From: Candidatus Nezhaarchaeota archaeon
GTDB taxonomy: Archaea > Thermoproteota > Methanomethylicia > Nezhaarchaeales > WYZ-LMO8
Assembly (NCBI GenBank): GCA_025059375.1
Contig: JANXDO010000001.1
Span: 108,575 to 172,574, forward strand
DNA length: 64,000 nucleotides
Direction: 5' to 3'
The position numbers were made by a program, and so were the translations under genes. The notes under the pieces were generated by a model. That model had not been told where the DNA came from. It saw only the letters and a list, made by a program, of their open reading frames with translations, and searched no databases. The first letter of the stretch is position 1. Every line of letters starts with the position of its first letter. Positions 1 through 64,000 of this stretch are shown one piece after another.

Positions 1-1058
1 ATGAAGTTCTTAGGCCTCTCAAACCACGCTATCCCCCAGCCCTTTGGCAACTCTAGTAATGTATCCACGTGTGGTGAATGATCTCCTTCACAAAATACAA
101 AACCTTTATAGCCCCTCTCCACGAGTGCCTCAATTATCTTCTTCAACAAAGGCCAGTAGAACTCATTGTATAGCTTTGGCGGTAACATTTCATTTAAATG
201 GAGTGGTATGAAGAAGAGCGTTAGTGGGGGTATTAGAGGAGTAGCAGTTGCAACCTTCATTATTGGCTCTACTAAGACCTCACAAGCCTTCTTAAAATCT
301 TCTGGATATCTCCTCATATCAAGCATGGCACCTGTTGGCTGTCTAAGGAAATCGCCGATAATGTCTGCAGGCGTGTAGGCGAACGTGATTGGGAACATGG
401 GGTTGCCCATACTCGCTATGTCCATGAACACTCTTTGCTGAAATGTTAACACTTGCTGCATTGCCAGTCCAACTCTTATCCAAGCACCATTCCATTGCGG
501 GGAAGCTGGGACCCCAAGACCTGGACAAGCCCTTGGAAGTATGGTCGTGTGCATGAACTCAAGAGGGCTCTCGACGAGCTTCTTGTACTCTTCAGGCTTC
601 ATGAATTCTCCTCCTATGAATTGTGGATATGCATCCTCTCTAAGCTCCCTGCCTGGCCACCTGCTCCACTTGTCCTTGATAACATCGTGAACAGGTCCTG
701 TAAGGAACCTAATAGTGTTTGAGAAATCTGGGAAATCAGAGAATGCTAATGCAAGGATGAAGCCTTCAAGCATCATTGGAACGAATATTATATTCCAGTC
801 ACTTGGAAAATCGTGTAGGTACTTTAAGACAGCTGTTCTAACTTTATCAGTTAAACTATATGAGAGCTCATGCCACGTGATCCCTGCATAACTACAGAGA
901 AAGTCACCACTTACGCCAGCGACAGGAACTCTATCGGGAACTTTAAGCTCCACAGCCTTTATGAACCTTTCAGCTTTCTCCTTGCCAACGACATCAGGCT
1001 CTTTATCGTGTCTTTCTATCCATAAGTCTATTAGTTGTTTTTCAGTTGGAATCAACAT
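1..1058 (-). CDS. URO-D family methyltransferase (partial, runs off the window)
   Basis: Translating the minus strand from the ATG at 1058 gives about 352 residues without a stop, so the C-terminus lies beyond position 1. The start is well supported: GGGAGGTGAA lies just upstream and the ATG overlaps the TAA of the corrinoid gene (TAATG). The protein begins MLIPTEKQLIDLW and near the cut end has FCEGDHSPH followed by ELPKGWG and WFERP, a pattern typical of uroporphyrinogen-decarboxylase-like proteins. In methanogens this family includes the methyltransferases that move methyl groups between corrinoid proteins and coenzyme M or substrates (MtaA/MtbA and relatives). Position directly after a cognate corrinoid protein supports a methyltransferase rather than haem synthesis. 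The substrate cannot be read from the sequence. Confidence 0.85.
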   Translation of the reverse strand, partial: MLIPTEKQLIDLWIERHDKEPDVVGKEKAERFIKAVELKVPDRVPVAGVSGDFLCSYAGITWHELSYSLTDKVRTAVLKYLHDFPSDWNIIFVPMMLEGFILALAFSDFPDFSNTIRFLTGPVHDVIKDKWSRWPGRELREDAYPQFIGGEFMKPEEYKKLVESPLEFMHTTILPRACPGLGVPASPQWNGAWIRVGLAMQQVLTFQQRVFMDIASMGNPMFPITFAYTPADIIGDFLRQPTGAMLDMRRYPEDFKKACEVLVEPIMKVATATPLIPPLTLFFIPLHLNEMLPPKLYNEFYWPLLKKIIEALVERGYKGFVFCEGDHSPHVDTLLELPKGWGIAWFERPKNF

Positions 1059-1708
1059 TATTCACCTCCCTTCTCTTTAATCCATTTTAGCATTATCTTA
1101 ACTCCTTGCGAAGCATCATTTGTCCAAGCATCTGCACCTACGTACTCACATGCATACTGGTCCACCCTCCCACCACCAATTATTATCTTCACCTTACTCC
1201 TTAACTCTGCATCCCTTATTGCATCTACCGTCCTCTTCATCGAATCTATAGCCAGGGTTAACAGTCCAGATAGCCCGACTATGTCGGGGTTATGCTGCTT
1301 TATTGCTTCAACAAACTTTTGTGGAAGTACATCAACTCCCAAATCTATTACTTCGAAGCCAGCTGCCTCAGCCATGGTCACGACAATGTCCTTGCCTATG
1401 TCGTGTATATCCCCTTCAACCGTCCCAATGACAACCTTCCCGATGACCTTCCTAGGTTTACCCAGTTCCATTAACCTTGACCTTGCTAGCCCCGATACCG
1501 CCTTCATTATCTCTCCTGCCATAACCAGGTCAGCGACAAAGAACTCTCCACTTTCAAATTTCTCGCCGACCTTTTCAGAAGCCACCTTTAAGTTCTCAAG
1601 GATTATTAACGGATCTTCCCCTGCATCGAGTCTAGCTCTAGCTAGCTCAATAGCTTTTTTCTCGTCGAGATCTATTATGCTCCTCACAAGTTCTTCTCGA
1701 GAAGACAT
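1058..1708 (-). CDS. Methyltransferase cognate corrinoid protein (MtaC/MttC type)
   Basis: This 216-residue protein has the two-part build of corrinoid proteins: a helical cap (about residues 1-88) and a Rossmann-like B12-binding domain (about 89-216). The cobalamin motif DxHxxG is present as D100-I-H102-D-I-G105, so His102 is the expected lower cobalt ligand. The later GLSGLLT and GGG motifs also fit. Length matches MtaC/MtbC/MttC-type proteins. It would carry a methyl group on its cobalt for the URO-D methyltransferase encoded directly downstream with overlapping stop and start. No substrate-specific first methyltransferase (MtaB, MtmB and so on) or corrinoid-activating RamA is visible here, so the methyl donor is unknown. 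Confidence 0.93.
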   Translation of the reverse strand: MSSREELVRSIIDLDEKKAIELARARLDAGEDPLIILENLKVASEKVGEKFESGEFFVADLVMAGEIMKAVSGLARSRLMELGKPRKVIGKVVIGTVEGDIHDIGKDIVVTMAEAAGFEVIDLGVDVLPQKFVEAIKQHNPDIVGLSGLLTLAIDSMKRTVDAIRDAELRSKVKIIIGGGRVDQYACEYVGADAWTNDASQGVKIMLKWIKEKGGE

Positions 1709-1737
1709 AACTCTATCACAACATATATGCGCATGAG

Positions 1738-1749
1738 TTAATATAAAGG
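1738..1749 (-). promoter_or_regulatory. TATA box for the corrinoid/URO-D operon
   Basis: On the minus strand this reads CCTTTATATTAA, close to the archaeal TATA consensus, about 35 bases upstream of the ATG at 1708. The rest of 1750-1939 holds no gene. A short inverted repeat GTTAAG/CTTAAC lies near 1883-1899. Confidence 0.6.
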
Positions 1750-1939
1750 CTTACTAATATCGTGCTGAGAAGAGGATTGACATAGTGTTCTTCATGACCA
1801 CTTAAGCTGTGAAGTCTTTAAAAACTTCGAGGTGAGATCGATTTGTAGGATTAAGGTTGGCTTGGCTTTCCTCATTACCTCGTTAAGGAGGTCTTAACGT
1901 TTAATAATAAAGTATCGGCTAGCTGAAATCTCACTACAA

Positions 1940-2383
1940 CTAAATGATGACTATCCTATTACCACCCATTCTTTTAGCTTTTTTAAGAGCTCTTAGAGCC
2001 ATAACTACTTCGGGACTCCTTTTAGCTTTATTAAGGCTTTGAGGTTTGAGTGAAGTTATGGGACCTACATAAACTCCTATGCTTATAGTAGCATTTGAGC
2101 CGCTTTCCCTCCCGACGTCTTCAATCTCGCGTCGAAGCTCCTCTAAGCTCTGTAAGAGCTCATTAAGGTCCACCTCAACGAACTTTATTATGGCCTCTTC
2201 AGTGCCGCGTTCCTCATCCAAGCCACCTATGATTGCCCCCCTAAATTTAGAAGCAAGCTGTTCTACTAAGCGAGTTAGATTACCAGTTATTACGTTCGGC
2301 TTATACTCAGTCCATCCCATGTTCCTAGTTATCTCCTTAAATCTATCAAGGTCAAGAACAACAGTGACACCTTTGACTTGCAA
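1940..2383 (-). CDS. Minimal GGDEF-like nucleotidyl cyclase-fold protein
   Basis: This 147-residue stand-alone protein shows, in the correct order, the marks of a GGDEF/palm cyclase domain: DLDRFKEI (residues 11-18, first metal site), GGLDEE (53-58, where GGDEF/GGEEF sits), ISIGVYVG (100-107) and a C-terminal KKAKRMGGNR (about 134-143). There is no sensor, membrane or receiver domain. Full bacterial diguanylate cyclase domains are about 160-170 residues, so this one is compact and resembles the minimal polymerase/cyclase domains (mCpol) described bioinformatically. Product (cyclic dinucleotide, cyclic mononucleotide or none) is unknown. It stands alone, divergent from the RNA methyltransferase at 2543. 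The fold assignment is from motifs only. Confidence 0.6.
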   Translation of the reverse strand: MQVKGVTVVLDLDRFKEITRNMGWTEYKPNVITGNLTRLVEQLASKFRGAIIGGLDEERGTEEAIIKFVEVDLNELLQSLEELRREIEDVGRESGSNATISIGVYVGPITSLKPQSLNKAKRSPEVVMALRALKKAKRMGGNRIVII

Positions 2384-2542
2384 GCCAAAGACCCCTCAAT
2401 TCTGTGGAGGGTTGCAACTTAAGTCTCGCTTTAATCCTCCCTCTTCAAGTGTTAATCTCCTTCGCCGGCATAAACTTTAATCAATTACATTTCGCCCTTC
2501 CGTGATCAAGTTTATGAGAAGCTTGCGATAGCATGTTATAGG

Positions 2543-3721
2543 GTGTCAAGCTCGCTACACCACGCCAATGAACTCAAGCGCATAGCCGTCGAGGCCCTCA
2601 AGATAATTGAACGGTATGATACTAGCTTGCATAAGGCGTACTTTAAAGCCCTTCAGGATTTAGGGCTTAAGCCCAGCAAACTTTCATATAACTTCCTCTA
2701 CGACCTTGTAATGAACTATTACAAAGTTCAGTACGCCTTCATGGAAAGACGTGGTAGACCTGGTAGGCCTAAAGAGATAGTGGAGATGTACGAGTCTGGC
2801 GTATACCTCAATGTCGCCATGCCAAAGAGCCCCCTGAAGAGATTATCGGTTGAAGCATCATTCCCATACTGGCTTGTTCTAAGGTTGTCAAAGCATCTTA
2901 GCTTTGACGTTCTCGAACCCATGCTCAAGGCATTAAATCAACGTAGAGTATGGCTCCTATGTCTCACTAAGCCTGAAAAGGTTGTTGAGAGGCTAGCAGA
3001 TGAGGGCGTTGAGGCAAGGGTTGATGGCGATCTAAACTACATGGTTGAAGTGGTTAAGTCGAACAAGCCGCCCTCAAGATTGGGACCTGTTAGGGACCGC
3101 TTAGCTATACCGGTGGATAAGGCCTCCTCACTAGTAGTTGAGGCTCTAAGAGCTCAAGGATATGAGGTGCTTGACGCTTGCGCTGCCCCTGGGATCAAGT
3201 CCTCACTCCTAATCCTAAGAGGATCCCCATTAGTAATTGCGATAGATAAGTCTAAGACTAGGATAAAGGAGGCGGTTAAACTACTGAACTTGTTTGGTGT
3301 CAGGGATAAGGTGCTATTAGTGCTAGCCGACTCTCGTAAACCCCCCATAGCTCGATCATTCGCGAAGGCGTTACTCGACGTGCCATGTAGTGGTACTGGC
3401 ACTATAGGTGACGATCCGAGCGTAAAGATAAGGCTCTCAAAGCCCAATAAGATCAAGATGTATCACAAGATCCAGGTCAAACTCTTAAATTCCATATCTA
3501 GGATCGCGGATGAGATCTTGTATGCCTCCTGCAGCATCTTGCCGGATGAAGGTGAACTAGTTGTGGACGAATGTGACATTGATGTTGAGAAACTTGAAGT
3601 TTCATCCATGAGCGATTGTTACCAAGGATTCAAGTGTAGTGGAAAAGCTAGAAGGACCTTGCCTCACATTCATAAGTGCTCAGCATTTTTTATAGCTCTG
3701 TGTAGAGGTAAGACTCGTTGA
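2543..3721 (+). CDS. RNA cytosine-5 methyltransferase (NOL1/NOP2/Sun family)
   Basis: The 392-residue protein has a helical N-terminal region and a C-terminal Rossmann methyltransferase domain. Motif I is DACAAPGIKSS, motif IV DVPCSGTGTIG carries one family cysteine, and motif VI YASCS carries the other. These two cysteines are the hallmark of RNA m5C methyltransferases (RsmB/RsmF/NSUN). Substrate, rRNA or tRNA, cannot be told from sequence. The start is a GTG; a frame-matched upstream ATG is followed at once by TAG. A weak TTTATGAG box about 29 bases upstream would make the mRNA leaderless or nearly so. Confidence 0.88.
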   Translation: MSSSLHHANELKRIAVEALKIIERYDTSLHKAYFKALQDLGLKPSKLSYNFLYDLVMNYYKVQYAFMERRGRPGRPKEIVEMYESGVYLNVAMPKSPLKRLSVEASFPYWLVLRLSKHLSFDVLEPMLKALNQRRVWLLCLTKPEKVVERLADEGVEARVDGDLNYMVEVVKSNKPPSRLGPVRDRLAIPVDKASSLVVEALRAQGYEVLDACAAPGIKSSLLILRGSPLVIAIDKSKTRIKEAVKLLNLFGVRDKVLLVLADSRKPPIARSFAKALLDVPCSGTGTIGDDPSVKIRLSKPNKIKMYHKIQVKLLNSISRIADEILYASCSILPDEGELVVDECDIDVEKLEVSSMSDCYQGFKCSGKARRTLPHIHKCSAFFIALCRGKTR

Positions 3722-3779
3722 AGACTCCTTGCTCTTAAACATAATTTGAACTTGTGATGACTTAATTACTACTAAGCAA

Positions 3780-5126
3780 TTAAGTTAACCTCTCTACGAT
3801 ACCCTTAACAACGTTCATGTATTCTATCAGCAGAGCATGAGCCCTATCTTCACTAATCGCCTCGCATAAAACTCTAATCTTCGGCTCAGTTTGCGAAGGT
3901 CTCACTAAAACCCAACTATCTTTGAGCCATATCTTGATGCCGTCTGTGAGGTCCAAGTCCATACCTGCAAACTCATTGACTAAGCCACTCATAACTTTCT
4001 CGTACTTTGATGGATCGCATGCAATAGCCCCTCTGGCTTGATAGTACCTTGGTAGCTTACTAATGAGGCGTGACATGCTCTCCCCCCTTGTAGCTAAAGC
4101 CTCAACTATGAGCGCAGCGCCGAAAACTCCATCTCTCGCTAAATTAAAGAATGCTGGAATTACACCTCCACTGCTCCCTTCACCACCTATCGGAGCTCCA
4201 TGCTTCATAATGACCCTCACGACCCTTGCCTCACCAACGGGGCTCCAGTAAATATTAACGCCCATTTTCTCTGCAATCCAGTTAAAGATCATCGATGAAG
4301 CGATGCTAACCACTAGAGGACCTTTAAGACGACTTAAAACGTGGAGTGAGGCTATGGCCAATCCATAGTCTTCGGCCATCACTTCACCGCCATCGGCTAC
4401 ACAGACAAGCCTATCAGCGTCAGCATCATGAGCGAAGCCGACGTCAGCATCATATGCTTTAACTGCCTCGCTTAAGCCTTTAAGAGCATCAGGAGTGGGC
4501 TCAACCTTCCTAGTAAAGATTCCTGGAGCCGAATTTACCGTAATCACCTTACATCCAAGCATCCTTAAGAGCACTGGAGTGGCCTTGTAGCCAGCTCCTC
4601 CGCCAGGATCAATAACAACTTTTAAGCCGTACCTACTTATTGTCTCGCGGTCAAGGTGCCTTAAAGCTGCATTGATGTAATCGATGAGAGGGTCTATGGC
4701 CAAGACCTCTCCAGGCTTTGAGCTCATCCCTCCACCGCTATCGTGGTAAAATGCTTCCCTTAACCTATTGACTGCCTGATCATCAAGTAGGAGACCTTCG
4801 TGAGCAAGCTTGATGGCATTCCATTCGGGGGGGTTATGAGAAGCAGTAATGATGATCGCTGCATCAAGCTTCATGGCCCTACAGGCCCATAGGATTACTG
4901 GTGTTGGTTGTACTCCAGCTGTATAGACTTTACAGCCACTATCTATTAGCGATGAGATGGCGGCGTGCTCAAGAGGGGGGCCGCTTGGCCTCGTATCCCT
5001 CCCAACCATGACGCTCCTTACCTTGAACTCATTAACGAAGGCTCTAATAAGCTTGTAAGCGAGATTTGATGAGAAATCTCTATTATAGATCCCTCTGATA
5101 CCTGATGCTGTAAACATGAGGCCCAT
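3780..5126 (-). CDS. Phosphohexomutase (phosphoglucosamine/phosphomannomutase family)
   Basis: All four signature loops of the alpha-D-phosphohexomutase family are visible: the phosphoserine loop TASHNPPEWNAIK, the metal loop DADADR, the sugar loop GEGSSGG and the phosphate loop RPSQTEPKIR. The enzyme moves phosphate between C6 and C1 of a hexose or hexosamine. I start at ATG 5126 (MGLMFTASGIRG) because AAGGAG lies 9 bases upstream and family members start close to the TSGIRG motif; an upstream in-frame ATG at 5171 has no such site. GlmM activity would feed the GlmU-like protein at 30604, but sugar specificity is inference. Archaeal genomes often carry several paralogues. Confidence 0.9.
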   Translation of the reverse strand: MGLMFTASGIRGIYNRDFSSNLAYKLIRAFVNEFKVRSVMVGRDTRPSGPPLEHAAISSLIDSGCKVYTAGVQPTPVILWACRAMKLDAAIIITASHNPPEWNAIKLAHEGLLLDDQAVNRLREAFYHDSGGGMSSKPGEVLAIDPLIDYINAALRHLDRETISRYGLKVVIDPGGGAGYKATPVLLRMLGCKVITVNSAPGIFTRKVEPTPDALKGLSEAVKAYDADVGFAHDADADRLVCVADGGEVMAEDYGLAIASLHVLSRLKGPLVVSIASSMIFNWIAEKMGVNIYWSPVGEARVVRVIMKHGAPIGGEGSSGGVIPAFFNLARDGVFGAALIVEALATRGESMSRLISKLPRYYQARGAIACDPSKYEKVMSGLVNEFAGMDLDLTDGIKIWLKDSWVLVRPSQTEPKIRVLCEAISEDRAHALLIEYMNVVKGIVERLT

Positions 5127-5196
5127 GAGTATCAGCTCCTTAGCGTATAATCTATAAGAGTGCCCTTCCAATTAAGCTTGGTTAGGTTAGCAGCTT

Positions 5197-7173
5197 ATGG
5201 CTGACGTTAAGGAGGAACAAAGCATTAACTTTCTCGACTACTTTCCATACCCCAGTTTAAGGCCACATCAAGACAAGGCCATAATCTTTGCGTACAAGAT
5301 CTTTAGTGGAGGCTTAATAGGCTTACTTTCATCTCCATGCGGAACCGGGAAGTCAATATCTATGTTGACTGGGTACTTAGCTGCTGGAGGACCATCAATA
5401 GGGAGATTGCTGATACTCACGAGGACTAAGAATCAAAGTGACACGTACTACAAGGAGCTTAAAGCCTTGAGGGATAGGTGTGGAGTAAGGATGATAGCAT
5501 CGATTTTTGTAAGTAGACAGGACATGTGCCCACTAATTAGAGTGAAGAGCGTTAAAGTATCATACCGCGACTTCCTAATGTTCTGCAGATCATTGCGTAG
5601 GGGCTTAGGGGAAGAACTATGTGAGTACTACGCTAATACCTTAATTAAATGGGGTCCAACGAAACAAGCGAGGAGGGTCGTAGATAAGCTTGCTGAACTA
5701 GGAATCTCAACACCAGAACAAGTCTATAAAATTGCTATCAGTGAAGGGTTATGTCCATACGAAGTCACAAAGTTCCTGTCTAGTAGAGCACACGTGATAA
5801 TCGGAAATTACAATTATGCGCTCATGGATCCAGTTCGAGAAAGCATTCTCGGCAAGATGGGGCTCGATGTTGAGGATGTAAACTGCATATTCGATGAAGC
5901 TCACTCACTTCCCCTCTATGCCGCGGAAATCCTCTCCGATGATATCTCCCTAACAACGATTCAAAGAGCAGTAAGGGAAGTCGATGAATTCAAAGTTAGC
6001 GATCAAGGACTATTAAGTTCACTCGAAGAGCTCATGCTACAGATGGAGATGAGCCTTGTCAAGGCTAATATCATAAATGAAGAGAAGCTACTCGACCACA
6101 ATAAACTCATCTCAAGCTTAATTAAGGATTTAAGGTTAGACTCCACATCGAGACTGAAACTGCTGCTTGAAGACTTAGAGGAAGAGGGTGAGAGAATAAG
6201 GCTTCAAAGGTCTGAAAGTGGAAAGCAGCCAGTCTCCTACATTGGAAGAGTTTCTTCCTTCCTAAAGCTTTGGGTTGAAACCGCTGAAAAACGCTTTGTT
6301 AAGTATGCCATTGTTGAGAGCTACGGACAACAAAGACGCTTTAAGATTGGAATAAAGTGCCTAGACCCATCCGTCGCAGCCAAGATAATTAACGACTTTA
6401 AATCGTGCATCTTAATGTCAGGGACTCTGTGGGAGCCAGACTACTACGTTAATGTATTAGGACTCGACGCTAAGAGAGTTAAGTTCCTCGACTTACCATC
6501 ACCATTTCCGAAGGAGAACATGATAGTGATAGTTGACATGGCTGTGACGACAAAATTTGAGAGAAGAGGAGAGGCTGAGTGGAACAAGATAGCAACGAGA
6601 CTCGTTGAGATTATTAAAGCAATAGATGGAAGAGTTGCAGTATTCTTCCCATCCTATGAAGTCATGTGGTCAGTGATGAGTCGAATTAAGGATACAATAA
6701 ACCTGCCAACCATGATGGAGTCTGATAGCACAAAGATAAGTGAAGTAAAGGACTTCGTGTCATCAAATGAGAAATGCATTCTCATTGGAGTAGCTAGGGG
6801 CAAGATAAGTGAGGGGGTTGAGGTAGTATTAGAAGGCAGGTCCTTGCTTAATGCCGTAATACTCGTTGGCTTGCCGTACCCAAAGAACACCGAGTTACAT
6901 CAAGCATTAACAGAGTACTTCAAGGAAAAGTTTGGAGACCAAGCTTTCAAGTATGCTACGATAATGCCATGCTCAATATCCATAGCTCAATCTGCAGGTA
7001 GGCTAATAAGAGGACCAGAGGACAGAGGAATCGTAATACTTATGGATTCTAGGGCATCCAGGTCCTTCAGGCGTTACCTTCCGCGTGAGTGGATTGAAAG
7101 GATGAAGTCACATATAAACCTAAGTTACATATTGAGGGAGATAAATCAATTCATAGCGGGAGCTAAGCCGTAA
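5197..7173 (+). CDS. XPD/Rad3-like superfamily 2 DNA helicase
   Basis: The 658-residue protein has Walker A (CGTGKS, near residue 50), the DEAH box (FDEAH, near residue 233) and motif VI QSAGRLIRG near the C-terminus. Between motif Ia and the DEAH box are four cysteines (in QDMC, LMFC, EELC and EGLC) spaced like the iron-sulfur cluster ligands of XPD, FancJ and DinG. It would unwind DNA 5'-3' in repair. The start ATG is divergent from the phosphohexomutase. A nucleotidyltransferase gene follows after 15 bases and is probably co-transcribed. DinG-type bacterial helicases are a less likely match given the length and the archaeal setting. Confidence 0.9.
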   Translation: MADVKEEQSINFLDYFPYPSLRPHQDKAIIFAYKIFSGGLIGLLSSPCGTGKSISMLTGYLAAGGPSIGRLLILTRTKNQSDTYYKELKALRDRCGVRMIASIFVSRQDMCPLIRVKSVKVSYRDFLMFCRSLRRGLGEELCEYYANTLIKWGPTKQARRVVDKLAELGISTPEQVYKIAISEGLCPYEVTKFLSSRAHVIIGNYNYALMDPVRESILGKMGLDVEDVNCIFDEAHSLPLYAAEILSDDISLTTIQRAVREVDEFKVSDQGLLSSLEELMLQMEMSLVKANIINEEKLLDHNKLISSLIKDLRLDSTSRLKLLLEDLEEEGERIRLQRSESGKQPVSYIGRVSSFLKLWVETAEKRFVKYAIVESYGQQRRFKIGIKCLDPSVAAKIINDFKSCILMSGTLWEPDYYVNVLGLDAKRVKFLDLPSPFPKENMIVIVDMAVTTKFERRGEAEWNKIATRLVEIIKAIDGRVAVFFPSYEVMWSVMSRIKDTINLPTMMESDSTKISEVKDFVSSNEKCILIGVARGKISEGVEVVLEGRSLLNAVILVGLPYPKNTELHQALTEYFKEKFGDQAFKYATIMPCSISIAQSAGRLIRGPEDRGIVILMDSRASRSFRRYLPREWIERMKSHINLSYILREINQFIAGAKP

Positions 7174-7188
7174 AACCTAGGTGATAAG

Positions 7189-8232
7189 TTGCTTAGAGAT
7201 AGAGACGCCCCCGTCACTATTGAAGGTATAATACTGAGGGTCTATGGCTATGATCACCCTCCGGGATGCTACATATGTGATGTAGAGTACGCACCTGAGC
7301 TAATATACAGAAGTCAAGTGCCTAAAGCTCAGAGGAATGGTAAGGTGAGGTACTACAAGTTCTACGAGGATGAGGGGCTAAAATTCGTTCTGACAAAATA
7401 TCCTCAATATACAATCTATTCTCCCATCCTCAACACAAGGATTGTCGCAATAAGGGAGGATCAAGCCATGGAGATCCGTAGACCGCACAATGGATTGCTA
7501 AGGCTGCTCAACAGGGGTGATGCGATGTCCAAAGCCTCATTAGAACTCCTAGACTTAATACTAAGTTGTTCCAAACTTAATTTGAGCTCCTTCGGCGTCT
7601 TTGGATCCCTTCTCCATGACTTCTACAGGATTGACTTGAGCGACTTGGACTTAACTATCTATGGCATGAGTGAGCTTAAGGAGTTGAGGGAAACATTAAA
7701 GGACTTGTACGGATCGTGCTCTCTACTCAATGAATTTGATGTGATCAAGGAGTCCAACATTTCAAGGTGGCGATTTAGAGGCTATGCCGTGAAAGAATAC
7801 ATATGGCATCAGCGCAGGAAGGAGGTCTATGGCATTTTACAATCTGTGAACTTAGGGAGGAAGGTAAAATTTGAGTTTGAACCTGTGCTAGAGTGGAGCG
7901 AGATATCTAATGAGTACGAGCACTTACTTGAAGTACACAACTTAGGCTTTGTGGAAGCTATTGTCAGGATAACTGATGATCGTTACGCGCCATACATGCC
8001 ATCAAAGTATGGCATAGAAGTTTTAGATCTACTAAAGGCTCCCGTCAAGGCCGAGCCGATTAGGATCGTTTCGTATGTCGAGGAGTTTAGAATGCAATTG
8101 TTTAAAGATGAAGTAGGTTTCGTAGCTGGCTGGCTTGAGGAGGTTCAAACGAGTAAGGGAAGCTTTCAACAAATAGTCTTAACCAGAAGAGAGAGGTACT
8201 ACGATCAAGTCCTTAAGTTGAAGGATATCTAA
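7189..8232 (+). CDS. Predicted nucleotidyltransferase (COG1665-like)
   Basis: The 347-residue protein has a polymerase-beta-type nucleotidyltransferase core near residues 137-160: FGSLLHDFYRIDLSDLDL, that is the GS motif followed by two metal-binding aspartates spaced DxD. The N-terminal 110 residues contain one CxxC-like pair (CYIC) and no recognised domain; the C-terminal part is also unassigned. Start is TTG, with AGGTGA just upstream. It follows the XPD-like helicase by 15 bases. Proteins of this kind are widespread in archaea without a known substrate. I infer no function beyond nucleotidyl transfer. Confidence 0.7.
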   Translation: MLRDRDAPVTIEGIILRVYGYDHPPGCYICDVEYAPELIYRSQVPKAQRNGKVRYYKFYEDEGLKFVLTKYPQYTIYSPILNTRIVAIREDQAMEIRRPHNGLLRLLNRGDAMSKASLELLDLILSCSKLNLSSFGVFGSLLHDFYRIDLSDLDLTIYGMSELKELRETLKDLYGSCSLLNEFDVIKESNISRWRFRGYAVKEYIWHQRRKEVYGILQSVNLGRKVKFEFEPVLEWSEISNEYEHLLEVHNLGFVEAIVRITDDRYAPYMPSKYGIEVLDLLKAPVKAEPIRIVSYVEEFRMQLFKDEVGFVAGWLEEVQTSKGSFQQIVLTRRERYYDQVLKLKDI

Positions 8233-8513
8233 GCTGCTTGAACTAAAGGCTTCCTAACAGTCGCAGTGGTACCATCAGCAATACCATGCCTTTTCATCTC
8301 ACTTGAATTAAGCCACACCTCGTTGATCGGCACAGCCTCACTTAAAACGACATTAAAGCGATATCTCTTCTTCCCGGCCAGCACGATTTCAAGCTTATCC
8401 GTTATACCGAGAAGCTCAGCTGTCTTAGGGTTAATCCTGGCAGACCCCTCATTTACCTCGTCCTTCTTACGTAGTTTTAATCTCTTCTCAACGACCATGC
8501 TGTTCACATCCAA
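8229..8513 (-). CDS. Small archaeal protein, possible beta-barrel fold
   Basis: This 94-residue protein has no catalytic motif. The stretch ARINPKTAELLGI followed by a beta-rich segment recalls double-psi beta-barrel or AbrB-like modules such as the N-domain of VAT/CDC48, but the match is only by eye. It overlaps the convergent nucleotidyltransferase gene by 4 bases. The ATG at 8513 sits about 27 bases from a clear TATA box, so the mRNA looks leaderless, which supports a real gene. Function unknown. Confidence 0.65.
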   Translation of the reverse strand: MDVNSMVVEKRLKLRKKDEVNEGSARINPKTAELLGITDKLEIVLAGKKRYRFNVVLSEAVPINEVWLNSSEMKRHGIADGTTATVRKPLVQAA

Positions 8514-8532
8514 TACTGCACAACTTGAGTCT

Positions 8533-8547
8533 AATTTAAAAATTTTA
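8533..8547 (-). promoter_or_regulatory. TATA box giving a leaderless start at 8513
   Basis: The minus strand reads TTTTTAAATTAG here, centred about 27 bases from the ATG at 8513. That is the usual TATA-to-transcription-start distance in archaea, so transcription would begin at or next to the start codon. Confidence 0.55.
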
Positions 8548-8557
8548 AAGGTCGAGT

Positions 8558-10300
8558 CTACCGGCTTAGGCTGAAAAGATCCTTGATTGGCCCCACTAGC
8601 TCCTTCCTCCTAACGTATGCTTCTATGGTATCAGGCAGCTGTTGTATAGGGCACCTAACTTGCCTCCATGTGTCTCTATCCCTTATGGTGACGGTGCCGT
8701 CCTTGAGCGTCTGATTATCAATTGTTATTGCAAGTGGAATGCCCACTTCATCGGCCCTTGCATATCTCCTGCCTATGTATCCTGCCTCATCGTACTCCAC
8801 TATGATACCCCTCATCTTTAATAAGTTGTACACCTCCCTAGCTTTTTCTGGAAGCCCATCCCTACTTACGAGAGGTAGGACTACAGCCTCTATTGGGGCT
8901 ACGTCCGGCGGTAACGATAGTACAATTCTTCCCTCCTTTTCTCTATAGGCATGTTCTATTGCAGCATAAAGCAGCCTCTCCGCTCCAAAGGACGGTTCAG
9001 CAACAAACGGTATGAACTTTCTCCCCTTGACCTTCCTTCTAACCCTCTCAAATTTAACATGCTTAGCGTATATCCTGTACTTCCCCATCTCAAAGTAACT
9101 CTTACTGCTAATCTCCTCTTGAACTCTTTCTCCAGGCATCATTCTTATCGCGTGGATGACTTGGCTAGCCTCAACCCCATAATCTTCCTCAATAGCCTCT
9201 ATGACTGGCTTAACCTCCACTTCCTCTACATCCTCCTCGTTGGACATCCTCTTATATACTCTGAGATCCTCTCCGCTTACCGCCATGTGCCCTCTTAAGT
9301 CATAGTCTGTTCTAAATGCGTGTCCAGAGACTTCGACCCACCCCCACTTGTCCAGCTTCACAACTTGATCATACACTTGTGCTGCGTAGTGCGCTCTCTC
9401 CTGAGGTAGCTTAGCTATGAACATTTGCTTATCCCATGGAATCCCAAGGTCCTTAACAAACTTCTGTGCTGAGACCATGAAATATGCTAACCACTCACTT
9501 AAGACCAGCTTTTTATCCAAGGCCTCCCTGACCGTAATCTCCAAGGCCTCAAACCTCCTCTCTGCGACAAAGCTCTCAGGCACGAGCCTCAGAACCTCAC
9601 CCTTGTCTAAGACAGGACACGAGGGCTCTTGAGGGTCGTAGAAAAGCTCAAGTTCCATTATAGTAAATTCTCTGAGTCTAATCGGTCCCTGCCTTGGTGA
9701 TATTTCATTCCTCATAACCTTACCTATTTGTGCTATCCCTAAAGGTAGCTTATTCCTCATAACGCCGTAGACCTTATTAAAGGTGGTAAACATCCCTTGA
9801 GCAGCTTCAGGCCTAGCAAATCCTATATTCTCACTATACGGCCCTATAGTAGTTCTGAATAGTAGATTAAACCTCTTTACGTTACTTAGCTGACCTCCGC
9901 ACTCTGGGCATTTAACACCTTTCTCAATCATTATCGATGATAACTGCTCCTCACTCATGCCCTCAAGTCCTGAAAGTCCTGTCTGCTCCTCAATTAAGTG
10001 ATCTGCTCTAAACTTCCTGCCGCACTTTAAACACTCGGCGATGTAGTCCGTGAAGTGATGAACGTGTCCAGAGGCCTCAAAAACCTTATATGGTGTTATT
10101 ATAGGTGTCTCGATTTCGACTACGAAGTCTTGGTTCCTCAGTACAAACCAGTATCTCCACTTCTCCTCTATCTTCCTCTTAAGTAGCTTACCCAGGGGAC
10201 CCAAATCTAAGAATCCACTAACACCACCATAAAGCTCGGCCGAGATCCAGAAGAAGCCTCTTCTTCTTGCGAGCTCCATAACTTTGTCAGCTACACTCAT
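8558..10300 (-). CDS. glyS: Glycyl-tRNA synthetase, dimeric class II type
   Basis: The 580-residue protein has the features of archaeal/eukaryal alpha2 GlyRS: N-terminal VMELARRRGFFW, class II motif 1 region near residue 45-65, motif 2 around RNEISPRQGPIRLREF (near residue 200) and the C-terminal anticodon-binding domain after AEPSFGAERLLYA. A zinc-type pair CLKC and CPEC lies in the insertion between motifs 1 and 2. It charges tRNA-Gly. The ATG follows GAGGGTTGAGTA. The length is normal for the family. It is transcribed away from the small gene at 8229 and downstream of the MBL nuclease. Confidence 0.97.
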   Translation of the reverse strand: MSVADKVMELARRRGFFWISAELYGGVSGFLDLGPLGKLLKRKIEEKWRYWFVLRNQDFVVEIETPIITPYKVFEASGHVHHFTDYIAECLKCGRKFRADHLIEEQTGLSGLEGMSEEQLSSIMIEKGVKCPECGGQLSNVKRFNLLFRTTIGPYSENIGFARPEAAQGMFTTFNKVYGVMRNKLPLGIAQIGKVMRNEISPRQGPIRLREFTIMELELFYDPQEPSCPVLDKGEVLRLVPESFVAERRFEALEITVREALDKKLVLSEWLAYFMVSAQKFVKDLGIPWDKQMFIAKLPQERAHYAAQVYDQVVKLDKWGWVEVSGHAFRTDYDLRGHMAVSGEDLRVYKRMSNEEDVEEVEVKPVIEAIEEDYGVEASQVIHAIRMMPGERVQEEISSKSYFEMGKYRIYAKHVKFERVRRKVKGRKFIPFVAEPSFGAERLLYAAIEHAYREKEGRIVLSLPPDVAPIEAVVLPLVSRDGLPEKAREVYNLLKMRGIIVEYDEAGYIGRRYARADEVGIPLAITIDNQTLKDGTVTIRDRDTWRQVRCPIQQLPDTIEAYVRRKELVGPIKDLFSLSR

Positions 10301-10357
10301 TACTCAACCCTCTTCTCAGACTCGTGAGAGTGTGCAGCATTAACTATTAAATATGTC

Positions 10358-11350
10358 CTAGGGTAAAGCTACGGCCTCTATCTTTAGTCTCCTCTTTACC
10401 TCTCGAGCGAACACTTTTCCAAAGCCATCTCTACTATTATCGACAACTACAAATCTTGGCTTGCTACCTTCAACGTAAGCAAGGAGATTATTAAAGTCGC
10501 TATGACTACTTAGCGATACACGGTACAGATTCTTGGCCACCTTCCTATGAGTAGCTCCAAACTCCCACCCAGTTAAATGTATCTTCAGACCTTCAACCCC
10601 CTCACTAACCTTAGAGGCATGCTTAAAGAAGACGTAGCCTCCACGCCTCTTAAGTAATTCAACCCCCTCCCTAGTGTCCGCGTTGATAACATCTCTAGCA
10701 TCGACGCCGTGCTTTATGCAGGCCATAGTTAAATCATACATTTTTCCTTTAGCAAGGAATGGTGCTCTAACCCCACTCCTTCGCATGACTTCCATCACCT
10801 CCTGGACTTTACCATAAAAGCCATATACGTGGACTGGCTTCCTTTCCACTTCATCGCTCACTAACTTTATCAGGGCATTATACACTTCTTCTGTTGGAGG
10901 TCTCACGCACTTAGGATGACCGTAGGTTGCCTCTATTACGAGCACATCCGTCTCCACCACTGTTGCCCCTGGAAGTCTGAAATCACCCGTGTAGAGCGCT
11001 CGTCTACCTTCAGAATCCTCAACTAAGACTTGAGCTGAACCCGGTATGTGACCTGCAGGGTACAAAACCATGATCTCATCGTTGACCATAACAGGCTCTT
11101 TGTATCTCAACGGCATTACGCCCTCGGATCCTCTTCCGTAGAGCACATGCAGCACATCCCTAGTTATTGGTGTGGCATAGACAACCTTACACTTCACTAA
11201 GCTCTCCCTTAGACCGTAAATGTGATCGTGGTGGGCGTGAGTTACAACCCTTACATCTCTTCCATCTTCATGTGCATCACACACTATGTGGTTACCGAGA
11301 ATGATAGCCTTGCCCTTGGTCACACTTGCAGGAATCACGCGAGGCACCAA
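10358..11350 (-). CDS. Metallo-beta-lactamase fold nuclease (SNM1/CPSF73-like)
   Basis: The 330-residue protein has THAHHDHIYG (the HxHxDH zinc motif), a second histidine in PAGHIPGSAQ, the aspartate in YTGDF, and VLVIEATYGHP. These place it among MBL nucleases acting on nucleic acids (COG1236, SNM1/PSO2-like group, close to the so-called DNA ligase-associated exonucleases). The start is TTG 11350, or GTG 11347: a TATA box lies about 24 bases upstream and no ribosome binding site is seen, so the message is probably leaderless. No ligase or helicase partner is adjacent. DNA repair or RNA processing are both possible. Confidence 0.82.
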   Translation of the reverse strand: MVPRVIPASVTKGKAIILGNHIVCDAHEDGRDVRVVTHAHHDHIYGLRESLVKCKVVYATPITRDVLHVLYGRGSEGVMPLRYKEPVMVNDEIMVLYPAGHIPGSAQVLVEDSEGRRALYTGDFRLPGATVVETDVLVIEATYGHPKCVRPPTEEVYNALIKLVSDEVERKPVHVYGFYGKVQEVMEVMRRSGVRAPFLAKGKMYDLTMACIKHGVDARDVINADTREGVELLKRRGGYVFFKHASKVSEGVEGLKIHLTGWEFGATHRKVAKNLYRVSLSSHSDFNNLLAYVEGSKPRFVVVDNSRDGFGKVFAREVKRRLKIEAVALP

Positions 11351-11370
11351 ACTTACTTAGCATGATCGAT

Positions 11371-11379
11371 TTTATAAAG
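11371..11379 (-). promoter_or_regulatory. TATA box upstream of the MBL nuclease
   Basis: The minus strand reads CTTTATAAA, about 24 bases from the first in-frame TTG/GTG codons. Spacing fits a leaderless transcript. Confidence 0.6.
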
Positions 11380-11381
11380 GA

Positions 11382-11777
11382 TCATTTAATCACAGGTCTA
11401 AATTTGTAGGTGTAGCAGATAATTTTCTCCTCAAGCTGTTCGGGGATTCTTCTGATGCAGGCCTCAACCTCCATGCCCTCCTTGATATTCTCTAAATTTA
11501 CATCAGTTATCTGTGCCAGAACTCTAACACCATTCTCAAGCTCAACCAAACCAACGACGTAAGGGGTCATGGCTTCATACCCCTTCGGTGTGGAGTAGAC
11601 GATGGTATACTCTAACAATCTACCTCTATCTGGAAGCTTGCATTCTTCAAGCTTTGTTGAGTTACAATAAGGACACATAAATCGTGGCGGGAAAAAGACT
11701 CTATCGCAAGACTGACATCTATTACCTATAAGCCTGTACCTACATAACCTAGTTCTCCAGTAAGCTGAGGTAGCCAT
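11382..11777 (-). CDS. DUF35 zinc-ribbon/OB-fold acyl-CoA-binding partner
   Basis: The protein has a zinc ribbon (CQSC and CPYC) followed by an OB-fold, the standard DUF35 arrangement. In methanogens such a protein bridges thiolase and HMG-CoA synthase in one complex and passes acetoacetyl-CoA between them; related proteins partner thiolase-fold lyases in steroid breakdown. I start at ATG 11777 because GAGGTG lies 6 bases upstream and the ATG overlaps the thiolase-like stop (TGATG). It is the last gene of the HMG-CoA synthase operon. The odd active site of the thiolase-like partner makes its exact role here uncertain. Confidence 0.9.
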   Translation of the reverse strand: MATSAYWRTRLCRYRLIGNRCQSCDRVFFPPRFMCPYCNSTKLEECKLPDRGRLLEYTIVYSTPKGYEAMTPYVVGLVELENGVRVLAQITDVNLENIKEGMEVEACIRRIPEQLEEKIICYTYKFRPVIK

Positions 11778-12940
11778 CAGCAACACCTCTCAAAAATGTT
11801 TACGACCACTATAGAGTTGAAGCAGCAACCACAATACGTTGCACCTACCCGCGCGTTTTTAACTTGATTCGCCCCGGCACTATCGACTAGCTGTAAGTAA
11901 GCTTCAACAGCCTGGTAGACACCAACCGCACCTACAGGTGCACCACGAGCTTTAAGGCCACCAAAAGTATTGACCGGCATCGCACCCTTCAAACTCACTT
12001 CACCACTCTTGAGCAGCTTCACACCCTCACCTGGCTCACATAAGCCCAATTTCTCGAGAGCTAAGACCCCCATCACCGTGTAATCATCATAGAGCTCAAC
12101 GAAGCTCAAATCACTCGGCTTAATCCTAGCATCCTCGTATGCTAGTCGCGAAGCTCTGACGAGGGCCTCCATCGCCAAGAGATCACTTCTTTCATTTAAG
12201 TTGAAGCTGTCTCTTGCAATTCGCGAAGCAGCTATCTTGATGTGAGGCAGGCCTATCTCTTTAGCCTTCTCATGAGAGCACACTATCACTGCTGCAGCTC
12301 CATCACAAGGTGCAGGAATTTCTAAAGCCCTTATGGGATCTGAGACTATAGGAGCCTTCATGACAGCTTCCAATGATACCTTAAATGGGAACTGAGCATG
12401 ACTACACGTAGATGCATGTTCATGACTGATTACTGACATTAATGCTATGTCCTCTTGTTTAACGTTAAATCTCTTCATATAGGTCTTATAGATCAATGCC
12501 GCTAAACTATGAATGGTAATCCCAGAGAACCTGAAGTGCTCTTGATCTCCAACAGACATTTGAGCTAATAGAACATCTTGAGGTGATGCCTCACTCATCT
12601 TCTCAACCCCGCAGACCAGCACTATGTCCCTTATACCTCGTGCCACATCATTGTACGCCTCATGTATCGCGATACCTCCAGATGCACCTCCTGAATCTAT
12701 GGAGATCGCGAAGCCATCAAAGAAGCCCAAGCTCTCAGCCATAATGTTAGCGAGGTTTGTTTGCCTCTGCAAGTATCCTGCAAAAGCATTTGCAACGTAG
12801 AGGCCATCTAGAGACTTAACATTAAGCCCCGCATTTTCGAGCGCTTTGAGTGAAGCCTCCATGAAAAGGCCCTTCAGAGACTTTTCCCAGTGCTCAGATA
12901 CTCTCGTGTAGCCGATCGATGCTATCACTACTTCTCTCAT
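11777..12940 (-). CDS. Thiolase-fold protein lacking the catalytic Cys and His
   Basis: The 387-residue protein aligns along its length with archaeal acetyl-CoA acetyltransferases and SCP-x/lipid-transfer proteins. Where active thiolases have ACASG the sequence is DSGGASG, so Gly85 replaces the nucleophilic Cys. The HDxF motif is YDDY (near residue 284), and the GHP motif is GAP (GGLKARGAPVG, Ala near residue 334). The C-terminal loop reads YCGCCFNS. It is therefore unlikely to be a classical thiolase, although the position between HMG-CoA synthase and DUF35 is that of the mevalonate thiolase. Tyr in place of the His resembles lipid-transfer aldolases that also work with DUF35 proteins. Role unresolved. 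Confidence 0.85.
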   Translation of the reverse strand: MREVVIASIGYTRVSEHWEKSLKGLFMEASLKALENAGLNVKSLDGLYVANAFAGYLQRQTNLANIMAESLGFFDGFAISIDSGGASGGIAIHEAYNDVARGIRDIVLVCGVEKMSEASPQDVLLAQMSVGDQEHFRFSGITIHSLAALIYKTYMKRFNVKQEDIALMSVISHEHASTCSHAQFPFKVSLEAVMKAPIVSDPIRALEIPAPCDGAAAVIVCSHEKAKEIGLPHIKIAASRIARDSFNLNERSDLLAMEALVRASRLAYEDARIKPSDLSFVELYDDYTVMGVLALEKLGLCEPGEGVKLLKSGEVSLKGAMPVNTFGGLKARGAPVGAVGVYQAVEAYLQLVDSAGANQVKNARVGATYCGCCFNSIVVVNIFERCC

Positions 12941-12950
12941 GACTAACCCT

Positions 12951-13997
12951 TCACATTAAGATTTTATGCCTAAACTTGACGTAAAGCGAATAATCTATCT
13001 CCATTCTCCTTGCTAAGAAAGCTGAGACCTTAGGTGCTCTGTCCCTCTTCTCCTCTATGGCGTCTTGAACCATGAAGCTGAAGGCGTCACTACCAGCACC
13101 CGAACCATAAGACACCATTAATATCCTATCACTGGGCTTGGCTATGTCCAATACCGAGGCTAGGCCTATCAATGAGGAGCCCGAGTAGGTGTTGCCTATT
13201 ACTGGGCATAAGAGGCCCGGCTTAACCTTGCTTAATGGCATTCCAAGATACTCAGCAAGCTTTAGTGGAAACCTTGTATTGGGCTGATGGAAGACAGCAT
13301 AACTAAAGTCGCTAGGTTTCAGCCCAAGCTCACTCATTAGACCCTTAGCGGCCATTATACTATGTCTAAAGTAGGCCGGCTCACCAGTAAATCTACCCGT
13401 GTGATGGGGGTAAGGCTCTCCATCCCTCCTCCAGAAGTCAGGTGTGTCTGTCACGAAGGAGTAGCTCCCCTCTACATAAGCTATAGTTTCGTGATTTTTC
13501 TTAGCGAATATGAAAGCTCCACCACCAGAGGCAGCTGTGAATTCGAGAGCATCTGCAGGCCTACCTTGAGCTGTATCGACGCCTATGACCATAGTATACT
13601 TGACCATGTTTGACGCTATCAAACCTATTGAGGTCTGAAATGCCTCAGTACCAGCTTTACATGCAAACTCATAGTCGGCAGCAAGCACATTTGGTGTAGC
13701 GCCAATAGCCTCTGCAACCACGGTACTACAAGGTTTAACAGCGTAGGGCTTTGATTCTGTACCAACATAAACAGCCCCTATATCCTCAGGATTAATGCCA
13801 GCTCTTCTAATAGCATACTTAGCAGCTTCAATAGCCATCGTAATTGCATCCTCATCGGGCCCAGCAACAGCCTTCTCATCAACCTGTAAATGCTCATCCA
13901 TCTTACCCCAAACACGAGCTATTTCTAGTATCTTGATCCTATACATCGGAATATAAACTCCATAACCGATAATACCAACATCATTGCTGGGCCTCAA
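12951..13997 (-). CDS. Hydroxymethylglutaryl-CoA synthase
   Basis: This 348-residue protein matches archaeal HMG-CoA synthases: [11 protein letters not shown] at the start, [14 protein letters not shown], the catalytic cysteine in [10 protein letters not shown], and the histidine in FHQPNTRFP. It condenses acetyl-CoA with acetoacetyl-CoA, the first committed step to mevalonate and archaeal isoprenoid lipids. All catalytic residues seem intact, in contrast to the thiolase-like neighbour 10 bases downstream. Start is TTG, preceded by a strong GGGGGAGGG site. An inverted repeat sits between its TATA box and the expected transcription start. Confidence 0.95.
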
Positions 13998-14034
13998 GAA
14001 CCCTCCCCCAAGACTAAGGCAGTGTTGAACAAGA

Positions 14035-14051
14035 GTTGCTCAAGAAGCAAC
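14035..14051. repeat. Inverted repeat GTTGCT-5-AGCAAC in the HMG-CoA synthase promoter
   Basis: Perfect 6-base arms with a 5-base spacer lie just downstream of the TATA box at 14051-14058 (minus strand), before the HMG-CoA synthase start. The position would suit an operator. The remainder of 14059-14188 shows no gene. Confidence 0.4.
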
Positions 14052-14058
14052 ATATATA
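14051..14058 (-). promoter_or_regulatory. TATA box for the HMG-CoA synthase operon
   Basis: The minus strand reads CTATATATG, about 55 bases upstream of the TTG start at 13997. A leader of roughly 25-30 bases with a strong ribosome binding site would result. Confidence 0.55.
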
Positions 14059-14188
14059 GTTTTCGACTCTCGCTAAATTCTTTCACGTTAGCTGTCGAAT
14101 GGTAACTCACATCGTACTAATGGTAAAGGGTCGGCGAAGAGCCTCCTGGCAAGCACTTCAAGGTTTTGTTAACATGAACACGTATCCG

Positions 14189-14195
14189 TTTATAA
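14189..14195 (+). promoter_or_regulatory. TATA box for the secreted protein gene
   Basis: TTTATAA lies about 36 bases upstream of ATG 14228. No ribosome binding site precedes this ATG, so a very short leader is likely. Confidence 0.5.
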
Positions 14196-14227
14196 CCCTC
14201 CGAGCATAATAAGTACTGTGACTTTAA

Positions 14228-15034
14228 ATGAAGCTGCCTAAATCAACACTAATTGCCCTCGCCCTAGCCACGATATTGTTCATTTTCCTTCTCACACCGC
14301 GCGCACAACAAGAAAAGTCAGAGACCAACATAACACCACTATTCAATGTAGGGGAACAAATGATATATGAAGTAAAGATGATCAACGCCTCAGGAGAATA
14401 TTACACTTGCACATTGAACCTAAGCGTAATCGGTACAGCTATTATAAACCAATCAAAATGCTTCATTCTAAGAGCTGAGTTCTCCAAGTACTCGGATGAG
14501 TTCTTAGCGTCTATTAATAGCACACACCATTACTTCTTAATGTATAGCTACGTCACTATGAACAACATAACCCTATTGAAGACTTACGCTGAATCCCCAT
14601 TTGGCAATGTTACCGTAATCTATGATAATCATAGGAGGAAGTGTTTTATTGATGAGAAGACGCCTGATGGAGAGGTAAACACGTATGAATTGGACATAAA
14701 GCCGGGCATTCAGGATCCTTTAAGCACCTTATACTACGTTAGAAGCCTGCCCTTGCAGGAAGAATATTGGTGCACTTTCAATCAATTAACTAGTGTAGGA
14801 CCACTACTTGTTAAAGCCTCTGTTAGTAAAAACCTTCACATCATAGATACAGACCTAGGTCCTATAGAATGTTACGAGATAACTCTTGAAGCAGGTAGAG
14901 CTAAGACAATCCTCTACATAGCAACTTCAATTTCAAGTAGAAGAGTACTAACGGCAGTTAAGATACCTATAGATTCAGGGGTATACGAGTACTGGAGACT
15001 TGTGAGCTACATGCCGCCAACTACGACAGATTGA
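14228..15034 (+). CDS. Secreted or membrane-anchored protein, DUF3108-like
   Basis: The first 27 residues form a signal sequence or anchor (KLPKSTLIALALATI with a hydrophobic core to about residue 24). The remainder is a beta-rich outer domain with several N-x-S/T sites open to archaeal N-glycosylation. The stretch DPLSTLYYVRSLPL (about residues 163-176) resembles the conserved DPLS-Y-R segment of DUF3108-type proteins. A paired use with archaeal surface proteins is possible, but no enzymatic role is visible. It overlaps the convergent AOR gene by 14 bases. Confidence 0.7.
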   Translation: MKLPKSTLIALALATILFIFLLTPRAQQEKSETNITPLFNVGEQMIYEVKMINASGEYYTCTLNLSVIGTAIINQSKCFILRAEFSKYSDEFLASINSTHHYFLMYSYVTMNNITLLKTYAESPFGNVTVIYDNHRRKCFIDEKTPDGEVNTYELDIKPGIQDPLSTLYYVRSLPLQEEYWCTFNQLTSVGPLLVKASVSKNLHIIDTDLGPIECYEITLEAGRAKTILYIATSISSRRVLTAVKIPIDSGVYEYWRLVSYMPPTTTD

Positions 15035-16877
15035 CACCAGCTTCCATTAGCTCGTTTATGACAAAGCTTAGACCAAGGCTCTTAAGCTTAGCTATTGTTG
15101 GTCTACCCTCTTCGTTCCACCCTCTTAACTTGTAGTATTCCATAAGGAGTTTGGTGTACTCAGCTCTATCTAACTTGACACCCTTAAAGGGACCTGAAGG
15201 CAAGGACTCTTCAAACCATCTGGGAGGGGGGTAATCCCATGAACTATCCATGCGCGGATACTCTCTAAGCCAAAAACACCTTGTTAGATTATAAACACGC
15301 TCAGCAGCAATTAATAAGTCCTCAAATCGATAATCTATCCCTGTAACCGCTCTATAAAGCCTCTCATAGTACTTCAATGGTAGTGAAAGCTCGACCCAAG
15401 GTAATCTACAGCAAGTCAACATATCAAATAGTGACCTCACATGCTGTAAGTAAATGACCCACCTCGCCTTGTCAGGAGTATAGAGCGTCCTCCCAACTTT
15501 AATATCATAAGTTATGGCCCAAGCCCTGTTGTGGTGGGCTCCTATATCACAAGTACCATATGCTAAGGCCATCGCAGGAGCAGCCCTACTTTCATACGCT
15601 GAGATTTCAAGCCCCTTAACTTGCATCGCTATTTTAAGGGCATCACCTCCGAGAGCTTCAGCGACCCTTTTAGTCCCTTGAGCTAGAAGATTTCCTATGC
15701 CTCTCCTATACACTATGTCCTCTATCAGCTTAGCTATTCCGTCAGCATCGCCATAGTCAGCCTCAACCCCCTTTAAGAGTCCTCTCCTCTTACACTCAAT
15801 GGCGAATGCTATCACGCTACCTGTTGATATGCTATCAAGCCCCAGCTCATCGCAAATCCTATTAAGCCAAACAACCTCTTCGATGCTATTTAACGCGCAG
15901 TTGCTGCCTATCATGGCTGCAGTTTCATATTCCGGTCCTTCAACCACCGTGCCAATATACTTACCCTCCTTGACCTTAGAGAGTTGACCACATGGCATTG
16001 CACAACCGAAACATCCGTGATTCCCTATTTTAACCCGCTTCTCCATCGCATCGCCACTTATCATCTCAGCCTTCTCATAAATAGCATCACTCATGTTCCT
16101 AGTGGGTAAGGCTGAGTTCTCATTACTCCAAAGAATAAGCTGCATGGTCCCCTGCCTAATCCACATGCTTTGGGCTTCGCTCTTAAAGCAGTATTCATAA
16201 GCTTCTTGAGCAACTTCGATCATCGAATCCACGTCGTATACTGGTATGTCCGACGTCCCTAATGCGACGATAGCCTTAACCTTCTTAAAGCCCAAAACTG
16301 CACCAATACCAGTCCTGCCAGCTTGCCTCCCAAAGTCTGAATTCACACAAGCAAAGTAGACCTTATTCTCGCCAGCTGGACCTATCGTTAAGCAGGATAT
16401 GTAGTCATCGTTTAAGTCCCTCTTTAGCGCCTCTTCAGTCTCTATTGAGCCTAACCCCCAAAGGTGCGAGGCCCTCTCGATACTTATGTCACCATCAATG
16501 ATCGTTATGTAAACCGGGTCGCTACTTACCCCCTCGAGGATTAATGCGTCAAAACCGGCTTGCTTAAGCTCGACACCAAATCTGCCACCAACATTGCTAT
16601 CACCATAAGCTCCAGTTAAAGGGCTTTTAGAGCACAGAGTAACCTTCCCAGTCCCAGTAAAGTACGTGCCAGTAACAGGACCTGTCGCTATTACAACCTT
16701 GTTATCGGGTGAGAGTGGATCAACACCTCTAGGGACCTCATCCCAAAGTATCTTTGCCCCCCAACCTCTACCACCAATGTAATCCATTACAAGCTCGCGG
16801 GTTGGTTCTTGAACCTTAATGCTCCTTTTAGTTAAATCAATTCGCGCTATTTTACCCATGTAACCTCCTACCTTCAT
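15021..16877 (-). CDS. Aldehyde ferredoxin oxidoreductase (tungsten-pterin enzyme)
   Basis: The roughly 618-residue protein matches the AOR family over its whole length: GYMGKIARIDLT at the N-terminus, the tungstopterin region IGGRGWGAKIL and ATGPVTGT, iron-sulfur ligands in GCFGCAMPCG (CxxCxxxC) and a later cysteine in MLTCCRLPW. These enzymes oxidise aldehydes to acids and pass electrons to ferredoxin in the cytoplasm. Substrate within the family (AOR, FOR, GAPOR, WOR) is not clear. Possible starts are TTG 16889, GTG 16883 and ATG 16877; I use the ATG. The ferredoxin gene directly upstream should supply its electron partner. Confidence 0.93.
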   Translation of the reverse strand: MKVGGYMGKIARIDLTKRSIKVQEPTRELVMDYIGGRGWGAKILWDEVPRGVDPLSPDNKVVIATGPVTGTYFTGTGKVTLCSKSPLTGAYGDSNVGGRFGVELKQAGFDALILEGVSSDPVYITIIDGDISIERASHLWGLGSIETEEALKRDLNDDYISCLTIGPAGENKVYFACVNSDFGRQAGRTGIGAVLGFKKVKAIVALGTSDIPVYDVDSMIEVAQEAYEYCFKSEAQSMWIRQGTMQLILWSNENSALPTRNMSDAIYEKAEMISGDAMEKRVKIGNHGCFGCAMPCGQLSKVKEGKYIGTVVEGPEYETAAMIGSNCALNSIEEVVWLNRICDELGLDSISTGSVIAFAIECKRRGLLKGVEADYGDADGIAKLIEDIVYRRGIGNLLAQGTKRVAEALGGDALKIAMQVKGLEISAYESRAAPAMALAYGTCDIGAHHNRAWAITYDIKVGRTLYTPDKARWVIYLQHVRSLFDMLTCCRLPWVELSLPLKYYERLYRAVTGIDYRFEDLLIAAERVYNLTRCFWLREYPRMDSSWDYPPPRWFEESLPSGPFKGVKLDRAEYTKLLMEYYKLRGWNEEGRPTIAKLKSLGLSFVINELMEAGVNLS

Positions 16878-16903
16878 AGCCACCGCCAAACCTTACTCCA
16901 TTC

Positions 16904-17305
16904 TTAAACATAGTCTAGGGCTTTCGTCGGACACATTACGACACATTGAGGTTCACCTCCACAAAGGTCGCATATTAACGGTCTACCTATGTCCTTATGA
17001 AAGAATATTGCCTGATAGGGGCACGAAGGCATACAAGCTTTGCATAGTGTACATAGATCTTCATCAACCTCAATCCAGGAGCCATTAAACTTTATGGCAT
17101 TGCTAGGACAAGCCTTAATGCAAGGTTTCTCATCACAAAGCCTACACACATAGACCTTAATTCGGACATCATCCTTTGAGAGGACCATCTTAGTGCGTAT
17201 CATTGCCTTCTTGGGATTATTAACCTTAAAGTGTCTCAGGGAACACGTTAACTCACATACACCACATACTGAGCAGCTTTCCTCGTATACTATGAGCCTC
17301 TTCAC
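16904..17305 (-). CDS. Polyferredoxin-type electron carrier of the AOR
   Basis: The protein carries four cysteine groups: CSVCGVCELTC, CRLCDEKPCIKAC, CTLCKACMPSC and CDLCGGEPQCVVMC, enough for up to four [4Fe-4S] clusters. This matches the HycB/CooF-like subunit that accompanies tungsten AORs. I start at GTG 17305 (MKRLIVYEE) because GGGGAG stands 7 bases upstream and family members begin close to this point; an ATG-type start at 17407 would add 34 residues that do not look like the family. It is the first gene of a two-gene operon with the AOR. Confidence 0.88.
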   Translation of the reverse strand: MKRLIVYEESCSVCGVCELTCSLRHFKVNNPKKAMIRTKMVLSKDDVRIKVYVCRLCDEKPCIKACPSNAIKFNGSWIEVDEDLCTLCKACMPSCPYQAIFFHKDIGRPLICDLCGGEPQCVVMCPTKALDYV

Positions 17306-17441
17306 CGTAAAGCTCCCCTTTCCTCTTAGGGGGTAATCATACCTATAGGGCAAGCTTAAAGTTTTTCTCCCAGCACTTAAAGGTGTAGGGTTGATGATTA
17401 ACACCAATTAATTGAACTCTTCACTGTTGAGGTGAATAACT

Positions 17442-17747
17442 ATGACTGAGGCTAAAGAAATTAAGATAACGCCTGAATTACTTGACTACTTATCTAAACT
17501 TGCTAAGATAAAGCTGAGAGAGGATGAGAAAGCAGTTTTCCTCAAGGACTTAAACAGGATATTAGAATATTTCAGCATACTAGATGAAGTTGAAGCATCG
17601 GATGTTGAGCCAGCTTTTCACGTCATTGGCCTATCAAACATCGCTAGAGATGATGAGGTTGGTGGGGAGCCCTTAACGCAGGACGAAGCACTACTCAATG
17701 CTCCACACAAGGAGGAGGGTTACATTAAGGCCCCGAGGATGGTGTAA
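17442..17747 (+). CDS. gatC: Glu/Asp-tRNA amidotransferase subunit C
   Basis: The 101-residue protein has the GatC pattern: ITPELLDYLSKLAKIKL, a helical middle and a C-terminal LLNAPHKEEGYIKAPRMV. GatC clamps GatA and GatB together in the complex that turns mischarged Glu-tRNA-Gln or Asp-tRNA-Asn into the correct amide form. Archaea typically use GatCAB for Asn and GatDE for Gln. GAGGTGA precedes the ATG. It is the first gene of gatCAB. Confidence 0.93.
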   Translation: MTEAKEIKITPELLDYLSKLAKIKLREDEKAVFLKDLNRILEYFSILDEVEASDVEPAFHVIGLSNIARDDEVGGEPLTQDEALLNAPHKEEGYIKAPRMV

Positions 17748-17749
17748 GC

Positions 17750-19204
17750 TTGGTAAAGATCTCACACTTAACTGCTAAGCAGATAGCCTCTTTAGTTTTA
17801 GCAGGCTCTCTATCGCCCCTTGACGTTGTAGAGAGGTACTTAGAGAGAATAAAAAAGCTAAATCCGACAATAAATGCCTTCATAAACGTAGCTGAAGAGC
17901 ATGCAAAGAGAACTGCTGAGGAACTTGAGAAGGCCTTGAAAAAGGGGTTTAGGGGTAAGCTGGCAGGAGTTCCAATAGCAATAAAAGACATAATTTCAAC
18001 AAAAGGGATTGAAACGACCTGTGCCTCAAAAATACTAAAGGGTTACGTGCCCCCTTATGACGCAACAGTCATCAAGAGACTCAAGGCTGAGGGAGCCATA
18101 ATAATCGGTAAGACGAACATGGATGAGTTCGCTATGGGCTCTTCAACAGAGCTTAGCGCTTACGGTCCTACACGAAATCCCTGGAATTTAGAGAGGGTTG
18201 CTGGGGGGTCATCGGGGGGTAGTGCTGCAGCTGTTGCAGCTAGAATGGCTCCCGCATCATTAGGCTCAGATACTGGCGGCTCCATAAGGTGTCCAGCAGC
18301 ATTCTGTAACATAGTTGGTCTTAAACCAACATATGGGACTGTTAGCAGGTATGGCTTGATATCTTATGCTTGTAGTTTAGAGCAGATAGGCCCCATGACA
18401 ATAGATGTAGAGGACTGTGCACTTTTAATGGATATAATATCGGGAAGAGACGGGTTTGACTCAACTCTCATAGACTATAAATTTAAATGGGACCCCGGGA
18501 GCGTAAAGGGTTTGAAGATAGCTGTACCTAGAGAGTTTTTTGGTGAAGGAACTGACGAGAGAGTAGCCGACCTTGTCTGGAAGGTCATAAAGCTCTTGGA
18601 GTCCAATGGAGCAGTTTACGAAGAGGTCTCAATGCCACTAGCACGTTATGCGCTCGCATGCTACTACATAATAGCTATGTCGGAAGCTAGCTCAAACCTA
18701 GCTAGATACGACGGTGTTAGATACGGACTACCTTGCAACCTCTCCCTACCTTGGCATGAAGCTTTCTCAGAAGTTAGAAGTAAAGGGTTTGGAATGGAGG
18801 TTGAGAGGAGAATCATACTTGGGTGTTTTGCTCTATCAGCCGGCTATTATGGGAGGTATTACTTGAAGGCTTTGAAGATTAGGACCATGATAAGGGATAA
18901 CGTCCTATCTTTATTTAGAAAGTTCGACGTCATAGCTACGCCAACTACACCATTCCCACCATTCAAAATAGGCGAAAAAATAGGAGATCCACTTAGCCTG
19001 TACATGGCTGACGTAGATACGGTAGTAGCAAACCTAACTGGAGTACCAGCAATATCGGTCCCAGCAGGCTTTGTGGACGGTCTACCAGTCGGTGCTCAGT
19101 TTATGGCTAACTACTGCCGCGAAGACATACTACTGACGATAGCTAAGTGTGTACAAGATGAGACAAAGTTTAACGTGTACCTACCCAGGGAGGCAGCCAT
19201 ATGA
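17750..19204 (+). CDS. gatA: Glu/Asp-tRNA amidotransferase subunit A (amidase)
   Basis: The 484-residue amidase signature enzyme shows the Ser-cisSer-Lys triad context: Lys in VPIAIKDIIS, the cis-Ser in GGSSGGSAAAVAA and the nucleophile in GSDTGGSIR. It frees ammonia from Gln or Asn for the GatB kinase step. Start is TTG two bases after the gatC stop, with the GGTG of the gatC end as a likely ribosome site. It overlaps gatB by 4 bases (ATGA). Confidence 0.96.
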   Translation: MVKISHLTAKQIASLVLAGSLSPLDVVERYLERIKKLNPTINAFINVAEEHAKRTAEELEKALKKGFRGKLAGVPIAIKDIISTKGIETTCASKILKGYVPPYDATVIKRLKAEGAIIIGKTNMDEFAMGSSTELSAYGPTRNPWNLERVAGGSSGGSAAAVAARMAPASLGSDTGGSIRCPAAFCNIVGLKPTYGTVSRYGLISYACSLEQIGPMTIDVEDCALLMDIISGRDGFDSTLIDYKFKWDPGSVKGLKIAVPREFFGEGTDERVADLVWKVIKLLESNGAVYEEVSMPLARYALACYYIIAMSEASSNLARYDGVRYGLPCNLSLPWHEAFSEVRSKGFGMEVERRIILGCFALSAGYYGRYYLKALKIRTMIRDNVLSLFRKFDVIATPTTPFPPFKIGEKIGDPLSLYMADVDTVVANLTGVPAISVPAGFVDGLPVGAQFMANYCREDILLTIAKCVQDETKFNVYLPREAAI

Positions 19205-20658
19205 GCGAGTTCAAGGTTAAAATAGGTCTTGAGTGTCACTGTCAAATAACGAGCTTAAAGACTAAACTATTCTGTAAATGTCCAGCGGACTACAGAGGTA
19301 AACCTCCTAACACGAATGTTTGTCCAACATGTCTTGGGCTACCTGGTACACTACCATACTTAAACATGAAAGCTGTGGAGGAAGCAATTAAAGTGGCTCT
19401 TGCGCTTAACTGTAAAATAAACAAGAGAATGATCTTTTATAGAAAGAACTACTTTTACCCCGATTTAAGCAAGAACTTCCAGATATCGCAATATGACTAC
19501 CCACTTGCAGTTGACGGATGGGTAACAATAGATGTTGATGGCAAGGACAAGATCATCAGGATAAAGAGAGTACACTTAGAGGAAGACCCTGGAAGACTGG
19601 TCTATAGAGGTGGAATAGATTCATCACCATACACCCTGGTAGACTACAATAGAATGGGGGTAACACTCATAGAAGTTGTAACAGAACCAGACATGGAGGC
19701 CCCAATGGAAGCTAAGATATTTCTCCAAGAACTCAGATCCATACTGGAGCACTTGGGCGTCTCTGATGGAAGCTTAGAGGGATCAATGAGATGCGATGCG
19801 AACATATCGATTGAGGGAGGAAGTAGAGTTGAGATAAAGAACATATCATCATTCAAGGAAGTAGAGAAAGCATTGTCATACGAGATCATAAGACAACGAA
19901 GCCTACTAAAGAGGGGGGCAAAAGTGAGGAGAGAGACGAGACACTGGGATGAGGTCAGAAAGATAACTGTAGCATTGAGAGCGAAGGAGGAGGAGATGGA
20001 CTATAGATACTTTCCAGAGCCTGACCTGGTCCCAATATACTTGACTGATGAAATGATAGAAAGGATTAGGAAGCACATGCCAGAGCTACCTGCCGTAAGG
20101 AAGGTGAGGCTCGTAAAGCAGTATGGTCTAACAGAGTACGAAGCGAGAGTATTGACCTCAGACAAGCAACTCGCAGACTTCTTTGAGAAGCTTGTGTCAC
20201 TTCATGGGAAACCAAAGGTGGACTGTAGTGTCGTTATCAATGAGCTGCTAAGATTATTGAACGAGAAGAACCTAGAGGTGAGAGACTTGAAGTTCACGCC
20301 CCTTGAAGTATCTGAGCTGCTAACCATGGTAGACCTAGGCGCAATAAGCTGGAAATCGGCTAAGTACGTCTTGAGGAGAATGGTGGAGAGTGGAGAACAC
20401 CCCAAGAAAATAGTTGAGCTCGAAGGTATACGTAGAATCTCAAGTGTGGAGGAGATAGAGAGATACGTCGACATCATTTTAAACCGCTATAGAGATGACG
20501 TTGAAGCAGCAATAAGAGATAGCAAAGCCATACACAGGCTTGTGGGCGAGGTGTTGAAGGAGACTAAAATGCTAGCAGATCCAAAGTTGACATTTGAGGT
20601 GGTCTCTAAGAGGATTGAGAACTTAAGGAGGGAGCGTCAGACCAGCACATCAAAATAA
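19201..20658 (+). CDS. gatB: Glu/Asp-tRNA amidotransferase subunit B
   Basis: The 485-residue protein begins with the typical KIGLECHCQI, has four zinc-type cysteines (CKCP and CPTC), and the kinase-site stretch KNYFYPDLSKNFQISQYDYP. The C-terminal helical tail domain (YqeY-like) is present. GatB phosphorylates the acyl group on the tRNA before amidation. The ATG overlaps the gatA stop, so translation is coupled. The end overlaps a convergent small gene by 9 bases. Confidence 0.97.
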   Translation: MSEFKVKIGLECHCQITSLKTKLFCKCPADYRGKPPNTNVCPTCLGLPGTLPYLNMKAVEEAIKVALALNCKINKRMIFYRKNYFYPDLSKNFQISQYDYPLAVDGWVTIDVDGKDKIIRIKRVHLEEDPGRLVYRGGIDSSPYTLVDYNRMGVTLIEVVTEPDMEAPMEAKIFLQELRSILEHLGVSDGSLEGSMRCDANISIEGGSRVEIKNISSFKEVEKALSYEIIRQRSLLKRGAKVRRETRHWDEVRKITVALRAKEEEMDYRYFPEPDLVPIYLTDEMIERIRKHMPELPAVRKVRLVKQYGLTEYEARVLTSDKQLADFFEKLVSLHGKPKVDCSVVINELLRLLNEKNLEVRDLKFTPLEVSELLTMVDLGAISWKSAKYVLRRMVESGEHPKKIVELEGIRRISSVEEIERYVDIILNRYRDDVEAAIRDSKAIHRLVGEVLKETKMLADPKLTFEVVSKRIENLRRERQTSTSK

Positions 20659-20880
20659 CACTGACGACAAGTACTTACTGGCGTACCCCTTCTTGATCCT
20701 CTCCTCTATAACATTGTGATAGCCGTGACACACGTAGTACTTACAGGCGTTATTACAGATCCTAAACCCCTGAAATGGACATAACTTAATATATTTATCC
20801 TTCTCTTGCCTATTGTTGAGAGCAATACCACTTGGAGGGTCACACTTCGCTCTGTCCCTCATTGAATCTTCTGACTTCAT
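20650..20880 (-). CDS. Small Cys-rich protein of unknown function
   Basis: The 76-residue protein contains CPFQGFRICNNACKYYVC, with four cysteines spaced 7-3-4, plus one more near residue 13, suggesting a zinc or iron-sulfur site. The C-terminal half is basic and helical. The gene is convergent with gatB and overlaps it by 9 bases. There is no strong ribosome binding site. I recognise no family; a real gene is favoured by the ordered cysteines. Confidence 0.5.
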   Translation of the reverse strand: MKSEDSMRDRAKCDPPSGIALNNRQEKDKYIKLCPFQGFRICNNACKYYVCHGYHNVIEERIKKGYASKYLSSVLF

Positions 20881-21128
20881 GGCTCACTGTAAACCATAAC
20901 ACTTTTGTAGTTTTAATTCTTTGCTATATAGCATAATGTCAAAAATAAAGAAGATCAAGGAAGCATAACATAAAATCCGAGCCGATTAACAGTTAACTCA
21001 AGTAACCTACTACGAAAAATAATATGAATTCATTGCGTTTCACCCTAAGAACTACTTTTCTTTATCATAAATCCCTTCTGTAAGAGGGTGCTCACCTGCG
21101 CTTGCCTAAGGGATCTCTCTTGGTAAAG

Positions 21129-22037
21129 CTACATGGTATGGCTGCTTGAGTGAAGCATGTTGACTAAGGCGGCTGAGAGAGTTATTGAATCAAGGTAGCT
21201 ATCCATCGCTCTTGAGACGTCGACAAACACCTTTGGTAAAATGTCAATGACTGGCGCCCCGAAAGCCCTTCCCCCTCCTATCAATGTGAGGACCCTAAAT
21301 ATCATGTTACCCATCATTCCATTAGGGGCTATAACTAAGTTTGAACTTTTAACGGCATCCTCAATGAGGATGCCGTAATGGTGAGCCTCAATACGAAGGT
21401 CACGTCTAATCCTTTTAACGAGCTCTTCAGCTTGATTTAGCGTTTCGTCCACCAGGAAGCTTCTACCATAGTCCTCTAATCTACCTCCAGAGAGTATCGC
21501 CACAAACGGACTTATCCCTAAAACGCTCAGTAGTTTAATTCCCCCCTCAACAAGCCTCATCTTATCATCAACATCATTCCCCTCATCGATCCCAACAGGA
21601 GCTAGGAGGAATGCCGTGCCATTGTAGGTTTCAAGTAAGGCTATTCTATGTATCACATCGATATTAAACAACCTCTTAAGCTCTGACATAACTTTTTTAG
21701 CTGAGAGAGTACCTCTCACAACAGCATTAACCTCACCGTTAGCAAGCACCTCAACGATTTTAGCCTCTGGATTACTTGAAATGACCACTTCAACATCTTG
21801 ACAAGTTCGAGAAGCCTTCTTAATAGCTTCTTCAGCTCCTACGAGCTTTACCTTAGCAATTCCACGCTCTATAGCCACGCGCGCTTCGTGACCCACCTTC
21901 TCTGGGTAGCCTTCCCTCTCAGCTCCCACACCTAAGGCGACAGTCACACTTCGCTTCAAAGCTTCAGTAAGCAGCTTCTCCCTAAGCCACTTGGCCTGTA
22001 ACGGTATAGTTGGGCTCAGCATGGTAGACTCAATCAC
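21129..22037 (-). CDS. mtxX: Methanogenesis marker protein 4 (MtxX)
   Basis: The 302-residue protein matches marker protein 4: LGVGAEREGY-like start, KLVGAEEAI, LSGGRLEDYGR, and the C-terminal NLVIAPNGMMGNMIFR, GGGRAFGAP and VFVDVSRAMDSYLDS. The fold is related to phosphotransacetylases. Family members occur in methanogens and relatives and are named for an association with methyltransferases, but the reaction is unknown. Start GTG 22037 is possible; ATG 22022 has AGGTGA about 11 bases upstream. It stands alone, with no mtr or mcr gene next to it. Confidence 0.85.
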   Translation of the reverse strand: MIESTMLSPTIPLQAKWLREKLLTEALKRSVTVALGVGAEREGYPEKVGHEARVAIERGIAKVKLVGAEEAIKKASRTCQDVEVVISSNPEAKIVEVLANGEVNAVVRGTLSAKKVMSELKRLFNIDVIHRIALLETYNGTAFLLAPVGIDEGNDVDDKMRLVEGGIKLLSVLGISPFVAILSGGRLEDYGRSFLVDETLNQAEELVKRIRRDLRIEAHHYGILIEDAVKSSNLVIAPNGMMGNMIFRVLTLIGGGRAFGAPVIDILPKVFVDVSRAMDSYLDSITLSAALVNMLHSSSHTM

Positions 22038-22167
22038 CTTTCATCGCTTTTAACCCGCATCACAGCCCATTATATTAATTGCTCTCTTGACTAATAAGCT
22101 AAGCTCCACTTTAATGTTTTGATCACAGCAGTGAGCACGCATATGGAGGGCTAACTTTAATTAGTTC

Positions 22168-23238
22168 TCACTTTACCCTTTCGACAACAACCTTTGCAAG
22201 ATCTATTAGGATCTCTTTAACATCAGAGCTTACATCTGCCCTCTCTATGGCCGCCATGCCCTCACTCGAGAGTTTTAGTGCGAGCTCCTTAATGTAGTCA
22301 AGAGCTCCAGAAGACCTTATTATGTCTCTTACAGCTTCAATATCCTCCCTCGATGCCTCCCTATTACCTAAAACCTTCTCCAACACTCTCCTCTGCTCAG
22401 GTGTAGCACTCTCCCAAGCCTTAATGACTAAGAGGGTCCTCTTTCCCTCCCTTATATCTGAACCAACGGGCTTACCAACTACTGCTTCATCACCAAAAAC
22501 GCCTAAAACATCATCTTGTAGCTGAAACGCTATACCGACAGGGATCGCGTAATTGGAATATGCCTCTAAAAGATCGTCATCTGCTCTTGCCAAGATGCCA
22601 CCAATCTTTAGGGGGCCTTCAACCGTGTACACAGCAGTCTTAAGCTCATTGACCTTGAGCACATCCTCCTCCTTAACCGCACTTAAAGGTTCCTTCTCTA
22701 GTGCCATGTCGAGTATTTGACCATATCCGGTTTTCTCTATAACGTCTTGCATCAACTTCACCGCCCTTAATATCGCGTTCTCCTCATACTCCGATTGAAG
22801 CAAAGCTTGGATGGCATAAGTTGCAGCTAAATCGCCAGCTATTATGGCCATGCTGAAGCCGTAATGTGTTGCACCCTCATACCCATATGCGTCCTTGTGG
22901 AGCCCCTCAAAGACCTTCCATACGGTCGGCCTTCCTCTTCTAAGCTCATCCCTATCCATTATGTCATCATGTATCAGGAGGTATGAGTGTGCAAGTTCTA
23001 TAGATATCGAGGCTTTTATTATCCTGCCATCAATTACACCTTTAGAACCTGCATAACCAAGTACTACCAATGAAGGTCTAATCCTCTTACCACCGCTCAT
23101 TGTGAACCTTGCTATCTCCTCAATAACACGTTTTTGCCTAGGATCACGAACACCTCTAATCTTTGAGTTTAAGAACTTCATCATTTCCTCTTCGATTTGA
23201 GGACCATACTTCATCACAAAGGCGTCAAAGGGCCTCAT
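22168..23238 (-). CDS. Polyprenyl diphosphate synthase (GGPP-type)
   Basis: The 356-residue trans-prenyltransferase has both aspartate-rich motifs: DDIMDRDELRRGRPT (first) and DDVLGVFGDE (second), with GGKRIRPS upstream. It extends allylic diphosphates with IPP to geranylgeranyl or farnesylgeranyl diphosphate for archaeal membrane lipids. The ATG lies about 27 bases from a TATA box and has no ribosome binding site, so the message is probably leaderless. Product chain length cannot be read reliably here. Confidence 0.93.
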   Translation of the reverse strand: MRPFDAFVMKYGPQIEEEMMKFLNSKIRGVRDPRQKRVIEEIARFTMSGGKRIRPSLVVLGYAGSKGVIDGRIIKASISIELAHSYLLIHDDIMDRDELRRGRPTVWKVFEGLHKDAYGYEGATHYGFSMAIIAGDLAATYAIQALLQSEYEENAILRAVKLMQDVIEKTGYGQILDMALEKEPLSAVKEEDVLKVNELKTAVYTVEGPLKIGGILARADDDLLEAYSNYAIPVGIAFQLQDDVLGVFGDEAVVGKPVGSDIREGKRTLLVIKAWESATPEQRRVLEKVLGNREASREDIEAVRDIIRSSGALDYIKELALKLSSEGMAAIERADVSSDVKEILIDLAKVVVERVK

Positions 23239-23260
23239 GAATTTTCATAATACCGAGAAA

Positions 23261-23270
23261 TTTAATTTAA
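23261..23270 (-). promoter_or_regulatory. TATA box for the prenyl synthase
   Basis: TTAAATTAAA on the minus strand, centred about 27 bases from ATG 23238. The same A/T-rich block may also serve the divergent helicase gene at 23308. Confidence 0.5.
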
Positions 23271-23307
23271 AGCTTTTTGAGGATGCGTTTGAGGCTCGAT
23301 ATAGCTC

Positions 23308-26148
23308 ATGGATAAAGGAGCATTTAACCTGTTGAGTGAAGAGATCAGAGGCTCTTTAGCTAAATTAGGTTATGCTGGACCTACAGAGCCTCAGGAAAAG
23401 ACCATTCCTTTAATACTTTCAGGAAAGAGTGTTCTGATAGTGGCTCCTACGGGAACAGGCAAGACTGAAGCTGCCGTGTTGCCTGTGTTTGACATGATGC
23501 TCAATATCAAGAGGGCTCATAACGTGCAAGGGGTACTATGTCTCTACATAACGCCTTTAAGAGCGCTAAACAGGGACTTATGGGAGAGGCTTTCAAAGAT
23601 AGCTGAAAGCATTGGCTTGACCATAGAAGTTAGGCATGGAGATACACCCCAACATGCTCGGAGAAGACAGGCTCACCAGCCACCCGACATGATGATAACG
23701 ACTCCAGAGACCCTTCAAGCTATACTCGTTGGTAGGGTCATGAGAAAGAGACTTGCAAACGTCAGGTGGATCATAATAGATGAGATACACGAACTAGTAG
23801 GGGATAAGAGGGGGGCCCAGCTCTCCATAGCCCTCGAGAGGTTAAAACGCTTAACCGGCAGGAAATTACAGAGGATCGGTCTTTCAGCCACTGTAGGCTC
23901 AATAGAGATTGTTAGAGACTTCCTTGCTGGGAGTGATAGCGAATTAGAGGTAGTTTACATCCCTATGCCTAGAGAGATGCAAATAATCGTTGACGCGCCG
24001 CTTAATGGTGAAGGTGCTAACTTAGCATCTAAACTCCAAGTCACACCACAAATCGCCTCAACAATAGCTAAGATGGCTGATGAGATAAGGAAGCACGAAA
24101 GTGTCCTGGTCTTCACGAACACGAGAGAAGCTAGCGAGCTACTTGCATCGCGCCTAGCAATCGTAGCAAATGACTTCAAGGTGAGAGCACACCATGGCTC
24201 CCTATCTAGAGAGGAGAGGATTCAAGCCGAAAGGGAGTTTAAAGATGGGCTGGTAAAGTCCTTAGTATGCACATCATCCTTAGAGCTTGGCATAGATGTG
24301 GGCTCTGTAGACTTTATAATCCAGTTCACGTCACCTCGGCAATCAACACCTCTAATTCAGAGAGTAGGTCGTTCAGGTCATAAAGTTGGAGGCGTAGCGA
24401 GAGGTCTCATAATATCCTACTCGTCTGATGACGTCATAGAGTCCGCCGTCCTCGCTAAAAGAGCTCTGAGCAATGAGCTTGAGAAGCTAGAAGTTCATGA
24501 GTGCGCACTTGACGTCCTAGCACACCAGATAGTAGGCCTTGTAATGGACGAGGCCTCCATAGACCTCGAAGAGGCCTTTAACATAGTTAAGAGGGCGTAT
24601 CCATATAGGAACCTAACCTACGAAGACTTCCTTGAAGTAATAAAGTTTCTTGAAGATAGGGGAATCATAAGGTTAAGGGACTCTAAGATAAAGTGGGCGG
24701 GCAAGATCACAAGGGAGTACTACTTCGAGAATATCTCCATGATACCTGATGTAAAGGAGTTCGATGTGATAGCTCTGCCAGAAAGACGTAAGGTCGGAGC
24801 ACTTGATGAAGAGTTTGTAGCTACTAAGGCCGGAGCTATGCCGAGCATAATTCTTGGCGGCAAAGTTTGGAAAATCATTGGGGTGGAAGAGTCTAAGGTC
24901 TACGTTGAGCCCTCAGATGATATTTTTGGGGCAATACCTGCGTGGATTGGAGAACTGATACCAGTACCCATGGACGTGGCTCTTGAGGTGGCAGAGATTA
25001 GAAGAGAGATCGAAGAACTGCATAAGTTAGGGCTCGACCCAAAACGCCCTCTAAAGAGGTACCCATTAACTGAGGAGGCTATTGAAATAGCCTTAAAGGA
25101 CATCTTAGATCACTTAAAGCGTAAGCTGCCACTACCAACTAGCAAGAAGATAGTTGTTGAAGGTTTAGGGAACTACATAGTAGTTCATGCGTGCTTAGGC
25201 TCTAAGGCTAACGAGCTCTTAGGTATGATATTAACTTCAATGCTTAGTAGCTCGTTAGCCTTGACCATCAACTACAGGTCTGACCAGTACAGGATACTCT
25301 TAATTTCACCGAGGAAGATAAGAGCAAGTTTTGTAGCAAAAATCCTATCAGAGCTTGAGCCCAATGACATTGAACCATTAGCACAGAGATTGATGCCATC
25401 ATCAGACGTCTACTTATGGAGGCTCTTCCACGTTGCAAAGCGAATGGGCGTAGTCGAGAAGAATGCAAATGTAAAGGACTTCTCTAAAGCTCACAAGCTA
25501 TTACTGGGAACAATAGTTGATAAGACGGCTAGAATGGAGGTCTTAAAGGACAAGTTTGACGTTGAAGGGTTAAAAGACTTCTTAGAGAGAATAAAGATGG
25601 GCGATGTAGAGATAACGTGGCTTGAAAGCGAGGGGCAGGCATCACCAATGGCAATGCCCATACTAAACAGGTACCTACCAATCGAGGTTGAACTGTTAAG
25701 ACCAGGTGATAAGACCCTTGCTGAAGTGGTTCATGATAGGCTGATGGAGAGAACGGTGAAGTTAGTATGCATGTACTGCGGAGGATGGTCAACAACGAGG
25801 AAGGTTAAGTACATTCCTGACGACCCAAAGTGTCCTAAGTGCGGAGCTAAGTACATGGCAGTAACGTGGCCCGGAGACGAGAACATTGACAAGCTACTAA
25901 AGAAGCACTTAGCAGGACGTCTAACTAGACAAGAAGCGGAGGAGTTTAGAAAGTACCAGGTGTCGGCGGGTCTAGTTTTAACGTATGGCAAGAAAGCAGT
26001 CATGGTCCTAGCGGCTAGAGGTGTGGGGCCTCAAACAGCTTCTAGAATCCTGGCTAAGGATGCAAGAGGTGATGGTACGCTCTACATCGATATTCTTGAG
26101 GCAGAAAAAACCTACATTAGGACTAGAATGTATTGGGATGAATCTTGA
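23308..26148 (+). CDS. Lhr-type superfamily 2 helicase with C-terminal zinc motif
   Basis: The 946-residue protein has Q-motif-like TEPQEKTIP, Walker A APTGTGKT (near residue 47), DEIHELVGDKRGAQL (the Lhr-specific form of motif II), SAT motif III, and motif VI QRVGRSGH. A winged-helix and Lhr-core region follows, and near the C-terminus four cysteines (CMYC and CPKC) suggest a zinc site. Archaeal Lhr proteins unwind RNA:DNA or DNA duplexes and act in repair or RNA metabolism. A hairpin with a T-run follows the gene. The HerA-like gene starts 156 bases downstream on the same strand. Confidence 0.93.
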   Translation: MDKGAFNLLSEEIRGSLAKLGYAGPTEPQEKTIPLILSGKSVLIVAPTGTGKTEAAVLPVFDMMLNIKRAHNVQGVLCLYITPLRALNRDLWERLSKIAESIGLTIEVRHGDTPQHARRRQAHQPPDMMITTPETLQAILVGRVMRKRLANVRWIIIDEIHELVGDKRGAQLSIALERLKRLTGRKLQRIGLSATVGSIEIVRDFLAGSDSELEVVYIPMPREMQIIVDAPLNGEGANLASKLQVTPQIASTIAKMADEIRKHESVLVFTNTREASELLASRLAIVANDFKVRAHHGSLSREERIQAEREFKDGLVKSLVCTSSLELGIDVGSVDFIIQFTSPRQSTPLIQRVGRSGHKVGGVARGLIISYSSDDVIESAVLAKRALSNELEKLEVHECALDVLAHQIVGLVMDEASIDLEEAFNIVKRAYPYRNLTYEDFLEVIKFLEDRGIIRLRDSKIKWAGKITREYYFENISMIPDVKEFDVIALPERRKVGALDEEFVATKAGAMPSIILGGKVWKIIGVEESKVYVEPSDDIFGAIPAWIGELIPVPMDVALEVAEIRREIEELHKLGLDPKRPLKRYPLTEEAIEIALKDILDHLKRKLPLPTSKKIVVEGLGNYIVVHACLGSKANELLGMILTSMLSSSLALTINYRSDQYRILLISPRKIRASFVAKILSELEPNDIEPLAQRLMPSSDVYLWRLFHVAKRMGVVEKNANVKDFSKAHKLLLGTIVDKTARMEVLKDKFDVEGLKDFLERIKMGDVEITWLESEGQASPMAMPILNRYLPIEVELLRPGDKTLAEVVHDRLMERTVKLVCMYCGGWSTTRKVKYIPDDPKCPKCGAKYMAVTWPGDENIDKLLKKHLAGRLTRQEAEEFRKYQVSAGLVLTYGKKAVMVLAARGVGPQTASRILAKDARGDGTLYIDILEAEKTYIRTRMYWDES

Positions 26149-26152
26149 CTGC

Positions 26153-26173
26153 AAGCCTTGGCTTATCTTTTTA
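26153..26173 (+). terminator. Short hairpin with T-run after the Lhr-type helicase
   Basis: AAGCC-TT-GGCTT followed by ATCTTTTT. The stem is only five pairs, so this may be a weak terminator; the T/A-rich part could also be read as a TATA element for the next gene, though it is about 130 bases away. Confidence 0.35.
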
Positions 26174-26304
26174 AATAGACAAAGCAAAAACATCAAACCA
26201 CCAGCCGATTTAACGTGGTTAAGGAGCCGAGAAACATCAGGTCAAGGTTTTGTGTCATGGTTAACTACTAAAGAAGCTTAGACTACTAAGAGCGGGGAGG
26301 CAAA

Positions 26305-29298
26305 GTGGAGCAAGCGCAGACAAGGCTCTTTGGAGTGATAGAGGGCAAGACCACGACTAACAGCTTTAAGGTGAAGGTCCTAGCCAACGACGTAGAGAGG
26401 AGCTCCTTTCTTGAAGTCTTTCAAGATGGAGCACCTTACGTATGCAGCATAAAAGAGCTGTACCGAACTGAACGTGGAGTCTACGCAGAATGCTACGTTA
26501 TAGGTCAAGGACCCAAACTACCGTTCACGCCAGGAAGCCCCGTCTACATCGCTAACGAGGATAACGTGAGGAGGGCTCTAAAACTAAGCATAGATCCCTC
26601 AACAGGCCTATACATAGGCAAGTTAAAGGGCTTAAACTGCAAAGTCTGGCTTCCAATAAAGAAGCTTGGAAGGATGTTCATAGTGGGCAAGCCAGGGTCC
26701 GGCAAGTCCTATACGGCTGGTGTGATCATAGAAGAGCTATTAAAGAAAGGTATCTCAGTACTAATAATCGACGTTCACGGAGAGTATTCAAGCCTTAAAG
26801 TGATGGGAGACATTACATCGGACGAGTATGAAGTCTACCCTAGATCTTACTCTGATGTTGTTGTGGAATTCGGGGACCCTAAGGTTAATCCTGGGGTGGA
26901 CGTGCCACTCAATACTCTCGAAACAGCTTCACCTGAAGACATAGTTGTTCCAGGTCAATGCACGATAATAAATCTTAGAGGGCTCTTAAAGGAAGAGCAG
27001 ATATCGTTTACCGCATCAATTCTTGAAAAAGTGTTTCAAGCATTGATGGATGGAAGATTGAAACCATTCTACTGCGTTCTTGATGAGGCTCACAGATTCG
27101 CAGGTCGGGAGAAGGTAAAGTCCACAGATATAGTTAGGAGATTTGCACAAGAAGGTAGAAAATTTGGTGCTGGTTTAATAGTGATAACTCAAAGACCCCA
27201 GCTTTTAGACACTACTGTTAGAGGGCTCGTTGGTACCTGGATAATCCATAGATTGTCAGATCCGAACGATATGAGGATAACTCTCGAGAGCGGGGGGCTT
27301 GATAGGGAATGGGAGAACAAAATTGCATGGCTTGAAAGCGGTGAAGCAGTCATAAGCGGCGAAGCCGTCGAGAAGATACCCATCATGGTTAAGGTAAGAC
27401 CACGCGAAACTAAACATGGAGGGGAGGGCTTTAACCCACTAGACTATGCTGTTAAGGCTGTAGAAGGCATTGCTGCTAAGTCCCTAGAGAAGCTCTCTAA
27501 AACCGTAACCCGCGAGTCAAATAAGCTTCAGAAACAACCATTATCAGCACTAGGTCTCCCCCAAGCCTTCCTTCCAGTGCTCATGGATGAGTCCGAGATC
27601 TTGACAAAAATGAGGTCTCAAGTAGCTGGCTTTGAGGCTGATGTGGTCTCACTTGAGCTAACTTATATGCCAGCACTTTACTGTGAGGTTAAAGCCTATA
27701 TAGAAAGGCAGAATCCTCACATAAAGTACTCTGAATCCATTCGAAGACTCATCCCAGTTGGTATAGAGGTTGGTGAAATAGATTGGGATAGCGTTCAAGC
27801 TTATGGCCTCGAGCTAAAGGACGTGGAGTCGTTAGAGCTCCTAACCTCACCACCACGACCTGGCTTCTATCAGAAGACTTGCTTCAACATATCGGAATCA
27901 AAGGTCATAAAGAGAATTAAGGGGGAGCTATTGGCATACGCTGCATCAAAGTTCACAAGGACTGTGTTCTACAGCGAGGCGCTCGGCAAGTTTTCATTAA
28001 CCGGTGACAGGCACTCCTTCATGTCAGAATGCTTAGAGAAATTAACTGAAATTGAAAAGAGCGAGGAGAGAAACCTTGAAGAGAACCTCACTAAATCCAT
28101 GCTTGAAATAAACAGAGCAATAGATGGGTATAGAGATAGGCTTCAAAAGCTTGGCGAATTATACAACGCTTTAAGGTATGAGTGCGAGAGACTTGAGAAT
28201 CAGCTGAAGGAGGCTAAGAAGCAGAAAAGACCAATACTCAAGCTCCTAAAGCAAGTTGAGTCTATGAGGAAAAGGTTGGATGGCATAAGAGATGAAATGT
28301 TGAAGATAAACACCCAAATAAAAGTGCTTAACGAGAAGAGGAAAAGCCTGGATGATGAGTACAAGAGGAAGCTCAGGGAGGCTAAGCTTAAAATCGAGGA
28401 GCTCAAAAAACTCGACGTAAAATCCATGATAATTCAGCCAGAAGAAGATGAGCTCTCAATACCAGTCTTTCAATTAGTATGGATACCTGTGTACAGGGCT
28501 AAAATGATGGTGACGGGCAGTAAGTTATCGCGAGAGGCTGTGATACAGTGGAATGCTGTCAATGGAGGGGGGTCCTATGGATCATGCTTAATATGTGGCA
28601 TCGAGCTTAGTAATCTAACGAGTCTAGCGGTATGCGATGTATGTCTTCATTTAGTATGTCAACTACATACCACGAGATGCCAAGCATGCGGAGCGCGTGT
28701 ATGCACGAAGGATTCATGGACTTGTGAATCGTGTAAGAAGACACTATGCAGTAAGGAGCCTTCTCTAAGATGCAAACGCTGTGAAGCAATGCTATGTCAG
28801 GAATGTGCCGGGAGGTGCATGAAATGTGGTGATGAAGTCGCCTACTGCTCAGGTCATCTGAGAACTTGTTCCTTATGTAGCTCGACTCTATGTGATGACC
28901 ACTACGAAGCTCATTTAGTTAAGTGTGATTGTTGCTCAAAGATTATGTGTGAATCCACTACACTTAAATGCCATGTATGTTACAAGCTAATGTGTCAAGA
29001 TTGCTTTCGAGTATGCGTTAACTGTAATAGAGTGGTGTGTGATGAGCATAGCTGGACGTGTAAGACTTGTGGACAAACCTTCTGTATAAATGAGAAAAGA
29101 GAGACCTGCTATACGTGTCATGCAGACGTGTGCTCATCACATGCTCATGTTTGTGAGATCTGTGAAAGAACATCGTGTAATGATCATGCTTACAAGTGTT
29201 CCGCTTGTGGTAAGTTATTATGCAAGACCTGCATAGGTGAGATTAGAGGTTTCATCATAAAAAAAGTACTCTGCACTATATGCACCAAAACTAGCTAA
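26305..29298 (+). CDS. HerA/FtsK-type ATPase with coiled coil and a long Cys-rich tail
   Basis: The 997-residue protein has three parts. Residues 1-340 form a HerA-like motor: an N-terminal beta-barrel, Walker A GKPGSGKS (128-135), IIDVHGEYS, Walker B FYCVLDEAH (near 257), and ITQRPQLLD with SDPNDMR. About residues 570-715 are a long charged coiled coil. From about 760 to the end are roughly 47 cysteines with many histidines, arranged as repeated CxxC-x(4-9)-C units like linked B-box or zinc-ribbon fingers. GTG start with GGGGAGG upstream. HerA usually works with the nuclease NurA and Mre11-Rad50, none of which is nearby. Role of the tail is unknown. Confidence 0.85.
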   Translation: MEQAQTRLFGVIEGKTTTNSFKVKVLANDVERSSFLEVFQDGAPYVCSIKELYRTERGVYAECYVIGQGPKLPFTPGSPVYIANEDNVRRALKLSIDPSTGLYIGKLKGLNCKVWLPIKKLGRMFIVGKPGSGKSYTAGVIIEELLKKGISVLIIDVHGEYSSLKVMGDITSDEYEVYPRSYSDVVVEFGDPKVNPGVDVPLNTLETASPEDIVVPGQCTIINLRGLLKEEQISFTASILEKVFQALMDGRLKPFYCVLDEAHRFAGREKVKSTDIVRRFAQEGRKFGAGLIVITQRPQLLDTTVRGLVGTWIIHRLSDPNDMRITLESGGLDREWENKIAWLESGEAVISGEAVEKIPIMVKVRPRETKHGGEGFNPLDYAVKAVEGIAAKSLEKLSKTVTRESNKLQKQPLSALGLPQAFLPVLMDESEILTKMRSQVAGFEADVVSLELTYMPALYCEVKAYIERQNPHIKYSESIRRLIPVGIEVGEIDWDSVQAYGLELKDVESLELLTSPPRPGFYQKTCFNISESKVIKRIKGELLAYAASKFTRTVFYSEALGKFSLTGDRHSFMSECLEKLTEIEKSEERNLEENLTKSMLEINRAIDGYRDRLQKLGELYNALRYECERLENQLKEAKKQKRPILKLLKQVESMRKRLDGIRDEMLKINTQIKVLNEKRKSLDDEYKRKLREAKLKIEELKKLDVKSMIIQPEEDELSIPVFQLVWIPVYRAKMMVTGSKLSREAVIQWNAVNGGGSYGSCLICGIELSNLTSLAVCDVCLHLVCQLHTTRCQACGARVCTKDSWTCESCKKTLCSKEPSLRCKRCEAMLCQECAGRCMKCGDEVAYCSGHLRTCSLCSSTLCDDHYEAHLVKCDCCSKIMCESTTLKCHVCYKLMCQDCFRVCVNCNRVVCDEHSWTCKTCGQTFCINEKRETCYTCHADVCSSHAHVCEICERTSCNDHAYKCSACGKLLCKTCIGEIRGFIIKKVLCTICTKTS

Positions 29299-30077
29299 AC
29301 TCCAAACCTTCTCTGCCTTCTCTGATATGTTCTAATAGCCCTAAGAAGGTCTATGTACCTAAACTCTGGCCAATAGACATCCAAGAAGCAGAGTTCACTG
29401 TACGCTGACTGCCATAGCAAGAAGCCACTAAGTCTCTCTTCACCTGACGTCCTTATAATGAGGTCGGGATGAGGGTTGGGAAGATGAGACGTGTATAAGA
29501 ACCTCTCCAGTAACTCTTCGTTTATATCGTCAGGCCTAAGTTCGCCTTTAACTATAAGACTCGATATCCTCCTTACAGCGTCCACAATCTCAGCCCTACC
29601 TCCGTAAGCTATGGCCACGTTAAGATAATAGTCCGAGTAGTTAGCTGTAGTATCTTCGAGATTCTTTAGAAGCATCTGAATGCTTTGTGGTAAGAGCCAT
29701 AGCCTACCCAGAGCTTTAACTTTAACTCGATACTTATGTAGCCTCTCATCATTCTGGACTTTCATTAACGTTTCCTCTATGACCTTCATTACTGCCCTTA
29801 CCTCTTCAGGCCTCCTTTTAAAGTTCTCGATGGAGAATGCGTACAGCGTAAGCGTCTTGATTCCTAGTTTAAGACACCAATTCAAAAGTTCCTCTACTTT
29901 CTTAGCACCAATTTTGTAACCTTCTTCCAGATCTGCTTTCCTACTCTTAGCCCAACGCCTATTACCATCAAGTATGATGCCTACGTGCTGTGGTAAAGGC
30001 TTATTCTTCACGGCATTCTCAAGCCACTTGGTGTACAACCAGTATATACCGGCTAATTTCAATAGTTTCTCGAGCAA
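29295..30077 (-). CDS. uppS: Cis-prenyltransferase (undecaprenyl/dolichyl diphosphate synthase type)
   Basis: The 260-residue protein contains HVGIILDGNRRWAK (catalytic Asp), TLYAFSIENFKR and DLIIRTSGEERLSGFL, all family hallmarks. It makes long cis-polyprenyl diphosphates that carry glycans for N-glycosylation across the membrane. Start is TTG after AGGTAGG. It lies 25 bases downstream of the Trm112-like gene in the same direction and overlaps the convergent HerA-like gene by 4 bases. Confidence 0.95.
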   Translation of the reverse strand: MLEKLLKLAGIYWLYTKWLENAVKNKPLPQHVGIILDGNRRWAKSRKADLEEGYKIGAKKVEELLNWCLKLGIKTLTLYAFSIENFKRRPEEVRAVMKVIEETLMKVQNDERLHKYRVKVKALGRLWLLPQSIQMLLKNLEDTTANYSDYYLNVAIAYGGRAEIVDAVRRISSLIVKGELRPDDINEELLERFLYTSHLPNPHPDLIIRTSGEERLSGFLLWQSAYSELCFLDVYWPEFRYIDLLRAIRTYQRRQRRFGV

Positions 30078-30102
30078 ATTATCCTACCTTCGCGGGGCAA
30101 TC

Positions 30103-30531
30103 TTACTTCCTTTTGCTCCTCTTTACTACTCCCTCTTTTAAGCTTGCTTCGTTAAAGGGCTTACCCTTCTCAAGAACCTCTCTGGGGAATCTCTCCAACC
30201 ACTTTCTCATGAACTCAAGCTCCTCTTCTGGATCCATGAGGCGCTGATCATCCGGCAGCATGTGGGGTATCTCGTCGATTATAGGGTACCACCTGTAACA
30301 GTTATCACATATAATCAGGCCCTCGATTACCTCCCTTGAAAAACAGTGCAAACAATCATCATCTGATGGGTTTACATCCTTAACCCAACCACCCTTTAAG
30401 GCACAATATAGTGGACATTTTGAGGGCACGCTTTGCGGCCTTTCTCTACTCTCAACGTTGAAGATAATAAGCCGCAATGGAAACTTCTTGCACATTGGGC
30501 AGGCTAATAAGTCCATTAATCTAAGCTTCAA
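30103..30531 (-). CDS. Trm112-like zinc protein
   Basis: The protein has the Trm112 pattern: MKLRLMDLLACPMCKKFPL at the N-terminus, a middle insertion with further cysteines (CPLYC, CLHC), and CDNCYRWYPIIDEIPHMLP, the conserved C-terminal half of the zinc-binding domain. Trm112 is a small activator that stabilises several methyltransferases, among them Trm9-type enzymes. Start TTG 30531 gives the family-typical N-terminus and follows GGGAGG closely; ATG 30543 is the alternative. A Trm9-like partner is at 53322 in this window. It precedes uppS in a likely two-gene operon. Confidence 0.87.
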   Translation of the reverse strand: MKLRLMDLLACPMCKKFPLRLIIFNVESRERPQSVPSKCPLYCALKGGWVKDVNPSDDDCLHCFSREVIEGLIICDNCYRWYPIIDEIPHMLPDDQRLMDPEEELEFMRKWLERFPREVLEKGKPFNEASLKEGVVKRSKRK

Positions 30532-30603
30532 TTTACCTCCCATCCCTTAACACCTTAAATATGCGTGCTCAGCGATATATGTTACTTGCTAAGGTGTCTA
30601 TGA

Positions 30604-31869
30604 ATGGAGATAGCAACGCTCTGTGTCTTCGAAGATGAATGCTACATGAACTTCCTCCCGCTGACCTACACTAAGGCAGTGTACGAACTTGTATGCGGCT
30701 CAAAAACTCTTCTCCAGAGGGCTGTAGAGATCCTCAAACCCCAAAAGGTTGTACTCATCGCACGAGATTACCTTAAGGATAAGATAGCAGAGAGGACAGG
30801 TTTCACTGTTAATGAGGGTGATGTAGAGGGAGATACACTAATAATCAACGGTAGATTGATGCTCGACTCCGAAACCTTGGGAGTATTGGAGAGGTTAAAG
30901 AGAGGAGAAGCCATAATTAACGAGGAGTCTCTGCTAGTAGCGAAACTTGGAGAGGGTGTAGCCCGTGGTGTCATAACAAATAGAATCTTTGAACCAAGAC
31001 TATTTAGGGCTTTGGCGGACGTGACAAAGGCTGAGCTTAAAAGTATTAAGTATTTATGGGACATCATAAAGTTAACACCCATAATGTTGAATGAGATATC
31101 TTCATTGGGGGCGCCTTATAGCGGGAGCGAGATAAAGGTCATCGGGGATCCTAAGATGTTAAGAGTGCTAGGCGACCTACAGGTTGATGGGCCAGTAATA
31201 GCAGATGTTAGGAGGGGCCCCATATGCGTGGAGGGGAAATGTAAGATAGAAGGTTTCACATGGATAGAAGGGCCAACATACATAGGTAGGGATTGCATAA
31301 TTAGGGGGGCCTACATAAGGTCAGGATGTTACATAGGGAGGACGTGTAGAATAGGTGTTGGAAGCGAACTTGAAGAAACGATAATCGAAGGCTTCACAAA
31401 CAAGCAGCACCTAGGATTGATAGCTCGCTCATATATTGGGGAATGGGTCAACATAGGTGCTGGAACTAATAACTCAGACTTAAAAAATACGTATGGAAGC
31501 GTGAGGGTAACCATTGGCGACTCAAAGATTGATACGGGCATGCTGAAGCTTGGTTGCTTCATTAGCGACCACGTAAAGACGAGTATAGGCACCCAAATAT
31601 ATACTGGCAAAACGATAGGTCCGTTCTCTCATGTCCATGGCTTCATATTCGAGGATGTGCCACCATTCACGATATGGGCCAAGAGCTTCGGTGTGGAGCC
31701 TGTTGAGCTCACATTAGAATCAGCAATTGAAACTCAGAAGAGAATGTATGAAAGGAGGGGGATTAGACAGACTGAAGCAGATGTAAAGCTCGTGAAGATG
31801 CTCTTTGAGCTGACAACTAAAGAAAGAATTAAACGGGGGGTTAAGAAGGCCCCCTTCACCTTAGCCTAG
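30604..31869 (+). CDS. GlmU-like sugar-phosphate nucleotidyltransferase with left-handed beta-helix
   Basis: The 421-residue protein has an N-terminal nucleotidyltransferase-like domain (about 1-170) and a C-terminal hexapeptide beta-helix (about 190-360, for example GPICVEGKCKIEG, GPTYIGRDCIIRG and GAGTNNSDLKNTYG). This matches the alternative GlmU family (TIGR03991-like), taken to make UDP-GlcNAc or a related sugar nucleotide. The classical LAAGxGTRM start is absent; instead it begins MEIATLCVFEDECYMNFLPL, as in that family. It may take the product of the phosphohexomutase at 3780. Overlaps the convergent 31866 gene by 4 bases. Confidence 0.82.
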   Translation: MEIATLCVFEDECYMNFLPLTYTKAVYELVCGSKTLLQRAVEILKPQKVVLIARDYLKDKIAERTGFTVNEGDVEGDTLIINGRLMLDSETLGVLERLKRGEAIINEESLLVAKLGEGVARGVITNRIFEPRLFRALADVTKAELKSIKYLWDIIKLTPIMLNEISSLGAPYSGSEIKVIGDPKMLRVLGDLQVDGPVIADVRRGPICVEGKCKIEGFTWIEGPTYIGRDCIIRGAYIRSGCYIGRTCRIGVGSELEETIIEGFTNKQHLGLIARSYIGEWVNIGAGTNNSDLKNTYGSVRVTIGDSKIDTGMLKLGCFISDHVKTSIGTQIYTGKTIGPFSHVHGFIFEDVPPFTIWAKSFGVEPVELTLESAIETQKRMYERRGIRQTEADVKLVKMLFELTTKERIKRGVKKAPFTLA

Positions 31870-32120
31870 CTCATCCCGCTCTGTGACCCGTAATCCTCAA
31901 TAACATCTAGGACGTCATGTATCATACCCTTCCGTACCATCTCCTCGTAGACCCTCCATACGCGCTTTACCGTCAAGTAGGCCGTGTTAAAGCCTTTGTC
32001 TTCAAGCCTAGCCCTAACCTTGTCATAGAAGGACTCGGGCTTTGTGAAAATCTCATCGCTTAGAACTTCCATTATCGTCTCAACAATATCAGAGTTATGA
32101 GGATAGCCCTTCCTCCTCAT
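31866..32120 (-). CDS. Small helical protein co-translated with the radical SAM protein
   Basis: The 84-residue protein looks like a winged-helix or helical bundle (helices at about 8-30, 38-60 and 62-78; FNTAYLTVKRVWRVYEEMVRKG). Its ATG overlaps the radical SAM stop by 4 bases (ATGA), so the two are translated together. Two convergent genes end here with overlap. A DNA-binding or adaptor role is possible; I do not recognise a family. Confidence 0.6.
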   Translation of the reverse strand: MRRKGYPHNSDIVETIMEVLSDEIFTKPESFYDKVRARLEDKGFNTAYLTVKRVWRVYEEMVRKGMIHDVLDVIEDYGSQSGMS

Positions 32121-32878
32121 ATTAACTCCTCTGGAATGCGATTGGGATGATACGCTATCTTGGGGTTTATGCTGCTCCTCTTAAGCCTCTCAACCACGTG
32201 GGGGTACATGAAAACGTACTCTTCCTCCACGTTATCTGGAAGTGCAGGATCTATCTCTGAGAGCCTCTCACGTAACCTCTCAAGACTTTCTCTATCACTA
32301 AATGATAGCATTACGGCTGGATGGCAGGAAACGCCGTAATCAAGTAGGTTCTTTAGAGCTTGAAGTTGAAGATTGAACTGCTCACGTAGTGCACCAGTCA
32401 ATAGTGAGAATTCTTCTTCGCATGTACCCTTAAGTGATACCCTAACGTGTACCGTGCTAAACTTTGATAGGGCTTGCGCATAGCTCTTATCGTTCCCAAT
32501 AAGTATACCGTTAGTCTCAAGAATAAAATTAAATAAGCCATCGCCTTCAACTAGCTCCAAGACCTTCAGCAGATGATCTCTACCTATAGTCGGCTCATTG
32601 CCACTAATTCGAACTTGTTTGTACCCTTGCTTCAAAGCGCAGTTCTTAAGTGCGCTATAGATCTGGCTTGGAGTATAGAAGTTGCCTATTTTATCAGGGT
32701 TATCACGAGGAGCTCCACTCCAACAGAAAACGCACTTTAAATTACATCCACAACAGTCAGCCGTCGCTATCCCTCCATACCACATACCCCCTCTTGCAAC
32801 CCTATAGTACTTCCTGCTCATGCCTCTAACGACAACCCTCTCGATTGCCTCTGACAACTTTAATGCATCAAAAGGCAT
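32117..32878 (-). CDS. Radical SAM protein, substrate unknown
   Basis: The radical SAM cluster motif is CNLKCVFC (CxxxCxxC), preceded by two more cysteines (DCCGC). Further on are RISGNEPTIGRDHL (the GGEP-like SAM site) and FILETNGILIG. This layout is that of AdoMet radical proteins such as PflA-like activases or archaeal proteins of the MiaB-free group. I place the start at ATG 32878, preceded by GGTGATA; GTG 32887 is also possible. It is divergent from the glycosylase at 32911 and coupled to the small helical protein. Function unknown. Confidence 0.82.
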   Translation of the reverse strand: MPFDALKLSEAIERVVVRGMSRKYYRVARGGMWYGGIATADCCGCNLKCVFCWSGAPRDNPDKIGNFYTPSQIYSALKNCALKQGYKQVRISGNEPTIGRDHLLKVLELVEGDGLFNFILETNGILIGNDKSYAQALSKFSTVHVRVSLKGTCEEEFSLLTGALREQFNLQLQALKNLLDYGVSCHPAVMLSFSDRESLERLRERLSEIDPALPDNVEEEYVFMYPHVVERLKRSSINPKIAYHPNRIPEELI

Positions 32879-32910
32879 TATCACCACAGTTAAAACTTAG
32901 AGAGGTGGTA

Positions 32911-33882
32911 ATGAATTTTGTGAAGCTACACTTCAAAGTCGATGATGTACGAGACTACAATCTTGATCTCACGCTTAAACCATCATTCGTCTCGGCGCTC
33001 TACAGCAAAGAGGAGGAGCTATACTGGGTTAAGTGTGCAGGTCTATATGCAGACGCGTTGTCACTCAAACAGAGAGGTGGCAGTCTCGAGGTCTGCGTGG
33101 AGCGTGAGGTTGACAATAAAGTCTACGAAGCCATTCTTTGTGAGTCAGGGTTATGGGATGAGAAACCATCATCCAGAATCTCTAGGTTAAGTGGTGCGCT
33201 AATGGAGCAGGTTAAAGCTCTCTCCGAGCTTTTTCCTGGAGTTAGACTCTCAATAGCTCCACACGACTTTAACTGCGTGTTCATGACTGTAATCCTATCG
33301 AAAAGAACTAACTACGAGGTGTTCGTGCGTAAGTGGGTAAAGATGCTTTGGAGCAGGTGGCGCTGTAGGCTCGACATCATAGCTAGTCTTCAGCCTGATG
33401 ACATTAAAACCATTGCAACTAGCTATCAGTTAGTGGACTTAGTTAGAGTGTTAAGGGACTATGTGAGAGCAAGCCGTCGAGATGAGGGTGTGGAGGAGAC
33501 TAGGCGGCTGCTCATGTCATGTTGGGGCATTGGACCAAAGATAGCTGACGCCACCTTACTTTTCACGACTAAGTCTCCATGGATAGTTCCATGTGATACC
33601 CACCTTCAAAGGGTATCTAAAAGGCTTGGGTGGATAGAGAATGATACTAGGCTGCCAACAAAAAGTCTATGCTTAACCTATTATTGCGATGAATGTGTTG
33701 ACAAGTACGGTTCATGCTTAAGTACAGTTATTAAAGAACTTTTCCCAGGCTTTGGAGGATGGGTTCAAACAATGATTTACCTCTTTGGGTCCTCAATATG
33801 CACGAGCCGTAAGCCTAAATGTAGTCTATGCCATCCAACATTAAGGGAGTACTGCAGGGAGGCACGTAAGCAGTTAATGTAA
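32911..33882 (+). CDS. HhH-GPD DNA glycosylase/lyase with iron-sulfur cluster
   Basis: The protein has an N-terminal OGG/AlkA-like beta domain and a helix-hairpin-helix domain with GIGPKIADATLLF (catalytic Lys position of the bifunctional lyases) and PCDTHLQRVSKRLG (catalytic Asp). The C-terminal CTSRKPKCSLC plus a last cysteine (spacing 6-2-7) suggests a [4Fe-4S] cluster like that of endonuclease III. It would remove damaged bases, perhaps 8-oxoguanine. I start at ATG 32911 with GAGGTGG upstream; an upstream ATG at 32845 would overlap the divergent radical SAM gene. Confidence 0.88.
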   Translation: MNFVKLHFKVDDVRDYNLDLTLKPSFVSALYSKEEELYWVKCAGLYADALSLKQRGGSLEVCVEREVDNKVYEAILCESGLWDEKPSSRISRLSGALMEQVKALSELFPGVRLSIAPHDFNCVFMTVILSKRTNYEVFVRKWVKMLWSRWRCRLDIIASLQPDDIKTIATSYQLVDLVRVLRDYVRASRRDEGVEETRRLLMSCWGIGPKIADATLLFTTKSPWIVPCDTHLQRVSKRLGWIENDTRLPTKSLCLTYYCDECVDKYGSCLSTVIKELFPGFGGWVQTMIYLFGSSICTSRKPKCSLCHPTLREYCREARKQLM

Positions 33883-33992
33883 AGAGTCTATGTTTAACTA
33901 CGATAGTGCCTCTACGCCACATTAAAGCAGAGTGGATTAAGATTCTTTGCTTAAAGTCTTGCTGGAGATACCGCTCAATGGACTTGGACGCA

Positions 33993-35390
33993 TCACGTAA
34001 TTAGCATAGTCTTAGCTATCATGAAGTATGTCAAGACCGTCACTATATCCCCCAAGCTAGTCACTACGGGTGCTGATGCTACTGCTGGGTCTACTTTTAG
34101 CTTAGCTAATAGCATTGGTAGTAGTGCACCGGTGATATCAGCCACGTAACATGACATGGTTAGAGCCACCGAAACAACTACTGCTATCTCTATGGCATAG
34201 CTTACATCTCTTAGTGACACGAACGGTATGATAAAGCCTATACTAAAAGCTAGAGGGGCTAAGAGTAGAAGCATAAACGTCGTTGCTAAGAACTCTTTAA
34301 GTGTCACCCTAACCGCATCACTCCTAGACAGCTTAACTTCACCAGTAACAAGCCCTCTAAGTATTAGTGCTGTTGCTTGCGAGCCAATGTTACCAGAGTT
34401 ATCTGCAAGCATGGGCATGAATGCAGCTAGAATGGCTACGCTTTGTATAACCCCCTCAAACGTGGCCACAATGCCCCCCGTAATAATGTTTACCAAGTAA
34501 AGGTAAATCAGCATGGGGGCTCTTCGAACTGCGAGCTTAAGTGGGTTAGTAACTATGTAGCTACCGCGGATAACCTTAAGAATGCCACCGTACTTTAGAA
34601 GATCTTCAGTATGCTCGCTAACAACCACATCAAGTAAATCATCTAGAGACACTACTCCTAGAAACCTTCCATTAAGATCCACAACAGGCACCTCCATAAG
34701 GTCATAAGCCATAGCCATTTTAGCTGCCTCCTCTCTATCCCTGAACGGATCTATGTACATACCGACTCTCTCAACACAATCCTTAAGCTTGGCAGTTCTT
34801 GGCTTTGTTAATAGCGTCTTCACGTCTATGTAACCGACAAGCCTCTTATCGCCATTGACAACGTAAACATAGTTGTGTTTGTCATATAGCCCAAGCTTTG
34901 TCTTTTGAATGTAAGCATCTATGGCCTCTTCAACAGTTAAATGCTCTTCAAAGATGGGCACCTGCGTAGTCATTATGCCTCCAACACTTTCGGGTGGGAA
35001 CTTCATGACCTTGGCAACCTCCGTTGAAAGCTCGTGAGGAAGAACCTTCAGTATCTCTGTTCTGATCTTGGGTGGTAGCTTGCATAAGACGTCTGCAACC
35101 TCATCCACTGGCAACCTCACCAGCATCTCAACCATGTCGTCGATGCCCTTAACCGATGCAAGCTCGTAGACGATGTCATCGGGTAAACGAGCTAAGACCT
35201 CTACAAGGTTCTCAAGACTAGAGACTGTAAATATCTTCAGCCTATCCTCTTCATTAAGTCTCAGGATAACATCCATAGCCTTGGGAGGATCGAGAGACTC
35301 AAAGATCTTAATGGCTTCGGATACCTCCTCGCTCCTAATCTTTTCAACGATAGCATCTATAGCCTTCATGGAGTCACTTGACGGACCCAT
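33993..35390 (-). CDS. mgtE: Magnesium transporter MgtE
   Basis: The 465-residue protein has the standard MgtE layout: an N-terminal helical superhelix (about 1-140), two CBS domains (about 150-275), and a membrane part with five helices (about 300-460) including the conserved ADNSGNIGSQATALILRGL. The cytoplasmic part senses Mg2+ and gates the channel. Position shows no operon partner. The upstream region 35391-35661 is long for an archaeal gene, but I see no clear magnesium-sensing element in it. Confidence 0.95.
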   Translation of the reverse strand: MGPSSDSMKAIDAIVEKIRSEEVSEAIKIFESLDPPKAMDVILRLNEEDRLKIFTVSSLENLVEVLARLPDDIVYELASVKGIDDMVEMLVRLPVDEVADVLCKLPPKIRTEILKVLPHELSTEVAKVMKFPPESVGGIMTTQVPIFEEHLTVEEAIDAYIQKTKLGLYDKHNYVYVVNGDKRLVGYIDVKTLLTKPRTAKLKDCVERVGMYIDPFRDREEAAKMAMAYDLMEVPVVDLNGRFLGVVSLDDLLDVVVSEHTEDLLKYGGILKVIRGSYIVTNPLKLAVRRAPMLIYLYLVNIITGGIVATFEGVIQSVAILAAFMPMLADNSGNIGSQATALILRGLVTGEVKLSRSDAVRVTLKEFLATTFMLLLLAPLAFSIGFIIPFVSLRDVSYAIEIAVVVSVALTMSCYVADITGALLPMLLAKLKVDPAVASAPVVTSLGDIVTVLTYFMIAKTMLIT

Positions 35391-35575
35391 GTCAACACCT
35401 CATTAAGAATAAGTCTATGACGAGTTAAATAGGTTGTTGAATGCCCTCATCATTAAATCTAAAACACCTCAACTGTAAACGCTCATAGCAGCTGAATGGA
35501 TGGTTTAATTTAGCTCGCTGAATTAGGTTTCTCCCATGGCTGACACTAAGAATGGCATGAGCCATACATCAGGTC

Positions 35576-35583
35576 TTTATAAG
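35576..35583 (+). promoter_or_regulatory. TATA box upstream of the micro-ORF and tRNA-binding gene
   Basis: TTTATAAG sits 79-86 bases before the ATG at 35662. The expected transcription start is near 35607, giving a leader of about 55 bases. Confidence 0.45.
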
Positions 35584-35661
35584 TAAAAGCATGATCAATA
35601 CTTGGCAGTACTAAGATCCTGTAGCAAGCAGTTTAACATTTAGAGGTAAGTGGTTGAGCTT

Positions 35662-35793
35662 ATGGAGTGGAACTATGAGCACACCACAAACTTTAATGAA
35701 CTCTTTAGACTCAGCGCCTCTAATCGATTTAGCGCCCTATTCGACTCTATCCTCACGTCAGCATCAGCACAAAATCTAAAAATAAGAGTTTAG
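35662..35793 (+). CDS. Possible 43-residue micro-ORF
   Basis: ATG at 35662 opens MEWNYEHTTNFNELF and the frame closes with TAG at 35791. AGAGGT lies about 14 bases upstream. It is preceded by a TATA box and followed by the tRNA-binding gene 21 bases on. The composition is ordinary; no family is recognised. It may be a chance frame or an RNA leader. Confidence 0.25.
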   Translation: MEWNYEHTTNFNELFRLSASNRFSALFDSILTSASAQNLKIRV

Positions 35794-35814
35794 CGGACTA
35801 CTCCATGATAAATC

Positions 35815-36144
35815 GTGAAAGGGGAGATATCTCTCGAACTATTCAACTCTCTTGACCTTAGGGTCGGGGTCGTAGTAGAGGCTGAGAGGATACCCAATAC
35901 GAGGAAGTTACTGAAATTGAAAGTCGATATAGGTGATGAAGTTAGGGAGATCGTTGTTGGGGGAGCTGAGTACTATGACCCAAGCTACTTCATCGGCAAG
36001 CACTTTATAGTCTTGGTCAACTTAAAGCCGAAGAAGATAGCTGGAGTAGAGTCGAGAGGTATGCTACTCGCTGCAGACGTGAATAACAAGCCCGTATGGT
36101 TAACTGTTGATAGCCCCGTCCCTCCAGGATCAAGAGTAAGATAG
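35815..36144 (+). CDS. tRNA-binding OB-fold protein (CsaA/MetRS-beta-like)
   Basis: The 109-residue protein is a single EMAPII/Arc1p-type OB-fold: FNSLDLRVGVVVEAERIPNTRKLLKLKVDIG, then VVGGAEYYDP, and NLKPKKIAGVESRGMLLAAD. These modules bind tRNA and occur as separate proteins or as the C-terminal part of MetRS. Start is GTG with no clear ribosome binding site. Likely a stand-alone MetRS partner or a CsaA-like chaperone. Confidence 0.85.
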   Translation: MKGEISLELFNSLDLRVGVVVEAERIPNTRKLLKLKVDIGDEVREIVVGGAEYYDPSYFIGKHFIVLVNLKPKKIAGVESRGMLLAADVNNKPVWLTVDSPVPPGSRVR

Positions 36145-36279
36145 GTGAAGTAACAACATGTTCTCAACATATGCAAAACACGCCATAGAGTTTAAGGAAG
36201 CGATACTTATTTCACTCTCTGAATCATTAATAACCTGAAAACACACATAACTGATTAAAATCTTGGAGAGGTGATTTAA

Positions 36280-37740
36280 TTGTCTTCAAAGGGCGTCCAA
36301 TTAAGGCAAATCAATGAGTTCACATGGGAAGTGCCCAGAGATTATAAACCAGGTATGAGAGTTCCAGTTAGGATATATGCTGATAAGGTCTTGCTCAATA
36401 AGATGCTTGAGGACTTAACGATAGTGCAAGCAGTGAATGTATCTTACCTCCCCGGAATACATAAGTGGTCCATAACTCTCCCTGATGGACATCAAGGCTA
36501 CGGCTTCCCAATAGGTGGAGTAGCAGCATTAGATGCTGAGGAGGGTGTAATAAGCCCAGGTGGCATAGGCTACGACATAAACTGTGGTGTCCGCATTCTC
36601 ACTACAAACTTGACGTACAATGATGTTAAGCCGGTAATAGAGGATTTAATAACAACGATATTCCAGCTAGTCCCATCCGGGTTAGGTTCAACGACTGAAG
36701 CAGTTAAATTAACGAGAGCAGAGCTGGATGAGGTCTTAGCTGAAGGGGTTAAATGGGCTATTGAGCGTGGATACGGTTGGAGCAAGGATGCTGAGTACTG
36801 TGAGGAAGGAGGGTGCATGAAGTCGGCAGACCCATCAAAAGTATCATCGAGAGCTAAAGATAGAGGGTTCGATCAGCTTGGGACCCTCGGCAGTGGGAAT
36901 CACTTCCTAGAAGTCCAAGTAGTAGACAAGATATTTGACCCTGAAGTAGCAAAGGTCTTCGGCATCTACGAAGAAGGCCAGGTAACGGCAATGATACATA
37001 CTGGCAGCAGAGGTCTCGGACACCAAGTTTGCAGTGATTACTTGCGAATTATGGAGATGGCTGTGAGGAAATATAAGATAAGCATACCTGATAGGGAGCT
37101 TGCATGTGCACCAACAACATCTGGAGAAGCTGAGGATTACTTCGCAGCTATGTCAGCAGCAGCGAACTTTGCATGGTGTAACAGACAGATGATAACTCAC
37201 TGGGTTAGAGAGGCTTTTAAGAAGACGTTTAGAAGAGACCCTGAAGACCTTGGAATGAACTTGATATACGATGTCGCTCACAATATATGCAAAATCGAGA
37301 CCCACAAAGTTAACGGTACGACCAGGAAGGTTTACGTACACAGGAAAGGAGCAACGCGAGCTTTTCCTCCCGGCCACCCCGACTTACCAGCTAAGTATAG
37401 GTCAGCCGGTCAGCCGGTCTTAATACCCGGCTCAATGGGTACTAGTTCTTGGATTTTAGTTGGAAACCCGAAGGCAATGGAAATAACATTCGGATCGACA
37501 GCCCATGGCGCTGGTAGAACATTGTCAAGGGAGCAGGCCCTAAGAGCTGTTAGGGGTTCAGAAGTTTTAAAGGAGCTGGAGGGCAAGGGCATTGCTGTTA
37601 AAGCCGCTAACATAAGGGTCCTGGCCGAAGAGTGGGACAGAGCATACAAGGATGTCGACAGAGTCGTTGAAGTGAGCCATAAGGTTGGGATAGCTACAAA
37701 AGTCGTTAGATTGAGACCAATAGCCGTAACTAAAGGCTAG
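36280..37740 (+). CDS. rtcB: RNA-splicing ligase RtcB
   Basis: The 486-residue protein matches RtcB across its length: LPDGHQGYGFPIGG, SPGGIGYDINCGVRIL, GSGNHFLEVQ, HTGSRGLGHQV, KGATRAFPPGHP and a C-terminal SSWILVG then STAHGAGR, which holds the guanylylated His. It joins 2',3'-cyclic phosphate ends to 5'-OH ends after tRNA intron removal. No intein is present, unlike in many archaeal rtcB genes. TTG start after GGAGAGGTGATTTAA. Confidence 0.97.
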   Translation: MSSKGVQLRQINEFTWEVPRDYKPGMRVPVRIYADKVLLNKMLEDLTIVQAVNVSYLPGIHKWSITLPDGHQGYGFPIGGVAALDAEEGVISPGGIGYDINCGVRILTTNLTYNDVKPVIEDLITTIFQLVPSGLGSTTEAVKLTRAELDEVLAEGVKWAIERGYGWSKDAEYCEEGGCMKSADPSKVSSRAKDRGFDQLGTLGSGNHFLEVQVVDKIFDPEVAKVFGIYEEGQVTAMIHTGSRGLGHQVCSDYLRIMEMAVRKYKISIPDRELACAPTTSGEAEDYFAAMSAAANFAWCNRQMITHWVREAFKKTFRRDPEDLGMNLIYDVAHNICKIETHKVNGTTRKVYVHRKGATRAFPPGHPDLPAKYRSAGQPVLIPGSMGTSSWILVGNPKAMEITFGSTAHGAGRTLSREQALRAVRGSEVLKELEGKGIAVKAANIRVLAEEWDRAYKDVDRVVEVSHKVGIATKVVRLRPIAVTKG

Positions 37741-37745
37741 CTTCA

Positions 37746-38606
37746 TCACCTTTTGGCTAGTTTAACGGCATACTCAACAATCTTCCCAGCTATGTCTACC
37801 CCTGTTACTGCAGCTGCATTTCTGAACTCAGTTACACTATTTAGCTCGTGAACCAAGAGCCCCCTCTTACTCTCAAGACAGTCAACGCCAACAACGTGAG
37901 CTTTAACTGCTTTGGCAGCCTTCAAGCTAACCTCTCTAAGTTCATCTGTTATCTCCATCTTAACGGCCCTGCCTCCAAGAGCAGTATTAGATCTCCACTC
38001 ACCTGGAGCAGCATAACGGTATATGGCCGTAATCACTTCATCACCGACCACAAAGCACCTTATATCCCTACCAGGCTTGTCTACGTACTCTTGGATGTAG
38101 AATACCTGGTATAAGGGATAGAGGAGCTCACGATGCTCTATCACCACTTTAGCAGACTCTAGATCTTTTACGAGTGAGACTAGTCTACCCCAGCTACCTA
38201 CAACGGGCTTAAAGACAGCTGGGTAACCAACCTCGTTAAGTGCATTTAATGCACCTTCACGAGTAAAAGCTACATAAGTCTTTGGAGTTGGCACTCCAGC
38301 CTTATTAAGCATGAGTGTAGTTAACAACTTATCACCACATATGAGCATGGTCTGGAAGGAGTTTATGACTGGTACCCCCACGCTCTCCATTATTGCTGTC
38401 AAGTATAAAGCCCTGTAATGCCCCACGCACCTCTGAATTGCAACATCGCCCTTAAGGATCTTTGAATTCACATTATAGCTAGTTATATCCATAAATGAAT
38501 CCTTTATGTCCACGAAATCCATGGAGACGCCTAGCTTCTCTCCAGCTCTATGTATCGCCTTCTCCTCAGCTCTAATCCTATCGTACAGCACTATTACCTT
38601 AACCAA
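37746..38606 (-). CDS. lysX: LysW ligase LysX (ATP-grasp, RimK family)
   Basis: The 286-residue ATP-grasp protein has KPVVGSWGRLVSLV, YIQEYVDKPGRDIRCFVVGD and a C-terminal HELNSVTEFRNAAAVTGVDIAGKIVEY. It joins the C-terminal glutamate of LysW to the amino group of alpha-aminoadipate or glutamate. It is directly downstream of lysW (3 bases) and has a close paralogue at 43475. The EFRN motif resembles lysine-pathway LysX, so I name it lysX; the split of labour is inference. TTG start with GGGGAG upstream. Confidence 0.88.
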   Translation of the reverse strand: MVKVIVLYDRIRAEEKAIHRAGEKLGVSMDFVDIKDSFMDITSYNVNSKILKGDVAIQRCVGHYRALYLTAIMESVGVPVINSFQTMLICGDKLLTTLMLNKAGVPTPKTYVAFTREGALNALNEVGYPAVFKPVVGSWGRLVSLVKDLESAKVVIEHRELLYPLYQVFYIQEYVDKPGRDIRCFVVGDEVITAIYRYAAPGEWRSNTALGGRAVKMEITDELREVSLKAAKAVKAHVVGVDCLESKRGLLVHELNSVTEFRNAAAVTGVDIAGKIVEYAVKLAKR

Positions 38607-38609
38607 TAC

Positions 38610-38780
38610 CTACTCTCCCCAATCCTCCTTTACAGTTTCAGCTGGCTTTAGTTTAAGCTGCCCCCCTTCAAAGTAAACCTCGTACTCCTGCCCGCAATCA
38701 GGGCAACTTACTATCTCCCCCGTTATTGCATCATCCGGTACTTTTATGTCTCCATCACAATCTGGACATTTAACCTTCAT
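38610..38780 (-). CDS. lysW: LysW amino-group carrier protein
   Basis: About 56 residues from ATG 38780: a zinc ribbon (CPDCDGDI and CPDCGQEYEV) followed by an acidic tail ending EDWGE, the signature of LysW. The last Glu receives the substrate amino group and shields it while LysZ, LysY, LysJ and LysK act. An in-frame TTG at 38798 would add six residues with no better ribosome site. Confidence 0.95.
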   Translation of the reverse strand: MKVKCPDCDGDIKVPDDAITGEIVSCPDCGQEYEVYFEGGQLKLKPAETVKEDWGE

Positions 38781-38849
38781 TAGGACTTTAACCCCCAATA
38801 AAGCATGCGAAGTTAACTTATCATTAAGACTTATTAAAGTTTCTGCATT

Positions 38850-39278
38850 TTACCATTCTCTCAGTACAATCATGGTGTTCGTAGACTTAACCCCCTTAAC
38901 TCTTCTGAGCTCGTCAATACATCTGTTCACTTCAGCCATACTTGGTGAGGATATTAAGGCCACGACGTCGTACAGCCCGGTAACCTCATAAACACGCTCA
39001 ACACCCCCGGCTTCTCTGACTTTGCGCGATACCTCTGAAGTATCCGTTGAGGGATCTACAGTTATGAGGGTTATAGCTCTAACCCTAGCTACAAAGTCAA
39101 CCTCAACCGTAAACCTCTTAATAATACCAAGCCTTAAGAGGCGATTAATCCTCTTCCTAACACCGGCCTCAGATAAGCCGACCTTATTCGCTATCTCAGT
39201 GTAAGGTGTCCTAGAATCCTTAATTAGTAGGTTTATTATCATGTGATCAATATCGTCAAGTTGTTGCAATTCTTGCAC
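38850..39278 (-). CDS. Lrp/AsnC family transcription regulator
   Basis: The 142-residue protein has an N-terminal winged helix (DDIDHMIINLLIKDSRTPYTEIANKVGLSEAGVRKRINRLLRLGIIKRF) in pieces typical of Lrp, and a C-terminal RAM domain (VYEVTGLYDVVALISSPS). Its place between lysW and lysK makes it a candidate LysM-like regulator responding to lysine or arginine. Confidence 0.92.
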   Translation of the reverse strand: MQELQQLDDIDHMIINLLIKDSRTPYTEIANKVGLSEAGVRKRINRLLRLGIIKRFTVEVDFVARVRAITLITVDPSTDTSEVSRKVREAGGVERVYEVTGLYDVVALISSPSMAEVNRCIDELRRVKGVKSTNTMIVLREW

Positions 39279-39335
39279 CTTTGCACATTATTTAAACTCA
39301 CTTCAAGTATTAGACACGACTATCACAGAAAAACT

Positions 39336-40439
39336 TTACTTACTACTTACTAGTCTCTCCGCCCACCACAATGTTCTAGTTAAGACAGATATGGACTTCA
39401 AGTACCCGCTCACGCTAATCCTCTCCCAAGCAGTGTGATCTAAACTTGAATCACCAGGGCCATAAGCAACCATCTCAGCTTTCCTCCACTTTGTCGCCGC
39501 CACATTAATATCACTCGTACCAGTCTTGAACACAAAGCTTGGTTTAACGTTAAGCTCCTCACTAACAGCCCTCGTAAAAGCCCTAGCTATAATACTGGAT
39601 CTACTTGCAACATAGGCCTCAACACAATCACTCCATTTAACATCCACTTTAATGCCCCTACTAGTTGAGTGATGCTGAACATAGCTCTTAACAAGCTCGA
39701 TTACATCTTGACACTTCAGCTTAGGTGGAATTCGAACATTAAACGTTAATGTGCACCTACTTGGAACAAAGACGCTTTTGCCGCCACCATCAATTGCAGT
39801 TAAACAATAAGTGAGCGAGTGAAACTTGCTGCCCTCTCGATTATAGTCGTCAAACCTCTTCTTTAATCCCTCCCACAGAGACCAAGCCTCCTCAATTGAG
39901 TTCTTGAAAAACCATGGGCTTGACGAGTGCCCTCGCTCCGTCTTTATAGTCAACTTAAAGTTTATACCGCCTTTATACCCAATAGCCAAGCTTGAAATCC
40001 CACTAGGTTCACCAAACACTGCTACGTCAGGTTCCTCGATCGTCTCAATTAGGTGGTACATGCCCCTGCTTGAGCCTTCCTCCTCAACGACACCTGCAAT
40101 GATCAGGTTTAGCCCCCCTCCTAGGTTGACGTATCTCTTAGCAGCCAGTATGAGCGTAGCTAAGGGTCCTTTGGCATCTACAGCCCCCCTCCCCCAGACC
40201 TCATCACCTTCAATCTTAACCGGTATGAAGCCCGGCACAGTATCCATGTGGCCACATAATAAGACCCTAGGCCCCTTACCTTTGACCTCTCCTACAACAT
40301 TCCCAACAGCATCAGTATGCGCTTGAAAACCAAGATCTCTCATCCTAGATACGAGGTACTTAGCCAGCTCTCCCTCATAGCCGGTAGGGCTATAGATTTT
40401 CAGGAGGTCGAGTAGGAACTCTACCTCAGGGATTGACAT
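39336..40439 (-). CDS. lysK: LysW-lysine/ornithine hydrolase LysK (M20 peptidase family)
   Basis: The 367-residue protein has M20 metal motifs: LLCGHMDTVPG, WGRGAVDAKGPLA, VVEEEGSSRGM, FGEPSG and a terminal DHTAWERI. It releases lysine or ornithine from LysW in the last step. The start overlaps the lysJ end by 14 bases. Its position at the end of the argGH-argX-lysYZJK operon implies use in both pathways. Confidence 0.92.
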   Translation of the reverse strand: MSIPEVEFLLDLLKIYSPTGYEGELAKYLVSRMRDLGFQAHTDAVGNVVGEVKGKGPRVLLCGHMDTVPGFIPVKIEGDEVWGRGAVDAKGPLATLILAAKRYVNLGGGLNLIIAGVVEEEGSSRGMYHLIETIEEPDVAVFGEPSGISSLAIGYKGGINFKLTIKTERGHSSSPWFFKNSIEEAWSLWEGLKKRFDDYNREGSKFHSLTYCLTAIDGGGKSVFVPSRCTLTFNVRIPPKLKCQDVIELVKSYVQHHSTSRGIKVDVKWSDCVEAYVASRSSIIARAFTRAVSEELNVKPSFVFKTGTSDINVAATKWRKAEMVAYGPGDSSLDHTAWERISVSGYLKSISVLTRTLWWAERLVSSK

Positions 40440-41607
40440 TGCTCAGCACTCTTGCAAGAGCATCAATTATAGCATCAACATCATTCTTCGTTAAGCAAAG
40501 TGGAGGCAGAAACCTAATCACAGTCCTACCCGAATATGCCGCTAAGACCCCTCTCTCTACGAGTGATAGCAGTACGTCTCTTATGTCGACCCTAAGCTCT
40601 AAGGCTTGCATGAGCCCCATGCCCCTTGCATCCCTTATAACCTTAAACTCATCTTTAAGCTCGCTTAGCCTATTGAGCATGTACTCACCAGTTAGCCTAC
40701 AGTTTTCAAGAAGTCCATCCTCTAATATGACATCAAGGGTTGCACTAGCTGCTGCACACGCCAGTGGATTACCTCCAAAAGTTGTTGTGTGCTCACCAAC
40801 CTTAAGCTTGACCATTAACTCATCCCTAGCCGCGGTAGCTCCCATCGGTAACCCCCCAGCTATGCCCTTAGCCATGCACATTATGTCAGGATCCACGTTC
40901 CAATGCTCACACGCCCACAACCTACCAGTTCTACCAAAGCCTGTCTGAACCTCATCAACTATTAGCAAGACCCCCCTCTTAGTGCACTCATCTCTCACTT
41001 GAGTTAAAAAGTCTGGAGGGGGCAGTATCACTCCACTCTCACCTTGAATCGGCTCAACTACAACTGCAGCCACGTCCTCAGTCATGGCTTCTCGCAACTT
41101 ATCAATATTGCCGTAGGGAACGAACTTAACGAAGTTGGGGAGGGGCTCGAACGGTCCTCTGTACTTCTGGTCCCACGTTAGTGATAAGGCCCCCAGGGTT
41201 TTGCCATGGTACCCCCTCATCATCGATATTATCGTCCTCTTACCCGTAGCCCTCCAGGCTATCTTTATGGCAGCCTCAATAGCTTCAGCACCACTGTTAC
41301 ATAGATAAACCCTCGTTAATCCCTTTGGTAGGACTTTAACAAGTTTCTCTAAATACTCAGACCTCATGTCGTTGTAGCAGGATCCGTGGCAAGTTATGAG
41401 CTTTTCACATTGCTTCTTTATCGCCTCAACAACCTTAGGATTACAGTGACCCACCAGAGCAGCTCCATAGCCAGCAATACAATCAACATACTCTTTACCT
41501 TTGTCATCCCACACCTTAGCTCCAAACCCTCTAATTATCGTGATGGGGAGCTTCTGATATGTCGGGGCTAAGTGAGCATCTTCTATTGACTTATAATCAC
41601 GATCCAA
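40426..41607 (-). CDS. lysJ: LysW-aminoadipate/glutamate semialdehyde aminotransferase LysJ
   Basis: The 393-residue class III aminotransferase has the PLP lysine in MCMAKGIAGGLPMGA, the LLIVDEVQTGFGRTG stretch, and CNSGAEAIEAAIK. It aminates the LysW-bound semialdehyde. The start overlaps lysZ by 11 bases. ArgD-type acetylornithine aminotransferases look alike, but the lys neighbours favour LysJ. Confidence 0.92.
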   Translation of the reverse strand: MDRDYKSIEDAHLAPTYQKLPITIIRGFGAKVWDDKGKEYVDCIAGYGAALVGHCNPKVVEAIKKQCEKLITCHGSCYNDMRSEYLEKLVKVLPKGLTRVYLCNSGAEAIEAAIKIAWRATGKRTIISMMRGYHGKTLGALSLTWDQKYRGPFEPLPNFVKFVPYGNIDKLREAMTEDVAAVVVEPIQGESGVILPPPDFLTQVRDECTKRGVLLIVDEVQTGFGRTGRLWACEHWNVDPDIMCMAKGIAGGLPMGATAARDELMVKLKVGEHTTTFGGNPLACAAASATLDVILEDGLLENCRLTGEYMLNRLSELKDEFKVIRDARGMGLMQALELRVDIRDVLLSLVERGVLAAYSGRTVIRFLPPLCLTKNDVDAIIDALARVLSNVNP

Positions 41608-42409
41608 AATTGATCACCGTTCCTTGACCCATTAAAGCCGCCGTTATGGGCTCGTCTTTGAAGCCTGATGCTATCACAACTCTCTTCACGCCACCCTCTA
41701 GCGCCTCAATGGCTGCATAAAGCTTCGTTATCATCCCTGCTCCAACCCTCTTTAAGGCTGCTTTTGCCTTGCTTATATCCATCCTATCCACTAGCTTATC
41801 GTTAATGATGATACCCTCGACATCAGTTAATAGCACAAGAGTGTTAGCTTTAAGCGCACTGGCTATGTGAGCTGCAGCCCTATCGCCATCAACGTTGAGT
41901 ACTTCAGCCTCATCACCTATCGCAACTGGGGCTATGACTGGGATCATCCCTTTATTCAGTAGGGCATTTAGGAACTCCCCATTAACCCCTACTATTCTGC
42001 CAGTATACCCTCCTTCTATCGCTCTCCTCCGCCCTCTCTCATCTATTATCACGAGCCTCTTCTTACGCTCCGCCCTCAATAACGCACCATCTACACCCGA
42101 TATCCCTACCGCGTTAACACCAACCTTTATTAGCGAGAGTACGACTTCCTTGTTTATCTTCCCTGCCATAACCATCATGTATATTTCAGCTGTCTCTCTA
42201 TCCGTATACCTACTCCTAAAGCCATCCGGCGACGTTATGAAGACCTGAGGCTTACCAAGCTTCTCGGCTATGGTGGTCACTATGTCTCCCCCTCCATGCA
42301 CAACGACGATCCCTTCCCTGCTAGATACCTTAGCTATGTCTCTAGCCAACTTCTCTAAGACATCCTTATTTGCCACCAGATCTCCACCGAACTTCACCAC
42401 AATTACCAA
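41597..42409 (-). CDS. lysZ: LysW-aminoadipate/glutamate kinase LysZ
   Basis: The 270-residue amino acid kinase has VVVKFGGD at the N-terminus, VVHGGGDIV, NVDGDRAAAHIASAL and LLTDVEGI, all family traits shared with ArgB. It phosphorylates the LysW-bound acyl group. It follows lysY by 10 bases and is followed by lysJ with overlap. Confidence 0.92.
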   Translation of the reverse strand: MVIVVKFGGDLVANKDVLEKLARDIAKVSSREGIVVVHGGGDIVTTIAEKLGKPQVFITSPDGFRSRYTDRETAEIYMMVMAGKINKEVVLSLIKVGVNAVGISGVDGALLRAERKKRLVIIDERGRRRAIEGGYTGRIVGVNGEFLNALLNKGMIPVIAPVAIGDEAEVLNVDGDRAAAHIASALKANTLVLLTDVEGIIINDKLVDRMDISKAKAALKRVGAGMITKLYAAIEALEGGVKRVVIASGFKDEPITAALMGQGTVINFGS

Positions 42410-42419
42410 GGCTTATCAC

Positions 42420-43478
42420 CTATATTGGGTGGAAGCCTGGAAAGTCTAAACCAGTCCTTTCGTCGACACCTATTGCTATGTTGAAGCATTGAACTGCTTG
42501 TCCTGCAGCCCCCTTCATTAGGTTGTCTATGGCTCCGAAAGCAACAACCCTATTAATGCGCTTGTCAACTTCAAAGCCGACATCACAGAAGTTAGTCCCG
42601 ATGACAACCTTAGGATCAGGAAGTCGGTATACCCCCCTCTTATCTCTCACGACCCTCACGAAAGGCTCATTGCCATACATGCTTCTATACATTCTCCATA
42701 AGTCTATGAGATCAATCTTATCAGTTGTATAAACATGGCAGGTTGCTAAGATCCCTCTAACTATGTTGACAGCGTGGGCGGACATTGCAACTTTAACAGG
42801 CTTACCTACGAGGGCTGTCAGTTCTTGCTCTATCTCACCCGTATGTCTATGACCAGTAGGTGAGTATGGTCTTACAACTCCAAACCTTTCGGCATGGAGT
42901 GTCGACATGGAGGGAGCAGTACCAGCACCTGACGATCCTATCTTAACGTCAACGACCACGTGATCTGGGTCCATTATCCCCCTCTTAGCTAATGGTGCTG
43001 ACGCTAAAATTGCAGCTGTGGGCATGCAACCTGGACATGCTATTATCTTAGCCCTCCTTATCTCATCTCTATGGAGCTCGGGCAAGCCGTAAACTGCTTC
43101 TTGGAGCAGCTCCGGGAAAGGGTGCTCCCAGTTGTACCATGCCTTGTAAAGCTTAGGGTCCTTAAATCTGAAGTCGGCGCTTAAGTCTATGACTCTAATT
43201 CCAACCTCTACAAGCTGAGCTGTTAACTTAGCTGATTGAGTGTGTGGAACTGCTAAGAAGGCTACATCACATTCTTCTGTTAACCTCTTAACATTGAGGG
43301 GAGAGAACACCAAATCCGTTAACTTCCTTAAGTTGGCATGTACTCTAAACACATACTCGCCTGCATACCTCCTTGATATTGCTGCCTTGACCTCGGCATA
43401 AGGATGGTAAAGCAGTAGCCTTAGCAACTCCCCTCCAACAAAACCTGATGCTCCAACAATGCCAACCCTCTTCTTCAT
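42420..43478 (-). CDS. lysY: LysW-aminoadipate/glutamate semialdehyde dehydrogenase LysY
   Basis: The 352-residue ArgC-like reductase has the NADP-binding VGIVGASGFVGGELLRLL, the catalytic cysteine in IIACPGCMPTAAILA, and VDVKIGSSGAGTAPS. It reduces the acyl phosphate made by LysZ. The start overlaps the argX stop by 4 bases (ATGA). Confidence 0.93.
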   Translation of the reverse strand: MKKRVGIVGASGFVGGELLRLLLYHPYAEVKAAISRRYAGEYVFRVHANLRKLTDLVFSPLNVKRLTEECDVAFLAVPHTQSAKLTAQLVEVGIRVIDLSADFRFKDPKLYKAWYNWEHPFPELLQEAVYGLPELHRDEIRRAKIIACPGCMPTAAILASAPLAKRGIMDPDHVVVDVKIGSSGAGTAPSMSTLHAERFGVVRPYSPTGHRHTGEIEQELTALVGKPVKVAMSAHAVNIVRGILATCHVYTTDKIDLIDLWRMYRSMYGNEPFVRVVRDKRGVYRLPDPKVVIGTNFCDVGFEVDKRINRVVAFGAIDNLMKGAAGQAVQCFNIAIGVDERTGLDFPGFHPI

Positions 43479-44320
43479 CTCTTACCCTCCCTAACAACGT
43501 ACTCAGCTATCTTGCCTGCTATATCTACACGTGTTGCCGAGAATGCACCTTTAAATTCAACGCTAGTGTTTATCTCATTAACTAGTAAACCCCTACTGCT
43601 TTCAAGACAGTCAACCCCAACAACCTCACCCTTAATTGCTTTGGCTGCCTTAAGCACTAATTCACACTGATCCTCAGTTAACTCGCATGCTACAGCTTTC
43701 CCTCCAAGAGCTATGTTAGTTCGCCACTCACCTTCAGGCGCATACCTGAATATTGAAGTTATGACTTCATCACCCACAACTAAAGATCTCACGTCCCTTG
43801 AGGGCTTATCGATGTACTCCTGAATGTAGAATATGTTATGTAAGATTGGCTCTAAATGCTCTCTATGCTCAAAAATGGTTTTTGCGTATTCACGATCCCT
43901 AATTAAGGCTAGCAATCTACCCCAACTGCCGACAACTGGCTTGACGACCACTGGCAATCCTATTTCGTCAAGTGCTTTAAGCGCACCTTCAACAGTAAAT
44001 GCAACCACAAATCTTGGTGTTGGAATCCCAGCTTTAGCCAACTCTAAGGAGGTATATAATTTATCTCCACCTATCAGTGAAGTCCAAAATGAGTTTATGA
44101 CTCTAATGCCTTCAGCCTCTAATGTAGCTGCCCAGTAGAGACCCCTAAAGTGACTTAAGCACCTGTTAAGTACTATGTCGCCTAACTTTTTGAGCTTACC
44201 TAAGACGGCAACCTCAACCTTAGCATCGACCATCTCTGTTTCAACATTCATTGACTTCAGAGCGTCGAATATAGCCTTCTCTTCCCACCTTAACCTATCG
44301 TACAGTATTGCTACCTTCAT
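43475..44320 (-). CDS. argX: LysW ligase paralogue, probably glutamate-specific ArgX
   Basis: The 281-residue ATP-grasp protein is clearly a paralogue of the 37746 gene (KPVVGSWGRLLALI, YIQEYIDKPSRDVRSLVVGD). The C-terminal motif differs: EINTSVEFKGAFSATRVDIAGK. Its place between argH and lysY suggests it loads glutamate on LysW for arginine (ArgX), while LysX loads aminoadipate. Assignment by context; not proven. Start overlaps argH stop (TAATG). Confidence 0.82.
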   Translation of the reverse strand: MKVAILYDRLRWEEKAIFDALKSMNVETEMVDAKVEVAVLGKLKKLGDIVLNRCLSHFRGLYWAATLEAEGIRVINSFWTSLIGGDKLYTSLELAKAGIPTPRFVVAFTVEGALKALDEIGLPVVVKPVVGSWGRLLALIRDREYAKTIFEHREHLEPILHNIFYIQEYIDKPSRDVRSLVVGDEVITSIFRYAPEGEWRTNIALGGKAVACELTEDQCELVLKAAKAIKGEVVGVDCLESSRGLLVNEINTSVEFKGAFSATRVDIAGKIAEYVVREGKR

Positions 44321-45783
44321 TAGGCCACCCCAAGCCTCTTAGCTTCATTTTCAAGAACCTCATCTATCATAGCTACCTTCGACATGAGCTCCATGAGCAT
44401 CTTCTCTTCCTCCTGAAGTTTAAGCTTACAGCTTTTAATCATGTCATTAACGGCTTCGCGTGATGGTCCGCCAAGAATTTTACACTTATTTATGCACTCT
44501 ATCGGATTCAACGCGTACTTTAAAAATTCTTCATTAACTTTTATCAAGTGACCTTCAGCTGCGGCAGCCTCCTCAAGAAGTTTAGGCTCTATCTCACTTG
44601 GCTTTAGCCCCCTGTCAATAGCCTCCTTTACAACCCTACCCACAATCCTATGTGCGGTCCTAAACGGTATACCAAATTGTCTAACTAGTTCATTTGCAAG
44701 CTCTACAGCAGATGAAAAGCCGAGTTCTGCAGCCTCATACATTCTCTTAGTATCAAATTGCACCCCCTCAATAACCCTCCTCATGACCCTGAGGCTCCTT
44801 AAAGCTTCTTCAACAGATAACCATACAGGTGGGGTTAATTCCTGCAAGTCTATGTTGTAACTTAGTGGCAGTGACTTTATGATGCTTAATGCAGCCATCA
44901 ACATGCCTAAGACGTGGGATGCTCTAGCTCTAACCACTTCAACAACAGTCGGATTCTTCTTCTGAGGCATTATACTGCTAGTTGAAGAGTATGGATCAGG
45001 TACCTCAGCAAACCCAAATTCCCATGTGCTCCAGAGAATGAGTTCTTCAGCAAGTTCACTCAAGTGGATCATTATCATGGCGGAGCTAAATGCGAGCTCC
45101 ACCATGAAATCCCTATCGGAGACCGCATCAGCAGTATTTTCCTGGATTCCTGAGAATCCCAATAATCGTGCCACATGATGTCTATCCAAGTCAAAGCTGC
45201 TCCCAGCTAAAGCAGCACCACCCATGGGACACTCATCAGTCTTCTTAAAGACGTACATAAGCCTATCGAAGTCCCTCTTAAACTTTTCATGATAAGCCAT
45301 TAATAAGTGGGCTAAGGTCGTGGGCTGAGCATGTTGAAGGTGCGTGTAGCCAGGCATTATCGTGTGAATGTGTTTCTCGCTTTGACTTACTATCGCCTCT
45401 CTAAGTTTATGAACCTCTAAAGCTAGCTCTAAGATGAACCTCCTTGCCGTCATCCTTAAAGCCGTCGCTACCTGATCGTTTCTGCTCTTGCCCGTATGCA
45501 ACTTACCTCCAACATCAATCCCTACCTCGCTAATAACCACGTCCTCAATTTGCATGTGAACATCCTCTAGCGCGGGATTTAACTGAAAGCCGCTTAGAAG
45601 CTTCCTTAATGCCTTGTATAGCGCTTTGCCATCACCTATGCTTACTATACCTTGCTTGACTAGCATTAGTAAGTGTGCTATGTTTATCCTGACAACGTCT
45701 AAGGCAATTCTGTCATCATATGGGATTGAGGATGTATACTGTAGTGCCTCTTTACATGGGGCTCTAATCCTAGCCCCCCACAT
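44320..45783 (-). CDS. argH: Argininosuccinate lyase
   Basis: The 487-residue fumarase-superfamily enzyme carries the signature SSIMPQKKNPTVVE, GKLHTGKSRNDQVATAL and GYTHLQHAQPTTLAHL. It splits argininosuccinate to arginine and fumarate. It is second in the operon, starting 5 bases after argG. Confidence 0.97.
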   Translation of the reverse strand: MWGARIRAPCKEALQYTSSIPYDDRIALDVVRINIAHLLMLVKQGIVSIGDGKALYKALRKLLSGFQLNPALEDVHMQIEDVVISEVGIDVGGKLHTGKSRNDQVATALRMTARRFILELALEVHKLREAIVSQSEKHIHTIMPGYTHLQHAQPTTLAHLLMAYHEKFKRDFDRLMYVFKKTDECPMGGAALAGSSFDLDRHHVARLLGFSGIQENTADAVSDRDFMVELAFSSAMIMIHLSELAEELILWSTWEFGFAEVPDPYSSTSSIMPQKKNPTVVEVVRARASHVLGMLMAALSIIKSLPLSYNIDLQELTPPVWLSVEEALRSLRVMRRVIEGVQFDTKRMYEAAELGFSSAVELANELVRQFGIPFRTAHRIVGRVVKEAIDRGLKPSEIEPKLLEEAAAAEGHLIKVNEEFLKYALNPIECINKCKILGGPSREAVNDMIKSCKLKLQEEEKMLMELMSKVAMIDEVLENEAKRLGVA

Positions 45784-45788
45784 TAAGC

Positions 45789-46976
45789 TCAGGTCTTACC
45801 ACCTCTTGACTTCGCCAGATAAGTCTGTAGCCCCCATAGCTCTATGAAGCCCTTAGCGAGTTTTTGATCAAACTTGCTCCACTCCTCATAAGTAGCTAGG
45901 TCTAGTTGATAGAGCGAATGCGGTGATCTTCTGCCTACAACGGTGACAGAACCCTTATAGAGCTTGAGCCTAACCTCGCCATCGACTTTCTCTTGAGTCT
46001 TATCTATGAAAGCGTCAAGGTCCTCACGTAGGGGGTCACACCACAGCCCTCCATACACAAGCCTACTCCACAAGTCATCAACAATAAGCTTGAAGCTAAG
46101 CTCATGTTTGGTTAAAGTCATCTTCTCAAGATCCTTATGAGCCTCAATTATGCATAAAGCCGCTGGAGCCTCATAGACCTCCCTACTCTTTATACCAACA
46201 ACGCGATCTTCTATGTGGTCTATGCGTCCAACACCATGCTGTCCGGCGATCCTATTTAAGTAAACTATAATCTCCTTAAGCTTCATCTCAGCATCGTTGA
46301 TTGCGACAGGAAGCCCCTTCCTAAAAGTCAACTTCACGTAAGTAGGCTCATTAGGAGCCTTAATGGGGTCAACAGTCCACTCGAACGCATCCTCTGGAGG
46401 CTCCATGTAGGGATCATCAAGAGGTCCACATTCAATCGATCTACCCCACAAGTTCTGGTCTACACTGTATGGCTTATCTTTAATCGGTATCGGTATTCCT
46501 TTTTCCTTAGCATACATTATTTCTCTATCTCTAGTTAACTCCCACTCCCTAACGGGAGCTATGATCTTGAGATGAGGAGCTAGCGCTTTAACTGTAACCT
46601 CTATCCTAACTTGGTCATTACCCTTACCCGTACATCCATGGGCAACTGCATCGGCCTTCTCCATTAGGGCTACTTCAACAAGCTTCTCAGCTATTAGTGG
46701 TCTTGAGAGGGCACTGCCAAGTGGATACTTACCCTCATACATAGCATTAGCCATTATAGCGCGCGCCACATACTTATTAATGAACTCATCAACGGCATCT
46801 ATTGAGTAGTGCCTAGACACTCCCAGAGCCTTAGCCTTCTCCTCTATGGCCTTTAAATCCTCCTGTTGCCCTACGTTGAGCGTCATGGTTATTACCTCAG
46901 CACCATATTTCTCCTGGAGCCACTTAATAGCAACAGATGTATCAAGTCCTCCTGAGTACGCTAGTACAACCTTCAT
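45789..46976 (-). CDS. argG: Argininosuccinate synthase
   Basis: The protein begins [20 protein letters not shown] (PP-loop SGGLDT), followed by [12 protein letters not shown] and [13 protein letters not shown]. It joins citrulline and aspartate using ATP. I start at ATG 46976; GTG 46988 would add four residues. First gene of the seven-gene arg/lys operon with a strong TATA box upstream. Ornithine carbamoyltransferase is not in this window; carA lies at the right edge. Confidence 0.97.
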
Positions 46977-47021
46977 GACCCCTTGCACCCACTTTACAAC
47001 GCAAAGTAGCCTTAAAGGATT

Positions 47022-47034
47022 GCTTATATAAAGG
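47022..47034 (-). promoter_or_regulatory. TATA box for the arg/lys operon
   Basis: The minus strand reads CCTTTATATAAGC, a near-perfect archaeal TATA box with a BRE-like purine stretch before it, about 50 bases from the argG ATG. It should drive argGH-argX-lysYZJK. Confidence 0.7.
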
Positions 47035-47150
47035 TTTCTAATTCTTAAAAGATCCTTGAGTATAAAGCCTATGAAACTAAAGATTCCTTAAAGGCGGCAC
47101 CATGAAATATTAAAGTAAGCTAGTAAAAAATTTAGCTGGTGATGAAAAGT

Positions 47151-47474
47151 ATGATGGGCTGTCATGTTGTTGTACTAATAACATTCTCCACCAAGGAGGA
47201 AGCTTACAGAATCTCAAGGAAGCTTGTCGAGGATGGGCTAGCGGCATGCGTGAACGTTATTGAGGGAGTAAGATCCTTCTTCATATTTGAAGGAAAGTTT
47301 GAGGAATGCGACGAATCCCTAGCAGTAGTTAAGACAAAGATCGACATCTTACCGAAACTAATAGACACTGTGAAATCTATGCATAGCTACAGTGTGCCTG
47401 AGGTCATAGCAGTACCGATAATAGCAGGGCATGATGAGTACATTAAGTGGATAGATGAGAGCGTAAAAAGGTGA
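47151..47474 (+). CDS. cutA: CutA-like divalent cation tolerance protein
   Basis: The protein of about 107 residues has VLITFSTKEEAYRISRKLVEDGLAACVNV, FEGKFEECDESLAVVKTK and HSYSVPEVIAVPI in pieces, the CutA1 trimer fold. Its biological role is not settled; it binds metals and is very stable. Starts at GTG 47139, ATG 47142, 47151 and 47154 are possible; GGTGATG lies 6 bases before 47151. The HAD gene follows in 7 bases. Confidence 0.92.
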   Translation: MMGCHVVVLITFSTKEEAYRISRKLVEDGLAACVNVIEGVRSFFIFEGKFEECDESLAVVKTKIDILPKLIDTVKSMHSYSVPEVIAVPIIAGHDEYIKWIDESVKR

Positions 47475-47481
47475 AAACATC

Positions 47482-48264
47482 TTGGATGTAAAGGGAGTGG
47501 TGATTGACCTAGACGGTTGCATATATATCGGCGATAAGCCCATAGACAACGTGCAGAGGACGCTTAAGGTGCTTAGAGCGCAAGGAGTAAAGTTACTCTT
47601 CTTTACCAACAATACAACACAAACACCAGAAGAATACCTAGAGAAGCTTAAGGGCATGGACATTGAAGCTTCACCGAATGAGATCATGACCTCGGGAGTC
47701 GTAGCAGCACTATATATTAAAGAATCTTATGGACCATCAAAGGTCTATGTTATCGGCTCTAGAGCCTTAAAGGAGCTGATTGAGCGCTACGGTCACAGCA
47801 TTGTTGATCATAGCCCCAACGTAGTGCTAGTAGGCTTAGATTTCGACTTCAATTATCAGAAGCTGGCAAAAGCTGTTAGGGAGATAAGATTAGGTGCAAA
47901 ATTTATAGCAACAAACACCGATCCAACGATACCAGTCGAAGATGGCGTCATACCCGGAGCCGGCTCATTGGTAAAGGCAGTTGAAGTGGCCTCCGGAGTA
48001 AAACCAGTAGTCGTTGGGAAACCATCAAAAATAGCATTAAGATTAGCGCTGGCTAGACTAAATCTTAGGGCAAAGGACGTTTTGATCGTCGGCGATAGGC
48101 TTGAAACTGACATAAGGATGGGCAAGAAATTCAACTGTAAAACTGCACTTGTACTTACAGGAGCAACAAAAGAAGAAGACTTAAAGGCTATACCTCAAAA
48201 ATTGAGACCAGATTTCGTCATTAGTAGCTTAAGGGATTTGCCAAAACTTATTGGCATTAGTTAA
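47482..48264 (+). CDS. HAD-family phosphatase (NagD/class IIA type)
   Basis: The 260-residue protein has motif I VVIDLDGCIYIG, motif II FFTNNTTQT, motif III lysine in VVVGKPSKIAL and motif IV IVGDRLETDI, with a class IIA cap between motifs II and III. It is a cytoplasmic phosphatase of p-nitrophenyl phosphatase/phosphoglycolate type; the natural substrate is open. Start is TTG with AGGTGA 9 bases upstream. It forms a two-gene unit with cutA and overlaps the convergent methyltransferase by 4 bases. Confidence 0.9.
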   Translation: MDVKGVVIDLDGCIYIGDKPIDNVQRTLKVLRAQGVKLLFFTNNTTQTPEEYLEKLKGMDIEASPNEIMTSGVVAALYIKESYGPSKVYVIGSRALKELIERYGHSIVDHSPNVVLVGLDFDFNYQKLAKAVREIRLGAKFIATNTDPTIPVEDGVIPGAGSLVKAVEVASGVKPVVVGKPSKIALRLALARLNLRAKDVLIVGDRLETDIRMGKKFNCKTALVLTGATKEEDLKAIPQKLRPDFVISSLRDLPKLIGIS

Positions 48265-48749
48265 CCCGACTTCTTATGAGTGCTTACCCCTATTTCATAC
48301 ATGTATATCTTGTGGTCGCACCAGTAATCCTTCACACTCTCAACGTGGACAGGCTTCCAGCCTGGAACCTCAAAATCGTGTGATACTACCCGGGCTCCAA
48401 CCCTAAGCTCCTTCTCCAGTTTCGGCTTAAGCTTCTCATTAACGCTCGTTAACAAGTATAAAGTCACGACACTAGCTTCGCTAACGTCTACCTTAAAGAA
48501 GTCGCTGTTGATTACTTTAACCTTCTCTTCAAGTCCATCGCTCTTGACCCTCCTCAATATTTGTTCGCAAAGGTCCTTCCTTATTTCAACACCAACGGCT
48601 TTAGCCCCAAATTCTTTCGCTGCCATTATTAGTATCCTACCGTCGCCAGCGCCTAAGTCATATACAACATCGTTAGGTCCCACTTTAGCCAGCTCCAACA
48701 TCCTTCGTGCCACGTGCTCTGGAGTTGATACAAAGGGTACGTCAACCAT
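48261..48749 (-). CDS. Small class I methyltransferase, resembles archaeal protein lysine methyltransferase
   Basis: From ATG 48749 the protein has about 162 residues: VDVPFVSTPEHVARRMLELA, motif I VYDLGAGDGR, motif II GVEIR, and a VVSHDFEVPGW strand. The short length and N-terminal layout resemble the crenarchaeal protein lysine methyltransferase aKMT, a broad-specificity Dot1-like enzyme. GAGGGGCTC is 4-8 bases upstream of this ATG; ATG 48782 has none. Protein lysine methylation is inference. Confidence 0.75.
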   Translation of the reverse strand: MVDVPFVSTPEHVARRMLELAKVGPNDVVYDLGAGDGRILIMAAKEFGAKAVGVEIRKDLCEQILRRVKSDGLEEKVKVINSDFFKVDVSEASVVTLYLLTSVNEKLKPKLEKELRVGARVVSHDFEVPGWKPVHVESVKDYWCDHKIYMYEIGVSTHKKSG

Positions 48750-48852
48750 TTTGAGCCCCTCTTTGTGCTTACTACCCATCATCTAAAGTACCTTAATATA
48801 TTACTTTCCCTTCATCCTCACTTCCAAAATTAATTAAATCGCTAAGCCACGA

Positions 48853-48972
48853 TTAAGCATTTGCCTGGAAGAACTTCGGATAGTAGCTCGCATCATAGTA
48901 TTGAGTCTTAAGAGGGCTGCTAGAACCCCATAACTCTTTCTTAAAGATTGGGTAGCCATCATTAATTGATGG
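48853..48972 (-). other. Open fragment of about 39 codons without a start
   Basis: One minus-strand frame between a TAG (48973-48975) and a TAA at 48853 reads PSINDGYPIFKKELWG through YYPKFFQANA. It has no ATG, GTG or TTG, so it cannot be a gene by itself. Its aromatic, glycine-containing composition looks protein-like, so it could be the tail of a lost gene. Unproven. Confidence 0.2.
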
Positions 48973-48977
48973 CTACC
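48951..48977. repeat. Perfect 11-bp inverted repeat (hairpin)
   Basis: GGTAGCCATCA and TGATGGCTACC are separated by TTAAT. It lies between the methyltransferase at 48749 and the DUF2153 gene, about 70 bases before the latter. It could be a regulatory hairpin, a protein site or the end of a small RNA. Confidence 0.6.
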
Positions 48978-49048
48978 TTCTTGGTCACTGAATGTAGGGA
49001 CAAGATTAAAAGCAAGCTCTCTAACTCATCTCTGAGGGTTGTAAGTTG

Positions 49049-49459
49049 ATGTACCAGCCTGATAGGGCCTTTATTAAAAGCTTGACGGAGTGGGTTGAAA
49101 GTCAGAAAAAGATTCTTGAAGGGACAAAGGACGCTCTGAAGGACCTAGAGCAAGCCGATAGATTAATGTTAATATTAGCAGCAAGAAGCGCCTGCTACCA
49201 CATAGCTAGAACTATAAGAGGCTTTGATAGCTGGCTTCAGAACCCAATGGTGATAGGACTCATGCCCGCCGAAATGGCTAAAGAAGTTCAACAAAAGCTC
49301 TACGAGATAATGTTCATGCTTATGGAATTTGACGTAAAACACACAAGCGATTTTGTGGAGCTGCTATCAAAGATGATGGAGGAGGGAAAGCTACCCAAGA
49401 TATTATTTGAGAGGGTTGAGAGGAAGGAAGAAGCTCGAAGGTTACCATACATGTTCTAG
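49049..49459 (+). CDS. DUF2153 protein
   Basis: The 136-residue all-helical protein matches the archaeal DUF2153 family by eye: FIKSLTEWVESQKKILEGT, RSACYHIARTIRGFDSWLQNP, and a tail LPKILFERVERKEEARRLPY. The family is mainly from TACK archaea and has no known function. ATG 49049, or TTG 49046 just before. It is alone, downstream of a perfect hairpin. Confidence 0.75.
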   Translation: MYQPDRAFIKSLTEWVESQKKILEGTKDALKDLEQADRLMLILAARSACYHIARTIRGFDSWLQNPMVIGLMPAEMAKEVQQKLYEIMFMLMEFDVKHTSDFVELLSKMMEEGKLPKILFERVERKEEARRLPYMF

Positions 49460-49482
49460 AACTAGAAGCTCTAAATACAAAT

Positions 49483-50361
49483 CTAAAGAGACCTTAGACA
49501 CTCGCTGAACTTATGAACCTGTTCTGGCTCTTCGTAGACTGGGAGTCCAACAATCATCGATACTCCACTTTTCTTAAGCTTCCTCATTTTCTCCACGACC
49601 ACTTCCTTAGATCCACATATACTAAGTCTTAGGACAGCATTAGTCAGTGCCTCCATTGACTTTGGTTGTGCTTCGCGTAAATAGGCTCTCGAATGCAGAC
49701 TGTAACCCTGCCTCTTTAACTCCTCTCTTAACCACTTCCTTCTCAAAACATAATCTGCAAGCGTCCAAACTACGTCACTCAACGGCTTATCAATAGCGTA
49801 TGGGACGTAAACAGCACTTTCAACCCCCCTCCTTACGTACTCTTCAATAGCTTTAAGTCTCCCCTCATCGTATAGGAAGAAGAGTTTCAACCCTGGGTAC
49901 GAATGGATGATATCATCAATATACTTCTCCAGCCCCTCAACACCTAAGAGAATCCTCGTAACCCTTCCATAAACTTGGCTCAATACTCTCTTGACCGATT
50001 CGTATGGATCTGCTGAAACTTCATCGCTTTCAAGGTACACTCTATTGCCTGTCACTATGCATAGTCCTGCATTTCCAAAATCTTCAACTATTGGGAGATA
50101 GAGCCTTAACAGTTGATCTACATCTCTACGCTTAGCAGCTAACGTCAATAACGTTTTAACCTCAGGAAATAAGTTAAGGAGGCTCTCTAATTCGCTTGGA
50201 AGGACGTCGTTCATCCTCCACTCAGAGTCTATAACGTGGATCTTTAGGCCAGCTGCAGATACAAGCCTCGCTGCCTCAAATGTCCCCTTAATCTGATCGT
50301 CCACATTAAAGCCAAACCTACTCCTCTTTGTTGCTTTTCCACCGATGACCATAAGCTGCAC
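49483..50361 (-). CDS. Luciferase-like monooxygenase-fold protein, divergent
   Basis: The 292-residue protein resembles the bacterial luciferase-like/F420-dependent family in two places: FGFNVDDQIKGTFEAARLVSAAGL near the start and GSKEVVVEKMRKLKKSGVSMIVGLP near the end (the usual GSxEEVxEKxxxLxxxGV). The middle is divergent and the length is short compared with about 330 residues. In methanogens this fold includes Mer (methylene-H4MPT reductase), but the Mer-specific motifs are not evident. GTG start 50361 or ATG 50352. Divergent from the agmatinase-type gene with a shared inverted repeat. Confidence 0.5.
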   Translation of the reverse strand: MQLMVIGGKATKRSRFGFNVDDQIKGTFEAARLVSAAGLKIHVIDSEWRMNDVLPSELESLLNLFPEVKTLLTLAAKRRDVDQLLRLYLPIVEDFGNAGLCIVTGNRVYLESDEVSADPYESVKRVLSQVYGRVTRILLGVEGLEKYIDDIIHSYPGLKLFFLYDEGRLKAIEEYVRRGVESAVYVPYAIDKPLSDVVWTLADYVLRRKWLREELKRQGYSLHSRAYLREAQPKSMEALTNAVLRLSICGSKEVVVEKMRKLKKSGVSMIVGLPVYEEPEQVHKFSECLRSL

Positions 50362-50363
50362 CC

Positions 50364-50389
50364 GCTAAAACTCTAGAAGCAGTTTTAGC
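50364..50389. promoter_or_regulatory. Perfect 9-bp inverted repeat between two divergent genes
   Basis: GCTAAAACT and AGTTTTAGC are separated by 8 bases, just before the start of the luciferase-like gene and 40 bases before the agmatinase-type gene. An A/T box at 50400-50411 reads TTTTTAAAC on the minus strand and AGTTTAAAAA on the plus strand and may serve both. The position fits an operator. Confidence 0.5.
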
Positions 50390-50429
50390 CTAAATAGTGT
50401 AGTTTAAAAATGCTTAGGGGGCACGTTAG

Positions 50430-51314
50430 ATGGAGTCATTAGAGCTCTACACTGTTAAGACTCCATATCGCTTCTTTGAGCTTGAGAGAGACAGCAGTAA
50501 AGCTCAGCTGGTGCTGCTTGGCTTCCCCTATGATTCGACATCATGCTATAGGGTTGGTTCAAGGTATGCACCTCTACACATTAGGATCCAGTCATCGGCC
50601 ATGGAAGGCTATAGTTGGGAGTTGGGCGTGGAGATCTCGGAGATGAGTATAGCTGATGCGGGGGACCTATTAGTTGTCCATGGCAATACCAAAGAGACCT
50701 TAAAGAGGCTTACAGAGGTCGTTACAGAGCTAGTATTGAGTGGGAAGAGGGTTGGGGTAATAGGTGGAGAACATACTCTGACCATAGGCTCAATTAGGGG
50801 CTGCTCTCCTAAGTCTCTAATAGTTTTTGATGCCCACTTGGATCTTAAGGATGAATATCCCTATGGGCAGAAGCTAAGTCATGCCACATGGCTTAGAAGG
50901 TGTCTTGAAGAGGCAAAGTTAGAGATAGTGGTAATCGGTGTTAGGGCTACATCAAAAGAAGAAATTAAAGAAGCTAGAAAGTTGGACTTATCCCTCATAA
51001 CCTTCAATCAGTGTAAAGAGGTGGGATCCAATATCGTAACGGATCGCTTTAGCGATTTACCTGAACCAATGTACGTGAGTGTTGACGTCGACGTCTTGGA
51101 TCCTGCATATGCACCTGGAGTTTCAAATCCAGAGCCTCTGGGTTTCACTCTTCACGAACTCCTAAAGTATCTATGGCTGCTTAGGGGTAAGGCCATCATC
51201 GGATTCGACGTTACCGAAGTTTGCCCCCCTCACGATAATGGTGCTGCATGCATTTCAGCATGTAAGATATTAATGGATTTAGCCCTACTCTCATTAATGT
51301 CTGCTAAGCTTTAA
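50430..51314 (+). CDS. speB: Agmatinase/arginase family ureohydrolase
   Basis: The 294-residue protein has all manganese-ligand motifs: VIGGEHTLT, DAHLDLKDEYP with SHATW, and SVDVDVLDPAYAPG, then FDVTEVCPPHD. It would cleave agmatine to putrescine and urea; archaea use agmatine for polyamines and tRNA. The downstream rpo12 gene overlaps its end by 11 bases on the other strand. Formimidoylglutamase-type alternatives are less likely. Confidence 0.9.
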   Translation: MESLELYTVKTPYRFFELERDSSKAQLVLLGFPYDSTSCYRVGSRYAPLHIRIQSSAMEGYSWELGVEISEMSIADAGDLLVVHGNTKETLKRLTEVVTELVLSGKRVGVIGGEHTLTIGSIRGCSPKSLIVFDAHLDLKDEYPYGQKLSHATWLRRCLEEAKLEIVVIGVRATSKEEIKEARKLDLSLITFNQCKEVGSNIVTDRFSDLPEPMYVSVDVDVLDPAYAPGVSNPEPLGFTLHELLKYLWLLRGKAIIGFDVTEVCPPHDNGAACISACKILMDLALLSLMSAKL

Positions 51315-51447
51315 TCCTTCTAGCTATTGGAGGAGGAATCTTAAACATTATCCTGGAGTCGCAGTACGGACACCTTATTCCAAGGGTCCTTATCATTTCC
51401 TCTGAGGAGAACACATTACCACAACGCATACACTTATACCGGACCAT
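51304..51447 (-). CDS. rpoP: DNA-directed RNA polymerase subunit Rpo12 (RpoP)
   Basis: The minus strand encodes 47 residues: MVRYKCMRCGNVFSSEE, then RCPYCDSRIMFKIPPP and a basic end. The two CxxC pairs form the zinc ribbon of Rpo12/Rpb12-like subunits, which bridge Rpo3 and Rpo10. It lies at the end of the agmatinase gene (11 bases overlap, opposite strand). It is too short for usual ORF size limits. GGGGGCT stands before the ATG. Confidence 0.93.
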   Translation of the reverse strand: MVRYKCMRCGNVFSSEEMIRTLGIRCPYCDSRIMFKIPPPIARRIKA

Positions 51448-51500
51448 AATAGCCCCCACTAGCGCGAATTGTTAAGCTAGACTCTACTCTTAGAATAACC

Positions 51501-51508
51501 TTTATAAA
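51501..51508 (+). promoter_or_regulatory. TATA box for the aIF1 gene
   Basis: TTTATAAA lies 40-47 bases before ATG 51548, giving a leader of about 20 bases with GGGAG. Confidence 0.55.
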
Positions 51509-51547
51509 TCCATCCTCCTCTTCTCATACAGGAGCTGACGGGAGTTA

Positions 51548-51856
51548 ATGAGCGAGACCTGCCCTATATGCGGGTTACCTAGAGACTTGTGTGTTTGCGA
51601 AGCCATTGGTCGTGAACAACAAATTATAAGAATTTACCTCGAAAAACGTAAGTGGGGTAGAGAGGTCACAGTTATAGAGGGTATTAATGAAAGAAGTTGT
51701 GACCTGAGAAGTATAGCCGGTAAGCTGAAAGCAGCGTGTGCGTGTGGTGGCACAGCTAAGAATGGTAGGATAGAGCTTCAAGGAGATCATAGACAAAAGG
51801 CTAAGGAGATGTTGATTAATATGGGCTTTCCACTTGAAAACATAAGTGTTGAGTGA
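51548..51856 (+). CDS. Translation initiation factor aIF1 (SUI1 family)
   Basis: The 102-residue protein carries the SUI1 pattern: KRKWGREVTVIEGI, LKAACACGGTAKNGRIELQGDHR, and AKEMLINMGFP. The N-terminus also has CPICGLPRDLCVC, a zinc-type pair seen in many archaeal aIF1 proteins. It acts on the 30S subunit to check start codon choice. Confidence 0.95.
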   Translation: MSETCPICGLPRDLCVCEAIGREQQIIRIYLEKRKWGREVTVIEGINERSCDLRSIAGKLKAACACGGTAKNGRIELQGDHRQKAKEMLINMGFPLENISVE

Positions 51857-51903
51857 ATAGCGTAATGACCTGTGCATAATTTATGCACAGCACATAACTT
51901 AAC

Positions 51904-52428
51904 TCATCGTACGCGCTTATCATTCTTAAGTAGATCCTTAATCCTCTCAACGCCCTTAATCCTCTTAATAACTTCAGCGACAGGCTTAGGCACGTAGCTC
52001 TCCCAGTCACCATCCTCTGCCATCAGCTTCCTAATATGCGTAGCATCATACCTTTCCCTTTCAAACATCGGGATCTCTCTAACTTCAATACCAGCTTCTA
52101 TGAATAGCCTCCTTGTTAATGGAGAGTTCGTATAGACTCTTGAAAATGGAGGGCAGTACTGCTTAACCAGCTGAACCCATAGAGCATGCTGCCCTATATC
52201 TGGTATTGGGATGACTATGCATCTATCCAGGATACCCTCTTCCGCCAATGTCGCCAGTATCATCTCTATCCTCTCGCCAACCGTAAACGGATTTTCGAGG
52301 GTGTGGCTATACTGTGCGGATCCAACACCTATTATGAGCTTGCTCTCACGCTCTAAGATCCACTTCGTGGCTGCTAGATGACCCAAATGGTATGGTTGGA
52401 ACCTCCCAACATATAGTGCTGACATCAT
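51904..52428 (-). CDS. nadM: Nicotinamide-nucleotide adenylyltransferase NadM
   Basis: The protein has the archaeal NadM features: ALYVGRFQPYHLGHL (HxGH motif) near the start, GSAQYSHTLENPFT and a C-terminal YDATHIRKLMAEDG (ISSTxxR-like). It makes NAD from NMN and ATP. ATG 52428 is used; GTG 52437 is an upstream alternative. Confidence 0.95.
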   Translation of the reverse strand: MMSALYVGRFQPYHLGHLAATKWILERESKLIIGVGSAQYSHTLENPFTVGERIEMILATLAEEGILDRCIVIPIPDIGQHALWVQLVKQYCPPFSRVYTNSPLTRRLFIEAGIEVREIPMFERERYDATHIRKLMAEDGDWESYVPKPVAEVIKRIKGVERIKDLLKNDKRVR

Positions 52429-52488
52429 ATTCGTCACACTGGAACTTTCTGAGGCTCTTCTATAGCTCTAGATTTAAAGCTATCTTAG

Positions 52489-53256
52489 CTAAGCGGGTGG
52501 TAGTAAGGCTTCGCCAGGCCTTATCGACTTGAGTAAGTTGATAAGCTCCTGCTGTGTTTGAACCTTCAATAGGGCTAGTGGCACATCCTCATTCTTGGCG
52601 ATGATAATGGCAAGCTTATCAACCGTTTTAGCACCGTGAAGCGCTATGAGTCCAGGCTTTAAGCTGCCAAGTCCCGCTTGCATGGCCTTTAATGCAACCA
52701 AGGGAGACCTCCCAGTACTCACCTTAACGAATATAGCAGCTCTTTGAGAAGTTGAACCATAAAGCTTTGGATAATCTGATGATGGGACGTCAAGAATCAA
52801 TTTTATGCTATCCACAACAGTATAACCAAGCAGGGGCTTAAATTCGGCTCCCTCACCCACAACAAGCTCAGCCTTTATCCTCTTACAGAACTCTCCAATA
52901 CTTATGGGCTCCACAAAATCCCTCATATCGATTATAGCCTCACGTAAAGCCTCAGAACCAGCATATAACCTTCTTAGGGGCTCAGTTACTCTCCCTCCTC
53001 TTTCATTATCTATCTTGACTAGTGCTGATACAACCTTCTTTATGAACCCTGTACCGGGAGATTTTCTCCTCCCACTCTCATAGTCTGATATGACTGATGG
53101 CGAAACTCCTAAGTAGTGGGCCAGCTCAGTTGTTGATATCATAAATCGTTGGCGCCAGCTCCTAAGAGCCTGACCAACATTATCAGCAAACACTATTTCG
53201 CCCGCTATCCTAAGTGCTAATTCTCTCTGAGTAGGTGTCAGCTTTATCTCAGTCAT
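52489..53256 (-). CDS. XRE-type HTH transcription regulator (COG1709-like)
   Basis: The 255-residue protein has an N-terminal XRE helix-turn-helix (LRSWRQRFMISTTELAHYLGVSPSVISDYESGRR in pieces, about 32-65) and a C-terminal domain of about 180 residues seen in archaeal COG1709 proteins, taken to sense a small molecule. Targets unknown. Divergent from the Trm9-like gene with an intergenic gap of 65 bases. Confidence 0.85.
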   Translation of the reverse strand: MTEIKLTPTQRELALRIAGEIVFADNVGQALRSWRQRFMISTTELAHYLGVSPSVISDYESGRRKSPGTGFIKKVVSALVKIDNERGGRVTEPLRRLYAGSEALREAIIDMRDFVEPISIGEFCKRIKAELVVGEGAEFKPLLGYTVVDSIKLILDVPSSDYPKLYGSTSQRAAIFVKVSTGRSPLVALKAMQAGLGSLKPGLIALHGAKTVDKLAIIIAKNEDVPLALLKVQTQQELINLLKSIRPGEALLPPA

Positions 53257-53287
53257 TGCTGAACACTATTTTTCATTACACAATACG

Positions 53288-53297
53288 CTTTAATTTC
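53288..53297 (+). promoter_or_regulatory. TATA-like box for the Trm9-like gene
   Basis: CTTTAATTTC lies about 29 bases upstream of ATG 53322; the start has no ribosome binding site, so the mRNA is probably leaderless. Confidence 0.45.
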
Positions 53298-53321
53298 TTC
53301 TCTTCGAAAAATTAGAATCAA

Positions 53322-54041
53322 ATGAGAAGGACCAAGGAGAGGGCTAGAATCGAAGTATATAAGGTAGCTAAGACCTATGAGGCCATAGCATCAGCATTCT
53401 CTGAGACGAGAAGATTCCCTTGGAAAGTGATGTTGGACCACATCGGGGACGTCTCGGGAAAACTAGTCTTAGATGTTGGGTGTGGGAGTGGAAGGCATCT
53501 GATCGAATTAGCCAAGACGGCCTCGCTTGCCGTGGGCATAGATATATCTCAGTCCCTCGTAAAGTTAGCCAAGTTGCAGGTGGTGCGACTAAAATTAGCC
53601 GATAAAGTGATGCTTGTTGTGGGCGACATGCTGTTCATGCCATTTAGAGCTTCCTCCTTCGACGTCATTCTGTGCATAGCGACCATACATCACGTACCAA
53701 CTCATGAATTGAGGCGTAGAGCAGTAAGTGAAATGCTGAGCACTATGAAAGCTGGCGGTTTAATATTGGTATCGGCTTGGTATAGATGGCAGAAGAGATT
53801 AATCTTTAGACTGCTAAAGGGTGCCCTCATGAAGATGATGGGGATGGTATTCGAGTTAGGGGATACATACATTCCGTGGAGAACTAGGGAGGGAATACAC
53901 ATGAGGTTCTATCATCTCTTCACTGTAAGGGAGATGCGACGATTACTAGATACTGAGCACTTAAAAATTGAGAATCTAAGAGTGCTTAAGATAGGGAGGA
54001 GGGGTTGGAAAAACGTAGTTGCCCTAGCTACTAAGCGCTAA
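53322..54041 (+). CDS. Trm9-like tRNA wobble uridine methyltransferase
   Basis: The 239-residue class I methyltransferase has YEAIASAFSETRRFPW, motif I VLDVGCGSGRHLIEL, DVILCIATIHHV and SAWYRWQ, then YIPWRTREGIHMRFYHLFTVREMRRLL in pieces. The R-Y/F-Y-H-L-F segment is typical of Trm9/ALKBH8-type enzymes that methylate 5-carboxymethyl-uridine at the wobble position with Trm112 as partner. A Trm112-like gene is at 30103. Leaderless start. Confidence 0.8.
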   Translation: MRRTKERARIEVYKVAKTYEAIASAFSETRRFPWKVMLDHIGDVSGKLVLDVGCGSGRHLIELAKTASLAVGIDISQSLVKLAKLQVVRLKLADKVMLVVGDMLFMPFRASSFDVILCIATIHHVPTHELRRRAVSEMLSTMKAGGLILVSAWYRWQKRLIFRLLKGALMKMMGMVFELGDTYIPWRTREGIHMRFYHLFTVREMRRLLDTEHLKIENLRVLKIGRRGWKNVVALATKR

Positions 54042-54082
54042 GCTAATAGTTAGTTTTATCGAACTATCACTGTGGAGTAAAT

Positions 54083-54730
54083 ATGTCTATAACTGTGGTA
54101 TGGCATGGGCATGCATGCTTTGAAATCAAAGATAGCTTAGTTATCGTAACAGATCCCCATGACGGCCACTCAATAGGCTTAAAGCCGCCATCAGCTAAAG
54201 CTGACTTAGTCCTAATATCACATAGGCATTTCGACCATGCAGATGGCTTAAAGTATGTTAAGAGAGACGGAGCTACTGTGATAGACAAGCCAGGTACTTA
54301 CGAAGTCAAGGGGGTTAAGATCATAGGCATTGCAACATACCACGACGAATCCCGAGGAGCTAAGCGAGGATCAAACACCGCCTACACCTTCGAACTAAAT
54401 GGCATAAGATTCACTCATTTAGGCGATCTTGGCCACGTAATATCAAGGGACCAAGCAAACGTCTTAAAGCCAGTCGACATACTCATGATACCTGTAGGTG
54501 GAGTGTTCACCATAGATGCAAAACAAGCTGATGAAGTCGTTAGATTACTGTCCCCTAAACTCGTCATACCCATGCACTATAAGATTCCAGGACTCAATTT
54601 ACCCATAGCCGGGATTGACGAGTTCATATCTGGAAAGAGCAATGTCGAAAGGTTGCGGTCGAACATCTATACGATTACTAGAGAGGCTATCCCCAAAGAG
54701 TTGAAGATAATAGTACTCTCTCCTCCTTAA
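54083..54730 (+). CDS. UPF0173 metal-dependent hydrolase (MBL fold)
   Basis: The 215-residue protein matches UPF0173: WHGHACFEIKD at the N-terminus, SHRHFDHADG (HxHxDH), HLGDLGH and MIPVGGVFTIDA, with a final IPMHYK. Metallo-hydrolase activity is likely; the substrate is unknown. A T-run follows the stop. Confidence 0.9.
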   Translation: MSITVVWHGHACFEIKDSLVIVTDPHDGHSIGLKPPSAKADLVLISHRHFDHADGLKYVKRDGATVIDKPGTYEVKGVKIIGIATYHDESRGAKRGSNTAYTFELNGIRFTHLGDLGHVISRDQANVLKPVDILMIPVGGVFTIDAKQADEVVRLLSPKLVIPMHYKIPGLNLPIAGIDEFISGKSNVERLRSNIYTITREAIPKELKIIVLSPP

Positions 54731-54735
54731 TTTTT
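54731..54735 (+). terminator. T-run after the UPF0173 gene
   Basis: TTTTT directly after the TAA, in a pyrimidine-rich stretch; fits archaeal T-rich intrinsic termination before the mtr operon. Confidence 0.4.
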
Positions 54736-54770
54736 CTCCTAGGTTCCTGATGTTTCTGCTGTACGACAAA

Positions 54771-54780
54771 GCTTAAATAA
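54771..54780 (+). promoter_or_regulatory. Promoter (TATA box) of the mtr operon
   Basis: GCTTAAATAA lies 63-72 bases before the mtrE ATG, giving a leader of about 40 bases that ends in GGGAGAGGAG. It is likely the main promoter for mtrEDCBAFG. Confidence 0.55.
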
Positions 54781-54842
54781 CTTCACTTCCACAAGATAAC
54801 GGCTTGGTTTAAGATGCTGTGAAATCGGGAGAGGAGTAATCA

Positions 54843-55775
54843 ATGTTTGAGCCATCATTAATACTACTGCTCCTATTAGGAATTTTTGCTCTTGTAGTTT
54901 TGCTAATAACAATAGGCGAGTGGTTTGAAGACATAGAATCAGATATGGGCTCACAAAGTAACCCCAACTCACAAGTACAATTAGCTCCTCAAGTCGGCGT
55001 TTTTCATAGACTATTCAATAAAGCGATAGCAGGCGAACCTGTGACGCACGGCACAACCGGCGTTATAAGCTCCACGCTGTTCACGGTATTCTGGTGGGGC
55101 CTTAAATGGCATCCAGCTCTCGCTATAGCTGTTGCTGCCGGTATAACAATACTCTTCCACATGACGCTGTCGACGACAGCTCATGTGGGTAGGATAGCTA
55201 GTGCTAATGTATTCGGTCAACCTCTCTACTACGACGTCGTATTAACTCAACTACCGTTAATAGCAAGCCACGCCTTCATAGTGGCTTCAACTATAACCGC
55301 AGTGTCATATCTATTTCACAATCTATTCTTCGCTGTCATAGACTCCGTAATGCTCGGGCAATACCTCGGCTACCCGATAGCAATACCACTATTGGGTCTA
55401 GTCTTCGGGATAATTGCTGGAGCTATTGGAAGCTCGACAGGTGATGTACACTATGGTGCTGAGAGAGAGTTTCAACACGCACCCTATGGAGAGGGTGTGC
55501 CAATGGGTCTCCACGGTCACATTACCGTAAAAGCTGAGGTAGGCTACAGAATGAGCATGGACATCGCATACTTCTGCGCTAAGTACGGTGGTCCACTTAC
55601 AGGATTAACTTACGGCATGATAATATTGCTAGATAACCTTCGACTATTCGCTGGAAACATCATGAACAATGTTATAGTAAACGTCGTAATAGGCGTCGCA
55701 GTAGTGACGACACTCATACTGCTCAATAGGTACCTCGAGAAGTGGGCTAGGCAAAAGTTTGGGCACTACGGCTGA
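54843..55775 (+). CDS. mtrE: Methyl-H4MPT:coenzyme M methyltransferase subunit E
   Basis: The 310-residue membrane protein matches MtrE: NPNSQVQLAPQVGVFHRLFNKAIAGEPV in pieces, several hydrophobic helices, and STGDVHYGAEREFQ. MtrC, D and E form the sodium-translocating membrane part of the Mtr complex. First gene of mtrEDCBAFG; its stop TGA is part of the ribosome site of mtrD (TGAGGTGATG). Confidence 0.97.
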   Translation: MFEPSLILLLLLGIFALVVLLITIGEWFEDIESDMGSQSNPNSQVQLAPQVGVFHRLFNKAIAGEPVTHGTTGVISSTLFTVFWWGLKWHPALAIAVAAGITILFHMTLSTTAHVGRIASANVFGQPLYYDVVLTQLPLIASHAFIVASTITAVSYLFHNLFFAVIDSVMLGQYLGYPIAIPLLGLVFGIIAGAIGSSTGDVHYGAEREFQHAPYGEGVPMGLHGHITVKAEVGYRMSMDIAYFCAKYGGPLTGLTYGMIILLDNLRLFAGNIMNNVIVNVVIGVAVVTTLILLNRYLEKWARQKFGHYG

Positions 55776-55786
55776 GGTGATGTAAG

Positions 55787-56593
55787 ATGATAGGCTTAGA
55801 CGTCATGATAACCATGCTGATTATGATAGCATTAGGTGGAGTACTAATATGTACAGGGGTCTTCTTCATGCCTGTTGGTGGAGCACCAGCCGCAATGAGT
55901 ACAGCAACTGGAATAGCAACAGGATGTGAAATGATGGCTGCTGGGGCTGGTATAACCGGTCTCTTAATGGCAGCTGCGCTTTATGGACAGCCATCCTACA
56001 TAGTCATACTTAATGCGGGTATAAGCTCAGCGATCATGATGTGCATAACCATGTTCGTAGCGAATTTAATCGTAGTTCTCGGAAAAGGAGTGCCACCAGC
56101 TTTAGCAACTGTCGATAAGGACCCGGTGACTAAGGAGAACGTTAAGCCCTTTGTCACGCCCGGAACAGTTGGTCACGGGGTTCCAACAGCTAGCTTCATC
56201 AGCGGCCTCATAGGCGCCTTTCTGGGGGGCGTGGGCGGAGTCATGACCTTCATACCAATACTAAGGACAATGTTACATGAAAGCATAACTCCACAGCAAG
56301 CAATAAGCATCAGCGTGCTATTTGGAGAATTCACGTTAAATGTTGGTTATCAACACATACCACTATTCGTCCTTTCAAGTGTATGTGCACTTTCAATGTA
56401 CTTCATAAATGCTAACATTGCCGCATATAGCATTAGAGGGGTCATAGAGGGGTGGTGGGATCCAAAGTTCAAGAGATTGCCTAAAACAGCACTAGCATGT
56501 TTCGTGGCCTCGCTGCTATTCGGCATGCTCGTACTTCTACTGTTAAGTAGTGAAGCATTTGCTTATGCATTGAGGATGATGGGAGGTGGATGA
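55787..56593 (+). CDS. mtrD: Methyltransferase Mtr subunit D
   Basis: The 268-residue protein is strongly hydrophobic with about six membrane helices; GGAPAAMSTATGIATGCEMMAAGAGITG and TPGTVGHGVPTASFISG in pieces are MtrD traits. With MtrC and MtrE it should form the Na+ path. Start ATG with GAGGTG 7 bases upstream; overlaps mtrC by 4 bases. Confidence 0.96.
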   Translation: MIGLDVMITMLIMIALGGVLICTGVFFMPVGGAPAAMSTATGIATGCEMMAAGAGITGLLMAAALYGQPSYIVILNAGISSAIMMCITMFVANLIVVLGKGVPPALATVDKDPVTKENVKPFVTPGTVGHGVPTASFISGLIGAFLGGVGGVMTFIPILRTMLHESITPQQAISISVLFGEFTLNVGYQHIPLFVLSSVCALSMYFINANIAAYSIRGVIEGWWDPKFKRLPKTALACFVASLLFGMLVLLLLSSEAFAYALRMMGGG

Positions 56594-57435
56594 TGTTGAG
56601 TGAAGTGAAGAAAGTCACAATAGAGCCCAATAAGCTTATGGTCATGGGCTTAACGTGTGGTTTGATAGGAGCGTACACAGGGGTCATCGGGAATGAGGTT
56701 GCTGGCTTAATAGCAGGCATACTAGCACTACCAGCCATAATTTGGGGTGCAGATGCTGTAAGGAGAATAGCAAGTTATGGCTTGGGTACAGGGGTCCCAT
56801 CAATTGGCAACTTGTCATCGAGCATGGGGCTATTAGCTGCACTAGTTGGCCTAGCATATCAACCGATACTCGGAGCAGTCTTAGCAGCAATAGCTGGAGC
56901 TATCTATGGCACCTTCGTAGCCAAGTTCAAGATACTCGAAGTACCAAGATTACCAAGATACACGACAGAATTGGCTCTGGCAGCCTGTCTCGCCATAACC
57001 TGTCTAACGTGCTGCGTCATGGGGTACTACAATCCAATACCTAGATCAGGCTTTATTGCCCCTACAGGTAATTTCAAGAACCTGTTTGAGGCTCTATTCA
57101 TGACGGGCTTTGTTGCCACAATATTTTGGATTACGAGCGTAGCAATGTTACATCCATTCAACGCGGGACTTGGAGTCGGTGAGAGGCAAGGCAGAACCCT
57201 GAAGATAGCTGTAGTCACAGGAGGCATAGCACTAACGTTAGCTGGGGTGGCTAGAACAGGCTACCTAATAATATTTAACGTGACTGCATCCACATATGCC
57301 TACACGCTCGCCCTCGCTACCATAGCTGTGGGCATTGCAATTTGGGTTGGAGGGATCATAGTGTTTCTAAAAACTGCTATAAGAGAGGCTGCTAGTGCAT
57401 TATGGACTGGTTTACCTCCAAAAGCTAAGAAGTGA
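56590..57435 (+). CDS. mtrC: Methyltransferase Mtr subunit C
   Basis: The 281-residue membrane protein has the MtrC-like GIIGA/GNE region (LTCGLIGAYTGVIGNEVAG), LGTGVPSIGNLSS, and a C-terminal hydrophobic series. Start codons ATG 56590, ATG 56593 or TTG 56596 all fit after GGAGGTG. Stop TGA opens the mtrB ribosome site (TGAGGTGATG). Confidence 0.94.
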   Translation: MMLSEVKKVTIEPNKLMVMGLTCGLIGAYTGVIGNEVAGLIAGILALPAIIWGADAVRRIASYGLGTGVPSIGNLSSSMGLLAALVGLAYQPILGAVLAAIAGAIYGTFVAKFKILEVPRLPRYTTELALAACLAITCLTCCVMGYYNPIPRSGFIAPTGNFKNLFEALFMTGFVATIFWITSVAMLHPFNAGLGVGERQGRTLKIAVVTGGIALTLAGVARTGYLIIFNVTASTYAYTLALATIAVGIAIWVGGIIVFLKTAIREAASALWTGLPPKAKK

Positions 57436-57445
57436 GGTGATGCAT

Positions 57446-57805
57446 TTGTCGACAATAATAATATCACCAGATCTTGACGTAATACTGGATGCTGAAAACA
57501 AGATTGTGGGCGAGGCTAGGACAGATGTTGCCATACTCGACTTGTCACCAATTGAGAGGAAAATTGTTGAGCTAGAACTATTAGCCGATGAACTTGTCAA
57601 CTCATTAAACCCAAAGACGCAGCCACTAATATCAAGCAGACCAAGAAGAGAGGGCCTTTACTTAAAGGCCGGCTTCCTCTCCAACATGGTCATTGGCTTT
57701 TTGATAGGGCTACTAGCCTTCGGCATGGGCTTAATAGCCTACATAGCCTTGACCGAACCTACATTAATATCTAAACTTGTAAGCGTGTTTAGACCACCAA
57801 CATGA
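57446..57805 (+). CDS. mtrB: Methyltransferase Mtr subunit B
   Basis: The 119-residue protein has a soluble N-terminal half (STIIISPDLDVILDAENKIVGEAR in pieces) and one C-terminal membrane helix (about 83-107). This is the MtrB layout. TTG start 57446 lies 5 bases after GAGGTG; ATG 57440 abuts it. The stop TGA again forms part of the next ribosome site (TGAGGTGAG). Confidence 0.92.
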   Translation: MSTIIISPDLDVILDAENKIVGEARTDVAILDLSPIERKIVELELLADELVNSLNPKTQPLISSRPRREGLYLKAGFLSNMVIGFLIGLLAFGMGLIAYIALTEPTLISKLVSVFRPPT

Positions 57806-57816
57806 GGTGAGTATTC

Positions 57817-58578
57817 ATGTCAACCCCCAAAAAGGTTGAACCAGCTCCTGGCTGGCCCATAGCCAGTGGAGACTATGTACTTGGGGACCCTAAGGGTTGT
57901 GTTGCAATATGTACATTAGCATCGGAGGGCATATACCCCAATCTAGCGAAGATACCTGGTGTTGCCATAGCAGGACCATGTAAAACAGAGAACATCGGTC
58001 TTGAGAAGATAGTAGTTAACATAATATCTAACCCCAACATTAGGTTCCTGATAGTGTGTGGCATAGAAGTTACGGGGCACGTAACAGGAGCTTGCTTTAA
58101 GGCTCTATATGAAAAGGGAGTTGATCCTGCTACTAAGAAGATCATTAATGCGCCGGGAGCCATACCATACGTAGAGCACTTAACCACTGAATCAATTCAA
58201 CGCTTTCAAAAGCAGGTACAGTTCATAGATATGATAGGTGTAGAAGACGTAGAGAAAATTAAGGCTAAAGTCGAGGAACTAGTCGCTCAAGATCCAGGCG
58301 CCTATCCTGAACCACCATTCATATTAGAACTTGAAAAGAGGGGTGTTGAAGAGGTCGCTGGCCTCAGGCTACCCTTAGCCCCAACAGTTCAACCATTATT
58401 ATCAACAATCTCATCACTTCTAGAAGACATAAAGTACAGAGTCCAGCTAATAGGTAGGGAAAAGAGGTTAACGATTGCTACTGGTGTGACAAGAGCATGG
58501 GGGATAATTGCGGGGGCAGCCCTAGCCATCTCCCTTCTAGGTCTTATAGCCCTTATGATACTCTCAAGGGGTGGTTGA
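57817..58578 (+). CDS. mtrA: Methyltransferase Mtr subunit A (corrinoid-binding)
   Basis: The 253-residue protein has a cytoplasmic domain (about 1-175) carrying GIEVTGHVTG, with His88 as the expected cobalt ligand, and PGWPIASGDYVLGDP at the start. A linker leads to an MtrF-like segment LLEDIKYRVQLIGREKRL and a final membrane helix. The protein carries the methyl group on its cobamide between H4MPT and CoM. Confidence 0.97.
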   Translation: MSTPKKVEPAPGWPIASGDYVLGDPKGCVAICTLASEGIYPNLAKIPGVAIAGPCKTENIGLEKIVVNIISNPNIRFLIVCGIEVTGHVTGACFKALYEKGVDPATKKIINAPGAIPYVEHLTTESIQRFQKQVQFIDMIGVEDVEKIKAKVEELVAQDPGAYPEPPFILELEKRGVEEVAGLRLPLAPTVQPLLSTISSLLEDIKYRVQLIGREKRLTIATGVTRAWGIIAGAALAISLLGLIALMILSRGG

Positions 58579-58579
58579 T

Positions 58580-58780
58580 GTGTCGAGAAGACCTAAGGAG
58601 GTCTACACACCAGAGGTGGCACTTATAGAGGCTAGGATAAACGACATGAAGACTAGGATACAAATGATAGGCGAGAAGACAAGGTTTGCTGCCGGCTTCT
58701 ATGCCGGCTTCGTTAAGGGCTTTATGCTAGGAATCGTAACATCAATCGTTATACTTACAATAATATTCTTGGCTATGTGA
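58580..58780 (+). CDS. mtrF: Methyltransferase Mtr subunit F
   Basis: About 66 residues: an N-terminal helix with NDMKTRIQMIGEKTRFAAGF, homologous to the MtrA tail, then one membrane helix. Start GTG 58580, one base after the mtrA stop; GGGGTGG precedes it. An earlier in-frame GTG at 58571 overlaps mtrA. The stop TGA begins the mtrG ribosome site. Confidence 0.88.
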   Translation: MSRRPKEVYTPEVALIEARINDMKTRIQMIGEKTRFAAGFYAGFVKGFMLGIVTSIVILTIIFLAM

Positions 58781-58790
58781 GGTGGTAGCA

Positions 58791-59018
58791 TTGTCTTCTC
58801 AAGAACAAGATGTTAAGGTGCCAATCGTAATTGCACCACCTGAGATTTCTCAACTGTACTCTAGGCTTGATGCTATAGACGAGAGGATAGAGTTCGTATT
58901 AGGTGAAGTAGCGCAGAAGGAGGGTCTAAGGATAGGGGCTCACATAGGCTTCCTCTACGGCTTCTTAGTGGGGTCAATGGTGATGCTGATACTAAAGTTC
59001 ATCTTAGGAATTCTATGA
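58791..59018 (+). CDS. mtrG: Methyltransferase Mtr subunit G
   Basis: The 75-residue protein has RLDAIDERIEFVLGEVAQKEGLRIGAHIGFLYG in pieces, a close match to the MtrG RLDxIEEKVEFxxGE pattern, and one C-terminal helix. TTG start 58791 lies five bases after TGAGGTGG; GTG 58782 overlaps that site. It is the last gene of the rightward operon; mtrH is separate. Confidence 0.93.
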   Translation: MSSQEQDVKVPIVIAPPEISQLYSRLDAIDERIEFVLGEVAQKEGLRIGAHIGFLYGFLVGSMVMLILKFILGIL

Positions 59019-59054
59019 CTCCATGAAGAGAGCTCCGGAAAGCAAAATTAATCC

Positions 59055-59162
59055 TCAAATTACCTTAACGATCTCGATATTACAATGGTTGACAAATGAC
59101 GCAGCTGCACTTGGATTAGGATAGATATCAAGGAACTCATTGCTGTCGACATCACATGCCAA
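59055..59162 (-). CDS. Possible 35-residue micro-ORF after marker 11
   Basis: The frame from TTG 59162 reads MACDVDSNEFLDIYPN to FVNHCNIEIVKVI and stops with TGA at 59055. It follows the marker 11 stop by 33 bases; AGGAGGA stands about 23 bases before the TTG, too far for a standard site. It looks protein-like but could be chance or a gene remnant. Confidence 0.25.
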   Translation of the reverse strand: MACDVDSNEFLDIYPNPSAAASFVNHCNIEIVKVI

Positions 59163-59195
59163 GGCTTTTCAACTTTCTTATAGGACTTCCTCCTA

Positions 59196-60296
59196 CTAAA
59201 CCATACTTACTGACGGATCAGAACATGCAAGTGCCGCTAAGGCTCCTATGCACCCCCTTAAGCCCGTGATCTCCTTAACCACGACATTCTCCATTTTGTT
59301 CATCTTCTCAAGAACTTCCTGAATCGTGACTTTACTCTTTCTTGCAGAGATAAGCAACTTCTTCACTTCTTCCGGGACAGTTAGACCCCACATCAATGCT
59401 ACTGAGGTGTTTGGAGACTTTGTTTTTGAAGCAACAATATTACAGGCTGTACTTACTACTGCCCCCTTAAGCTCAGGTGGTACTGCAACCTCTATTAGGC
59501 TTGCATAGTTACCTCCAGTCTTTTCATCCAAGTATGGGTATAGTTGAACGACCTTGTGTGCTATGGGTTCAATATCTGGGAATAACCTTCTTAATTCGCT
59601 CATGAGCTCAATAGCCAGAGCCCAAGTAGCCCCATCACCTTCTCTATCCGTATCATCAATTCCTATGGAGAGGTGCTCGTAGACCTTAAGCTTAATCTTA
59701 CTGCAGTATTGATCTCCTTTCTTAAACCACCTCGTATTTAAAACTCCTCGTGCATAACTCATGGACTTTATTATTGAGTAGGCAGCCCCTCCATAAACCT
59801 TAACTGAGAACTCTAGCTCCCCGCCATAAACTTCAAGCCCCGTAACACCTATTGCTGGAAGAGGTGGCTTACCAACTCTAACCTCTCTATGCAAGTTAAG
59901 CATCATTCTAATCCTTAATAAGGGCCCCTCAATAAAGGTGCCAATGGTAGATCCACCACCCCTCAAGTACTCCTTAGCACAATAATTCAGGGCGCCTACA
60001 CTCACACATTCGTGGTAAACCTCAGCTAAGCCAGCTCTTAGATCTACGGTTGCGAATATCCTCTTGCACGGAGAGACTAAGTGCTCAACGTCTTGTTTGC
60101 AAACGTACTTCGCAGGTCTCCTTCCTCTAGCTGGCTCCAGTTCTTCTATTAAACCAGCTCTAAGAAACCTCTTTACCCAGTCACAGAAGGTAGATCGGGG
60201 CATTCCTAGTGTTGAAGCTAGGCTATTAATGGTGAAGTAGCCTTGAACCCTACAAGCCTCTCTTATCGCTTCTAATATATCCCTTCCCCTATCAAT
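59196..60296 (-). CDS. Methanogenesis marker 11 fused to an N-terminal winged helix
   Basis: The core protein has LSIGIDDTDREGDGATWALA, LYPYLDEKTGGNYASL, and ASKTKSPNTSVAL in pieces, matching marker protein 11, a family with a TiaS-like IGIDDTD motif. The first ATG (60203) falls inside a helix-turn-helix: in-frame upstream residues DILEAIREACRVQGYF and TINSLASTLG complete it. No ATG, GTG or TTG exists between this and the TGA at about 60345. ATT 60296, 8 bases after GAGGGG, or ATC 60299, may be the true start. Function unknown. Third gene after mtrH and marker 14. Confidence 0.8.
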   Translation of the reverse strand: MDRGRDILEAIREACRVQGYFTINSLASTLGMPRSTFCDWVKRFLRAGLIEELEPARGRRPAKYVCKQDVEHLVSPCKRIFATVDLRAGLAEVYHECVSVGALNYCAKEYLRGGGSTIGTFIEGPLLRIRMMLNLHREVRVGKPPLPAIGVTGLEVYGGELEFSVKVYGGAAYSIIKSMSYARGVLNTRWFKKGDQYCSKIKLKVYEHLSIGIDDTDREGDGATWALAIELMSELRRLFPDIEPIAHKVVQLYPYLDEKTGGNYASLIEVAVPPELKGAVVSTACNIVASKTKSPNTSVALMWGLTVPEEVKKLLISARKSKVTIQEVLEKMNKMENVVVKEITGLRGCIGALAALACSDPSVSMV

Positions 60297-60333
60297 GATG
60301 CAAGCCCCTCTACCTCTACTGTTAGTTCCCCCT

Positions 60334-61812
60334 CTATACGTATCCCTTCACGCCCCTCTGAAGCTTAATCCTCAAGTCCATTATGCAGCGCGCCCCTCTG
60401 TTACCTCCAAGAGGATTATGTGGTGTTCCAAGCGAGTGCATACACCTAGCCATGACGCTTGCACCCAGGGCTAAACCATCCTCAACAAAGACCACCCTCC
60501 TATCGACTTCGTCCTTGAATAGACCTAAGCTATCTATTCGTTTAAGTGTTAAGTGAGGTTTAAAACCAGTTATCCCCGCTCGTCCAGTTATTCCTATTGT
60601 GTACTTGTCATTGATGAGCCCCTCCCTCATGAGCTCCTCGAGCACCCTCTCAACAATTAAAGCTGAGACATGGTCTAACACTGAAAGAAGCATTTTAACC
60701 CCATACTCCTCAAATATTTTGAGGCCTATTGATCTAAGCTTAGGAATATTACTTCCATTATCCCCTGCATCACAGCCCAGCAATAGTACCCCTTGCTCGT
60801 AAGCCGACTTTCCATTCACAGGGACCGTACCAACACGAGTAGCGCTTGGAGGCACCTTCTTAATATCTATGTATTTATGTACTTCATGCGCTAAATCTTC
60901 AGCCTCATCTACATGTTTATACTCAACCTTTTCTGAAAGTTCCAATGCTGAAAGTGCTCTGCCAGAACCTTGAACCAGCGCATCACATATTGCTCCTGAG
61001 AGCCCACATATGCTTCCTATCGTCTTAGCATAGGGGAGTTCGTCGTTTGTGACCCTGCCCTTAAATGTGGTTCCAAAGTCTAAGCTGACCATGGGGTTCC
61101 GACAATCTACGTCGGTCCACTTAGCTCCAACCTTTATACCTGCTGTAGATAGCTCGGCCTCCATCTCATTGGCCATTATCTCCCCCCTTGTTCGTGGGGG
61201 TAAGCAGCTAGCAACAGCTCCATCAAAGACTACTTTGTCTAGCTTTGAGTACTCCTTTAAGTGAGGGGGCAAATCGTTCTTAGAGAGTGGAGCGACCATC
61301 TTGGATGGATTGATACCAGCTAATATGCAGCCCTTGGCTAAAGCTCTTATTACAGCTCCGACCTCCTCAGGGGATCCAAAGCCAGCGCTCACGCCCGTAG
61401 ATCTAACAACAAAGTGTAGATCCTTATCCCTGTCAATCCTAGCGTCTCTAATGCAAGTTGAGATGACATCGCTCACAAACTCAGCAATGGCATCTTCACT
61501 TAACTCCTTCCCCCATAGAGTAGATCCAATCATAAGCTCTCCTGCTAATGGTCCTCTAATGTCCCTAGTCAACCTCACTACTTTCCTTATTAAGTGAACA
61601 TTACCGCTCCTTACATCCAATGCTGTAATAATGCACTTCGTTGTTGTATTGCCAAGTTCGACTGAAGCAACAATGAAAAGAGGTGGAGGGAGAGATAAGG
61701 CTCCCCGCCCTTGAGGCATCATCACTTTAACCGCGTCGACATATACACTGCGTGCAATTCTAGGCTTGTACCTGTTAAGCCCACTTTTCCCCTTTAAGAG
61801 ATTAAGCATCAT
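60334..61812 (-). CDS. Methanogenesis marker protein 14 (actin/Hsp70-fold ATPase-like)
   Basis: The 492-residue protein has two nucleotide-binding motifs of the ASKHA fold, VASVELGNTTTKCIITAL and SLDFGTTFKGRV, and LGCDAGDNGSNIP. This matches marker protein 14, which resembles the corrinoid-activating RamA/ASKHA groups in fold but has no proven reaction. It sits 8 bases after mtrH; the mtrH TAG is part of AGGTTA before its ATG. Confidence 0.9.
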   Translation of the reverse strand: MMLNLLKGKSGLNRYKPRIARSVYVDAVKVMMPQGRGALSLPPPLFIVASVELGNTTTKCIITALDVRSGNVHLIRKVVRLTRDIRGPLAGELMIGSTLWGKELSEDAIAEFVSDVISTCIRDARIDRDKDLHFVVRSTGVSAGFGSPEEVGAVIRALAKGCILAGINPSKMVAPLSKNDLPPHLKEYSKLDKVVFDGAVASCLPPRTRGEIMANEMEAELSTAGIKVGAKWTDVDCRNPMVSLDFGTTFKGRVTNDELPYAKTIGSICGLSGAICDALVQGSGRALSALELSEKVEYKHVDEAEDLAHEVHKYIDIKKVPPSATRVGTVPVNGKSAYEQGVLLLGCDAGDNGSNIPKLRSIGLKIFEEYGVKMLLSVLDHVSALIVERVLEELMREGLINDKYTIGITGRAGITGFKPHLTLKRIDSLGLFKDEVDRRVVFVEDGLALGASVMARCMHSLGTPHNPLGGNRGARCIMDLRIKLQRGVKGYV

Positions 61813-61820
61813 AGTCGCAT

Positions 61821-62768
61821 TTAACCTACAAGCCTCTTATATGGATGTGAATCACTTACTGCTAAACCAAGTTCCATGCACGCCATGTCTGTTACTAACG
61901 CATCAGTCATAGCTATAACTGGAAATACATACTCAGCGTTCTCTATTGGACCATAAAGGACGAAGTTGCCTCCAACCATAACTTGAAGCACGTTACTGGC
62001 TATGTCACAGTACTTGAATATCTCCTTGCCAGTAGGTACCTCTTTTCTTAGTCTCTTGAGCCATGGCCATGCAGATACGACATTGTGTATGCCACTTCCA
62101 GTGGGGTACCCGAACTTAGACTTAATGACGTATGTTGATGCTAAGGCTGCGCCGGCACCGGAACCTAAAGCTGTTGCTGCCACGTCTATGAGTACGGCTT
62201 TAACACCACACTCATTAGCTATCTCGAGTAAACCCTTCTTAATGAGCCCTCCTCCAGTCGTTAGGATAGCTACCTTGCCCTTTATTGATGGGTCCGTTGG
62301 GTTAAAAGCAAGAACTATGCTATTCACCATTTTAAGCTCCTTTAGCGTCCTAAGCTCTTCCTCAGTTATGGAGGCATTTATTGAGTTGTAAATGGCTCTG
62401 TCAGCTAGCCCTACCTCCTTAGCATACTTTGCCCCCTCAGCTCTGACTTTAGGCTCCGTAGAGTCTATTAGGAATGGCGAGTCTGTAATGGAAGCTACGA
62501 AGTCTATATATTTCTTCATGGCATCAATGCTTTCAGAGAATACTTGAACCATGCATGGATTACCAGTGATGTCAGACATCTCTTCCTGCCTCTTTATGAG
62601 GAACTCAGCTTTCTCCTTATCAAATGTACCCTCTTTAGGATCTGAAACTATCTTGTGACCTCCATAGAATATTGTTCCAGCTAAAACTGTTGGGTTCTCG
62701 CCAGGTTGACCGCCTATTTTTATCTTTCCTATTTGATAGATGCGTTGCTCTTTGGCAAACTTGTACAT
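61821..62768 (-). CDS. mtrH: Methyl-H4MPT:corrinoid methyltransferase subunit MtrH
   Basis: The 315-residue protein is MtrH: YQIGKIKIGGQPGENPTVLAGTIFYGGHKIV in pieces, FLIDSTEPKVR, AFNPTDPSIKG and GSGIHNVVSAWPWLK. A TIM-barrel enzyme that moves the methyl group from H4MPT to MtrA cobalt. It is the first gene of a leftward operon with markers 14 and 11, converging on mtrEDCBAFG. GTGGAGCC precedes the ATG. Confidence 0.97.
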   Translation of the reverse strand: MYKFAKEQRIYQIGKIKIGGQPGENPTVLAGTIFYGGHKIVSDPKEGTFDKEKAEFLIKRQEEMSDITGNPCMVQVFSESIDAMKKYIDFVASITDSPFLIDSTEPKVRAEGAKYAKEVGLADRAIYNSINASITEEELRTLKELKMVNSIVLAFNPTDPSIKGKVAILTTGGGLIKKGLLEIANECGVKAVLIDVAATALGSGAGAALASTYVIKSKFGYPTGSGIHNVVSAWPWLKRLRKEVPTGKEIFKYCDIASNVLQVMVGGNFVLYGPIENAEYVFPVIAMTDALVTDMACMELGLAVSDSHPYKRLVG

Positions 62769-62818
62769 GGCTCCACACCTTTACCTAAAGCAGGCCTAAA
62801 TCTAAGGGATCGTACGGC

Positions 62819-62828
62819 TGTTTAAGTT
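62819..62828 (-). promoter_or_regulatory. TATA-like box for the mtrH operon
   Basis: The minus strand reads AACTTAAACA, 51-60 bases before the mtrH ATG. Its strength is moderate; the leader would be about 25-30 bases. Confidence 0.4.
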
Positions 62829-63213
62829 TTACCTTCTAATACCTTCAATGATCCACGAGGACTTCATCAATCGCGGTTATCAGCATCGATGGGACCATAG
62901 AGGGGCAGTGTTGAACTTTGAGCCCCACTTAATGATATGTGCAGACTTGGGTTGAAAATCAACCCCATGACAAGTAGTAGTGGTATGCCTAGTGCACACC
63001 AGCTCCGGTTTTTAGCCCATCCTCGACGTAGTGTATGGAGGGGGTTTACATTATTTCGCGCTCAAACATGGGGATGGCAGACATAAACATCAGCTTGTCA
63101 AACTCAACAACAATCGTACCTCTTAATCAGCGTCTTTAGCCCAAAAGCTTAATTGATTAAATTTCACCTCATAAGAATATGGAGACCTCAATTGTAGCGT
63201 GGAGGATGAATTA
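62829..63213. other. Long intergenic stretch with small hairpins
   Basis: No protein or tRNA gene is visible. GGGGC/GCCCC arms at 62902-62906 and 62922-62926 and a GGGTTGA-AAA-TCAACCC hairpin (62949-62965), then GGTTTTT near 63017-63023, could mark a structured RNA. Unproven. Confidence 0.3.
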
Positions 63214-63654
63214 ATGGGAGAGGCTCAGGAGAGGATAGTCGTCTACGTTGATGGCTCGGAAGCATCGTGGAGAGCATTTGATAAGGCGCTAAGGCATGCT
63301 AAAAGAAGCATGGGTAAGCTATATGTGATCTATGTTGTTGATGCAGACTTCTTGAGTAGCATAAGTAGTTCTCAGAGAGCAGAGGTTGAGAGAGATCTGG
63401 TACGAGTTGGTGCATCCATATTAAGTGAAGCTGAAAAAAAGGCGTCAAGCATGGGCGTTGAGTTAGTAAAAATTCTTAAGAGAGGATCCATACAAAACGA
63501 GATTCTTAAGCTCGCATCGGAGGTTAAGGCAGACTACGTATACGTAGCACCTAGACCAGAACCAATAATCCGTAAACTACTATTCGGCTCTATTTCAGAT
63601 ACTCTAATTAAGAAAGCACCTTGTCCTGTAGTTATAGTAAAAGTGAACCATTAA
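63214..63654 (+). CDS. Universal stress protein (UspA family)
   Basis: About 146 residues: ERIVVYVDGSEASWRAFDKAL at the start, KLASEVKADYVYV, and GSISDTLIKKAPCPVVIVKV, the Usp fold with an ATP-type end. It starts at ATG 63214 because GGAGG is 8 bases upstream; GTG 63199 overlaps that site. Role in stress is family-level. Confidence 0.9.
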   Translation: MGEAQERIVVYVDGSEASWRAFDKALRHAKRSMGKLYVIYVVDADFLSSISSSQRAEVERDLVRVGASILSEAEKKASSMGVELVKILKRGSIQNEILKLASEVKADYVYVAPRPEPIIRKLLFGSISDTLIKKAPCPVVIVKVNH

Positions 63655-63678
63655 CTTCACGTCATATTCTTCGACAAT

Positions 63679-63687
63679 CTTATATAC
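63679..63687 (+). promoter_or_regulatory. TATA box for carA
   Basis: CTTATATAC, 36-44 bases before ATG 63723; clear and isolated. Confidence 0.6.
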
Positions 63688-63722
63688 TCCTCAGAGCTAG
63701 TTAGTGAGGGTTCTCGTAGACA

Positions 63723-64000
63723 ATGGTTAATGGACTTAATGCCGTACTAGTGCTTGAAGATGGATCGGTCTTACTCGGCAAGGGCTTCGGCTTTCCAAAG
63801 ACCGTTGTTGGAGAGGTTGTTTTCACCACCGGCATGGTCGGTTATCCAGAATCAATAACGGACCCATCTTATAGAGGTCAAATTCTCTGCTTCACTTATC
63901 CACTAATTGGGAATTATGGAGTTCCAAGCCCCAATATAAAGGATAAATGGAACATTCCACTTCACTTTGAATCAGATAGACCTCACGTACTTGGAATAAT
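63723..64000 (+). CDS. carA: Carbamoyl-phosphate synthase small subunit (partial, right edge)
   Basis: The first 92 residues match Car[58 protein letters not shown] in pieces. The catalytic domain lies beyond 64000. CarA feeds ammonia from glutamine to carbamoyl phosphate for arginine and pyrimidines; argG and argH are in this window. Confidence 0.95.

Follow-up and report, generated by a model that had tools for sequence, protein, structure and literature searches.

The window analysed here, a 64,000-nucleotide stretch of a Candidatus Nezhaarchaeota contig, carries on its minus strand a complete gene for a stand-alone GGDEF-like palm protein of 147 residues (1940-2383, from a TTG start to a TAG stop, stop codon included). 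TTG is the sole start codon near the N-terminus of the 151-codon open frame. An earlier note on this DNA had given exactly this position and length, and the four motifs that it named all occur in the protein: DLDRFKEI at residues 11-18, GGLDEE at 53-58, SIGVYVG at 101-107 and AKRMGGNR at 136-143. Compared with the nearest relative (71% protein identity), differences at codon positions 1, 2 and 3 number 38, 23 and 84 over 146 codons, with 60 codons purely synonymous and 43 changing the amino acid. This codon-position bias, together with the synonymous excess, identifies a translated gene under purifying selection. The best match in another genome (E 9.8e-68 in a protein search of 101 genomes) is likewise far from chance, and single-sequence searches of genome_contigs and of the PDB with the window protein gave nothing firm. 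The protein is a single domain with no fused sensor or regulatory domain, as the earlier note had it.

The family is more widespread than the word "rare", chosen there for its archaeal members, would suggest. A protein search of 101 genomes found it in 11, counting that of the window, and an alignment search found it in 36 of the phylum's 398 genomes and in 59 of the 147 genomes of one order (that of genome G078), with one match per genome among carriers. One copy (G285) has an internal stop and another (G018) is cut by a contig end. A pattern scan of genome_contigs, covering 84,980 species, returned 51 matches, 40 of them relatives and all of these titled as Thermoproteota lineages (Thermoprotei, Pyrodictiaceae, Acidilobaceae, Desulfurococcales, Sulfolobales, Methanomethylicota and others); being based on one short pattern, the scan does not prove absence elsewhere. 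Viral contigs, scanned with one pattern, yielded no relative. The family alignment comprises 60 members of 137-179 aa (with starts as chosen), and their tree groups them largely by taxonomy: the window protein has as its neighbours the relative from its own family and two further Methanomethylicia-type members, the Methanomethylicota member L028 stands apart, and support is poor in 19 of 57 inner branches. Of twelve genomes lacking the gene, three (G041, G127 and G132) have, upstream of tbp, the same clusters as two carriers (L040 and L052) in which the family gene lies directly behind tbp; relative to the carriers, these three gene-less genomes show the carriers' clusters with one extra open frame. 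Together, the taxonomy-like tree and the shared clusters upstream of tbp point to a largely vertical inheritance with losses. The family is a coherent one, inherited and conserved in Thermoproteota; it has a signature of its own and lies outside the definition of a diguanylate cyclase.

That signature emerges from residue counts over the 60 aligned members, with PleD equivalences established by two alignment methods. Twelve residues are invariant (60/60): D11, D13, N30, T33, L36, G54, R59, G60, T61, E62, E63 and K137. At the end of strand 1, DLDRF (residues 11-15; 2339-2353, minus strand) contributes D11, which aligns with the metal-binding D327 of PleD, and D13. The start of helix 2 holds PNxxTGxL (residues 29-36; 2276-2299, minus strand), whose N30 aligns with the guanine-binding D344 of PleD. 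In the hairpin between strands 2 and 3, GLDEERGTEE (residues 54-63; 2195-2224, minus strand) ends in the invariant run from R59 to E63. Here the earlier note had taken GGLDEE for the catalytic hairpin; both methods instead align the RGTEE that follows it (59-63) with GG[DE]EF, as G-T-E-E-A and with six extra hairpin residues before it, so that E62 aligns with the metal-binding E370 of PleD. GTEE is present in all 60 members and is followed by A, V, T or I, never by F, and near-invariance within GGLDEE is limited to G54 (60/60), L55 (58/60) and D56 (55/60). SIGVYVG, for its part, reads otherwise in most of the family members listed, which leaves both motifs as weak evidence even though all four do occur. 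Towards the C-terminus, AKRMGGNR (residues 136-143; 1955-1978, minus strand) supplies K137, the counterpart of PleD K442, and G141 (58/60), which occupies the position of the phosphate-binding R446. Residues 117-125 (2009-2035, minus strand) cover a stretch that mostly reads RREAY in the family (R117 54/60, R118 55/60, E119 44/60, A120 59/60, Y121 56/60) and LNKAK at 117-121 in the window protein. RREAY is missing from its nearest relative too, which makes other members more typical of the family than the window copy.

Judged from this alignment, the metal-binding acids are at their expected places, and the metal-binding aspartate that the earlier note had looked for has its counterpart in D11, with E62 alongside it, each invariant at its aligned position. 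The longer hairpin could position the acids differently. The predicted base pocket is not that of a diguanylate cyclase. The eight E. coli enzymes of this kind that were aligned all keep the DxD aspartates, the K332-type lysine, N335, D344, GG[DE]EF and K442; in the family, the N335 position is V in 40 members, T in 14, I in 3, M in 2 and A in 1, with Asn in none of the 60, the D344 position is Asn throughout, and a lysine stands at the K332 position in only 7 of 60. The arginine at R446 is kept by only five of the eight E. coli enzymes, so its loss alone says little. According to the parts of a study that deal with residue roles in PleD, D327 binds metal, K332 binds via its main chain, and a change of D344 to Ser is linked to cGAMP synthesis (PMC7288161). 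In mCpol, passages of two reports have Ser30 and Asn34 contacting adenine and S30N moving the product towards 3',2'-cGAMP (PMC12657218, PMC12657230). As its base pocket differs from theirs, the product of the family is probably not c-di-GMP.

Structure prediction bears out the palm-cyclase fold that the earlier note had expected. The AlphaFold model of the window protein (pLDDT 96.2, pTM 0.90, with the 60-row alignment as input) has the element order strand-helix-helix-strand-strand-helix-strand-helix-strand, and a second model, of a member 41% identical to the window protein, reaches a pLDDT of 96.9. By Foldseek and VIA-align, the window model matches the GGDEF domain of DosC first (E 5.5e-7, Z 14.0, rmsd 2.8 over 128 residues), followed by the class III adenylyl cyclase 5d0e (chain B; Z 13.9, rmsd 2.6, 126 residues) and mCpol 9mnr (Z 13.5, rmsd 2.5, 111 residues). 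For the second model, 5d0e comes first with a Z of 12.7, then GGDEF with 12.6, mCpol (9mnr) with 12.2 and Cas10 with 11.9. Since the GGDEF, class III and mCpol scores are tied, the modelled fold is the palm common to all three and chooses no branch within the palm-cyclase group.

What company does the gene keep? In the window, a corrinoid (B12-binding) protein lies beside a URO-D family protein at 3-1708 (minus strand), on the same strand as the 1940-2383 gene and downstream of it, and this gene is flanked on its opposite side by an RsmB-type methyltransferase. The methyl-transfer genes that the earlier note had seen next to it are thus indeed there, but corrinoid, URO-D or RsmB-like genes occur near the family gene in 0 of 46 relatives' loci (several of them short), making them local neighbours. 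Further along the window, a 347-aa protein encoded at 7189-8232 (plus strand) has no Pfam or NCBIfam match and carries a GS...DLDLTIYG motif, which we take to be nucleotidyltransferase-like; relatives of it occur near the same family gene at L014 (49% identity) and, weakly, at L025, and it is weakly similar (pairwise E 1e-4) to a 312-aa Pyrodictiaceae protein a few genes off. Next to it, 8229-8513 (minus strand) encodes a stand-alone protein of 94 aa with a PF01568 molybdopterin dinucleotide binding domain (27.1 bits against a cut-off of 26.8).

Across the relatives' loci, a calcineurin-like phosphoesterase forms the neighbour cluster met most often, in 19 of 45; TBP (16) comes next, then a glutamate dehydrogenase and a radical SAM protein (11 each), and the recognised neighbours are mostly housekeeping genes. 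Immediate neighbours lie on the other strand in 57 of 77 cases, a count that is approximate because context genes were called as the longest open frame, a procedure that missed the family gene itself in 5 of 45 loci and called an antisense frame over the corrinoid gene of the window. The duplicate loci L013, L015, L018 and L020 were dropped, and several of the loci come from near-identical species. In 16 of 40 loci TBP is no more than two genes away, and in 14 it adjoins the family gene, in three arrangements; tbp lies directly downstream of the family gene in both Aeropyrum-like genomes. In one of these loci (L155, presumed Aeropyrum pernix), the family gene immediately precedes tbp, with 97 bases between the two and both on one strand (9053-10370, minus strand), a possible transcription unit. 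We do not read a functional link to TBP from this proximity, as old synteny with loss can explain it. In a Methanomethylicota locus (L024, 8397-11034, plus strand), the family gene lies between TGT and PHP-domain genes on the same strand, with the called frames touching or overlapping.

The neighbour set, which excludes frames below 70 aa, counts 146 proteins, of which 99 were scanned; the 47 others are mostly repeats of included types, along with some large proteins that have no representative. No CARF, SAVED or 2TM-beta effector was recognised among these 99 of 146 proteins (best 25 of 99 Pfam and 25 of 42 PADLOC families). Two neighbours gave weak matches to CARF models (best E 2.9e-6), and ten candidates scanned singly gave none. 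The SAVED model was silent in all 36 carriers and in the control as well, which makes that search uninformative. A defence context, then, was looked for and not recognised, the neighbours' PADLOC matches resembling generic helicase, HTH and radical SAM matches. Among the family members themselves, PADLOC and PHROG matches are weak and scattered: no model is matched by more than 2 of the 60, and the Cas2 and CARF models among them reach E values of 0.0019 and 0.0053 or worse. The neighbour and carrier-genome scans identified no receptor, effector or degrading enzyme for a product.

What might such a protein do? The reading that we prefer, and to which we give a probability of about 0.5, is that of an active, dimeric, metal-dependent nucleotidyl cyclase built as a free-standing single palm domain. 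Catalysis, dimer, substrate and product are what we infer here from fold and conserved residues. The substrates of a homodimer would be nucleoside triphosphates, D11 and E62 (with E63 next to the latter) would hold divalent metals, and K137 would sit on the phosphates; a ribose hydroxyl would attack the alpha-phosphate of another (or the same) nucleotide, and pyrophosphate would be released. Such a reaction might yield a cyclic mono- or dinucleotide, or a different kind of nucleotidyl product, and with no fused regulatory domain the activity would probably be constitutive or set by substrate level. The cyclase-type structural matches, the invariant residues, the match to a GGDEF profile, the single copy and the taxonomy-like tree all argue for such a cyclase, as does a 2010 prediction of activity for MK0296-type archaeal proteins (PMC2904730). 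The glycine at R446, the scarcity of lysine at K332, the longer hairpin and the failure of the scans to identify a receptor, effector or degrading enzyme argue against it, and so do a 2005 verdict that archaeal GGDEF-like ORFs are probably inactive (PMC1183210), the doubt of the 2010 authors that they signal, and the negative result for three cyclic dinucleotides in Sulfolobus acidocaldarius (PMC8646023). A bolder version would give the hyperthermophiles of the Thermoproteota an ancestral, constitutive messenger synthase of their own, a stand-alone palm cyclase with the GTEE signature whose product, a cyclic di- or mononucleotide distinct from c-di-GMP, would act as a housekeeping signal with no tie to CRISPR, CBASS or the c-di-GMP system of bacteria; this we offer tentatively, as a possibility that we lean against.

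Sequence profiles bear on two of the rival explanations. The best of them are those of diguanylate cyclases, which would argue for a canonical enzyme making c-di-GMP: TIGR00254 matches the window protein at E 1.7e-5, the family profile finds the GGDEF domain 3ign at E 4.7e-4 and 7e6g at 0.011 (behind designed TIM barrels, taken as spurious), and a single pairwise hhalign comparison of the family with the eight E. coli diguanylate cyclases gives 95.5% (E 1.5e-8). Yet the window protein scores below the curated cut-offs (24.6 bits against 37.4 for TIGR00254, and 13.9 against 23.8 for PF00990, the Pfam GGDEF model), TIGR00254 matches 6 of 60 members at E up to 0.01 and PF00990 only 5 of 60 at E up to 1, and neither the guanine-reading Asn and Asp nor the arginine at R446 is kept. 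At E 0.01, PF00990 has no match in 36 of 36 carriers as compared to 8 of 14 control genomes, a result that concerns canonical GGDEF proteins only, as this search misses the family itself. EAL domains, too, have no match above cut-off in the 36 carriers, the window genome showing one sub-threshold fragment with an internal stop (19 against 31.3 bits). The lack of both canonical GGDEF and EAL in carriers speaks against c-di-GMP, and signature, cut-offs, base-reading residues and EAL absence jointly led us to reject the canonical identity, which we regard as very improbable. A second rival, unlikely in our view and still the one to be taken most seriously, is an enzyme of nucleotide metabolism whose palm and pair of metals would, as in GTP cyclohydrolase III, serve biosynthesis by hydrolysing or opening a nucleotide. 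It would suit a gene that is present once per genome, is passed on mainly by vertical descent and has recognised neighbours that are mostly housekeeping and mostly on the opposite strand. The PDB matches of the second model include GTP cyclohydrolase III of M. jannaschii (2qv6; Foldseek E 6.8e-4), which is not among the best 50 VIA-align matches of either model. Against it, hhalign of the family with the two domains of GTP cyclohydrolase III gives only 2.8% and 7.4% (20 sequences, L093-L096 left out), PF05165 is not among the best 25 of 32 Pfam families for the 60 members, and a true GTP cyclohydrolase III is also present in 5 of 11 carriers (among the 101 genomes, the window's included), so that a simple replacement does not fit. 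Profile comparison and coexistence in the same genomes led us to reject GTP cyclohydrolase III itself, and the sequence comparison weakly favours GGDEF over it.

Somewhat less likely still would be a palm domain that has degenerated and lost catalysis, its role being to bind a nucleotide and so to regulate a partner. The equivalents of GG[DE]EF, N335, D344 and R446 are all changed, and the passages on such domains in one paper describe degenerate GGDEF domains that sense GTP (PMC7288161). Against this, the acids and the lysine, residues that decayed domains would usually be expected to lose, are invariant in 60 of 60 members. No constant partner gene was found either, even the most frequent neighbour cluster being confined to 19 of 45 loci. 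A Thg1-related nucleotidyltransferase, adding nucleotides to the end of RNA or tRNA, appears improbable. Its palm was proposed, in the relevant section of a 2010 analysis, to share an ancestor with GGDEF (PMC2904730), and two of ten singly examined neighbours, a TGT and an EMG1, act on RNA; however, a length of 137-179 aa would leave no room for the C-terminal Thg1 module as that section outlines it (PMC2904730). PF04446 occurs in 29 of the 147 genomes of the order, and the family is present in 17 of these 29 as compared to 42 of the 118 without Thg1. With an odds ratio of 2.6 favouring co-occurrence, this overlap led us to reject a replacement of Thg1.

To our knowledge, reviews treat GGDEF proteins as almost absent from archaea. 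The pertinent part of a 2018 survey lists one archaeal GGDEF domain (PMC5847659), and that of a 2021 paper more than 300 archaeal GGDEF BLAST hits, many in Asgard and DPANN archaea, along with the finding that Sulfolobus acidocaldarius gave no detectable signal for c-di-GMP, c-di-AMP or cGAMP (PMC8646023). In 2005, Galperin described MK0296 (Methanopyrus kandleri; UniProt Q8TYK1) and APE1864 (Aeropyrum pernix; Q9YAS9) as truncated GGDEF sequences and left them out of the tally of diguanylate cyclases, the census, where it turns to archaea, calling their GGDEF-like ORFs highly diverged and probably inactive (PMC1183210). Five years later, Anantharaman and colleagues, in the lines given to it, saw MK0296 as typical of a small archaeal GGDEF-related family with three acidic residues kept, and such proteins as predicted active enzymes, without signalling domains and unlikely to be signalling proteins (PMC2904730). 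APE1864 and MK0296 are probable relatives of the family, the latter likened to it by description only. One carrier (G137) is, we assume, A. pernix K1, and its family gene at ~1,178,354 lies about where gene number 1864 falls; this fits APE1864, circumstantially. The "largely undescribed" of the earlier note is mostly apt, though apparent members were named in 2005 (PMC1183210) and MK0296 again in 2010 (PMC2904730); we found no functional study of MK0296/APE1864-type archaeal proteins in the open-access literature searched.

Why does this matter? Where the texts just cited mention them, early archaeal GGDEF-like proteins were set aside as truncated (PMC1183210) or once noted as probably active (PMC2904730); the present alignment of 60 members gives the family an invariant active site that lends itself to testing. 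Should the proteins be active, thermophilic archaea would have a nucleotide enzyme that had escaped recognition, possibly a messenger synthase, and the GGDEF, mCpol and Cas10 palms would be joined by another branch. The members of Pyrodictiaceae and Aeropyrum are short and should be heat-stable.

Among known systems, GTP cyclohydrolase III (PF05165) is likewise an archaeal palm-fold enzyme and acts on GTP, but it is a tandem double domain with open frames of 223-268 aa (n=20), unlike the single domain of the family, and the window genome has both genes. Class III adenylyl and guanylyl cyclases such as Ma1120 share a fold that is tied with GGDEF in both model comparisons (5d0e), and their Pfam family is not among the best 25 of 32 for the 60 members. 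With mCpol, the OptS protein of Panoptes, the family has in common a compact, stand-alone single palm domain, matched in structure by two members (9mnr); it differs in that no 2TM-beta or CARF partner was recognised among the neighbours scanned and its surroundings are mostly housekeeping. mCpol, according to the portions of two reports that describe it, makes its product constitutively (PMC12657230, PMC12657218). The alternatives posed in the earlier note, a diguanylate cyclase or an mCpol-type protein, both agree with the predicted palm fold; no mCpol-type partner was recognised among the neighbours scanned, and by sequence the family falls outside the diguanylate cyclases. Compared to the latter (PleD, DosC; PF00990), it is an archaeal protein with no attached domain, it has GTEEA for GG[DE]EF, six additional hairpin residues, other residues at the guanine contacts and a glycine at R446, and it shares with them the palm fold, the DxD of strand 1, the acidic hairpin and the lysine near the C-terminus.
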